Shown here piece by piece: positions 1-37,824 of a DNA stretch of 37,824 nt. The notes beneath the pieces were generated by a model, which was given only the letters and a program-made list of their open reading frames with translations, had not been told where the DNA came from and made no database searches. A program made the translations under genes and the position numbers. Numbering within the stretch: position 1 is the first letter of the stretch; every line of letters begins with the position of its first letter. This DNA comes from a virus: positions 1 through 37,824 of IMG/VR virus record IMGVR_UViG_3300049841_000065; one strand, written 5' to 3'.

Positions 1-126
1 GCCGGCAATTCCGCTGGTCATGGTCTAACCTGTTAGGTGGTAGCGGCGGCCCGAATCGAACGGGCAAATCCTGTGAATGAAACAGGCAGTTTTCCGTTAG
101 CTTACGCCGCAAAAGAAAAAGGGCCG
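1..126. repeat. Left copy of terminal direct repeat (circular overlap)
   Basis: Bases 1-126 are identical to 37677-37802, and the match stops at base 127. The repeat holds the start of the methyltransferase-DUF115 gene, a whole tRNA and the T-run side of a terminator. It therefore looks like an overlap of one circular sequence rather than a biological terminal repeat. The length is close to k-mer sizes used by common assemblers (inference). Confidence 0.9.
38..111 (-). tRNA. tRNA with CAT anticodon (Met-type), CCA encoded
   Basis: Read on the minus strand this folds as a cloverleaf. The T-arm is GCCCG/CGGGC with loop TTCGATT. The anticodon stem is CCTGT/ACAGG with loop TTCATTC, placing CAT at positions 34-36. 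The D-loop has A14, G18-G19 and A21. The variable loop is four bases, and an encoded CCA lies at + strand 38-40. Three oddities are visible: positions 1 and 72 are an unpaired T and T, the D-stem has a C12 x A23 mismatch, and base 37 is a pyrimidine. A 1-72 mismatch recalls initiator tRNAs, but the three G:C pairs of initiator anticodon stems are absent. It could be elongator Met or Ile2 (lysidine-modified). Only 16 nt separate its 3' end from the ATG of the next late gene, and a terminator lies directly 5'. Confidence 0.85.
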
Positions 127-140
127 CGCTGTGGCGGCCC
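111..140 (-). terminator. Intrinsic terminator at end of the leftward early genes
   Basis: On the minus strand a 7-bp G+C-only stem (GGGCCGC/GCGGCCC, six-base loop) is followed by TTTTTCTTTT. This is a textbook Rho-independent terminator. It sits after the last early gene (ends at 177) and directly before the tRNA and the late genes. Late transcription must therefore either start downstream of it or be antiterminated through it. I saw no convincing -10/-35 pair between the hairpin and the tRNA. Confidence 0.85.
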
Positions 141-145
141 TTCGC

Positions 146-165
146 GCTGCGGCAATTGCCACAGC
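146..165. repeat. 20-bp near-perfect palindrome before the terminator
   Basis: GCTGCGGCAATTGCCACAGC is palindromic at 18 of 20 positions, with a perfect GGCAATTGCC core. It lies between the end of the last early gene and the terminator hairpin. It could be a protein-binding site or a second RNA hairpin. The sequence alone does not tell which. Confidence 0.6.
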
Positions 166-176
166 TTGGCGCATTT

Positions 177-521
177 TTAAGTCCGAACGTCCGAACTGTC
201 AACCAAATTTTTTTGCCCCGGTAGCGGTCGCAGCCCACAGCGGCCGCAGGTGACAAAGTGGCCGGGGTTTTCAGTAAGGCAATAATTCCACCCGCAAACC
301 CAGCGCGGCAATTCCGCGCTGGGCCGCTGGTTCCACAATTCTAGCCACTCGCGCGGGTTTCGCCCGCCAGGCCCCTGGGCGCCGCAGCGCCGGCACTGTA
401 TCCAGCCGCTGCCGGTCGGGGTGTAGTGTTCCAGCGAACGGGTCCCGCAAAACGGGCACGCCAGCGCCGCGGCCGTTTCCTCAGCACTTAGGGCAATGTG
501 AAAGACGTGATAATCAGACAC
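177..521 (-). CDS. Lar-like zinc-ribbon protein
   Basis: 114 aa. The first half follows the Lar (restriction alleviation) pattern: CPFCG at 22-26, then C43-x2-C46 in a CRRCGAQGP context, then a W-N-x-R motif at 63-66. A second four-cysteine set follows (C76, C81, C92, C95), so two small zinc-binding modules are likely. Lar of the Rac prophage eases type I restriction by modulating methylation. Many phage proteins with this motif have no tested role, so the function is inferred from the family. GTG at 521 gives the usual short overlap with the upstream gene (stop at 514-516). It is the last gene before the terminator. Confidence 0.7.
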   Translation of the reverse strand: MSDYHVFHIALSAEETAAALACPFCGTRSLEHYTPTGSGWIQCRRCGAQGPGGRNPREWLELWNQRPSAELPRWVCGWNYCLTENPGHFVTCGRCGLRPLPGQKNLVDSSDVRT

Positions 522-882
522 GCAGGCCCCTAGAATTCAAGGCGCCGCGCACATAGCTAACTTTCTGCTTTCGGAATTCATACAGCTGGGTGCGCGAAAT
601 GCCCAAGTTTTTGGCGACTATGTGCGATGGCCTGGGCGGCCGGCGGTACCATTCGAACAGGAAGGCGCGCACGTCCACCGGGCTGTGCAGCACTGTTTCT
701 TCTACCACAATCATAACCTTGTCATTGGTCATTTCGGCGCCCAGCACCACCCCGTCATGTATCAGGCGCAGGGCTTCCAATGGATGCATGGACCCGCCGC
801 GCCCCTGGCGGCCGTCCTTGCCCCAAATTTCCAACAGGCGGTCCGTGGCCTGCAGTTCCGGCTGTAGTTCGCTGGCGGCCAT
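514..882 (-). CDS. HTH protein, possible late-gene regulator
   Basis: 122 aa. The C-terminal third contains a clear helix-turn-helix of the form HIVAKNLGISRTQLYEFR, preceded by an arginine- and tryptophan-rich segment. A phage protein of this size and HTH position, encoded next to the early/late boundary, would fit an activator or antiterminator of late genes, but that is inference from position. I do not recognise a named family. ATG at 882 forms a TGATG junction with the preceding stop. A GTG at 894 is the alternative start. Confidence 0.65.
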   Translation of the reverse strand: MAASELQPELQATDRLLEIWGKDGRQGRGGSMHPLEALRLIHDGVVLGAEMTNDKVMIVVEETVLHSPVDVRAFLFEWYRRPPRPSHIVAKNLGISRTQLYEFRKQKVSYVRGALNSRGLRV

Positions 883-1076
883 CAGTCTAGCCACTCCACG
901 CGCCCGCCGAACCGGCGCGCTTCGAATTCCAGGCGCCGGCGCGTAGCCTCGCGGCTGGCGTCACCGGTCCACAGCTTCCACCACCACGCCCTGGCGCGGT
1001 TCAGCCAGATGCGCACCTGCAGGCGCGCCAAAAACCACCACACCCACAGGCGCAGCCCTCTGTCCTGGTTTCTCAT
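882..1076 (-). CDS. Small tryptophan-rich basic protein
   Basis: 64 aa with a run of W, R and L in the first half and a charged tail ending near RRFGGRVEWLD. The first half could be an amphipathic or membrane-associated helix. ATG at 1076 is chosen because GGGGAG lies at a good distance upstream. The longer reading back to 1211 runs into the preceding gene and has no such site. Function unknown. Confidence 0.55.
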   Translation of the reverse strand: MRNQDRGLRLWVWWFLARLQVRIWLNRARAWWWKLWTGDASREATRRRLEFEARRFGGRVEWLD

Positions 1077-1125
1077 GTTGCCTAGCTCCCCGAAATGCAA
1101 CAGCCCACACACAACAACGATTGGC

Positions 1126-1635
1126 CTAGCGTTGCGCCACCTGGTCCATACGCCCGCACGCGCAATCGGGGTATGGCGCACAGCGCCGCTGGCGCCCGCC
1201 TGTGAGTTCATCAGGGGGCGCGAAATGACAAACCGCCGCCTGGTCCCTAAGTCCGCACATGCAGGGCGGATAGGTCACGCAGCGCGGCGGCCGGAGGCCG
1301 TCAAATTCATAACAGTAGGACCGCGTGGGCTGCAGTTCACCGCCCGCGGCCGGCTGCGGTGTTCCACCAATGGTTGGCCTGGCGTCCGCTAAATTGTTCC
1401 ACGTGGAACGTGGCAGCTGGGCCACCTGGGCGCGCAGGTCCGCCAGCGCCTGTAGCGCCTGGCCCAGGGCCCTGGTGTTTTCATCCAGGCCCGCGGCCAG
1501 GTGCAGGATGGCTTCCTGCAGCTGCTTGCGCTCGCCGTGCCAGTCCTGGCGCAGCAGGTCCAACAGGTCCTGGCGCCAGCCAGGCGGGCGCAGCGGCCCG
1601 GCGCCGGGTGCCGGGTTGGTGTCAGGTTGCTGCAT
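1126..1635 (-). CDS. Coiled-coil protein with duplicated cysteine motif
   Basis: 169 aa. Residues about 20-75 are heptad-like and predicted helical. The C-terminal part carries two copies of C-x5-C-x-C-G-x2-D-Q, at 119-132 and 152-165. These probably bind metal, but I do not recognise the family. ATG at 1635 follows GGGGAAA and overlaps the end of the upstream nuclease-like gene by 14 nt. Confidence 0.65.
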   Translation of the reverse strand: MQQPDTNPAPGAGPLRPPGWRQDLLDLLRQDWHGERKQLQEAILHLAAGLDENTRALGQALQALADLRAQVAQLPRSTWNNLADARPTIGGTPQPAAGGELQPTRSYCYEFDGLRPPRCVTYPPCMCGLRDQAAVCHFAPPDELTGGRQRRCAPYPDCACGRMDQVAQR

Positions 1636-2107
1636 GGTTTCCCCAATATTCCAACAGCCAACTTTTGCCAAATCCTTGGCGGTTTGCCAGCCACACCTTG
1701 ATTCCCAGGCAGGCTTCCATTTGCTTTAGCTTGTTGGCGCACTCGCGGGTCAGCACGCCCTTGCAATCAACCACCAGCGCCTGGTCGCTAATACCTGCGG
1801 GCGGCAGCTGTGCCACGTCCACAGCGGCCCACACTTCCACAAAGTCCGCGCGGTACTTGACCCCGCCAGGCAGCACGAAATTGACCTGGCGCGCAAACCA
1901 GCGCACCGCGCCGGCCTTGCGCATCAGGCACAAGTATTGGTACCGCTCAGCTTCCAGCTTTGAATCGAACCATTGGCCATCCAGCAGCACCCGCTGGTTG
2001 CCGTATTTGGACCGCTTGGCCGCGCCTGCGGGCCTGGCAGCCGCTTTGCCCGTGACCTGGGCACGCAGGTGGCTGGGCAGTTCGGTGGCGTCCCTGTAGC
2101 GCGTCAT
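1622..2107 (-). CDS. DUF1064 family nuclease-like protein
   Basis: 161 aa. The family signature is visible: KYGNQRV at 34-40, FDSKLEAERY at 47-56, YRADF at 85-89 and VVDCKG at 112-117. Spaced E52/E54, D88, D114 and K116 resemble the acidic and lysine residues of a PD-(D/E)XK fold. In other phages DUF1064 proteins sit in replication or recombination clusters and are proposed to be Holliday-junction or endonuclease-type enzymes. Activity here is inferred. ATGA overlap with the upstream gene (2104-2107). Confidence 0.8.
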   Translation of the reverse strand: MTRYRDATELPSHLRAQVTGKAAARPAGAAKRSKYGNQRVLLDGQWFDSKLEAERYQYLCLMRKAGAVRWFARQVNFVLPGGVKYRADFVEVWAAVDVAQLPPAGISDQALVVDCKGVLTRECANKLKQMEACLGIKVWLANRQGFGKSWLLEYWGNHAAT

Positions 2108-2319
2108 ACAATGCCCATTGTGGCCAGGGCTTTGCGCGCGCGTCCCTGCAGGTCGCTGGCAAACACGTCTTTGCGCTCAGCGATAAATTGCAGCGCCTGG
2201 ACCGCCTCGCGCATCTGCTGGTCCCGCAGGTGAATGGCATCCGCCAGCACGTTTTCACGTTCACAGGTGCAGGTGGTCTCGCGCATGGGACAGCCGCGCA
2301 AATGTTCCGTTATTTTCAT
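2104..2319 (-). CDS. Small hypothetical protein, cysteine-bearing N-terminus
   Basis: 71 aa, starting at ATG 2319, which shares ATGA with the stop of the upstream gene. Three cysteines lie in the first 20 residues (a CP...CTCER stretch) and a helical remainder follows. No family recognised. The longer frame to 2382 only shadows the neighbouring gene. Confidence 0.6.
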   Translation of the reverse strand: MKITEHLRGCPMRETTCTCERENVLADAIHLRDQQMREAVQALQFIAERKDVFASDLQGRARKALATMGIV

Positions 2320-2660
2320 GCCACAAATGCCTTGGGCGGCATCGGCATGGCCTGGGTAGTCGGGCGCCACAGGTGCAGACAAAACGGGTGGCAGTTTATG
2401 TGGTCCGCAATGGCCGGGTGATACTGCACCACCACATCATCCGGGCCCCACAGTAGGCGCTTTATGCGGTCCATATCCGCCCAGGTCGGCGTCCCGTCCT
2501 TTGTGGACACGCTGACATGCTCCCAGCCCTCGCCGTTGCTGACAATCACCACCACGCCAAATTTCGGAAAGGTAAAACAACCGTTTGAACGGTCGCCCAG
2601 GGACCCGTCCACCCAATGCGGCCGACGATACACTTCCCAATCCAGCGGAATCCGCAGCAC
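2316..2660 (-). CDS. DUF7694-like conserved phage protein
   Basis: 114 aa. The order of motifs, GWEHVSVS, PTWADMDRIKRLLW, VVQYHP and CLHLWRP, matches a protein seen across many unrelated phages that I associate with DUF7694. Its function is unknown. It is intact and full length. Its stop overlaps the next gene as ATGA. Confidence 0.7.
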   Translation of the reverse strand: MLRIPLDWEVYRRPHWVDGSLGDRSNGCFTFPKFGVVVIVSNGEGWEHVSVSTKDGTPTWADMDRIKRLLWGPDDVVVQYHPAIADHINCHPFCLHLWRPTTQAMPMPPKAFVA

Positions 2661-2662
2661 TG

Positions 2663-2890
2663 TTAGGCCCCCACCTGTCCGCGAACGGCCACTGGTTTGC
2701 GCCGCAGCTGGCGCAGGAATTTTTCCACTTCACGCAGCTGCACGCCGCGCAGCACTTCGCGCCCATTGCGGCGCAGGCCAAAGGTGTCACGCCCGCGCAG
2801 GTTTTTGCCGGTGCTGAAAACTTCGCAGCCGAACCGCTGGCCGCGCGCGCGCGCGGCCAGGAATTTCACCTTGACACTGTAGGCGGGCAT
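2663..2890 (-). CDS. Small basic hypothetical protein
   Basis: 75 aa, rich in arginine and valine, with a C-terminal helical RLREVEKFLRQLRRK-type segment. AAGGAAGT lies just upstream of ATG 2890, and a 44-base gap separates it from the preceding gene. No family recognised. The strong basic character would suit nucleic-acid binding, which is only inference. Confidence 0.6.
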   Translation of the reverse strand: MPAYSVKVKFLAARARGQRFGCEVFSTGKNLRGRDTFGLRRNGREVLRGVQLREVEKFLRQLRRKPVAVRGQVGA

Positions 2891-2934
2891 CAGACTTCCT
2901 TACCTTCCACCGCCGGCGCCGCGTCCAGTGGTCC

Positions 2935-3168
2935 CTAGCATACATCCACCCACAAACACACCAGGGCGGCCATTGCATCGGTGGATAGCCTAATCGGTGT
3001 TAGGCGGCCCTGGTAAAGGAAATATAGCTGCACGCTGTTGTCATCCAGCAAATACAAATTGATTTCCGCGCCGTTTCTTACCCGGACGCCGCGGCCACCC
3101 AAAACTTTAGGCTGCGGCTGGTCCGCTTCATCCGCGGCCGGTGCTGGCTCTAACGGTGGTTCAGTCAT
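2935..3168 (-). CDS. Small hypothetical protein
   Basis: 77 aa starting at ATG 3168, which forms an ATGA overlap with the upstream stop. The N-terminal 25 residues are proline- and acid-rich. The remainder is beta-like with alternating hydrophobics (INLYLL, VQLYFLYQG). No family recognised. Confidence 0.6.
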   Translation of the reverse strand: MTEPPLEPAPAADEADQPQPKVLGGRGVRVRNGAEINLYLLDDNSVQLYFLYQGRLTPIRLSTDAMAALVCLWVDVC

Positions 3169-3383
3169 ACGGCCGCCATAGCGACAATTGCCGCGCAGAT
3201 TATGACCACAACCGCGCAAACGGCAAAACCAATTTCCGCCTTGTCATCCACGGCAGATTGCCAGCGTTCGAATTCATCCACCTGGCCGGCGCTGTGGTCC
3301 CTATGCGCTGCAGCTGTAGCCGGCGCACTCGCGCGCGTACCAGCAGGGGGGGCTCGCTTCGCTCGCCGGATTGAAAAAGACAT
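3165..3383 (-). CDS. Small single-pass membrane protein
   Basis: 72 aa with a charged N-terminal half and one C-terminal hydrophobic helix (residues about 50-71). It looks like a tail-anchored inner-membrane protein. ATG 3383 directly follows the TAA of the ORF ending at 3384, a typical operon junction. Function unknown. Confidence 0.6.
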   Translation of the reverse strand: MSFSIRRAKRAPPAGTRASAPATAAAHRDHSAGQVDEFERWQSAVDDKAEIGFAVCAVVVIICAAIVAMAAV

Positions 3384-3644
3384 TTAGGACCCTCGCGCGC
3401 GCATCAGTAAACAACAAACCTGGTCGCCATCTTCACTTCCGAATCCATCACCCGAAAACGTTAGGCTTTTCGGTTCCTCATCGCCCCAGCATTGGGCCCA
3501 ATTAGGCGCAGGAACCCCAACCCGCTGGTGCGGCCAGTTCCTGCGCCAGGTGATCCAGCAAAGGACCCTAACCCGCGCACGCCATTGCAAACAGCTGCTG
3601 GCGTCGGGCGGTTCGCGCGCTGTCGCGCATGTGACCAGGTCCAC
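3384..3644 (-). CDS. Doubtful ORF upstream of the small membrane protein
   Basis: The frame is open from GTG 3644 and ends TAA immediately before ATG 3383, which supports translation at least at its 3' end. The C-terminal 45 residues look protein-like. The N-terminal part is unusually rich in W, C and R and may be a shadow of the competing frame at 3502-3630. No clear Shine-Dalgarno for any start. The real start and extent are unresolved. Confidence 0.35.
   Translation of the reverse strand: MDLVTCATAREPPDASSCLQWRARVRVLCWITWRRNWPHQRVGVPAPNWAQCWGDEEPKSLTFSGDGFGSEDGDQVCCLLMRARGS
3502..3630 (-). pseudogene. Short ORF interrupted by TAG within a GTTAG motif
   Basis: From ATG 3630 a 20-codon frame runs into TAG at 3568-3570, then continues open for 21 codons to TAA at 3502-3504. 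The downstream half (LLDHLAQELAAPAGWGSC) looks like ordinary phage protein. The TAG is part of GTTAGG, the motif that is so frequent in this genome. This could be one broken small gene, two tiny genes (with a TTG start after the TAG), or chance. Confidence 0.3.
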
Positions 3645-3783
3645 CCTTAACCCCTCTGTGCCACTTTGTCACATACTGCGCGGACTTCTCACCCGCGCAT
3701 TTTCTCCTAGTGGCTTGTGTCATCTAACGGTGGGCCGGTGCGCTTCACTGCGGACTGTTGCGCCGTTAGGTTTGCCAGGCTTG
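3645..3783. other. Intergenic stretch with inverted GTTAG motifs
   Basis: No supported gene. On the minus strand a strong AGGAG precedes an ATG near 3700, but that frame closes after three codons. CTAACGG (3724-3730) and CCGTTAG (about 3762-3768) form a 7-bp inverted repeat around a spacer of about 32 nt. With the uncertain ORFs to the left, this is the least clear 400 bases of the early region. Confidence 0.4.
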
Positions 3784-4032
3784 TTAGCCTGCTGGTTTCT
3801 TGCCCTCGCAGGTGTCGTGGACAATTATGACGGTGTCCGCTGTGCGAAATTTCGGCCAGGCGTCACCGTCCACGGTCACATAATGTTTCTCCCACCGGCC
3901 AAACCGGGTGCGGTCCACGATGCTTACCCAAAAGGTGCGGCGGCCGCAGCTGCAAATCCCGTGGCTGTGCAGGCGCAATTCCTGCGCCAGCGGTATCCGG
4001 TCGCCGTGGTCATATACGGGCGCGCGCGTCAT
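3784..4032 (-). CDS. Small hypothetical protein after the repressor
   Basis: 82 aa. It has a CSCGR pair in the middle and an aromatic beta-like second half (WVSIVDRTRFGRWEKHYVTVDG). ATGA overlap (4029-4032) ties it to the HTH gene upstream. Its stop is C-TAA-C, the context repeated at many gene ends here. No family recognised. Confidence 0.6.
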   Translation of the reverse strand: MTRAPVYDHGDRIPLAQELRLHSHGICSCGRRTFWVSIVDRTRFGRWEKHYVTVDGDAWPKFRTADTVIIVHDTCEGKKPAG

Positions 4033-4274
4033 GCTTCGGGCGGGCCCATGTAAATATGCAGCTTTGTTAGGGCCTGGTGCAGCGCCACGACACGCGGGAA
4101 AGGTGGGTTGTTTGTTCGCCGCGCGATGCGGCCCACCTGCTGCTTGTCCAGGCCGGCCAGCTTGGCCACTTCCGGCCAGCGGTACCTGGTGTTTGCCAGG
4201 CCGCGCAGCACTTCATCCAGCAGCCCATATCCTGGGTGCGGCCGTGGTACATAAGGGCCCTGGTCTGCTGTCAT
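4029..4274 (-). CDS. Small HTH DNA-binding protein, probable repressor
   Basis: 81 aa from ATG 4274. Residues about 33-52 (WPEVAKLAGLDKQQVGRIAR) form a helix-turn-helix of the lambda-repressor/XRE kind. Nothing resembling a cleavable C-terminal domain follows. As the first gene of the leftward unit, directly across from a consensus rightward promoter, it is well placed to control the divergent region. ATG 4274 lies only about 8 nt beyond a candidate -10 box, so its message may be nearly leaderless. The longer frame to 4364 lacks a ribosome site. Confidence 0.7.
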   Translation of the reverse strand: MTADQGPYVPRPHPGYGLLDEVLRGLANTRYRWPEVAKLAGLDKQQVGRIARRTNNPPFPRVVALHQALTKLHIYMGPPEA

Positions 4275-4282
4275 ATGTCGGA

Positions 4283-4312
4283 AGCATACTGGCGAAACTG
4301 TGACCCTTGCAA
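4283..4312 (-). promoter_or_regulatory. Candidate leftward promoter
   Basis: Minus-strand TTGCAA (4312-4307), an 18-base spacer and TATGCT (4288-4283); each box matches four of six sigma-70 consensus bases. The predicted start of transcription falls within 2-4 bases of ATG 4274. Confidence 0.45.
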
Positions 4313-4326
4313 GTCCTTTTAGGATT
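4312..4326. promoter_or_regulatory. Imperfect palindrome between the divergent -35 boxes
   Basis: AGTCCTTTTAGGATT has arms matching at five of six positions around TTT. It touches the leftward -35 on one side and overlaps the rightward TTGACA on the other. It is a plausible operator for the adjacent HTH protein (inference). Confidence 0.4.
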
Positions 4327-4354
4327 GACAGGCGGCCCTGGTCCGGCGCATGAT
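4325..4354 (+). promoter_or_regulatory. Candidate rightward early promoter
   Basis: Perfect -35 TTGACA (4325-4330), 18-base spacer, -10-like CATGAT (4349-4354). The -10 sits in the 7-base loop of an inverted repeat, CCGGCG (4343-4348) and CGCCGG (4356-4361), a layout suited to repressor occlusion. The first ATG (4364) would lie a few bases from the start of transcription. Confidence 0.5.
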
Positions 4355-4363
4355 CCGCCGGCA

Positions 4364-4576
4364 ATGTTTGAAAACAGTCAAAAGGCAGTCATTTCCAGGG
4401 CGCGAAAATACGCCCTGGCCAATGGCGCCCAGCTGTTTGTGGTGCGCGACCGCGGCCGCTTCCATTTCGCTAATCATCCGGGCGTGGCGGCCCTGTTCCC
4501 CGATGCCCAGCCCATTGCGACCGTTCACCCGGACGGGCATGTGTCCATGACGCGCGACACCAGGGCCGACCGATGA
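4364..4576 (+). CDS. First gene of the rightward early unit, unknown
   Basis: 70 aa. Helical N-terminus (AVISRARKYALANGAQLFVV) followed by a beta-like half with FHF and a short charged tail. No family recognised. ATG 4364 lies about 10 nt downstream of the candidate -10, so it may be read from a leaderless message; no Shine-Dalgarno is visible. Ends with an ATGA overlap. Confidence 0.55.
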   Translation: MFENSQKAVISRARKYALANGAQLFVVRDRGRFHFANHPGVAALFPDAQPIATVHPDGHVSMTRDTRADR

Positions 4577-4854
4577 CCGGCGCCGACGTGATCCGTGACC
4601 AGGCGCTGGCGGCACGCAACCACGCGGCCATGCTGCGCTGGCTGCCGCTCTATCACCTGCTACGCGCGGACCCCATGCCGCTGCCGGACCCACGGACACC
4701 CGAGGCGCGCGCATCCTGGGATGGCGTCCTGGCCGCCAGGCGCCAGGCCGCGCTGGACCACCTGGCCCAGCAGCGCCGCCAAAGGCTCGCGCTGGATGCG
4801 GACCGCCAACTGCATTGGCTACAACTCAAACCTAACAAGGTGGAACATGGCTAA
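4573..4854 (+). CDS. Alpha-helical hypothetical protein
   Basis: 93 aa, rich in A, L and R, apparently all helical with a proline-rich break near residues 34-42. ATGA overlap with the previous gene. Its stop is GGC-TAA-C, overlapping the start of the next gene by eight bases. No family recognised. Confidence 0.55.
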   Translation: MTGADVIRDQALAARNHAAMLRWLPLYHLLRADPMPLPDPRTPEARASWDGVLAARRQAALDHLAQQRRQRLALDADRQLHWLQLKPNKVEHG

Positions 4855-5125
4855 CAAAAACGCCCCGGACATTATGGTTATGCAACAATTTGCGCGCCGG
4901 GTCCGAGAACTGGAAAAAAAAGCCGGCATGTCCATTGACTGGGCGGAATATGTGGCCGCGCTTGAGCATGCCCACCGCCTGGCATTTGACGCGCTGGGCC
5001 GGTGGGAAACGTTCATGGGCGCCAACTACCGGCGCACCGATTTGCCGGATTTGTGGGACCCGACCGTGGACGCCACGGAATACCAGCACCTTTGGGCGCC
5101 AGACTCGATCAAACGGACCACGTAA
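4847..5125 (+). CDS. Hypothetical protein
   Basis: 92 aa. A basic helical N-terminus (ARRVRELEKKAGMSIDWAEYV) is followed by a W- and D-rich tail (DLPDLWDPTVDATEYQHLW). AAGGTGG upstream of ATG 4847 fixes the start, whose codons ATG-GCT-AAC contain the CTAAC motif. No family recognised. Confidence 0.6.
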   Translation: MANKNAPDIMVMQQFARRVRELEKKAGMSIDWAEYVAALEHAHRLAFDALGRWETFMGANYRRTDLPDLWDPTVDATEYQHLWAPDSIKRTT

Positions 5126-5126
5126 C

Positions 5127-5234
5127 ATGCAAAACGCCATGCGTGAATTATTGTGGGGATTTGTGGCAACCGCCATTGTCGCAGGTGTGGCCGCCCTGGT
5201 GGGCGCCCACCTGCGCGCCTTTTATGGCGCTTAG
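5127..5234 (+). CDS. 35-residue membrane peptide
   Basis: 35 aa with a single hydrophobic helix (about residues 9-27, GFVATAIVAGVAALVGAHL). It starts one base after the previous stop and overlaps the next gene by 11 nt, so it fits the tight packing of the unit. It could be a small inner-membrane effector or superinfection protein. Nothing in it indicates which. Confidence 0.5.
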   Translation: MQNAMRELLWGFVATAIVAGVAALVGAHLRAFYGA

Positions 5235-5721
5235 AACCCGCACCCGACCCGCGCGCCTGCGCGGCCGCCTGGCTGTGGTCAAGTCGGTAGCCGATGCCAT
5301 CGACAAGTTTGCCGACAGTCTGCAAACCCTGCGCGATTCACTCGCGCAGCTGCCGGCGACAAAGGGCCGCATTAAACGTTTGCGCATCCTGGCGCACCGC
5401 GCCCGCTTTGAGGCTTCCGCAATTCGCGCGATGGGCGCGCGATATCCACATACTGAAAGGTACCGCGACATGGCACTAGGGAAAACCCGCGGTAGCGTCC
5501 GCGCCGGCGAATTGGCCGCGCGCGCGAAACGTTTAGACAGCGCGCTGTCCGCTATCAATAGCGACAACCAGCACCCCGTCAGCATCTATGCCGCGGACTT
5601 CCTGTTTCTGACGCAGCACGCCCAGGCGGCCCAGGAATCGGGTTTTACAATCCTCGCGGACGGCGCTGGCCTTAGCTTCAATGGCCGGGCCGTGGTGCCT
5701 TACAAAGAAAGCCGCGCCTAA
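5224..5721 (+). CDS. Basic helical hypothetical protein
   Basis: 165 aa from ATG 5224. The first 20 residues are very arginine-rich. A predicted coiled-coil follows (VADAIDKFADSLQTLRDSL), then a basic RIKRLRILAHRARFEA stretch and a more mixed C-terminus. It may bind nucleic acid. It is not assigned to a family. It ends C-TAA-C one base before the next ATG. Confidence 0.55.
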   Translation: MALRTRTRPARLRGRLAVVKSVADAIDKFADSLQTLRDSLAQLPATKGRIKRLRILAHRARFEASAIRAMGARYPHTERYRDMALGKTRGSVRAGELAARAKRLDSALSAINSDNQHPVSIYAADFLFLTQHAQAAQESGFTILADGAGLSFNGRAVVPYKESRA

Positions 5722-5722
5722 C

Positions 5723-6142
5723 ATGGGTGCGCTGGAAGCGGTGCTGGTGCTGGTTTGCTTGGCGCTCTACGTGTTGGCCGCCTGGTTGTTGTGGTACGCG
5801 ACCGCCGATGTGCGCGCGCAATGGCGCGCCTTTCGCCAGCGCGCTGCCGATAAACGCGCCCTGTGCAGCGGATTTGCCACCCCCAATGAATTGCTGCGCG
5901 CCGGCGCCGTCATTCCGGTTACCAGCCAGGACTGGACCAGCGAAACAGAAAAGGCGTGGCGCTGCGTGGGCTGCGGCATGACCTGGGCCGAACGGCCGCG
6001 GCACGCCGATGGCCGATACGCCGACACCTGGCAAACAGAAAACTGCTGTGGTGTCTGTTACCGGAACGCTATTAGCGAACTAGAGCGCAACCGGCGACCG
6101 CTGCGCAACGTCCCAAACCCCTACAAGGACCCGAACCCGTGA
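5723..6142 (+). CDS. Membrane-anchored protein with cysteine cluster
   Basis: 139 aa. A strong N-terminal membrane helix (about residues 3-25) is followed by a basic region and a C-terminal four-cysteine set, CVGC about 83-86 and CCGVC about 111-115, likely a zinc knuckle on the cytoplasmic or periplasmic side. Function unknown. Its stop overlaps the next gene (GTGA). Confidence 0.6.
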   Translation: MGALEAVLVLVCLALYVLAAWLLWYATADVRAQWRAFRQRAADKRALCSGFATPNELLRAGAVIPVTSQDWTSETEKAWRCVGCGMTWAERPRHADGRYADTWQTENCCGVCYRNAISELERNRRPLRNVPNPYKDPNP

Positions 6143-6417
6143 ACTGCCTAACAATCCTGTGCGCTTTCTACCTGGACGCTGGCGTGCTGGCGCTGCAGCC
6201 CTCGCCGGCGCCGCCCCCTGGTTATGTGTGGGTCTATGATCCCAACCGCACCGCCAACCCTTATGGCGTGGTGGCCGCGGGTTTCGAGTTTGAACTAACG
6301 CCGCATTTGTCCTGGCGCGTGGAAGTCCGCCACCAGTCCAGCCTGGCGACCGGGCGCGACCGTGGCGAGAATTCCGCCGGCGCCTTTGTTAGGTGGCGGC
6401 CGTGGGCGCATTTATAG
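6139..6417 (+). CDS. Small exported-looking protein with beta-barrel-like C-terminus
   Basis: 92 aa from GTG 6139. The hydrophobic N-terminus (LTILCAFYLDAGVLAL) could act as a signal. The second half has the alternating pattern FEFELTPHLSWRVEVRHQSS and ends in an aromatic strand (GAFVRWRPW), like the last strands of an outer-membrane barrel. That is unusual for an early phage gene. A role at the host surface is inference. No exact family recognised. Confidence 0.5.
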   Translation: MNCLTILCAFYLDAGVLALQPSPAPPPGYVWVYDPNRTANPYGVVAAGFEFELTPHLSWRVEVRHQSSLATGRDRGENSAGAFVRWRPWAHL

Positions 6418-6473
6418 CCCCAATTTTTTGAAACGCCGTGGCAATTCCGCCGTGGCATACAGGAGCGATGACA
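6418..6473 (+). promoter_or_regulatory. Intergenic leader with tandem 10-bp repeat and strong ribosome site
   Basis: CGCCGTGGCA occurs at 6434-6443 and again at 6448-6457, separated by ATTC. AGGAG at 6461-6465 stands eight bases before ATG 6474 and selects that start over ATG 6468. The repeat could be an operator or translational control site. Confidence 0.4.
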
Positions 6474-7121
6474 ATGCCTAAAACTACTAGTGCGAAAATC
6501 ACCATCACAAATCCGAATTTCGAAAGTGTCAAGTTTCGAATTGTCGGAACTGCGCCGCTAATGATCCACAAGTTTAGCGAAAAGATGAAACGCCAGATCC
6601 AGGACAAGCAAACGTCCACGGACAAGGTCAAAAAGCAAAGGTCTCCGAAGGACTACGCTGCGGAATTCAATGCCGCGCGCTACGTGGCCGCCCAAAAGTG
6701 GGACGGGTTTTACGCGGGCGCGCTGCGCAATTCGATGATTGCCGCCGCGCGCTACGTGGACGGTATGCAAATGACAAAGGCTAAGGGCCTTTTCTTTGTG
6801 CAGGCGCAGGGCTTTGACCGCGATGACGGCACGCCCCTGGTGCGCATCCTGGGTTGCAAGGCGAAGCATGACACGCGCCCAGTGCGCTTAGAGTCCGGCG
6901 TTTCCGATCTTCGCAACCGCCCGCGCTATGACAGCTGGCACGCGGACGTGGTGATTGATTTCGATGCAGACGCCATGTCATCCACCGACATTGCCAACCT
7001 GCTGCAGCGCGCCGGCGCCCAGGTCGGACTGTGCGAAGGGCGGCCCGCTTCGCCTAACAGCTTCGGCATGGGCTTTGGTGTTTTTCGGGTTGAAGGCTCG
7101 AAAAAGGCGCGCGCTAAATGA
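6474..7121 (+). CDS. Conserved phage early protein of unknown function
   Basis: 215 aa. The N-terminal pattern FRIVGTAPLMIHKFSEK, then the basic MKRQIQDKQ stretch and a central KWDGFYAGALRNSMIAAAR, recurs in many phage early regions. I know it only as a conserved hypothetical. It probably acts in DNA metabolism because of its usual neighbours (inference). It is followed with ATGA overlap by a protein that often accompanies it. Confidence 0.6.
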   Translation: MPKTTSAKITITNPNFESVKFRIVGTAPLMIHKFSEKMKRQIQDKQTSTDKVKKQRSPKDYAAEFNAARYVAAQKWDGFYAGALRNSMIAAARYVDGMQMTKAKGLFFVQAQGFDRDDGTPLVRILGCKAKHDTRPVRLESGVSDLRNRPRYDSWHADVVIDFDADAMSSTDIANLLQRAGAQVGLCEGRPASPNSFGMGFGVFRVEGSKKARAK

Positions 7122-7603
7122 CCACCCGCTACAGGTGGACCCAGCGCCGGCTGCAGGCAATTTTGCCTGCAGCTGACTTTGCGCGGTGGCTGCAATCGCT
7201 GCCGGACAATAACCCCGCCACGATTGTGGCGGCCGCTGCTGACAGGCGCAGCCCGGCGCACCGGTTGTTTGAATGGTCGGACAAGGCAGCAGCTGCTGAA
7301 ATGCGGCTGCTGCAGGCCCGCATCATTTTGGGCTCGTTTGTGATTGACACGGAAGTCACTAGCAAGGGCAACCGGTCCAGCACCATTTCCGCGCCTTACG
7401 TGATGCGGGCCGGCCCTGGGCAGTATGAAGTCACGGCCGCGGCCATGCGTGACAGCGAAAAACGCGACTACATACTGGCGGACGCCCTGCGCGAGGCAAC
7501 CCGCTGGCGCCGCCGTTATGCGGCGCTCAGTCAGCTGTCCATTGTGTTTTCCGCGTTAGATGCGGTGGAGAGTCGGGGCGCCAGGGCGGTGCGAAAACGT
7601 TAG
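7118..7603 (+). CDS. Partner of the preceding conserved early protein
   Basis: 161 aa. The segment HRLFEWSDKAAAAEMRLLQAR is the recognisable part and appears in proteins next to the 6474-7121 type in other phages. The remainder is a beta-rich middle and a helical C-terminus (REATRWRRRYAALSQLS). Function unknown. It ends in GT-TAG-G, another occurrence of the motif at a stop. Confidence 0.6.
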   Translation: MTTRYRWTQRRLQAILPAADFARWLQSLPDNNPATIVAAAADRRSPAHRLFEWSDKAAAAEMRLLQARIILGSFVIDTEVTSKGNRSSTISAPYVMRAGPGQYEVTAAAMRDSEKRDYILADALREATRWRRRYAALSQLSIVFSALDAVESRGARAVRKR

Positions 7604-7799
7604 GCCGGTATCGCTAGGCTGGGCCTGGCGCGGCGTGGCTTGGCTTGGTGTGGCAGGTATGGACCGGCAAGGCATGGCATGGCGAGGCCGGGCCAGGTGT
7701 GGCAGATGAGGTAGGGCGGGGCATGGCGAGGCCGGGCGAGGCATGGCTTGGCGCGGCAGGTGTGGCGTGGTTTGGTCAGGTCGGTCAGGTCGGGCAGGT
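7604..7799 (+). repeat. Gene-free G/T-rich degenerate repeat tract
   Basis: About 196 bases with very little A or C on the + strand, built from units such as GGCATGGC, GGCGAGGC, TGGCTTGG and GGCAGGT. A 14-base unit, ATGGCGAGGCCGGG, occurs at about 7679 and again at about 7722. No plausible ORF. It is the only sizeable gap in the early unit and directly precedes an XRE-type DNA-binding gene. Candidates are an iteron-type origin, an R-loop or G-rich regulatory element, or a partition-like site. Confidence 0.6.
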
Positions 7800-7979
7800 A
7801 TGACAGGCGATGAATTGAAATTGCTACGGAAGCAGCACGGGCTATCGCTCGCGCGCGCGGCTGGGCAGTGCAATGTTTCTGTTAGGACGTGGGCGCGGTG
7901 GGAGTCCGGCCAATACAAGGTGCCTGGGTCCATTGAAAAACTTTTCAAATTGCTAAATGGGATACCTAACAATGGTTGA
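7800..7979 (+). CDS. XRE/Cro-type helix-turn-helix protein
   Basis: 59 aa, nearly all one HTH domain: LKLLRKQHGLSLARAAGQCNVSVRTWARWESG (segments within residues 7-38) with the usual R-x-W-x-x-W/E-x-G ending. The small size is typical of Cro-like regulators. Its gene follows the G/T-rich tract, so the tract could be its binding region (inference). ATG 7800 is preceded by GGGCAGGT. Confidence 0.75.
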   Translation: MTGDELKLLRKQHGLSLARAAGQCNVSVRTWARWESGQYKVPGSIEKLFKLLNGIPNNG

Positions 7980-8535
7980 ATCTGACCACATGACAGTCCG
8001 CGCGCGCAGCACGGACCCCGAAACGAGCCACCAGGCTGCGTTCGCTTTCGAATCCGACCAGTTGAAATGCGCGGCCAGCGTCACCTGTGCGGTGCGCATC
8101 CTGGCGCAGCACGGGCCGCTAACGGACTTCCAGCTGGCGGAACTATGGCCCCAATACTGGCTTGGGAAGTTCAGCCCGTCGCTGCCCAACAAGGCGCGGC
8201 ACTGGGCGCGCCAGCAGGGCCTGGTGAAGCATGACGGCTATGGCCAGCACCAGGGCCGCGATGTTCGGCGCTATTCAGTCGGGCGTGACCATGAATTTTT
8301 ACGGGGTTTCAGCCCGCGCGGCCGCAAGCCGCCGCCGGCGTGCCACCCGCTGTGCAACTGTGACCGACACCTGGCGGCCCTGGCGGACGTGTACCGCGTG
8401 GCCGCGTTTCCGATTTACACAAACAGCGACAGCGACCGGCTGGCCGTGATTCTCACCCTGCTGCGCGACCACCTGGCCCGCTATACGGTCCACGGCGCCG
8501 ACCCCATCACACCCACAGGGATATGCAACAAATGA
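7972..8535 (+). CDS. Winged-helix-like phage protein
   Basis: 187 aa. It opens with the phage pattern STDPETSHQAA, then a helical domain with GPLTDFQLAELW and RHWARQQGLVKH, matching winged-helix proteins that begin D-P-x-T-S-x-x-A. A CHPLCNC cluster and a helical tail follow. Probable DNA-binding regulator or replication accessory. ATG 7972 overlaps the previous gene by eight bases; ATG 7957 and ATG 7990 are alternatives. Confidence 0.6.
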   Translation: MVESDHMTVRARSTDPETSHQAAFAFESDQLKCAASVTCAVRILAQHGPLTDFQLAELWPQYWLGKFSPSLPNKARHWARQQGLVKHDGYGQHQGRDVRRYSVGRDHEFLRGFSPRGRKPPPACHPLCNCDRHLAALADVYRVAAFPIYTNSDSDRLAVILTLLRDHLARYTVHGADPITPTGICNK

Positions 8536-8825
8536 GCACGCCAAAAACGGCCGGCGATGCCTGGCCCTCAATCGTCAAGGCGGACAAGCATGTGGTGATT
8601 GTGGAAGATGGCCAGGGCAGCGGCGACGTGGTGGCGCTGGCAGTGTCCGAAAATGACGCCCGCTATATCGCCCACGCCATGAGTCGGCACGCCATCATGG
8701 ACACCACGCTGCGCCTGGTGGAACGCCACCTGGCCCGCCCTTTGTTTGGTAACCAGGTGGACGCCGGAGACCATGCTTACATTCTGGCCCGTGTTAGGGC
8801 CGCCATTAAGGACCCGACCCCATGA
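8532..8825 (+). CDS. Hypothetical protein
   Basis: 97 aa, mixed alpha-beta. It begins near a hydrophobic strand (KHVVIVEDGQGSGDVVAL) and has two helical segments after it. ATG 8532 makes an ATGA overlap with the preceding stop. A second ATG nine bases earlier is possible. No family recognised. Confidence 0.55.
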   Translation: MSTPKTAGDAWPSIVKADKHVVIVEDGQGSGDVVALAVSENDARYIAHAMSRHAIMDTTLRLVERHLARPLFGNQVDAGDHAYILARVRAAIKDPTP

Positions 8826-9127
8826 GAGCAAAGGCAGGCAAGGTGGTGCAGCGCGCCGTCATCACAGGTGAGGCCGGCGCCAGGCCCGCGCGCCAGTTAT
8901 CGCTGGACGGCCAGGTGCTGTTGGATGGCTACCAGCTGACGGCCGAAAATATGCGCGTGGCCATGCTGCAAATCACGCGCACGGGCCCCGGCAATTTTGA
9001 CGTTAGATTCGTCAATGAAAAACTGGACACACTGGCCAGCGCGGACCTGGGCGCGGACATTGCGGTGGGCGAAACCATCACGGTGGCCCGGCTGGACCAC
9101 CTGCTATTTTTCCAGTTCGGGCTATAA
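8822..9127 (+). CDS. Last gene of the rightward unit, hypothetical
   Basis: 101 aa, predicted beta-rich in the second half (FDVRFVNEKLDTL, GETITVARLDHLLFFQF). ATGA overlap. It ends just before the convergent junction with the lysis genes. No family recognised. Confidence 0.55.
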   Translation: MRAKAGKVVQRAVITGEAGARPARQLSLDGQVLLDGYQLTAENMRVAMLQITRTGPGNFDVRFVNEKLDTLASADLGADIAVGETITVARLDHLLFFQFGL

Positions 9128-9216
9128 TCGCCAGCTGCTGGGCCAAATGCGCCCAGCCAAGGGCGCCGCGCCGGCCGTGCCCGTATGCCCTGCACCGAGG
9201 CCGAAATATCGGGCAC
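9128..9216. terminator. Convergent junction with a 7-bp hairpin
   Basis: The 89 bases between the rightward early unit and the leftward lysis genes hold GCTGGGC (9137-9143) and GCCCAGC (9151-9157) around a seven-base loop. There is no T-run on either side, so intrinsic termination would be weak. It may help block opposing transcription. Confidence 0.4.
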
Positions 9217-9480
9217 CTAATCCAGCAGCAGCTTTAGCAGCTCATCCGCGCGCGCGAGCTCGCACTTGGCCATTGCCAGCGCCTGGGCCCGCTGCAGCAG
9301 CAGCTGGCCGTTATCCACCGGGGCGGGCAGGGCCACCAGGCAGGACTGGCGCAGGTGTTCCGGCACCACCGGGCGCGGCAGCGCCACCGCTTCCGGTTTC
9401 GTCAGCACCTGCGCCGCCGGGGTCAAATGGCCGCACGATGCAGCCGACCCGCTCAGAAGCCCAACGACTACAAGCCGCAT
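9217..9480 (-). CDS. Outer-membrane spanin (Rz1-like lipoprotein)
   Basis: 87 aa from ATG 9480. A short hydrophobic signal (LVVVGLLSGSAA) ends in S-C-G at C16, a lipobox with A rather than L at -3. A proline-containing mature part follows (ALPRPVVPEHL) and a helical tail. The gene starts inside the inner spanin gene in another frame, the classic Rz/Rz1 arrangement. It would join the inner spanin across the periplasm to fuse the membranes at lysis. Confidence 0.75.
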   Translation of the reverse strand: MRLVVVGLLSGSAASCGHLTPAAQVLTKPEAVALPRPVVPEHLRQSCLVALPAPVDNGQLLLQRAQALAMAKCELARADELLKLLLD

Positions 9481-9868
9481 CGGCCAATTTTTGGTTTTCA
9501 AGTTCCACCCTCGCATTGTCCAGCAGTGTCCTGGCTTCCATTTCCCCGCGCACGTAGCGCGCCACCGCCAGCGCCACGCGGGTTTCATTCTCTGCCCTGG
9601 CCTTGGCTATGGCCGCCGCCAGCGCCGCCTGGGCGTCAATAACGGCCGATTTGGCACGGTCCGCGCACCAGCTGCCCACCGTGCAGGACTGCTCGCCGGC
9701 CAGCTTCGCCTGTAGGTCCTGGATGGCCTGGCGCTGGGCGCCGCGTTCCGCCAGCCCACCGGCGCAGGACTTCAAGGCGCCCAGGCCCGTCACCAGGCCC
9801 ACCCCTGCAATGATCCAGGGCGCCGCGCGCAGCCAGGAAAATCCCGGCACCAGGTCCAGCAGGCCCAC
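9311..9868 (-). CDS. Inner-membrane spanin (Rz-like)
   Basis: 185 aa. An N-terminal membrane helix (about residues 14-31, APWIIAGVGLVTGLG) is followed by a long helical periplasmic domain with several AQ/AR repeats and a proline-glycine-rich end. GTG 9868, two bases after the holin stop, is the best start; the longer frame to 10000 shadows the holin. The C-terminal third overlaps the outer spanin gene (9311-9480). Confidence 0.7.
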   Translation of the reverse strand: MGLLDLVPGFSWLRAAPWIIAGVGLVTGLGALKSCAGGLAERGAQRQAIQDLQAKLAGEQSCTVGSWCADRAKSAVIDAQAALAAAIAKARAENETRVALAVARYVRGEMEARTLLDNARVELENQKLADAACSRWASERVGCIVRPFDPGGAGADETGSGGAAAPGGAGTPAPVLPGGPARPGG

Positions 9869-9869
9869 G

Positions 9870-10220
9870 TCAGTGCATCCAGGCGCTGGCGACAATCGGC
9901 CACCTGGCCGTGGCCCAGCGCCCAACGATTGGGTATAGGACCGCGGCCAGCGGTGACACCACAAAGGACACAGCGGCAATGTGGCTAAAGGACGTGCCAC
10001 CGTCCAGCGCCCACCACATCAGGCTGGCGCCCAGGCCGCTGGCTGCGATGTTTAGCACCACGGTGACACCTTGCTGGGTCCGCTTGGGCCAATACAGGGG
10101 AAGAAAAAAGGCTTCCACCACCAGCGACACAATCCAGCCCGACAGCGTGCCCACGATGACCGACACCAGCGGCAGGTAGCCCGCAGCCGCTTCCAGCCAT
10201 TTTAAGATTTCGTCCAGCAT
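9870..10220 (-). CDS. Putative holin
   Basis: 116 aa with about three membrane helices (near residues 16-40, 52-72 and 82-100) and short charged loops. It stands between the endolysin and the spanins, where holins are expected. It would permit release of the endolysin at a set time. Sequence family not recognised, so the call rests on topology and position. Confidence 0.65.
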   Translation of the reverse strand: MLDEILKWLEAAAGYLPLVSVIVGTLSGWIVSLVVEAFFLPLYWPKRTQQGVTVVLNIAASGLGASLMWWALDGGTSFSHIAAVSFVVSPLAAVLYPIVGRWATARWPIVASAWMH

Positions 10221-10235
10221 TGTTCTTTCCCCTTG

Positions 10236-10697
10236 TTAGGTTTTCGGCAGCCCGGCGCGGTAGGTCGGCACGCCATCTTCATACACCACCCACATGACTT
10301 GGCCGCGCGGCTGCTCGCCCGCCGGCGCCACGCCGCAGTGCATCCAGGCGCCATATTCGTATATGCATTGATCGAACGGCAGCCGGCTAATGACCATCGC
10401 CTGGCACAGTTCCAGCGGTGTCATGCCAACCGCTTTGCCGTCAATTGCCAGGGCCTGCATGTGGCGCGAGTTTTTGGCGCCGCCAATGGAGTAATTCAAC
10501 CAGGGCGGCCGGTAGCCGCTCGAAATGATTAAGGGCGTTTTGATGAAGTCGCGGAAAGGTTGCACCAGGTCCATGAACAACCGCACCGCGTTAGCTTGCA
10601 GTTCCGGCGGCACGGTCACCGTGATGCCCAGCCGGCTGGCTTCCTGGCTGTCGGTGAATTCGTGCCAGAAAAAGTCCCGGCTAATGCGCCCGTTCAC
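10236..10697 (-). CDS. Endolysin, M15-type peptidase
   Basis: 153 aa. Peptidase M15A features are in order: SGYR at 60-63, SRHMQALAIDG with H79 and D86, and WMHCGV with H120, the zinc ligands of D-Ala-D-Ala-type peptidases. It would cut the peptide part of peptidoglycan. No signal peptide, so it needs the holin. It shares four bases (10694-10697) with the coiled-coil gene upstream and ends C-TAA-C. Confidence 0.85.
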   Translation of the reverse strand: MNGRISRDFFWHEFTDSQEASRLGITVTVPPELQANAVRLFMDLVQPFRDFIKTPLIISSGYRPPWLNYSIGGAKNSRHMQALAIDGKAVGMTPLELCQAMVISRLPFDQCIYEYGAWMHCGVAPAGEQPRGQVMWVVYEDGVPTYRAGLPKT

Positions 10698-11014
10698 CGC
10701 GCGTGCCCCCGCAGGTTGTCAATAATTAGCTGCTGGTTTTGTTCCTGCTTATCCAGCCGGCGCAATATGTCACTGTAATGCGCCTCGGTCACTGCGACTT
10801 GGGACCCCAGCGCGGCGGTGGACAGCTGCATATTTTCAATGCGGGCCACTACCTGGCGCAGGCTTTCATCGTGGGTTTGTATTTTCGTTTGGAATTCCGA
10901 CAGCTGCGCGGACAGCGTCCACATATTCACCAGCGCGGACGTGATGATAGCGGCGCCCATAGTCAGCGCCACTTCAAGCATGCGCGCGCGCTTTTCTGTT
11001 GTTGCATTTTGCAT
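10694..11014 (-). CDS. Membrane protein with periplasmic or cytoplasmic coiled coil
   Basis: 106 aa: an N-terminal hydrophobic helix (about residues 13-32, LEVALTMGAAIITSALVNMW), then a long heptad-patterned segment. ATG 11014 directly follows the TAA of the 50-residue gene. Located in the lysis cassette, it may be a holin partner or lysis regulator. No family recognised. Confidence 0.65.
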   Translation of the reverse strand: MQNATTEKRARMLEVALTMGAAIITSALVNMWTLSAQLSEFQTKIQTHDESLRQVVARIENMQLSTAALGSQVAVTEAHYSDILRRLDKQEQNQQLIIDNLRGHAR

Positions 11015-11167
11015 TTACTGTTCCACGTTGGTGTTGCTGGGTGGCTGTTCCGGTTTGCCGCCCAGGCGCGTGGTGGGTGGTGGGTTTCCGCGCTGTGACC
11101 GGTACGCCCAATAAAGGACTCCCAGCACCAGCAGGCCGGTGCCGATCGCCTGCAAATAAATTTCCAT
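11015..11167 (-). CDS. 50-residue membrane protein of the lysis cassette
   Basis: 50 aa, not long enough for many gene callers. ATG 11167 follows GGGAG, and the frame ends TAA directly against the ATG of the next gene (TAAATG). One membrane helix (about residues 5-22, LQAIGTGLLVLGVLYWAY) is followed by a hydrophilic proline- and asparagine-rich tail. Likely an accessory lysis peptide. Confidence 0.6.
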   Translation of the reverse strand: MEIYLQAIGTGLLVLGVLYWAYRSQRGNPPPTTRLGGKPEQPPSNTNVEQ

Positions 11168-11185
11168 GTAATAACTCCCAAGTCC

Positions 11186-12100
11186 TCAGGGGTCCACGTT
11201 CAAATCACCGGCAATCGCGCCGCTGTCCAATGTGCTGCCACCTGCTGCCCGCACTTCCAGCGTGGCGTCAATGAATGATGACCCCACCGCGGTGCGGGTC
11301 CACACCCAGCGGCGCAGCGTGCTAATGGCAATCCAGCTGCCGTTCGCGCTGCTGCCGGAATCCGGCGATTGGCCGGAATTGATTGTCAGGCGCGCCTCGT
11401 ACCCATCGCCCACCGTGGTACTGGTCGGGCGGCCCCAGTTGTTAGTTATGTCCACATCGCTGCCAAACTGGCCTTGCTTAATGGTCATCGTGCCATTGCG
11501 ATTTATGGATACGTCGATATAGGCCGTGTCACCGTTCAGCACCGAATCCGTTAGCGTGGTCTGGTCATCCACCAGGACCGTGAACGGCGCGGCATTGCTA
11601 ACCGTGGGCGCGTAGCCTGTGAGGCCCAGGGCACCAGCGGCCGGCCGGATGGTGTCCTGGCGCAGCAGCGTTGGCGCGTAGCCCGTTAGGCTCAGCGTGC
11701 CAGCTGTGGGCTGCCTAATCGCTTGCTGCACCACGGTGGGGGCCGCGCCCGTGAGGGCCAGGGCGCCGGCGATGGGCAGGCGTGGCGTTTGTTGCGTGAC
11801 CGTGGGCTGGTAGCCCGCGAGCGCCAGGGCGCCGGCTGCGGGCTGCCGGCCGTCGCGTAGCGTGACCGTGGGCTGCGCGCCTGTGAGGCCCAGGGCGCCC
11901 GCGGTGGGCCGGATGGTGTCCTGGCGAAATAGCGTGGGCGCGTAGCCCGTCAGCGACAGCGTGCCGGCGCCGGTCGCAATGTTTGGCGAATTGCTCAGCA
12001 GGACAGTGGGCGCGTAGCCCGTGAGGCTCAGCACGCCCGCGGCTGGCAGTGGCGGCCCTGCGGGTTTGCTCCCCAGGGCGGCCAGAATTCGCAGCATCAT
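11186..12100 (-). CDS. Tail-associated protein with seven 22-residue repeats
   Basis: 304 aa. Residues about 18-170 are seven copies of a 22-residue unit with consensus P-A-A-G-A-L-x-L-T-G-Y-x-P-T-V. The C-terminal 130 residues form a beta-rich domain with W and G (DITNNWGRPTSTT). It follows the tail-tip gene with a TAATG junction, so it is likely a tail-tip accessory or receptor-binding protein. The repeat is shared with the 963-aa protein 18 kb away. Confidence 0.65.
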   Translation of the reverse strand: MMLRILAALGSKPAGPPLPAAGVLSLTGYAPTVLLSNSPNIATGAGTLSLTGYAPTLFRQDTIRPTAGALGLTGAQPTVTLRDGRQPAAGALALAGYQPTVTQQTPRLPIAGALALTGAAPTVVQQAIRQPTAGTLSLTGYAPTLLRQDTIRPAAGALGLTGYAPTVSNAAPFTVLVDDQTTLTDSVLNGDTAYIDVSINRNGTMTIKQGQFGSDVDITNNWGRPTSTTVGDGYEARLTINSGQSPDSGSSANGSWIAISTLRRWVWTRTAVGSSFIDATLEVRAAGGSTLDSGAIAGDLNVDP

Positions 12101-15100
12101 TAGGTGAGGCTGCCGTCAAGTGACCAGGTGTTGGTGGTTTCGTAAATCAGGCCCGCGCGCGCGTATTGCCCCGTTAGCGTCCGGGTTCCTGTTTGCCCCA
12201 CCGGTGAACGGATGGTGACACCACCGGCCGCGGCAATGGACAGCGCACCGGTGCCCAGCTGGCGGACCAGCATCACGTCGCCCGGTTTGTGGCCGCCGTT
12301 TGCATCTGTTTGCACGGTGAAGGTGCCAGGGCTCGCGCTGTTGTAGTCCGTTAGCTTGCCGTTGCTAATGTTGCGCGTTAGGTTTTGGCTGGTGGTGAAA
12401 ACTACCTGGCTAATAATGTCCTGCGCTTTAGGCGCCGCCACCACTTCGAAGGTGTCAATTTCTATTGTGCCGGAATCGCCGGCCGCGGCGAAACCCACTG
12501 TGAGATCATAGGCAAGGTAAGGCAGCTGGCTGCTGCTCTTGGGATTATTCTGCAGCACCCCTTCCATACTGAATTCTTGCCACTGGTTTATGGGCCAGGT
12601 GGCTGGGTCCGTTATCCAGTTGCTGCCATCGTTGTCTTGCAGCCAGCCCACGCCCGACCAGCCCACGGTGGGCACCTGCGTGGCGGACATTAAACCCACG
12701 CCAATGCTAAATTGATAGGCGCCGCCGCCCACGGACCACGTTATGGCGGTGGTACGCCGCGCGCGCAGGCGCACGCGCACGCGCTCGCCTGTTAGCATGG
12801 GCCTCGCGTTGGGATAACGCCGCGGAACCACTACCCAGCCTTTGCCGCCCAGCACTAATTCCAGGACCCCGCCAATAACGCCACCGGTGGCTTTCAGTGT
12901 CGCGGTACCGGCGCCCGTGCCGCCGCTGTCGCCCCAATCCCAAAATGCGCCCTTGGTGGTGCTGCGCATGAATTCCGCGTCCGGCGTGATGCGATTTTGG
13001 TCGCTGTTGTCCGCCGCATCGGCATTTATCAGGCGTTCGATTTTTATATAGTCAATTTGCTGCGTGCCGGTGCCGTTGTTGTAATTGAGAATCAGCAGCG
13101 GCCGGAAATACTTGACCCCTGTATATAGTGGCGTTGGCAGCGGATAGTCCACGCTGGCGCCGAAACCGCTGGTGCCGTTGCCCTTGAAATAGCCGACCGC
13201 GTCCACCCAGGTATTCAGCGCGACCGCCGACAAATCGAAACCGCGCAGGCAATTATAGTGCTGGCTGCCGTGGTTGTTAGCTCCCGCCTCGTTGATCATG
13301 GTCACGCCATCGGAGCCGACACCAGCCACGCCGACATAGCACAGCGCGGCGCCGCCGGCTGCGGTGCGCCTAACGCGCGCGGTTATTCTGTACGTGGCGT
13401 TAGGGTCAAACGGAATATTGGCGCCATGCTCAAACCACACTTGACCGCCGGCCGCCTGCAGCACGCGCCCGCCCAGCTGGCCGTCCGTGGGATAGGTGAC
13501 CGCGTAGCCCGCCCCGCTGCCCACGTCGGCATAAAAACTTTGCCAGCTTTGATGTTCGAACGTATCCAGGAAAACCACGGTTTCCGGCAGCGCGCTGGAT
13601 TCACCCGTGAGCGGCAAAAACTGCAGGTCCGTGATTTTGGCATTTTGATGGTAGAAAGAACTGTCCAGGAAAAACTTTTTGCCGGGCGCGTAGGTTGCGC
13701 GCAGCACGATACCGTCCTTGTAGTACCTAACAAATGCGCCATCGTAGCGGACTTCCAGCAGCGTGCTGGTGGCCGAATAACTTAGCCCTGTGGTCAGCAC
13801 GGCCACGTTGCTTTCCCATATTTCCAGCAGGCCGGATGCCGTTAGGAACCAGGCAAAATCCAGGCTGGTATAGCTGGCGTCCGTGGTCGGGTCCTGGTTT
13901 AGTCCCACCATAATGGCGGCATTGGTTTGTGCCGCGCGGAAACTCACAAAACAGCCACCCGCAAATCCATCGGAACTGTAAACCTGCTGATCCCAGGCAG
14001 GCGTACCCGCGGTGCGCTCCGCGGTGTTGCCTATCACGCGCATACCCGACGACGCCGCCAAGCGCACGCCATCGCCGGCGACCGCTAGACCGGTCACGCC
14101 CGAGGTGGAGCCCAGCGGGTACCAGTCCGACACCACGCCATCCAGGACATTGCGCGCCCAAAAGTACCGGGTGTTATTGGCCGGCACGTCAATGGTGGCT
14201 TCCGTCACCCGGGCGCTGACCATCTTCGCGGCCAGGCTGCGGTCATTGGTGGACGCCATCCAAATTTCCGTCAGGTCCCAGGTGTCCACCTGCGGCTGCG
14301 TCAGGGTCACGCGGATGGCGGATGGCCAGCCCTCGGTGGTCAGGGCCGTGGGCGCCGGCGGCACGTCCACCGCATCGGTTACCACGGTCTCCACGCCCGG
14401 CGTGTATTGCACGCATAGGGCCGCGTAACTCAAATCAATATTTGAGACTAGCCGCGGGTCAAGGTAGCCACCAAAAGGCTGCTCGTTTTGATTGCGCCGG
14501 CCATAATTCGTGTTCGGCATGAAAGTCTGAATGGCTGGGCTGGTCGGCAGCGGCACCGTGCCCACCTTCGCGCGAAAGGTGCCTGTTAGGGTCGGGTAGC
14601 TGATCCCGTCGCCATCCAGCAGCACCTGCAGCGTGCCAGGACCCCCGCCGGCGCCCGCGCCTGGCCAATAGGTTTTACCGTCATACCCATACGATGACGG
14701 CAGGCTGCCATCATTGCCGGATAGGTCAATCAGGGCGGACGCGCCCAGGCTCAGGCCGCGGCAGGTGATGATCAGGCCGGCGCCACTCGCGCCGCCGCTG
14801 CCGCCGGCGACCCTCCAGGCGCCCTGGTACAGCACCTTGCCGCCCTGGCCGCCGCTGGTGCCGCGCAGGTCGGTGGGCAGGCCCTTGATGACGTTGTTAA
14901 CGGTGTCGTAGGTCAACTCGAGCACGGGCGCGCTTTGATATTTGCCCTGCGTCAGCTGCGGCGCCAGGGTTTGCAGCACCGGGTTGCCGCTGCGCTGGTA
15001 AATGTGCAGGCCGTCCATGCCGCGGGTGTTGCCCACGTAGCCCGCCAGGCCCGCCGCGTGGGTGCCGGTCCAGTATGGGTCACCGGTGTAGCCGGTGCCG

Positions 15101-16977
15101 TCATCCACCGCGCCCGCCTGGCCGCGGCCCTTGCCGTCTATCGTGCCGTCCTGGCGGAAAAAGCCCTTTATCTTCAGGTGGACATTGTCAATTATGGTCA
15201 GGGTCCGGCCAAACGGGTTGGCCAGGTTGCCGTCAAAATAGAATTCCGCCGCCGCGTTGTTAGCATCTGCGTGCCCGATCAGCGTGGCGTCCGCCTGGAT
15301 AACGTATTCGCTGCCCACCAGCGTGAGGGTCAGCACGCTGGCCAGGTTGGTGCCGCGGCCGGTGTAAAACGCCGTGGGCAGCTGGTAGCCGATGACAGGC
15401 GCGAGACTGCGGCCCGAACCGGTGGAGCCGATTAGGTCCAGGTCCAGTTCGCCGCTGGTGTGGTCAATGCTCACGGACTGGACCATAAAGGCGCGGTCCA
15501 GCGTGCTGCCGGCGTCCGCCATGTACTCGCGGTTACCGGAATATTTCACGCGCACCACGTCCGCCACTTCGATGGCGTTTAGGCTGGGCAGCGCGCGCAC
15601 CCGCAGTTTGACCGGTGGCGTGGCGTAGGCGTCCAGGATGCGCGCGGCCGCTTTGCGCAGCACACCATCCGTATGCCGGGAGCCGTGCAGGCCCCTGAAA
15701 TTCAGAGTTTTTAGCGGCGCCGCTTTGTGAACGCTAATGCTTTGGGCGTCCACATAAACGGTGGTGCGCTGGGCTTCCTTATCTAGGTAGCTCCAATTGA
15801 TGGCCACCCCGTTGGCCAGTTCGGTGTAGGCGTGTTCCAGCGGGCCCACTTCTACCAGGCCGTCCTGGTCCAGGGTCAGCACGCTGGCCGATGACGCGAG
15901 CGTGCGCGACATGCGCCGCAGGCCCATTGCACCGTCCGCATAAATGGGCATGAACACGCCCAGGGCCAACAGGATTTCCTTTTCAATAAAGGCTTTGCCG
16001 TCGGTTTTTGTTAGCCCATTGAATCGGAATATAACCGCGTCAGTCTCCGCTGTGGTTTTCCACAGGTCGGAGAATGACAGGAAGTCGGCGGAGCGCACAA
16101 ACCCGGTGGCAATGCCCAGGTGCCATTTGGTGGGCAGCACGTTGGCGGACCCGTACAGGATGCCCGTTAGCAGGGCATAGGCCAGCTTGATGGCCGGTTC
16201 CTCTAAGTAAACCTGTTCGGTGATTTTCTCGCGCCGGTCGGTGGGCAGCGTGGTGTCCACCGTGTAGGCCGCCGCGATGGTGCCCAGGGCGCCGCGGCTG
16301 CAGCCGGTAAATGCGGTAGAAGTCTTGCCGGTGTAGCGCACCACTTCATTTTTGATTTTGAAATAGCCCACGGTGCTGCTGGGCGCATCCGAATAATAGG
16401 AACCGTGCGCCATCAGTTCAAAGGCTGCCGTGGATACCACATTGAAGGTGGCGTCTGTCGCGCTGACTGCCGCCGTTAGGTTTGTTAGCGCCAGGTCAAA
16501 TATATCCTTACGCGCGTAGCGGGTCACGTCCTCGGTTTTGAAACTGAAAACCCCGTTGTCAAAGGTATCGCCGGCGCTCAAAATTTGGGTTTGCTGCAAC
16601 ACGAATTGCGCAAAAACCGGCGCCGTGGTTTCGGGCTTATAGCCCAGCCAATACTTGACCACCTGCAGGCGCGGACCGGTGCCGGCGTTCAGCCGGCTGC
16701 GCAGCGCGTTGGTGATGCCCAGGGATTTGTCCACCGCGGAAAACTCACCGCTGCCAATTTCGCTGCGCCCCTGGTCAGGGAATACGCGCTGGCTTTGCGC
16801 GGAGAAAGTCTGCAGCACTTCATTGACCACGGTGGCGCCGCCGCCCGGCAGGCCCGTGATATCACTATGGGACGTTAGGAAAATGGAGCCGGACGCATAA
16901 ACGATTTCGACCACGTACCGCGGGTTTTTGTACTTGCCGCGATTGGTGGTGCTAAACGGTTCGGGGTCGGCTCTCAC
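12100..16977 (-). CDS. Tail-tip / central fibre protein (host-specificity role)
   Basis: 1625 aa, the largest gene. The first ~520 residues look like a tail-hub part, with repeated beta elements. The remainder has glycine-rich stretches (GAGAGGGPGTLQ), a fibronectin-like segment (VPPAPTALTTEGW...IRVTL), and several jelly-roll-like carbohydrate-binding stretches (ITARVRRTAAGGAALCYVG). It follows tape measure and a distal tail protein, the position of lambda gpJ. It should form the tail tip and recognise the host. The GTG start overlaps the upstream stop (GTGA). Confidence 0.75.
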   Translation of the reverse strand: MRADPEPFSTTNRGKYKNPRYVVEIVYASGSIFLTSHSDITGLPGGGATVVNEVLQTFSAQSQRVFPDQGRSEIGSGEFSAVDKSLGITNALRSRLNAGTGPRLQVVKYWLGYKPETTAPVFAQFVLQQTQILSAGDTFDNGVFSFKTEDVTRYARKDIFDLALTNLTAAVSATDATFNVVSTAAFELMAHGSYYSDAPSSTVGYFKIKNEVVRYTGKTSTAFTGCSRGALGTIAAAYTVDTTLPTDRREKITEQVYLEEPAIKLAYALLTGILYGSANVLPTKWHLGIATGFVRSADFLSFSDLWKTTAETDAVIFRFNGLTKTDGKAFIEKEILLALGVFMPIYADGAMGLRRMSRTLASSASVLTLDQDGLVEVGPLEHAYTELANGVAINWSYLDKEAQRTTVYVDAQSISVHKAAPLKTLNFRGLHGSRHTDGVLRKAAARILDAYATPPVKLRVRALPSLNAIEVADVVRVKYSGNREYMADAGSTLDRAFMVQSVSIDHTSGELDLDLIGSTGSGRSLAPVIGYQLPTAFYTGRGTNLASVLTLTLVGSEYVIQADATLIGHADANNAAAEFYFDGNLANPFGRTLTIIDNVHLKIKGFFRQDGTIDGKGRGQAGAVDDGTGYTGDPYWTGTHAAGLAGYVGNTRGMDGLHIYQRSGNPVLQTLAPQLTQGKYQSAPVLELTYDTVNNVIKGLPTDLRGTSGGQGGKVLYQGAWRVAGGSGGASGAGLIITCRGLSLGASALIDLSGNDGSLPSSYGYDGKTYWPGAGAGGGPGTLQVLLDGDGISYPTLTGTFRAKVGTVPLPTSPAIQTFMPNTNYGRRNQNEQPFGGYLDPRLVSNIDLSYAALCVQYTPGVETVVTDAVDVPPAPTALTTEGWPSAIRVTLTQPQVDTWDLTEIWMASTNDRSLAAKMVSARVTEATIDVPANNTRYFWARNVLDGVVSDWYPLGSTSGVTGLAVAGDGVRLAASSGMRVIGNTAERTAGTPAWDQQVYSSDGFAGGCFVSFRAAQTNAAIMVGLNQDPTTDASYTSLDFAWFLTASGLLEIWESNVAVLTTGLSYSATSTLLEVRYDGAFVRYYKDGIVLRATYAPGKKFFLDSSFYHQNAKITDLQFLPLTGESSALPETVVFLDTFEHQSWQSFYADVGSGAGYAVTYPTDGQLGGRVLQAAGGQVWFEHGANIPFDPNATYRITARVRRTAAGGAALCYVGVAGVGSDGVTMINEAGANNHGSQHYNCLRGFDLSAVALNTWVDAVGYFKGNGTSGFGASVDYPLPTPLYTGVKYFRPLLILNYNNGTGTQQIDYIKIERLINADAADNSDQNRITPDAEFMRSTTKGAFWDWGDSGGTGAGTATLKATGGVIGGVLELVLGGKGWVVVPRRYPNARPMLTGERVRVRLRARRTTAITWSVGGGAYQFSIGVGLMSATQVPTVGWSGVGWLQDNDGSNWITDPATWPINQWQEFSMEGVLQNNPKSSSQLPYLAYDLTVGFAAAGDSGTIEIDTFEVVAAPKAQDIISQVVFTTSQNLTRNISNGKLTDYNSASPGTFTVQTDANGGHKPGDVMLVRQLGTGALSIAAAGGVTIRSPVGQTGTRTLTGQYARAGLIYETTNTWSLDGSLT

Positions 16978-17396
16978 GCTTCCGCCAGGCTAAACGATAT
17001 TTTGAAATAGTCGGCGCTGCCGCCGCTGCCCTTCATCACTTCGCGCTGCAGGGTGTAGCCGTCACTGGTGAGCCTGGCGCTAAAGGTGGCGCCAGGCACG
17101 GCCACGGTGCCGTAAGGGTCAAAGGTAAAGGTGGCATCCTCGCAGGACTCCAAAAACTCGCGCACCTGGTCCAGCTGCGTGCCGGTCACGGGCGCCAGGA
17201 TCAAATCGAACGTGCGGCGGTTTCCGAAACGGATGATTTCGGCGTTTTTCTTGCTGATAGGCTCCACGGTCCGGCGCAGGGTTTCCACCTTTTCTGTTAG
17301 GCCGTCCTTGATGGTCGGCAGGTCCATGCTGTAAACGGTGGTGGCGGTGTGGCCGCTGGCCAGCTTGCGCTGCGCTGTGTAGGTAACTGCTGTCAT
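16974..17396 (-). CDS. Distal/minor tail protein
   Basis: 140 aa, beta-rich, with the motif FGNRRTFDLILAPVTGTQLDQVREFLESC and FTFDPYG. It lies between tape measure and the tail-tip protein, where lambda gpM or distal tail proteins occur. The family is not certain. ATG 17396 follows the C-TAA-C stop of the tape measure gene. Confidence 0.65.
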   Translation of the reverse strand: MTAVTYTAQRKLASGHTATTVYSMDLPTIKDGLTEKVETLRRTVEPISKKNAEIIRFGNRRTFDLILAPVTGTQLDQVREFLESCEDATFTFDPYGTVAVPGATFSARLTSDGYTLQREVMKGSGGSADYFKISFSLAEA

Positions 17397-17400
17397 TGTG

Positions 17401-19146
17401 TTAGCCGCCTGCGGGCACTAGCTCGCGGCCCTGTCGGCTGGTGCTGCTGATAATGACCACGTCCCTGTTTTGGATTTCATCGCTAATCAAGTCCGCGAAC
17501 ACGCGCCCGGAGCCGTCCGTTAGCGTGCCGCGCACCGTTACTTCAGTAATGCGCTGCGTGGCCTGGGCCTGCTCGCGCGTGGCAATGCTGCCGGCCGCGG
17601 ACTCACCCCCACCGCCGGCGCCGCCGCCCACGGACGTGGACCCAATATTGGCCTGCTTGATACGCGCGATTAGCGATGCGCCTTGCGCCAGGACTTTGGC
17701 GACCGCCGCCAGGTTGGCAGGGAATGGCAGCCGCAATGCCTCGGTGGCGCCCACCGCGACATTGATTAGGCCCACGGCAATGGCCACCTTTTTGTTTTGG
17801 CCAAAAAGGGCGGTGGCAATGCTAATGGCACTGGCCGCCAGGTCATATTTCAAATCTTTGAGGGTTTCGTTTTTGAATTCCTCAAAATCTATTTCCTCAA
17901 TCCCGTAGGCGCGGCGCACGTCAGACAGCAGTGATTCCGCAGCTGTCTGCACCTGGATTTTTTCCTCGCTGTGGGCTTTCAGCTGTTCCAGCAGCACGTC
18001 CAGGTGTTCCTGGTTGATTTGTTCCAGCACCGCGTTTTCATCCACGGCCAGGGTAATCTGGTCGGGCCCTTTATCCGTTGCGGCCCGCTGTTCGGCGGAC
18101 GTGGGGATGCGCTTGGCGGTCGGGTCGGTGATGGTTCCGAACCCTGGTGCCAGGCCCGCGGCCAGGGTGTCAATGGCGGGCTGCAGAAACCTGGGCGTTA
18201 GGGCGGTGCCCACGCCCAGGATGGCGTCCAGGCGGCCCTTGAGCTTGTCCGCTTCCGCCACCAGTTCGCGCCAATGCTCGCGCCCTTTTTCGAAAAACGA
18301 GTTTTCGAAGTCCTTAGCCTGGGCGTTCAAATCTTCAATGCGTTTTGACAGGTCCACCACTTCATTGCCGCCGCCGCCCATGAGGATACGCAGGCCGCCG
18401 AAAAACTCGGTCAGCTTGTTAGCCACTTCGGTGATGGCAGGACCCGCCAGCGCCAGGATTTCGGAGCCCAGGTTCTTGGCGGCCACGGCCGTGGTGTCTA
18501 GGCTGTCGCCCATCGCATCCAGGGTATCCAGGGTTTGCTTGCCCAGCGGGCCGCCGATTTTATCCAGCGCCAGGCCGGCCTGCTCGTAACCGGTCGCCGC
18601 CTGCAGAATGATGGGCAGCTGTGAGGCAAAAGACTTGCCTAACAGATCAGTCCCCACGGACACCTGGCGCGCCTTGTCACTCATGTTGGCAAGGGCCTGG
18701 GATATGGTTTCGAATTGCTGGTCCGGCGTCAGCGCCCGAATTTCGCTAATACTCAGGCCCAGGGATTTGAATGCCGCCACCTGTTTGGCCGTTCCTTCCT
18801 CAGCGTCAATCAGGGCCTTTTGCATCTTGCCGATGGCCGCGGCCGTGGCTTCAATGTCCAGGCCCGCCAGCGCCGCGCCCAGCTGCATTTTTTCCAGCAC
18901 GTCGGTGGCAATGCCAGTCCGCTGCGCCAGGTTTTCCACAGCTTCGGCGTTGTCCAGCAGGGCCTTGGAAAAGTCCAGGACCTTGTCCACCACAAACACG
19001 CTGGCAATGACTTTGCCAAAGTCGCGCAGGCCGGTTTCGACACTGGCCACCTTGCCCTGGAAGGCTTCCAGCTGCGCATTGACCTGGCGGAATTTGGCTG
19101 TCAGGCCGTCATCAGTCGCGCCGAATCTTAGGGCTACGTCCGACAC
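17401..19146 (-). CDS. Tape measure protein
   Basis: 581 aa, largely helical with phage tape-measure features: heptad stretches, a hydrophobic segment near residues 430-480 (AASAISIATALFG, VAIAVGLINVAVGA), and glycine-rich linker GGGAGGGGE. At about 1.5 angstrom per residue the tail would be near 87 nm, short for a siphovirus (estimate from a general rule). GTG 19146 has AAGG upstream and overlaps the chaperone extension by 35 nt. Confidence 0.8.
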   Translation of the reverse strand: MSDVALRFGATDDGLTAKFRQVNAQLEAFQGKVASVETGLRDFGKVIASVFVVDKVLDFSKALLDNAEAVENLAQRTGIATDVLEKMQLGAALAGLDIEATAAAIGKMQKALIDAEEGTAKQVAAFKSLGLSISEIRALTPDQQFETISQALANMSDKARQVSVGTDLLGKSFASQLPIILQAATGYEQAGLALDKIGGPLGKQTLDTLDAMGDSLDTTAVAAKNLGSEILALAGPAITEVANKLTEFFGGLRILMGGGGNEVVDLSKRIEDLNAQAKDFENSFFEKGREHWRELVAEADKLKGRLDAILGVGTALTPRFLQPAIDTLAAGLAPGFGTITDPTAKRIPTSAEQRAATDKGPDQITLAVDENAVLEQINQEHLDVLLEQLKAHSEEKIQVQTAAESLLSDVRRAYGIEEIDFEEFKNETLKDLKYDLAASAISIATALFGQNKKVAIAVGLINVAVGATEALRLPFPANLAAVAKVLAQGASLIARIKQANIGSTSVGGGAGGGGESAAGSIATREQAQATQRITEVTVRGTLTDGSGRVFADLISDEIQNRDVVIISSTSRQGRELVPAGG

Positions 19147-19797
19147 GTTTAGCCTTGCGCCGCGCGCGAGTTACGAAAAGGGCTTCCGGGCGTTTCCATT
19201 TCAGTTGTTCCTGCGTCCGATAGTGTGACCGTTCTTTTTTCGTCAGCTGCCAATCCAGCAGCGCCGCGATGCGTGACTGGACCCAGTCCCACCACATGAA
19301 CCCGAAAGGCTCCACGCGCTCGTAGGCTTTCCAGCCCACAAATTCATCCGCCGTCATGCCATCCAGCATTTGGCGGATGGACGCATAGCCCAAATGACTG
19401 GCCAGCCTGTAAGCAAACCTCACGTCCGGCTGGCTTAGGATTTTTTTTCGGCGTTCTCAACCCCGCGCTTTAGCAGGTCGCCCAGGCCCGTGACCCGCAG
19501 GCAGGCTTCCATGATTTCCACCTGCGCCTTGGCTTCCAGGCGCTGGATGGCCTGCACACCCTCGGTGTAATCCGGGAACAGCAGCGCGCCGCTTTCATCC
19601 TTGCACAGCACCAGCGGGACCACCATTGATTCGTCCAGGGTTTTGGCGCCGGCCCGCTGCAGCCCAACCAGCAGCTGCTGCAGCAGCATGTAGTCCGTGG
19701 CCGATGGCTCACGAAAAAACATTTCGGCGCCGTCCGCCATGATGACCTTGTGGACCGTGACCCGGTGCCGTTCAAACCAATCAGCGGGCGCGTTCAT
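19112..19797 (-). CDS. Frameshifted tail assembly chaperone (gpGT-like fusion)
   Basis: A run of eight A on the minus strand (19448-19441) supplies A-AAA-AAA in the zero frame a few codons before the stop of the upstream chaperone. A -1 slip there reads ...K-K-I-L-S-Q-P-D-V-R-F and enters the 19423-19112 frame. That frame's AYRLASHLGYASIRQML and EFVGWKAYERVEPFG match DUF4035-type gpT proteins. The extension has no ribosome site of its own. This is the conserved lambda-type arrangement in which both forms are needed to assemble the tail. Confidence 0.85.
19435..19797 (-). CDS. Tail assembly chaperone (gpG-like, unshifted form)
   Basis: 120 aa. It carries the pattern expected of chaperones that hold the tape measure: VHKVIMADGAEMFFREPSA at the N-terminus and a helical C-terminus ending KRGVENAEKKS. 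The stop TAA (19435-19437) lies just after the slippery run. ATGA overlap with the tail tube gene. Confidence 0.75.
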   Translation of the reverse strand: MNAPADWFERHRVTVHKVIMADGAEMFFREPSATDYMLLQQLLVGLQRAGAKTLDESMVVPLVLCKDESGALLFPDYTEGVQAIQRLEAKAQVEIMEACLRVTGLGDLLKRGVENAEKKS

Positions 19798-20243
19798 CGG
19801 GTGATGGTCACCGACCCGTCAACCACGATTTCAAAATCGTAGGTCTGCCGGCCGCGGTTCGTCACTTCGCCTTCCGCGAATTTGTTGACGTAGCCCACAA
19901 AGTCCCGCTGTTCCAGCGAAGGGTCATTGTTGATAATGCGCCAGTTCCGGCGCGTGCCACCGGTGGCAAAACTGTCGTTTTCCATGCTGTCCTGCACGGT
20001 GTCGCCCCAGGCGCGCACCAGCTTGCCGGACAGGTTCGACCAGGTGACCGGGCCCACCAGCTTTTTGCTGGCGACCTGGTCCAGGACAAAGTATTCGTCC
20101 ACTTCGCGGCTGGCGCCCGGTGGCGTCAGGCTTTCAATGTCCACCACATCGGTGAACGTATCGGCGCCAGGCGCCGGCAAGGATGAACCGGTGGCCGTGC
20201 CGCGCTGCAGCTTATAGCCCTGGCCTGTGGTGTTAGTCGTCAT
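19794..20243 (-). CDS. Major tail tube protein
   Basis: 149 aa. Beta-rich tube pattern, with GYKLQRGTATG at the start, WSNLSGKLVRAWGD and the DFVGYVNKFAEGEV core, and a final hydrophobic strand. The position just before the chaperones is diagnostic of the lambda gpV-type tube gene. GAGGG precedes ATG 20243, and CTAAC flanks the start on both sides. Confidence 0.75.
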   Translation of the reverse strand: MTTNTTGQGYKLQRGTATGSSLPAPGADTFTDVVDIESLTPPGASREVDEYFVLDQVASKKLVGPVTWSNLSGKLVRAWGDTVQDSMENDSFATGGTRRNWRIINNDPSLEQRDFVGYVNKFAEGEVTNRGRQTYDFEIVVDGSVTITR

Positions 20244-20293
20244 TTGTTAGCCCTCGCAATAGATGCCGCCGCGCGGCTGGTTGGTTCTCAAAC

Positions 20294-20731
20294 TCAAACG
20301 GCCACGGACGGGTTGCCCGCCGCGGTCAGATACCGCAGGGAAAACTCCAACCGCATCCGCAAAATAGTGACCTGGCCCGCGCCCGTTTCGCTGCGGTCAA
20401 GGGTGTATGCAATCAGCGTGGACTCGATGACCAGGCCGCCCATTGTGTTGTCCACCAGGGCCGCTTCCACGCGCGCTGCGATTTCCTCAGCGCGTTCCAA
20501 CACGTCCGCGCGGTCCGCCGTCAGCAGGTCCACGAAACATTCCAGGACCCGTTCCTGCTTGCCGGCCGTGGTGATCTTCGCCACGTTTTCATTGCCCAGC
20601 CACACATGGGCCCAGGGCAAGTCGGCCTCATCCACGGACTGCGGAAAATCTAGCGTCAGGTGGTCCTGCAGGCCGTCAATGGCCGCCAGCTTCACGGCCA
20701 GCCAGGCGCGAATTTGTCCGCGGACATGCAC
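20294..20731 (-). CDS. Tail terminator / completion protein (gpU-like)
   Basis: 145 aa. An N-terminal RGQIRAWLAVKLAA helix and central WAHVWLGNENVAK strand are followed by a C-terminal beta pair. Size and order, between head-tail joining protein and tail tube, match tail terminators that cap the tube. GTG 20731 has GGAGA eight bases upstream and shares one base with the preceding TAG. Confidence 0.65.
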   Translation of the reverse strand: MHVRGQIRAWLAVKLAAIDGLQDHLTLDFPQSVDEADLPWAHVWLGNENVAKITTAGKQERVLECFVDLLTADRADVLERAEEIAARVEAALVDNTMGGLVIESTLIAYTLDRSETGAGQVTILRMRLEFSLRYLTAAGNPSVAV

Positions 20732-21024
20732 TAGATTTTCTCCAGGTCCAGCGTGGACATGCCGGTGCCGTCATGGGATAGCGCGGCGATGCGGAACGAG
20801 TCGGAACCGACCCGCACCACATCGCCGCGTTTTAATCCCAAGCACTCCACGCAGTCACTGGTCCGCACGGTCAATTGCGGACCCGCGGCCACCACTTCGG
20901 CGGTGTCAAAACTTAGCGACTCGCCCGCGTTGGCGAAAATGCCAAACAGGTCTCCCGCGTCCGTATTGACCAGCCCGCCAAAGGCGCACAAATAGCCCAG
21001 GCGGTCCGCTTCTGTTTCCAGCAT
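20731..21024 (-). CDS. Head-tail joining protein (gpFII-like)
   Basis: 97 aa with the small beta-barrel pattern of head-tail attachment proteins: LKRGDVVRVGSDSFRIAALSHDGTGMSTLDLEKI at the C-terminus (in segments) and a polar N-terminus. It would attach the tail to the filled head. The position agrees. Family by pattern only. Confidence 0.65.
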   Translation of the reverse strand: MLETEADRLGYLCAFGGLVNTDAGDLFGIFANAGESLSFDTAEVVAAGPQLTVRTSDCVECLGLKRGDVVRVGSDSFRIAALSHDGTGMSTLDLEKI

Positions 21025-21026
21025 GG

Positions 21027-21401
21027 TCAGGTTGTGGTCTTGTTCCGCGCCGCCAGGACGCCAGCCAGCAGCGCCGGGCCCGTGGTCACGGTGGCAACCA
21101 GGCGGACGTGGGAGCGAATCTTCCGCTTATCCACAATCAGCGCCACCGTTTGCCCGGCGGTGTTCAGCGATGCCGACGCGATCGCCGGCGACAAGTCCGC
21201 CGCACCGGTGCCGCTGCCGTCCGTGGCGTCCTGCAGTTTGAAAATGACGGACCCCGTGATGGCGCCCACATTGACCAGGAACAGCAGGTTGCCTTCCAAC
21301 CCGCTAACCGGAATCCACGGGCCATTGTTAGCACCCGCGGAAAATGATGTTGACCGCAGCGCCTCGGTGGGCGTGCAGGCAAATGCTTCATTGGCGAACA
21401 T
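21027..21401 (-). CDS. Head-associated protein, hypothetical
   Basis: 124 aa, beta-rich (LLFLVNVGAITGSVIFKLQDA) with a C-terminal helix. Placed directly after the capsid block, it could be a decoration or head-completion protein. No family recognised. ATG 21401 forms TAATG with the preceding stop. Confidence 0.55.
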   Translation of the reverse strand: MFANEAFACTPTEALRSTSFSAGANNGPWIPVSGLEGNLLFLVNVGAITGSVIFKLQDATDGSGTGAADLSPAIASASLNTAGQTVALIVDKRKIRSHVRLVATVTTGPALLAGVLAARNKTTT

Positions 21402-21625
21402 TACGTTTTCCCCTTCGCCTGCTTACCCTTCACCAGGTCGCCGGCTGTGTCAGTCGTTAGAACGCTAGAAGTCACGGGCGCCGATTCGGCGCCCGCTTCC
21501 TCAACCCGTTCCGCTTTGCCAGCATGGATAATTTCGCGCGCAAATCGCGCGTCAAAATCCGCCACCTGGCCCACTTCGTAGAGCTTTCCCCCCGCGAGAA
21601 AAGCCCGGACGGTTTTCACCTTCAT
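21401..21625 (-). CDS. Small head-region protein
   Basis: 74 aa. The first 40 residues (VRAFLAGGKLYEVGQVADF...) resemble a small fold common after phage capsid genes, with unknown function. The tail is K- and G-rich. AGGAAG precedes ATG 21625. Confidence 0.5.
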   Translation of the reverse strand: MKVKTVRAFLAGGKLYEVGQVADFDARFAREIIHAGKAERVEEAGAESAPVTSSVLTTDTAGDLVKGKQAKGKT

Positions 21626-21640
21626 GGGTTTGGCTTCCTA

Positions 21641-23527
21641 TCAGGTGATGCTGGACGAATACGACCAGGCGCCCGCGTAGCGCACGCCCACGTCGCAGGT
21701 GTACCAGCCGCGAACGGCCGTTAAACCGCGCGTGAAGTCGCTAAACGGGTTGGTCATCAGTTCCAGCACGCCCCATTCCCCGAGAACGACGGACGGCCAC
21801 CAGCCAAACAGCGCAGTGGCCGATAACATTTGCGCACTGGACAGCGCCGGCAGGTCGAACATGCTGCCCTCCAACATGTTGCCCTTCCACAGCCGCGTGG
21901 TGCCGGTGCTGGGCAGTTCAGGCCGCTGCATCAGCAGTTCCGCCACCGCCGGCGTGGTCACGTAGCCGCAGCCCGGGTAAAGGGCATTGGCCGCCGCCAC
22001 GTCGCCCTGGGCGTTCAAAATGCCAGGCGCCGCCAGGGAAGTACCGGTAAAGGCACCGATGCCGCCCGTGTTGACAATGCCCGTGGGCTGCCCCGAGGCG
22101 CCCGAACCGCGCAGGATACCCACGTCAACCGCCAGGGCAATGTCGCGCGCGATGGATGACAGCACCAGCTGTTCCGCATCCGGCGATGACTGCTGCAGCA
22201 GCTGGTGGGAAAGTTCCGTCAGCGCCGCCACGTTTTTGGGCGCCAGCGCCAGCTGCGCGATGGTCGGCTGGCTTTCGGTGATTTGCGTATTTTCATCCGT
22301 CAGCCAGTAGGCCGTATTGCCCGCCGTCATCTTCGGAATGGTCACGTTACCCTGCAGGCCGGCCAGGCGTGTCACGCCCATGCGCAGGCCCACCGACGTG
22401 TTGCGCAGCAGTTCGATGAAACTGCCCGGCGCGTTGTCGGTTTGCGTTAGGTAATTCGAACCCGACACGCCCGCCACCGTCATGTCACGCTGCTGGGTGC
22501 GCAGCATATCCCGCATCATCACATCCAGCGGCACAAAGAAACTGGTGGACGATTTCGGCACCTGGTTAAGGCGCTTGGAAATTTCCTTGTTAGCTTCCAG
22601 TTCCAGGCCGGCCTTGGTCCAGTCCTTACTGGCCGCCGCACGCAAGGCGCGCATCATCGAATAGCGGCGCACTTCGGTGGCGCCCATATCCAGGAAGGTT
22701 GCCGCCTGCGGGTTGTTTTTGCCGCGCTCCTGCATCACCTGCAGCAGTTCGGCCGCCACCGTGGTCAAGTCTGACCCGTTGGTGATCCACCGCTGCGCGT
22801 GCCGTTCGTCCAGGCTGTTAGCCCGGCACAGGTTGAGAATGGCCGCTTTGCGCGCCTTCTCAAAGTCCACCGCGCTGCTGGCTTCCGCTTCCGAACGGGC
22901 CACCAGGTTGGTGGGATTTTCGGCGCCATTGCCCGCCGTGGCATTTGTTGCTTCCGTCATTTGTCGCACTCCATCGGCAGGAATTGCCGTTTTACAATCG
23001 TCCGCCGCGCGCACCATGCGCACGGGCAGTTCATCACCTAATCCGCGGCCGATGCCCACGGATTCATCCGCAGGAATCGACACCAGGCTGGCTTCCAGCG
23101 GTTCCCAATCGGTGGCCGTAAAGGTCGCCGTTTTGGTGTTTTCCTCTATCGTGTGCAGCCGGTACTGGATGGACACATTGCGCAGGCCACCTTCCACCAT
23201 CGCCTGGATTTCCTGCGCGCGCGCGGTGGCAAAAAAGTGGGCGTCCACAATCAAACGCCCCTTAGTGACACGCGCACCATCTACCATGCCTATCGGGTCG
23301 TCAGAATTGTGGTTAAACAGCATGGGCGCGGCGCCACTGTTCATGCGCCCGAGGCGCACCGCGCCAGGGTCATGGCTCAGCACTTCGCTGCCGAAATACC
23401 GTTCCACCGGCGTTTCACTGCTGGCGGAAAATGTTAGGCGCGTGAGGCCGTCCGCTTCCTTTCGGATTTGGAACCCTTCCAGCGCCAGGCTGCGCGTGAG
23501 TTTGCCCGCTTTAATTTCGTTAGCCAT
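21641..23527 (-). CDS. Fused prohead protease and major capsid protein
   Basis: 628 aa. Residues about 1-170 are a HK97-type (U35) prohead protease with H73 in LFNHN, S119 in NVSIQY and E145 in EPLEAS, the likely catalytic set. A helical linker (about 190-330) leads to a HK97-fold capsid protein (LQGNVTIPKM, AYWLTDEN, FTGTSL). It should mature by self-cleavage in the prohead. ATG 23527 has GGGAAG upstream and overlaps the portal stop. The longer frame to 23767 is a shadow of the portal gene. Confidence 0.85.
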   Translation of the reverse strand: MANEIKAGKLTRSLALEGFQIRKEADGLTRLTFSASSETPVERYFGSEVLSHDPGAVRLGRMNSGAAPMLFNHNSDDPIGMVDGARVTKGRLIVDAHFFATARAQEIQAMVEGGLRNVSIQYRLHTIEENTKTATFTATDWEPLEASLVSIPADESVGIGRGLGDELPVRMVRAADDCKTAIPADGVRQMTEATNATAGNGAENPTNLVARSEAEASSAVDFEKARKAAILNLCRANSLDERHAQRWITNGSDLTTVAAELLQVMQERGKNNPQAATFLDMGATEVRRYSMMRALRAAASKDWTKAGLELEANKEISKRLNQVPKSSTSFFVPLDVMMRDMLRTQQRDMTVAGVSGSNYLTQTDNAPGSFIELLRNTSVGLRMGVTRLAGLQGNVTIPKMTAGNTAYWLTDENTQITESQPTIAQLALAPKNVAALTELSHQLLQQSSPDAEQLVLSSIARDIALAVDVGILRGSGASGQPTGIVNTGGIGAFTGTSLAAPGILNAQGDVAAANALYPGCGYVTTPAVAELLMQRPELPSTGTTRLWKGNMLEGSMFDLPALSSAQMLSATALFGWWPSVVLGEWGVLELMTNPFSDFTRGLTAVRGWYTCDVGVRYAGAWSYSSSIT

Positions 23528-25235
23528 TGCGCTTCCCGCCCTTGATTGTGAAAAACCGCGCCGCACCGGCGCCAGCGTCCTGGTTGTCCTGGCTGTCCTG
23601 GCTGTCCGCTGCATCGGCCGCCGCAGGGTCCGCACTGTCCGCGGCACCGCTGTTAGGTCCTGGTGGTGCTGCAGCTGCTGCAGCTTTGGCCATGTAGAAT
23701 TCCGGGGACGTGTCAAACTGCAGGCCCGCTTCGTCCATTGCGTCCAGTTCCGCGCGCCGGCCCTCAAGCACGTCCTCTAAGTCCTGGCCGCCATTGGTGA
23801 TGGCGACCACGTCCGCGGCCGTCATAAATCCGGCCGTAACCGCCTGTTTGTAGGCTTCCACTTCCTTGGTGGGATCGACCCAGGACCAGCCGCGCGGTTT
23901 GAACCGGGCCGCTTCGTATCTGTCCAGGTCCAGGGCGTAGGCTTCCACCGACACGGACGGAATGGCGCGCGCCAGCACCGCCTGGCGCAGCCAATGGCGA
24001 TAAACGCGCACCTTGAATTCATCTATGAACCAGACTTGCAGCACCTTCCACAGGTCCCGGTCATCTAACAGGGCCAGCCGGCTGCTGCTGTAGTTGCTTT
24101 GCGAATAATCGCTGGATAGGCTCGCATAGCTAACGCCCGTGCCGCTGGCCACTTCGCGCAGCATGTAGCGCATGAACGGGTCCAGCGCCGGGTTGGGCGC
24201 GGTGGGCGAAGTCGCGTTAAGTTTTTCGCCCGGCGCCAGGCGCTTATACACGCCCGGTTCCATTTCCATTTCCACCGTGCCGTCCGGCTGTTCCTCGCCC
24301 CAGCTGTCGGAATCTTCGGTGGTTTCAATCGCGCCCACGCTGGTGGCCTGGACGCGCGCGCGGGTGATTTCCGCTTCGCTGTAGCCGTCCATATCATTCA
24401 GGCGCCGCGCGGCTGCGTGCAGCCAGGGCTCGCCGCGGGTTTGCGGCCAGCGGTCCACCATCGCCAGGTGGATGATTTCCGAGGCCGGCACGCGATCGAC
24501 CGTTTCCGATTTCGGGCGGATCAGGTTCACGTCCGAGGGGTGGCCGCTGCGAATGTAGTACGCCACTGGCCTATAAAACCGGTCCACTTCAATGCCCATA
24601 ATGACCTGGTTACCCGGCGCCGCCTGGTAGGGCGCCGGCAGGTTGTCCGCGATGCGTTCTGCCTCAATCAGTTCCAGCGCATACGGCACCGCCGAATTGC
24701 CAAACTTTTGATTGTGTTCGCGCACGAAAACTTCGCCCGCTTCGAATATCTGCGCCATGCAGGCGCGCTCAAATTGGCGCAGCCCAAGGCGCCCGCCGGT
24801 GTGGCAGCTGTCCGCGCGCGCCCACTTCTCATGGGCCGCTTCAATATCCGCGTTAGCCCGCTTATTGAATTCTCCGCGCGTGCTGCGGACCTGGGCCTGC
24901 AGGCCGATGCCCGGCCCAATGACGTTGTTCACCACCAGGACACGCGCGCGCTTGGCGTAGGATGCGTCACGGACCAGGGCGCGCGACCGGCTGCGCAGCG
25001 TTGTTAGGCTGCTGTTTAGTTCGCTGTCCGCGCTGCTGTTGTTAGCGTTCCAGCCGACCGTTAGGCGTGACTGCTTGGCGTTGGCATAGGTGCGCAGCAT
25101 GGCCCGCGGCCATCGCTCAGCGACCGCGCGGCGCCGGGTAGCCGGCGCTGCAGCTGCCTGGGCGGCCAGTTCCTGCAGGCGCGCCTGGCCCAGCGGTGTG
25201 TCCCAGACTGTTAGCGTTGGTTTACGGTCGGGCAT
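23520..25235 (-). CDS. Portal protein (lambda gpB-like)
   Basis: 571 aa. Portal_2-type features: RLTVGW near residue 56, RARVLVVNNVIGPGIGLQ, WARADSCHTGGRLGLRQFERACMAQI, VYKRLAPGEKL and the clip/wing helix YMLREVASGTGVSYASLSSDYSQSNYSSSRL in segments. The tail is A-, D- and Q-rich. It forms the dodecameric DNA channel at one capsid vertex. The stop is GGC-TAA-C, embedded in the start of the next gene. Confidence 0.85.
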   Translation of the reverse strand: MPDRKPTLTVWDTPLGQARLQELAAQAAAAPATRRRAVAERWPRAMLRTYANAKQSRLTVGWNANNSSADSELNSSLTTLRSRSRALVRDASYAKRARVLVVNNVIGPGIGLQAQVRSTRGEFNKRANADIEAAHEKWARADSCHTGGRLGLRQFERACMAQIFEAGEVFVREHNQKFGNSAVPYALELIEAERIADNLPAPYQAAPGNQVIMGIEVDRFYRPVAYYIRSGHPSDVNLIRPKSETVDRVPASEIIHLAMVDRWPQTRGEPWLHAAARRLNDMDGYSEAEITRARVQATSVGAIETTEDSDSWGEEQPDGTVEMEMEPGVYKRLAPGEKLNATSPTAPNPALDPFMRYMLREVASGTGVSYASLSSDYSQSNYSSSRLALLDDRDLWKVLQVWFIDEFKVRVYRHWLRQAVLARAIPSVSVEAYALDLDRYEAARFKPRGWSWVDPTKEVEAYKQAVTAGFMTAADVVAITNGGQDLEDVLEGRRAELDAMDEAGLQFDTSPEFYMAKAAAAAAPPGPNSGAADSADPAAADAADSQDSQDNQDAGAGAARFFTIKGGKRNG

Positions 25236-25764
25236 ATCGCACCTTGATATTTCGCCCCAGCCCAGCCGCGGCGCCTTTTTCCTCGGTTCTAACTTCCTGC
25301 TTCAACTGCGCTTGCCATTGCCGCAGTTCGGGCAGCGGGATGCGTGAAATGCTGCGGCCGTTAATCGTCATGGCCAGCTGGTCACTGGATGCGCGGCCCA
25401 GCAGCGTGGCATTGACCGCATCCAGCATCACGCGCGCCGGCCCGCGGTGGTCGCGGCCCTTCGCCGCGGCCAGGTCCGGCAGAATGTCCAGCCACCCTTC
25501 CAGCACCGTGTCCACGATGCCGGCGGCTGTGGCGCGTATAAACCATTTGTAATTGCCTGGTTCCTTGCCGGCGCTATCCGCGGCCGCCAGGGTGAAACTG
25601 TGCTGGCTACCACTCGCGGCGCCGTTCACCGAAAAGGAAAGCCCGGCCTTTTCGAAATACAGCACGGATGACCAGGTGGGCGCGTCATGGTCCGCCAGCG
25701 TCAGCAGCAGCTGCCAGGTGTCGCCTGCGCGCAGGCTGCTGGGCATTGTGTTTAGGACTGTCAC
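25222..25764 (-). CDS. gpW-like head-completion protein with extra N-domain
   Basis: 180 aa from GTG 25764 (GGAGAAGGTGA upstream). Residues about 1-90 are a beta-sandwich-like domain (DTWQLLLTLADHDAPTW). The C-terminal ~80 (ARVMLDAVNATLLGRASSDQ and IPLPELRQWQAQLKQEV) look like a gpW head-joining fold. It sits between terminase and portal as gpW does. The upstream extension to 26028 is a shadow of the terminase tail. Confidence 0.65.
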   Translation of the reverse strand: MTVLNTMPSSLRAGDTWQLLLTLADHDAPTWSSVLYFEKAGLSFSVNGAASGSQHSFTLAAADSAGKEPGNYKWFIRATAAGIVDTVLEGWLDILPDLAAAKGRDHRGPARVMLDAVNATLLGRASSDQLAMTINGRSISRIPLPELRQWQAQLKQEVRTEEKGAAAGLGRNIKVRYARP

Positions 25765-25768
25765 GGGC

Positions 25769-27709
25769 TCACCTTCTCCAACTGCTGACCCAGCGCCGGG
25801 GCCTGGGCTGTGAAACTGTCCGCGGTTTTGCTGCAGGCGCCGCCGGTTTGTCGGGCGTTGCCGCCGGTTTGTCGGGCGTTGCCGCCGGTTCCGCGGCCGG
25901 GTCCGCCGCTTCCTGCGGTTCCGCTGCATGCTGCTGCGCCGCTGCGTCATCCAGCTGCTGCTGGTGCGCGCGCACCGCTGCGCGCTGGCTAATGGCCCTG
26001 GGCCCGCCGCGCCCGAGGTAGGCCGCATAGGCGTACACCAGACAGTCCAGGGCTTCCTGGCGCACGGTGGTGCTGCGCGGTTTCCACATGCGAACCCGGC
26101 GCCCCTGGATGACTTTGTAAACCAGGGTTTCGGATGTTAGCTGCGTGAAATATTCCGCCGTGGTCGCCGCGTCAAAATGGAAATATCCGGGCGCTGGTTC
26201 CGTGATTTTTTTCAATCGCCCGTAAATCACATCCTTGGCGGTGTCCACCCCGATCAGCCACAGCTGCACCCGCAGGCGCGCCGCCCTGGTGGCTTTCGGT
26301 GGCCAAATCGCGCGGCCCATGCCGCCCACGCCCTTGATGGCAAACACGCGCCGGCGCTTGCGCGCGCGGCAAAACCTATAAACCTGGTCCGTGAAATGGC
26401 CGCCGCTGTCCACCGCGGTGGCTTCAATCGTCAGGCTGCGCCCGTCATCCGTGGACCACCGCCGCAGCAGCACCGCGTCCAGTTCCGCCCACAGCGCACT
26501 GCTGCCGGGGTCGCCTTTCAATTCGATATGCTCAACCCGCCAGCTTTCTTCCTCTATGCCCCAGCCCTGCACCGTCACTTCCAGGCGCGCGTCCTGCACG
26601 TCCACGCCCGCTGTTAGCAGCAGGATGCCCGGCGGCAGGTCCTGGTGGGTGTAGGTTTCGACACGGGCCTGCAGGCCCTTGGGCTCTAGCGCCTCGCCTT
26701 TATCTTCCCAGGTTTCGCCCAGGCTGGTGTTAATCCAGGTTTGGAACGTTTCGGGGAATGGCTTAGCGCGCAGGAAACTAACAGCCATTTCCGCCCAGGT
26801 GGACCAGGGGCTGTATAGCTCCGAAATGTGGAACCCGGCAATGCCGCGAAAATCTTTAGTGGCGCGCCACTCGCCGGCCAGCAGCATGGCCTGCTTGCAG
26901 GTCTCCGGTATCAGCGCCGCACAATGAACGCAAACATATTGCGCCAGTTCCGGCTGCCCTTCGGGCCATTGCACCTGCGCCCACACCAGGCGCTGGAATT
27001 CCCCGCAGTGCGGGCAGGGCACGAAATAAAACCGCTGGTCCGATGAATCAAAACCGGTTTCCACCCGGCTGGACCCTTTAATGGTGGGCGTGCTGCCGGC
27101 CAAAATTTTGCGGTTCCAAAAAGTGGTGGTGCGCTTTTTGCCTAACGTGAACGGGTCGCCCTCGGTGCCAGCACTGGCTGGGAATCGGTCCACTTCATCG
27201 AACAGCGCCACCCGGATGGGGCGCGATGCCAGGCCGGCGGCCGAATTGGCGCCGGCCACTGTTAGGTGGCCGCCCGTAAACTTTTTATGCAGCAGGGTGT
27301 TGCCGCTGTCCTTGGATTTGGGCCCGCTGATTTTATCCCGCAGGCAAACCGTGTCCCGGATCATCGGCGCCAGGCGGTCCTTGCTCCACGCTTCCGCCAT
27401 TTCCAGCGTGGGCTGCACCAGCAGCATGGGCGCCGCGTCCTGGTCAATGTGGTAGCCAATCACGTTGTTAAGAATTTCGGTCCACCCAACCTGCGCGGAC
27501 TTCATCACCCAGATTTCCGTCACCGTCGGGTCCGCCACCGCATCCATAATTCCGCGCTGATATTCCGCGCGGTCAGTGTTCCATTGACCTGGTTCCGCGC
27601 TGCTTTCGCTGCTTAGGCGCCGGTGCCTGTCCGCCCACTGGCTCACTGTTAGGTCCGGCGGTGGTGCCCACAGCGCCGCCGCTTGTTTCAGCCAGTCTTG
27701 CCGGTTCAT
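25769..27709 (-). CDS. Terminase large subunit (GpA family)
   Basis: 646 aa from ATG 27709. ATPase: KSAQVGWTE at 69-77 as the Walker A variant of GpA terminases and VALFDEVD at 166-173 as Walker B. A zinc-like pair follows (CPHC 231-234, CVHC 259-262), then the nuclease start TAGVDVQ with D369. The final 60 residues are A-, P- and Q-rich with a tandem PAATPDK repeat. GpA-type enzymes cut cos sites, so cohesive ends are expected. It overlaps the small subunit by 137 nt. Confidence 0.85.
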   Translation of the reverse strand: MNRQDWLKQAAALWAPPPDLTVSQWADRHRRLSSESSAEPGQWNTDRAEYQRGIMDAVADPTVTEIWVMKSAQVGWTEILNNVIGYHIDQDAAPMLLVQPTLEMAEAWSKDRLAPMIRDTVCLRDKISGPKSKDSGNTLLHKKFTGGHLTVAGANSAAGLASRPIRVALFDEVDRFPASAGTEGDPFTLGKKRTTTFWNRKILAGSTPTIKGSSRVETGFDSSDQRFYFVPCPHCGEFQRLVWAQVQWPEGQPELAQYVCVHCAALIPETCKQAMLLAGEWRATKDFRGIAGFHISELYSPWSTWAEMAVSFLRAKPFPETFQTWINTSLGETWEDKGEALEPKGLQARVETYTHQDLPPGILLLTAGVDVQDARLEVTVQGWGIEEESWRVEHIELKGDPGSSALWAELDAVLLRRWSTDDGRSLTIEATAVDSGGHFTDQVYRFCRARKRRRVFAIKGVGGMGRAIWPPKATRAARLRVQLWLIGVDTAKDVIYGRLKKITEPAPGYFHFDAATTAEYFTQLTSETLVYKVIQGRRVRMWKPRSTTVRQEALDCLVYAYAAYLGRGGPRAISQRAAVRAHQQQLDDAAAQQHAAEPQEAADPAAEPAATPDKPAATPDKPAAPAAKPRTVSQPRPRRWVSSWRR

Positions 27710-28274
27710 AGCTCGCAAGTTCCGCAAGGGCTGCGCTAACTTCGGTTTTGATCCTAATGGCAATAATTCTGGCATCTGAAACGTTTGTTAGCTGTGGTCC
27801 CAATTTGGTTGGCATCGCCAGCAGCTTGGCCCTGGCCGCCACGATATGGTCCGCGATGGCGCCGCGGACCACTTCCACGTCCACCAGTTCGCCCCGGCGC
27901 AGCGCGTTTTCCATTTCGTATTTGTCGGACTGCGCGGTGGCCAGGCGGGTTTTTGCCACGTCCAGCGCGTTGTCCGATAAATACCATTTGATGCACTCGG
28001 ACAGGTCCAGCAGGGCCCCATTGCCGCTGCCCTTGCTGCCGGCCCGCAGGGTTTTGAGTCCTGCTCTAATCCAGCTGCGCACCGTTTTGTCCGTGGTGCC
28101 GAATAGTTCAGCGACCCGGTCAACGGTCGTGGGGATTGGTACGGCCTGGGCCGCTGTTTCGTTGGCGGTACTTTGGCTAGGGTTTGCTTGCTTGATTGTT
28201 TCGCCTGTCACACAAACGGACCCCAGGCCGTACCAAAATCTAGCAGAATCCTGCGCGCCGATGGCCACCCGCAT
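27573..28274 (-). CDS. Terminase small subunit (Nu1-like)
   Basis: 233 aa if the start is ATG 28274; GTG 28211 (212 aa) is equally plausible because neither has a strong ribosome site. A winged helix-turn-helix (VDRVAELFGTTDKTVRSWIRAG) and a central helical segment match Nu1-type DNA-recognition subunits. It binds the packaging site and delivers it to the large subunit. The C-terminus is basic and glutamine-rich and is encoded inside the large-subunit gene. Confidence 0.7.
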   Translation of the reverse strand: MRVAIGAQDSARFWYGLGSVCVTGETIKQANPSQSTANETAAQAVPIPTTVDRVAELFGTTDKTVRSWIRAGLKTLRAGSKGSGNGALLDLSECIKWYLSDNALDVAKTRLATAQSDKYEMENALRRGELVDVEVVRGAIADHIVAARAKLLAMPTKLGPQLTNVSDARIIAIRIKTEVSAALAELASYEPARLAETSGGAVGTTAGPNSEPVGGQAPAPKQRKQRGTRSMEH

Positions 28275-28346
28275 GGAACAGGCTGGGAAGGACCCGCGAA
28301 AATTTCAAATGGTTGGCGCCTGCTGTGTGCTGCTGCACAGCACCAA
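28275..28346. other. Short gap between DUF6527-like gene and small terminase
   Basis: 72 bases without a gene. As it precedes the Nu1-like gene, it is a natural place to look for a packaging (cos) site or a late promoter. I see neither with confidence. Confidence 0.3.
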
Positions 28347-28730
28347 TCATGTTGCGTCACCATTGGTAATGAACCCATGCCACTTACACCCGCCCAACAG
28401 CAGCACGGAATTAGACCGCTTGCCCACCACAAAGGTTAGGTCCTCTATTCCGGTCCCTGTGGGCTTCCAGCGCCCAGGCCCTGGTTGCGCGTCATCCGTG
28501 ACCCTATCCTCAAACCAACAGATAACCGAATGGGTGCCCAAGGGCACACCGTTGGCCTGGTAGCACTTGGGGCACAGGAACCGCACCCCGTCCGCATCTT
28601 CCAGCCTGTCCACGTTGGGCCAATATTCTGCACTGCCGCTTGGGTGCAATACGCCGTCCACAAATTGGGTCGGGTCCACTGCCCGAATTTCGCGGCGCAT
28701 GAATTGTGCCTCTAGTTCGGACAACCGCAT
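28347..28730 (-). CDS. DUF6527-like phage protein
   Basis: 127 aa. The order CPKCYQANGVPLGTHSVICWF, GRWKPTGTGIEDLTF and LLLGGCKWHGFITNGDAT fits a phage family I associate with DUF6527, probably metal-binding through its C and H residues. Role unknown. It stands directly before the terminase genes. Confidence 0.65.
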   Translation of the reverse strand: MRLSELEAQFMRREIRAVDPTQFVDGVLHPSGSAEYWPNVDRLEDADGVRFLCPKCYQANGVPLGTHSVICWFEDRVTDDAQPGPGRWKPTGTGIEDLTFVVGKRSNSVLLLGGCKWHGFITNGDAT

Positions 28731-28736
28731 GGCGTC

Positions 28737-29237
28737 TCAGATACCCAGGATGCAAATATCGTACGTGTAGGTGCCCGACGTTGCCGCCGATGCAATGCGC
28801 AGCAGGTCCGCCGTGGCTGCTGTGATGGCATACCCTGCAGCATCACCCACCGCCAGGACAAACCGCGCGCCTGGTTTCAGCACAATGGCCGGCGTGGTGC
28901 CCGAGAAAATACCCGACACACCATTGGCGGGTGCAGGGCCCACGCTCAGGTTGCCAGGGTTGGCAGCACCTGCGGAAATGACAATGGCTTTGATGGCCGT
29001 AAAGGTCACCGTGGCGCCGTCATCACCTGTGAGGGCGCCCGCCAGGTCCAAATCCGTGTTGACAGACTGCGCCTGGCTCGCGCTATCGGTGAATGACTTA
29101 CTGGCCTGGCCTGCGCCGGACCCGTCCGTGAACGCAAGATTTGCCGCCAGGGCAATCTGGCGGGAGCGCACGCCCAGGTCCACCACGCCGCTGTTATTGC
29201 CCTTCACGCCCACGCTGACTGTTGCTTCCAGTGTCAT
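28737..29237 (-). CDS. Structural-type hypothetical protein
   Basis: 166 aa, rich in A, G, T and S, strand-forming throughout (LEATVSVGVKGNNSG, RFVLAVGDAAGYAI). It looks like a virion protein. ATGA overlap with the minor tail gene upstream. No family recognised. Confidence 0.5.
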   Translation of the reverse strand: MTLEATVSVGVKGNNSGVVDLGVRSRQIALAANLAFTDGSGAGQASKSFTDSASQAQSVNTDLDLAGALTGDDGATVTFTAIKAIVISAGAANPGNLSVGPAPANGVSGIFSGTTPAIVLKPGARFVLAVGDAAGYAITAATADLLRIASAATSGTYTYDICILGI

Positions 29238-29833
29238 TTCGCACCCCTCCGGTTAATTGCAAATTGAATGTTTCGTTGTAACTCGCGCGCCCAATATTCC
29301 CTAACGTCCAGCGTTAGGGCCGCCTGCATTTTTTTGGTGGAGAAAAACTGCGGAATGGACGGGCCCACGGCCTTTTTAATGCCGACTCGCGTGGGCCCTG
29401 GTGGGTCGGCGCCCACCCTAGTGAAAACATGCCCGCCAAATTTCGCCACAAAAAAGGCTTTTTGCCCATTGCGCGTGTAAACCTTGCGCCGTCCGCCCTT
29501 TACCACCTTGAAACTGACGCCCCGTTTTTTCAGTGGGTTGGCGGCATAGTCCCGTATTCCAATGGGCTTGCCCTTCGCCCTGATTTCGAACCAGGCGCGC
29601 CCCAGGGCTAACGCGGTCAGCGTCTGTATTTCGCCGCTGCGTTTGTAGTAAATCGCCGCATCCACCACGGACTTTGGCAGGTTCACGCGCTGGCGCATGT
29701 TCTTGCTTAGGACGGATTCGCCATGCTTCGCCGTTCGGTCCAATGTGCGACCGATGACGCGCGGCAATTCCTTTCCCTGCAGCTGCGACAAATAGGCCCT
29801 GGCGCCCGATAAATCGGGCCTAACGTTTATCAC
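29234..29833 (-). CDS. Minor tail protein Z-like (tail completion)
   Basis: 199 aa. Prophage minor tail Z pattern: LPRVIGRTLDRTAKHGESVLSKNMRQRVNLPKSVVDAAI near the N-terminus (in segments), a basic middle and REYWARELQRNIQFAINRR at the C-terminus. The family connects tail and head in lambdoids. The GTG start overlaps the previous stop (GTGA). A perfect inverted repeat of the GTTAG motif lies inside at 29299-29319. Confidence 0.75.
   Translation of the reverse strand: MINVRPDLSGARAYLSQLQGKELPRVIGRTLDRTAKHGESVLSKNMRQRVNLPKSVVDAAIYYKRSGEIQTLTALALGRAWFEIRAKGKPIGIRDYAANPLKKRGVSFKVVKGGRRKVYTRNGQKAFFVAKFGGHVFTRVGADPPGPTRVGIKKAVGPSIPQFFSTKKMQAALTLDVREYWARELQRNIQFAINRRGAK
29299..29319. repeat. Perfect inverted repeat built from the GTTAG motif
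   Basis: CCCTAACG (29299-29306), spacer TCCAG, CGTTAGGG (29312-29319): an 8-bp perfect inverted repeat inside a coding sequence. It joins two copies of the abundant motif head to head. Confidence 0.7.
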
Positions 29834-30342
29834 TGATCCCGGACCGGCAGCACAATGACCGCCTCTTTATCCTCGCCGCTCGCCAGCGTGACCTGGTGTT
29901 TTATGTCGTAGCTGGTGCCCGACACGCCACCGGCCACGCGCGTGACATAGCGCAAATCCAGCGATGCGGCGCCGGACAATGTTAGGCCAGCCACCGCCGG
30001 CCAGGTGTTGCTGGCAATGGTAGAGCGTAGGCTGCCATTGCTCAGGGCTTCGGCCGTCCAGGTCACGGTGCCGTCCGTGACCGTGCCACCCACCACCGTG
30101 GGCCACCTGATTTCCGAATATTTGCGCCCCGAGGTGATGCCGGCCACGGTGCAGCGGTATTGCAGGCCGGTGGCGAATTGGCGCAGCGGGCGCACCAGGT
30201 CATTGACCTGGTACGCCGACCCAAGCCGGCGAACGTTGGCCAGGTAATCGTGCCAATCCACTTCCACGGGCACATCGTCAAATGACCGCTTGGCCTTCAC
30301 TTCAAGGTAAGGCGCGCCAATTTCGTCATTATCACAGGTCAT
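29830..30342 (-). CDS. Structural-type hypothetical protein
   Basis: 170 aa, beta-rich, with phrases common in phage virion proteins (VDWHDYLANVRRLGSAYQV, RYVTRVAGGVSGTSYDIKHQVTLASG). ATGA junctions at its start and near its end bind it to neighbours. No family recognised. Confidence 0.5.
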   Translation of the reverse strand: MTCDNDEIGAPYLEVKAKRSFDDVPVEVDWHDYLANVRRLGSAYQVNDLVRPLRQFATGLQYRCTVAGITSGRKYSEIRWPTVVGGTVTDGTVTWTAEALSNGSLRSTIASNTWPAVAGLTLSGAASLDLRYVTRVAGGVSGTSYDIKHQVTLASGEDKEAVIVLPVRDQ

Positions 30343-33230
30343 TTTCGTGGCCCCACAATGATGGTTCGCTGGTAATTCGACACGCGCCCCACGCGCTCGA
30401 TGTTGTTAGGTAGCGTGGCGCCATCCGACACCAGCGGCGCATATCCCGTGAAACTCAGCGACCCAGCGCCCGGTGTAATGGTGATGGGCAGAAACACGCT
30501 GGGCGCGTAGCCCGTGAGGCCCAGCGCGCCCGCGCCGGGCTCAATCGCGGTTTTCTGCGTGACCGTGGGCTGGTAGCCCGTGAGACTCAGCGCCGCAGCT
30601 GCCGGCCGGATGGTGTCCTCGCGCAGCAGCGTGGGCTGGTAGCCGACCAGGCCCAGGGTGCCCGCGGCCGGCACGATGGTGGTATTGCCCGGGCTGTTTA
30701 TCGTCACCGTGGGCGCGTAGCCCGTCAGTGACAGCGCACTCGAGGCAGGGCGGATGGTGTCCTGGCGCAGCAGCGTGGGCGCGTAGCCGGTCAGGCTCAG
30801 GGCGCCAGGCGCCGGCGTGATGGTGCCCGCACCGCCCACCGTGACCGTGGGCGCGTAGCCCGTCAGTGACAGGAATCCAGGCGCCGGCGCGTCCAGCGTC
30901 AGGGATAGCCCTGGCTGGTAACCCGTGAGGCCCAGTGAACCGGCGGCCGGCACCAGGCCGCCCACTGCCAGCTTGTATGTGACCGCCAGCAAACCCCAGG
31001 CGCCGGACTGGTTCGTGGTCCAGGACGGGTTTTGCGTGGCCTGGCTGCTCAGCACCTTATAGGCGCCACCACCTGCTTGCTGGCCTGCGCCGCTGGGCTC
31101 TATCCAGGTTGGCCCCAGGTAACCGGATGGCGGGCTGACTGGCGCCTGGTTTAGGCCCGACCATTCACCCCAAACGGTGGCGATGATTTCATCGTTTTGG
31201 GTAGTGGACCCTGTGGTGGCGTTGGGCGTGGTGCTGTTGCTGCCATCGCTCGCATTAGTCGCCGTCTGGTCCACCGGGCTGGCCGCGAAGGCCACAAATT
31301 CATCCGCGCCCGCGGATATGTACCAGTTACCCGGCCTGGACGTGCCGTTGATAGTTACCGTCTTGCCGCCGGCTGGCACGTTCGTCGCGCGCCACAATTC
31401 GATCATGCTCAAATTGCCAGGGTTGACGTTGTCCACCCTGCTGGCGTCCTTGACCGCGGCCACGCCGTTAACATCTACGCCCGTGATGTCATTGGCCACG
31501 CTGGACCAGTAGGAAATACCCACCAGCACCGTGCCGCCCGCCGTGAAATTCGCGGGCATATCAAACGCAAACGGAACGTTAGATGCGTTGACCTGCTTTA
31601 GGCCGCTGGACTGCACCAGCCAAATGGTGGGCGCGACCGTGGGCGCGTAGCCCGTTAGGCCCAGCGTGCCCGCGGCCGGCGTGATGGTGGTATTGCCAGG
31701 CCCGCCGACCGTGACCGTGGGCGCATAGCCTGTGAGGCTCAGCGCACCGGCGGCCGGCCGGATGGTGTCCTGGCGCAGCAGCGTGGGCTGGTAGCCCGTC
31801 AGCGACAGCGTGCCCGCGGTGGGTTGCCGGACGGCCTGCTGTATGACCGTAGGCTGCGCACCAGTCAGCGACAGCGCCGCCGCAGCGGGCGCCACAACCT
31901 GCGTTATGGTGACCGTGGGCTGGTAGCCCGTCAGGGACAGCGCACCGGCGGCGGGCGTGATGCTGTCCTGGCGCAGCAGCGTGGGCTGGTAGCCCGTCAG
32001 CGATAGCGCACCGGCGGCCGGCGTGATGGTGGTATTGCCAGGCCCGCCGACCGTGACCGTGGGCGCATAGCCTGTGAGGCTCAGCGCACCGGCGGCCGGC
32101 CGGATGGTGTCCTGGCGCAGCAGCGTGGGCGCGTAGCCGGCCAGGGACAGCGTGCCAGCGGTGGGTTGCCGGACGGCCTGCTGTATGACCGTAGGCTGCG
32201 CACCAGTCAGCGACAGCGCCGCCGCAGCGGGCGCCACAACCTGCGTTATGGTGACCGTGGGCGCGTAGCCCGTCAGCGCCAGGGCCGCCGCGCCGGCTGC
32301 AATAAAGTTTGACCGCAGCACGCTGGGCGCGTAGCCGGTCAGGGACAGCGTGCCCGCGGCCGGCGCCGGATCGCCACCGGCCGCCGTGTCAATGTCGCCT
32401 ATGTAGCTATCACCGACCCACGATCGATCGGAACCGATGACGAAACCATTGCCGGAAAATGCCACGCCCACCGTGACCGTGGGCGCATAGCCTGTCAATC
32501 CTAACGCGCCGGCGGCCGGAATAATCAGGGCATCCGCTGCCTTGATTTCCAGCGCCACCCCGTAGGTTTTGCTGAGGTTGTAGGTGTCGGTGGAAGATGG
32601 CGCCAGCACGTCATCCCACAAAATGGTTTGCGTGGTGCTGTTCGCGCGCACTTCATCGGTATATCCGTAATATTGGATTTCGTTGCGCGTTAGCAGCGAA
32701 GTCCAGCCGGTGCCGATGGTCTGGTAAACATCCAGCGTGGTGTTGCAGGTGCCCACAATCGCCGCGATAACTTGCGACGTGAGAGCCGGCGCCGCTGACA
32801 ATGAAGGCGACCAGGAACCGTCGCCAGGTCCCGCGTTATCGCCCAGCGTGCCGCCTACAGGGCTTGCGGTATCGTAGCCCGTGAAACTAAGGACGTGACC
32901 GCCCACCCGTTCGAAGTCAGCGTCACCGGCGGCCTTTGTAAAAGTCACCGTCATGGACGCGCCGGTGGTCACGGGCGCCGTAAACACAACCAGGCCGCTG
33001 CCGTAGTTGTCGCTCGCGCTGTGCGCCTCGCACCGCTGGGTCCACGTCAGCGCCGTGCCGCTGTTCGACATGGTGCCGTTTTGCGGGTTGTAGGTGCTGG
33101 TGGCGGTGCGCATCACCTGCACCACCACCACTAGCAGGCAATTGTTAGGCGGTGTGAAACTGCCACTAGTCCACGCGCCAGCCGGCGCGCCGCTTATGCT
33201 GTTAGCTTCGTTGACGCGATTTAGCGGCAT
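30339..33230 (-). CDS. 963-aa protein with twenty 22-residue repeats
   Basis: Three parts. Residues 1-240 form a beta-sandwich-like domain. Next come about 12 units of a 22-residue repeat (consensus P-A-A-G-A-L-S-L-T-G-Y-x-P-T-V, some with a four-residue insert). A second beta-rich domain (about 520-715) follows, then eight more repeats. The repeated strand-turn pattern suggests a fibre or beta-solenoid. Two blocks of five repeats are near-identical at the DNA level with a 342-bp offset. It is probably a tail fibre or head fibre with adhesive function. Confidence 0.65.
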   Translation of the reverse strand: MPLNRVNEANSISGAPAGAWTSGSFTPPNNCLLVVVVQVMRTATSTYNPQNGTMSNSGTALTWTQRCEAHSASDNYGSGLVVFTAPVTTGASMTVTFTKAAGDADFERVGGHVLSFTGYDTASPVGGTLGDNAGPGDGSWSPSLSAAPALTSQVIAAIVGTCNTTLDVYQTIGTGWTSLLTRNEIQYYGYTDEVRANSTTQTILWDDVLAPSSTDTYNLSKTYGVALEIKAADALIIPAAGALGLTGYAPTVTVGVAFSGNGFVIGSDRSWVGDSYIGDIDTAAGGDPAPAAGTLSLTGYAPSVLRSNFIAAGAAALALTGYAPTVTITQVVAPAAAALSLTGAQPTVIQQAVRQPTAGTLSLAGYAPTLLRQDTIRPAAGALSLTGYAPTVTVGGPGNTTITPAAGALSLTGYQPTLLRQDSITPAAGALSLTGYQPTVTITQVVAPAAAALSLTGAQPTVIQQAVRQPTAGTLSLTGYQPTLLRQDTIRPAAGALSLTGYAPTVTVGGPGNTTITPAAGTLGLTGYAPTVAPTIWLVQSSGLKQVNASNVPFAFDMPANFTAGGTVLVGISYWSSVANDITGVDVNGVAAVKDASRVDNVNPGNLSMIELWRATNVPAGGKTVTINGTSRPGNWYISAGADEFVAFAASPVDQTATNASDGSNSTTPNATTGSTTQNDEIIATVWGEWSGLNQAPVSPPSGYLGPTWIEPSGAGQQAGGGAYKVLSSQATQNPSWTTNQSGAWGLLAVTYKLAVGGLVPAAGSLGLTGYQPGLSLTLDAPAPGFLSLTGYAPTVTVGGAGTITPAPGALSLTGYAPTLLRQDTIRPASSALSLTGYAPTVTINSPGNTTIVPAAGTLGLVGYQPTLLREDTIRPAAAALSLTGYQPTVTQKTAIEPGAGALGLTGYAPSVFLPITITPGAGSLSFTGYAPLVSDGATLPNNIERVGRVSNYQRTIIVGPRK
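31681..31920 (-). repeat. First copy of a 342-bp-offset segmental duplication
   Basis: This segment reappears at 32023-32262 with few changes, for example a GGCTGGTAGCC/GGCGCGTAGCC difference. The offset of 342 bp equals 114 codons, or five repeat units, so the frame is kept. It indicates recent duplication or recombination within the repeat array. Confidence 0.8.
32023..32262 (-). repeat. Second copy of the 342-bp-offset segmental duplication
   Basis: Partner of 31681-31920 in the 22-residue repeat gene. Confidence 0.8.
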
Positions 33231-33232
33231 GG

Positions 33233-33922
33233 CTACTGCTCAAACGCGCCCAGAAACACAATGGCGCCCTCGTTTCCGGTCGGCGTCCAGTCAATGCTGT
33301 AGGTACCTTTCAGCGGCGCCGCTTTCCACGCGCACGCCATTTGGATATATGACGCGCCTGGCCGATTGACCGCGGCGAACTTTGTCCAGCCCGCCGGTGG
33401 GTTGGCGTCATGCTCACCGGTGGCGCCATCGCCGCCCCAAATACTCACCAACAGCGCCGGCCTGTCGGTGCTGACATTGCCGCTGCTGTACGGCACACCA
33501 GCGCCCGCTGCCTGGCGCAATACCAGCGATGAACTGTGCAGCCGTGTTGCGCCCTTGATTTCGCACGCCATGAAGGTGGTTTCATCCGTGGGCGTGGATA
33601 TGTTGGTGAACCTAACGCCGTGCCCGCTGCCGCCGCTTGCGATGCGATAAGCATAAATGCGCGGCCCGTATGGGTCCCACTGCCCGCCGTAATACCCATC
33701 CTGGTCATAAACGGCAGCGCCCACCGCGTTGCCCTTGTCATCAGTCGGGGCGTTCCAGGCGGTGCGGTTCATCCACTGCGCCAGCAACATCATGGACCCG
33801 CTGGCCTGCGTGTTTAGGCTCAGCGTCACCGGGTCGGTGCTGTCGCCGGTGTTGTTGAAAACGTGAGCTTCGGCACCGAAAATTGGCAGCGGCTGGTCTC
33901 GGTAGATAATGTCTAAGCCCAT
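33233..33922 (-). CDS. Virion-type jelly-roll protein
   Basis: 229 aa. A compact beta pattern with several W, Y and G residues (VFNNTGDSTDPVTLSLNTQ; WDPYGPRIYAYRIASGG; WTKFAAVNRPGAS). The N-terminal domain of the adjacent 963-aa protein has similar phrases, so the two may be related or interact. ATG 33922 has AAGGG upstream. Probable adhesin or fibre component, family unknown. Confidence 0.55.
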   Translation of the reverse strand: MGLDIIYRDQPLPIFGAEAHVFNNTGDSTDPVTLSLNTQASGSMMLLAQWMNRTAWNAPTDDKGNAVGAAVYDQDGYYGGQWDPYGPRIYAYRIASGGSGHGVRFTNISTPTDETTFMACEIKGATRLHSSSLVLRQAAGAGVPYSSGNVSTDRPALLVSIWGGDGATGEHDANPPAGWTKFAAVNRPGASYIQMACAWKAAPLKGTYSIDWTPTGNEGAIVFLGAFEQ

Positions 33923-33940
33923 GCCACTGCCCTTCCGTTG

Positions 33941-34234
33941 TTAGTTCACCCCCAGCCCTTGCCAGGCTGTATTTCCGTGGGCCGGTGGGCCGCCCTTCAT
34001 GTCCCTGACGCCATATTTGTACAAAAGTTTGTAAAAGTCGGTCCGGTTTCGGCCGGCGATTCTCGCCGCCAGCGACACATTGCCGCCGCAGTCCTGCATC
34101 AGCTGCGCCAGGTAGGTGTGGCCCGCCTGGTGCAGGTGCTGCGTGAAAGTCAGCCGCTGCACGGTACCGCTGCGGACTGGGTCGGCGCACTCGCCCACCA
34201 CTTGACCGGCAGCGTTGTTACCTTGCGCCATTGC
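33941..34234 (-). CDS. Fis-type helix-turn-helix protein
   Basis: 97 aa from ATG 34234. The central segment LAQLMQDCGGNVSLAARIAGRNRTDFYKLLYKYGV (in pieces, about residues 41-75) is the Fis/NtrC C-terminal HTH: hydrophobic helix, G-G-N-V, A-A, R-x-x-F-Y-K-L-L. No receiver or ATPase domain precedes it. AGGGG upstream supports this start; GTG 34270 is longer. Overlap with the secreted protein gene is 85 nt. It ends C-TAA-C. It may regulate late or host genes. Confidence 0.7.
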   Translation of the reverse strand, partial: AMAQGNNAAGQVVGECADPVRSGTVQRLTFTQHLHQAGHTYLAQLMQDCGGNVSLAARIAGRNRTDFYKLLYKYGVRDMKGGPPAHGNTAWQGLGVN

Positions 34235-34755
34235 TTGCCCCTGTACGTGAATGTAGGCGCCCCCTGGCACTCTAGGCCGATTGGGACAAAGCCCAGCATG
34301 GTGGTGCCACGCTGGCCTGTGGCGGTCACTGAAACCACGGGCGCCATGTTGATACCGATAACAACCGCCACCACCACATTGGTGGGCGGATTAGGCGCCA
34401 CCGCGCCAAAGGTCTTGCAGCCTTCCGCGGACCAGGCGCTGACCTGGCCGGCGGTGTCTCGGGTGCGAACCTGGAAACATGCCTGGCCGCCGGTAGCCGG
34501 TACCGTGCCCGCCAGCGTGCCGCCCGTGGCGCCGGCTGGCAGCGTGATGCCGGCAAACTGCGTGCAGGTGGTGCTGGCTGGCGCGCCGGTGGCCGTCCAG
34601 CGACTGCATTGCACGTCATAACCGGCAATTTCGCTGGCAGACAGCGCGCTGCCGTCCACCCTGGTGGTGGGCGGTGTGAACGTCAGTTGACCCGTGGCGG
34701 CCGCGGCCAGTTGCGCGCCAAACAGGGCGGCCAGCGTTAGGGTTTTTTTCATCAT
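34150..34755 (-). CDS. Secreted or periplasmic protein with signal peptide
   Basis: 201 aa. Clear signal peptide: MMKK, a hydrophobic core (TLAALFGAQLAA) and an A-A-A cleavage region near residue 20. The mature part is beta-rich with cysteines (VQCSRW, CTQF, CFQVRTRD) and fibronectin-like phrases. It is an unusual gene within a tail cluster and might be a moron or lysogenic-conversion protein (inference). Confidence 0.65.
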   Translation of the reverse strand: MMKKTLTLAALFGAQLAAAATGQLTFTPPTTRVDGSALSASEIAGYDVQCSRWTATGAPASTTCTQFAGITLPAGATGGTLAGTVPATGGQACFQVRTRDTAGQVSAWSAEGCKTFGAVAPNPPTNVVVAVVIGINMAPVVSVTATGQRGTTMLGFVPIGLECQGAPTFTYRGKQWRKVTTLPVKWWASAPTQSAAVPCSG

Positions 34756-35741
34756 TAGAGCAGTTCCACGGTGGCCGTTTCGACCACCAATTGATTAGCT
34801 ACGTTCGATACGCTAAACGTGACAGTTACCGCCAGCACCCGGTCGCCAGCATCGGAGTCCACCGCGGCGCTGCCGCTGTAGGCTGTTTGCGTTTCCTGCG
34901 CTGCCGTGTTCACGCCGAACATATCACCGATGCCCGTGCCGGGGTTTGTGGGTGCTATAGTTACATCGACTATTTGCGCGAGGCCGTTCAGGCTCTGGTC
35001 GTTGTTAGCCTGGGCCACAAGGTCAAAATCCAGCCACCACGCATGCCTGTTAGCACTCGCCACCGCTGCTGCGGACACGTCGGACAGCATCGTGGTGCCG
35101 CCATAGGTAATGGCAATTGTCACCGTGGGCGTGCCGCTGTTTAGCAGCATGTTGCCGCCCAGGCGCACGCGCAGGGTGCGGCCGGCCAAAAACAGGCCGT
35201 TAGGTATCGTCACGCCGCTGCCGGATTTATTCAGCGCGTGAATGGCGGACGCGGTGGTGTCGGTGGTCTCCGCGGCGGTGGTCTTGTAAATGACAATAGG
35301 GCCCTGGGTCCGCACAAGGCGCAGGTCGGTGATTTCGTTCGAATTAATGGCCGTGTCATTGGCCGCGACATACACCACCGCCAGGACCACATCGTTAGCA
35401 CTGCGCGCCGGCGGTTTCGGTGATGCCGCCGCGGTGCCAGTCCTTATCTGCTTGGCGCCCGTGGAGTCCACCACGATTAAGTCCAGCCGCGGGTTGGACC
35501 CGTTGGCCGTGGTCACCGTCACGTTGCCGGCGGTGACCGGTTTCAATACGCCGTTAGTTAGCACCGCGCCTTTGGACACGGCCACCGTCATATCAGGCGT
35601 GCCCTGCGCCGTGACCGCGCAGCCGGCCAGGACACAGTCCACGCCATTGATGCCCGCCACCAGGGCGTCCAGGTATTCCTGGAACAGGATGCTTTGCAGG
35701 TTGCTAGCACCCTCGCCCTTGTCGGGTATGGTCCACGGCAT
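34755..35741 (-). CDS. Baseplate- or fibre-type structural protein
   Basis: 328 aa. The N-terminal half resembles phage proteins with a D-Q-x-L-S pattern and a phrase SNPRLDLIVVDSTG, typical of baseplate or fibre-base domains. A beta jelly-roll-like C-terminal half follows. No catalytic motif. It begins the structural genes after the hypothetical at 35751. Confidence 0.55.
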   Translation of the reverse strand: MPWTIPDKGEGASNLQSILFQEYLDALVAGINGVDCVLAGCAVTAQGTPDMTVAVSKGAVLTNGVLKPVTAGNVTVTTANGSNPRLDLIVVDSTGAKQIRTGTAAASPKPPARSANDVVLAVVYVAANDTAINSNEITDLRLVRTQGPIVIYKTTAAETTDTTASAIHALNKSGSGVTIPNGLFLAGRTLRVRLGGNMLLNSGTPTVTIAITYGGTTMLSDVSAAAVASANRHAWWLDFDLVAQANNDQSLNGLAQIVDVTIAPTNPGTGIGDMFGVNTAAQETQTAYSGSAAVDSDAGDRVLAVTVTFSVSNVANQLVVETATVELL

Positions 35742-35750
35742 GGCTGGCGG

Positions 35751-36218
35751 TCAGGTCAGCGTGAAAAAGCCATTCGCGGCGTTGGGCGTGATGGTCAGAA
35801 TGTTACCGATGGTGACCGTAAAGGCCGCGGTGGACAGCGTCACGCCGCACAGAATTTTCCCCGCGCCGGCGCCGGTGCTGTTGCGGATAAACGCATATTT
35901 GATGTTGTTCAGCGCGCTGTTACTCGCCGTGAACGCCAGGCCCACCGTGGACTGCGCGAACTTTTGCGCTTTCGCGGACACACTCGACCAGGTGCCAGTG
36001 GCTGGCAACAGGTTGCGCCCGTTGGCCACGTAACCGCCGCGCGCGGAGATTTCGCCGCCGATGCTCGCCCAGGTGCTGCGCGTGGACAGCGCCAGCAGCG
36101 CCGCCGATGCGGACGCGCGGCAAAGCATCATTTTGAACGTATCCACGCCCAGCTTGATGGTGCCATTGCCAATGTATTTTTTGGCCTTGCCAAATATTTT
36201 CCAGGTACCTGCTGCCAT
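35751..36218 (-). CDS. Virion-type hypothetical protein
   Basis: 155 aa, starting with GTWKIFGKAKKYIGNGTIKLGVDTFKMMLC in segments, then A-, S- and T-rich strands. Similar proteins occur near phage tail fibre genes. AGAGGA precedes ATG 36218. Function unknown. Confidence 0.55.
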   Translation of the reverse strand: MAAGTWKIFGKAKKYIGNGTIKLGVDTFKMMLCRASASAALLALSTRSTWASIGGEISARGGYVANGRNLLPATGTWSSVSAKAQKFAQSTVGLAFTASNSALNNIKYAFIRNSTGAGAGKILCGVTLSTAAFTVTIGNILTITPNAANGFFTLT

Positions 36219-36221
36219 TGT

Positions 36222-37697
36222 CTAATCCTCTGAAATTTCCGCGCCGCTGCGCAGTATGTGGTTTATGAGTCCGTCGCCGTAAACTTCCAACTCGATTTCG
36301 TCGCCCAAGTATTTCACCAGGTCCATAAATTCCTGCGCCTGGCACGCCATCCACGGATGACACTGGAAAATGCGCCCGCCCGCGGTGACATTGACCACCA
36401 GGGCGTCATCATTTTCCGGCTGCGCGTAGGCGTGATGCGCCGCGGTGTTTTTCTCGCGGCCATCCACCTGGCTGTAAATGTCGGCCTGGTCCCGTAGGCA
36501 GGAATCAAACCCGAACAGGTGGAACCGCTTAAAACCTAACATGCGCAGCAGCGGAATGGCCCGCAGCATCACCGTGCTGCCGCCTGGCACAGTGTACCAA
36601 ACCGGAAAGGTGGCCATAAGGTCGTCGCGGATATACTCCGCGCCGGTGTGCCACAGGTAAGTCCTGTCCTTGGGCAGCCCTTCCAACACGGACGGGTCCA
36701 CCTGGCTGGCAATCAAATATTTGCAATCGTCAATAACGGGCTTGGTAAACCGCGCATTGAAGGGCCGCGCATCCACCACCACCTGCGCGCTGGGCTTCAT
36801 GCCCTGGTCCAGGGCCCAGTTATAAGTCCCGTTCAGCGTGATCAGCTTCACCCCTTCCTGGCGCAGCTGCTTGATGGTGTCCACGTAGTCCGCGAGACTG
36901 GGCCCGCCGGCCAAAATCATCACGTCCACATCGTTGGGCATGTGCGGCTCCGCCTGCATCCACCCGCCGGCGATGTTGGCGCGCACGTTGGCCAGAATGG
37001 TGGCTTCCTCTACGTTCAGCGTGCCCGCGGCCACTATGTCCTTGCCAGCGGCCCAGGCGGTCACGTAGAACAGGCAATGGGTGCCCGCGTCATGCGAAAA
37101 ATGCACCAGGCAGTCCAGGGCCTGCAGCTTTTGCAGCCACCAGGCAAAGGGCTGCACTGTTAGGTGCAGCGTTTCGCCAATCAGGGCGCCCAGGTGGTCG
37201 GGCTCGCAGCTGATTTGCAAAAAAAGATGCTGGGCCGCTTTCAGCATGTTGCGCAGCACCCGGTCCACGTCCGCCGTGGGGATATGTTCCAGCACATCGG
37301 TGCAGAAACCATATTCCGCCACCACCGGGCACGGGTCTGTTAGGTCATGCTGCGTGAATTTCAGCATGTGCGCCTGGGTGGTCAGCGCGTTTTTTATGTC
37401 CGGGTCCAGGCAGTTGGCCGTGAAGTCCAGCATTTCCACCTTGAGCCCACCGAACAGCGCGAGACCTAACGCGCCGCGGCCCGTGCCGGTGCCAAAGTCA
37501 ATAACCGTCGCCCCTGGTTTCGGGCGCGCGATGCCCAGGAAAACCTGCGCCACATGCTCACCGGGCGCCACCTGGCGATATTCCGGCCGTTCCCACATAG
37601 CCGCGTACTTTTCCACTTCCGTTTTTGGCTTCGGTGGAATCGGTGTAATGGTGACAGTGGGCTGCGCGCCGACAAAGCCGGCAATTCCGCTGGTCAT
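36222..37697 (-). CDS. Methyltransferase fused to DUF115-type domain
   Basis: 491 aa. Residues 1-20 include one degenerate unit of the 22-residue repeat (VGAQPTVTITP). Residues about 30-230 are a class I SAM methyltransferase: VIDFGTGTGRG at 65-75, an acidic D91, and DVLEHIP at 134-140. From about 258 a DUF115/Maf-like domain follows (ILAGGPSLADYV, ITLNGTYNWALDQGMKPSAQVVVDARP, LFGFDSCL), related to proteins that act on sialic- or pseudaminic-acid-type sugars. It may modify a surface or virion glycan. It is the first late gene, 16 nt after the tRNA, with AGGTT before ATG 37697. Confidence 0.75.
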   Translation of the reverse strand: MTSGIAGFVGAQPTVTITPIPPKPKTEVEKYAAMWERPEYRQVAPGEHVAQVFLGIARPKPGATVIDFGTGTGRGALGLALFGGLKVEMLDFTANCLDPDIKNALTTQAHMLKFTQHDLTDPCPVVAEYGFCTDVLEHIPTADVDRVLRNMLKAAQHLFLQISCEPDHLGALIGETLHLTVQPFAWWLQKLQALDCLVHFSHDAGTHCLFYVTAWAAGKDIVAAGTLNVEEATILANVRANIAGGWMQAEPHMPNDVDVMILAGGPSLADYVDTIKQLRQEGVKLITLNGTYNWALDQGMKPSAQVVVDARPFNARFTKPVIDDCKYLIASQVDPSVLEGLPKDRTYLWHTGAEYIRDDLMATFPVWYTVPGGSTVMLRAIPLLRMLGFKRFHLFGFDSCLRDQADIYSQVDGREKNTAAHHAYAQPENDDALVVNVTAGGRIFQCHPWMACQAQEFMDLVKYLGDEIELEVYGDGLINHILRSGAEISED

Positions 37698-37802
37698 GGT
37701 CTAACCTGTTAGGTGGTAGCGGCGGCCCGAATCGAACGGGCAAATCCTGTGAATGAAACAGGCAGTTTTCCGTTAGCTTACGCCGCAAAAGAAAAAGGGC
37801 CG
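37677..37802. repeat. Right copy of terminal direct repeat (circular overlap)
   Basis: Exact copy of bases 1-126, including a second copy of the tRNA at 37714-37787. In a circular map the two copies are one locus, which gives a genome of about 37,676 bp. Confidence 0.9.
37714..37787 (-). tRNA. tRNA with CAT anticodon, second copy in the overlap
   Basis: Same sequence as 38-111, carried by the right terminal repeat. It is the same locus in the circular genome and should be counted once. Confidence 0.85.
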
Positions 37803-37824
37803 GGCCGCCACAGCGCGGCCCTTT
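37802..37824. other. Fold-back end: inverted copy of the terminator hairpin
   Basis: After the direct repeat ends, these bases are the exact reverse complement of 118-140, the terminator hairpin and part of its flanking A-run. The switch falls inside the hairpin arm (GGGCCGC/GCGGCCC). A jump to the opposite strand at a palindrome, in assembly or library preparation, explains it most simply. Confidence 0.8.

Follow-up and report, generated by a model that had tools for sequence, protein, structure and literature searches.

Maf flagellin glycosyltransferases begin with a degenerate Rossmann-like domain that is weakly similar to methyltransferases, continue with a central Maf_flag10 domain (the name given there to pfam01973) and end in a helical C-terminal domain; two Maf enzymes take CMP-Kdo instead of their native donor (PMC11339370). 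Phage-encoded glycosylation of virions is described for mycobacteriophages, including cluster O phages, Che8 and Corndog, in PMC11600133 and PMC12363180. In its passage citing Freeman 2023, PMC11600133 describes for cluster O an O-methyltransferase gene with three glycosyltransferase genes next to it and reports that the enzymes modify capsid and tail tube; a passage of PMC12363180 describes glycosylated virion proteins in the cluster F phage Che8. Our search of the open-licence literature found no description of phage DUF115/MptE-like proteins. The family PF01973, whose present name comes from archaeal MptE, was earlier called DUF115 and MAF_flag10.

We analyzed a 37,824-base stretch of viral DNA (the window) in which a methyltransferase and a Maf-like domain are encoded as a single polypeptide (Table 1). 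As the passages above present it, the mycobacteriophage system consists of separate genes, whereas the window phage has one polypeptide with a predicted Maf-type fold, a comparison of gene organization in which fold family was considered for the window protein only. Because the cluster O glycosyltransferases and O-methyltransferase are reported in that passage to act on the virion (PMC11600133), the function we propose for the fusion has a precedent. The sequence-only reading knew of no such fusion as a described phage function. This stands insofar as the fusion was not found in the named phage records searched, where the sole match was to the methyltransferase half, in MW202621, but it is qualified by the cluster O precedent and by A0A6J7X5Q0, a deposited uncultured-phage protein that has both halves.

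Table 1. Features of the fusion gene and its surroundings in the window
Feature	Position	Strand	Remarks
Fusion gene	36222..37697	-	intact ORF, ATG start, 491 aa
Leader, aa 1-22 (MTSGIAGFVGAQPTVTITPIPP)	37632..37697	-	flexible tail containing a single degenerate unit of the kind found in the repeat proteins
Class I SAM methyltransferase domain, aa 23-215	37053..37631	-	motifs DFGTGTGRG, CTDVLEHI
Maf-like DUF115/PF01973 half, aa 216-491	36225..37052	-	motifs AGGPSL, PSAQVVVDAR, GGSTV...LGFKRFHLFGFDSC, HHAY
tRNA-Met (CAT)	37714..37787	-	just upstream of the fusion, within the contig end repeat; second copy at 38-111
phrog_644 protein, 155 aa	35751..36218	-	directly downstream of the fusion; phrog_644 1.4e-11; candidate acceptor
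Weak baseplate/virion-structural match, 328 aa	34755..35741	-	phrog_20556, 1.5e-9
201-aa protein	34150..34755	-	signal-peptide-like start, without family match; the 'secreted protein' of the sequence-only reading
Repeat protein, 963 aa	30339..33230	-	unit '..ALSLTGYAPTVTV..'; second candidate acceptor or docking partner
Fibre-tail adaptor, weak match	29833-30342		E 1.3e-7
Second, shorter repeat protein	11186..12100	-	unit as in the 963-aa repeat protein; after the tail-tip gene

A methyltransferase and a Maf-like domain in one polypeptide

The fusion comprises a leader (aa 1-22), a methyltransferase (aa ~23-215), a helical linker (aa ~218-245) and a Maf-like domain (aa ~246-487), and the structure predicted for the whole 491-aa protein has a mean pLDDT of 79.5. 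We confirmed that the ORF joins a methyltransferase to a PF01973 domain, as the sequence-only reading had proposed, with family matches and predicted folds for both. In hmmscan, methyltransferase families matched aa 57-186 (PF13489, 2e-5), and phrog_24759, annotated 'methyltransferase', matched aa 36-193 (E 4e-10); with the N-terminal half scanned alone, PF13489 reached E 4.4e-6, exactly at the family cut-off. This half has the predicted Rossmann fold and the GxGxG SAM motif of class I SAM methyltransferases. DFGTGTGRG is nearly invariant among relatives, the SAM-binding motif is intact in those that retain the domain, and LEHI is also kept. The model superposes on many solved small-molecule methyltransferases with Z scores of about 18-20 (up to 19.6), and since so many fit about equally, the fold does not reveal the substrate.

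In the C-terminal half, PF01973 ('MptE-like') matched aa 255-403 with E 4.8e-18 and 66 bits against a gathering cut-off of 34.6, providing the DUF115 profile match that the proposal required. Modeled alone (pLDDT 79.4, pTM 0.79), this half is predicted to share the fold of the central Maf_flag10 domain of Maf flagellin glycosyltransferases, aligning with Maf 5mu5 over 229 residues (Z 21.2, rmsd 3.3, 17% identity). Lower structural matches were the MptE HPPK 8sd5 (Z 14.8), SteA (12.1), a GT29 sialyltransferase (9.2) and the GT42 enzyme CstII (9.1); no GT42/GT29 sialyltransferase profile matched the window protein, whose fold similarity to these enzymes is about Z 9. By sequence profile, 5mu5 gave E 2.9e-5, from the linker helix through the core, and 8sd5 just 0.015.

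PF01973 includes the pyrophosphokinase MptE, and a Z of 14.8 is substantial, which we count against the glycan function proposed below. The half could instead be an MptE-like pyrophosphokinase acting on a pterin, a nucleoside or a tRNA-type small molecule, with the methyltransferase as its partner; it shares both Pfam family and core fold with the archaeal 6-hydroxymethylpterin diphosphokinase MptE of M. jannaschii (8sd5). We consider this quite improbable, as Maf is nearer in fold and in profile E-value, the linker helix aligns with Maf, the phage half, unlike MptE, is fused to a methyltransferase and lies in a virion-gene context, and a bacterial relative is found among glycan genes. Comparison of the models (Z 21.2 versus 14.8) thus leans toward the Maf-like character, rather than a pterin kinase, that had been suggested from sequence.

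The phage enzyme resembles Maf (5mu5, from Magnetospirillum; CbMaf) in its Maf_flag10 domain, linker helix, GPS[LI] motif and Rossmann-then-glycosyltransferase order. It differs in having an intact methyltransferase, not PF20157: a scan of its N-terminal half to E 10 listed methyltransferases and no Maf_flag10_N (PF20157), whereas a real Maf N-terminus does match PF20157. It also lacks the C-terminal helical bundle, ending near the match to Maf residue 503, and its gene lies beside phrog_644 and virion genes, not beside a flagellin acceptor. We considered homology between the methyltransferase half and the Maf N-terminal domain and do not claim it: the order agrees, but hhalign comparison of the two was not significant (E 0.18), so common descent there is only a suggestion.

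Both halves are under purifying selection of about the same strength, with median pairwise dN/dS among relatives of 0.13 for the methyltransferase and 0.11 for the Maf-like half, from the few pairs (7-9) with usable dS. This near equality argues against one half being catalytically dead and serving as a scaffold only, as the degenerate Rossmann N-domain of Maf perhaps does. Maf indeed has a Rossmann-like N-terminal domain with weak methyltransferase similarity in the same order (PMC11339370), and one phage relative manages without the methyltransferase; with the SAM motif intact wherever the domain is present and the N-domain comparison not significant, we nevertheless regard a dead half as very unlikely.

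Relatives and the virion-gene module

Scanning IMG/VR with the fusion protein gave 22 loci, and scanning with a six-row alignment gave 358, 80 of which were kept. About 100 viral loci encode the whole-length fusion, at 53-64% identity to the window protein, and the fusion is therefore neither an assembly error nor a chance product; its absence from relatives, which would have spoken against the sequence-only reading, was not what we found. Nearly all of the extracted proteins (94 of 99) are 470-479 aa long; the rest deviate because of the start chosen, an extension, the end of a contig or the loss of a domain. One of them (L023) keeps the leader and DUF115 half and has no methyltransferase, so at least one relative can do without methylation. 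Another (L103:2196-4169) has an extra N-terminal part of ~190 aa of no assigned family, and lies directly after a P22-type portal gene.

The two activities also occur in separate genes. The uncultured siphovirus MW202621 encodes a 191-aa methyltransferase, 34% identical to that of the window, and a 277-aa neighbor with weak matches to PF01973 (E 0.0022) and to a sialyltransferase PHROG, phrog_4603 (UOF79447 and UOF79509). Like the fusion, the pair couples a methyltransferase with a DUF115-like protein, here in the capsid region, but as two genes, the methyltransferase first and the DUF115-like protein second, whose ORFs share 4 nt and which come immediately after the major capsid gene. Since some phages have the two activities in one protein and MW202621 has them in neighboring genes, they probably serve one pathway. 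A structure match to the uncultured Caudovirales phage protein A0A6J7X5Q0 ('Methyltransferase domain containing protein') spans both fusion halves, but at 714 aa this protein is longer than the window fusion and about 14% identical to it. Methyltransferase-like folds are frequent among viral proteins annotated as glycosyltransferases.

In bacteria, no fusion passed E 1e-8 in 398 Pseudomonadota genomes, an alignment-based scan of genome contigs confirmed no fusion homologue, and a search of plasmids returned none. The Pseudomonadota genomes contained three DUF115-only matches at that threshold, in two genomes and without a methyltransferase, which are the closest bacterial ones found. One (L130) is encoded between genes for a GT9 heptosyltransferase and an O-antigen ligase (Wzy_C), and another (L129) upstream of a TPR-like ORF that, judged by eye, is possibly a TPR-type glycosyltransferase. 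These glycan-gene surroundings favor sugar transfer over pterin chemistry.

Within the window, the fusion is the most upstream gene of a minus-strand run whose far end holds tail-tip and repeat genes. Upstream of it are the tRNA-Met and a terminator-like hairpin, an arrangement that agrees with its proposed place as first late gene, as far as gene order can indicate; no sigma-70-like site was found directly upstream. The run begins with the fusion, the phrog_644 gene, the baseplate-like protein, the 963-aa repeat protein and the fibre-tail adaptor match; it continues with terminase, portal, a major head protein with head-protease matches and a major tail protein match, and ends with the tape measure, a 1625-aa tail/fibre-type protein and the second repeat protein. 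Pfam and PHROG matches, together with the conserved phrog_644 adjacency, thus bear out the virion-gene setting. The narrower claim that the fusion sits with fibre genes holds loosely, as its constant neighbors are phrog_644 genes and a repeat protein, and the clearest fibre link is the adaptor match.

At 95 of 100 loci the fusion has a phrog_644-type gene no more than 120 nt upstream, and at 84 of the 88 loci with room for one it has such a gene no more than 120 nt downstream. Many of these loci belong to close relatives, so the counts do not represent independent events; the loci without an adjoining phrog_644 gene are among relatives outside the main cluster. phrog_644 was present in all 15 fusion-bearing viral records (the L103 record itself having been found via phrog_644) and in 0 of 14 control genomes. 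As for other enzymes occupying the slot of the fusion, a scan with the window's phrog_644 protein added one locus, L103, which again holds the fusion. The portal belongs to phrog_21, which we take to be lambda-type, in the window and to the P22-type phrog_156 in L103 and L024; neither family was found in the twelve remaining records, which include several fragments. Since portal family differs between carriers, the module seems to have passed from one phage lineage to another.

Several further features of these loci deserve mention. Homing-endonuclease-like ORFs, recognized by eye, directly follow the fusion in four diverged relatives, at L025:2391-3299, L031:7613-8428, L038:6275-6922 and L103:4178-4708, and in L038 and L103 the phrog_644 gene lies behind this ORF. 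Two of the 15 records also encode, in their structural region, a second, GT2-like glycosyltransferase (L008:87-728), which the window lacks. Cheoctovirus mycobacteriophages share a phrog_644-like gene with the window phage, located just behind minor tail protein genes (MT114167.1, 23774-24211).

The leader, the repeat proteins and a proposed function

We built a repeat-unit PSSM from 54 units of five repeat proteins. The window leader, IAGFVGAQPTVTI, scored 19.1 bits, compared to 7.4 for the best unrelated window protein, and its score was reached by 0 of 2000 shuffles; 14 of 16 proteins outscored their own shuffles at p 0.025 or better. Both window repeat proteins scored higher, at 36 and 33 bits. 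Leader residues 1-21 have pLDDT under 50, as expected of a flexible tail. The two repeat proteins have a ~22-residue unit (..PAAGALSLTGYAPTVTV..), and similar proteins occur in many relatives; no Pfam family accounts for the repeats in either, and neither has a PHROG match.

Resembling a unit of these proteins, the leader may be a docking element for the acceptor of the enzyme. It could also dock the fusion protein itself into the particle, as a minor virion component acting on the envelope of the next host at infection. The likeness of the leader to a virion-module repeat unit, its flexibility in the model, and the extended L103 protein encoded after a portal gene would all fit. However, both predicted activities require cytosolic cofactors (SAM and a CMP-sugar), and we give this explanation little credence.

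We lean modestly toward an enzyme that glycosylates a protein of the phage particle and methylates the glycan, in that presumed order. The protein would be a bifunctional, probably cytoplasmic enzyme acting on the phage's own particle protein in late infection. Its Maf-like C-terminal half would transfer an acidic sugar from a CMP-activated donor onto a Ser/Thr of the acceptor, and the N-terminal half would carry out SAM-dependent methylation of the sugar, or of the acceptor beside the sugar. The host would supply the donor, CMP-Kdo or a nonulosonic acid; a search of the 15 viral records, among them several fragments, gave no CMP-sugar synthetase (PF02348; NulO or Kdo activation). The acceptor would be encoded nearby, the likeliest candidates being the phrog_644 protein or the repeat protein, both putative virion proteins, and the leader, itself a version of the unit in the repeat protein, may guide the enzyme to it. 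The earlier idea of glycan decoration with possible methylation is thereby narrowed to a putative virion target, with the host surface, which it had named as well, less favored.

Modification of that surface (LPS or O-antigen) by Maf-like sugar transfer and methylation, for example to block superinfection, would be in keeping with normal LPS components, which include Kdo and acidic sugars, and with the LPS-type cluster (GT9, Wzy_C) that holds L130, which is among the nearest DUF115 proteins found in bacteria. Phage seroconversion genes usually lie away from structural genes, however, and the fusion gene is inside the virion module, beside phrog_644 genes. Its leader motif is common to the repeat proteins of that module, and no flippase partner was seen near the fusion. 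We think a host-surface target unlikely.

A broader extension of the virion-directed function, which we rate as fairly improbable, is that the fusion represents a widespread, one-polypeptide 'Maf with a live methyltransferase' of environmental phages, which uses its own version of the repeat unit to locate the acceptor, covers the particle in a host-derived methylated acidic sugar and may resemble the ancestral bacterial Maf. The N-terminal Rossmann domain of Maf would then be a decayed methyltransferase. Should the virion-directed function itself be right, sugar decoration of phage particles would not be confined to mycobacteriophages but would occur in many uncultured environmental phages, carried out there by another type of enzyme that works in the manner of flagellin glycosylation and adds a methyl group. 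The two-activity enzyme would then have an acceptor open to testing (phrog_644), and might account for a gene family of unassigned function that is common in virion modules.

Genome ends and a recurrent CTAAC[AG] motif

Bases 1-126 of the 37,824-base record recur exactly at 37677-37802, 22 bases before its end, in a repeat that holds the tRNA-Met, and beyond this repeat the 3' end carries an inverted version of the same hairpin. Based on the exact 126-base repeat followed by the inverted hairpin, the contig probably represents a circular molecule of about 37.7 kb. The nearest relatives of the terminase are from Roseobacter phages, at 54%.

The window (1-37824) contains 101 copies of CTAAC[AG], mostly after C or G, evenly spread and with 77 on the minus and 24 on the plus strand. 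CTAAC was observed 111 times compared to 32 expected, and TGTTAGGT 14 times compared to 0.3; the enrichment was not clear in the relatives checked. From its sequence statistics the motif appears strongly selected and is a candidate primase, modification, nicking or recombination signal. It arises by synonymous codon choice: CTA is used before ACR in 34 of 72 cases versus 42 of 576 elsewhere (Fisher 2e-16), and GCT/CCT before AAC in 19 of 47 versus 87 of 1416 elsewhere (6e-11).
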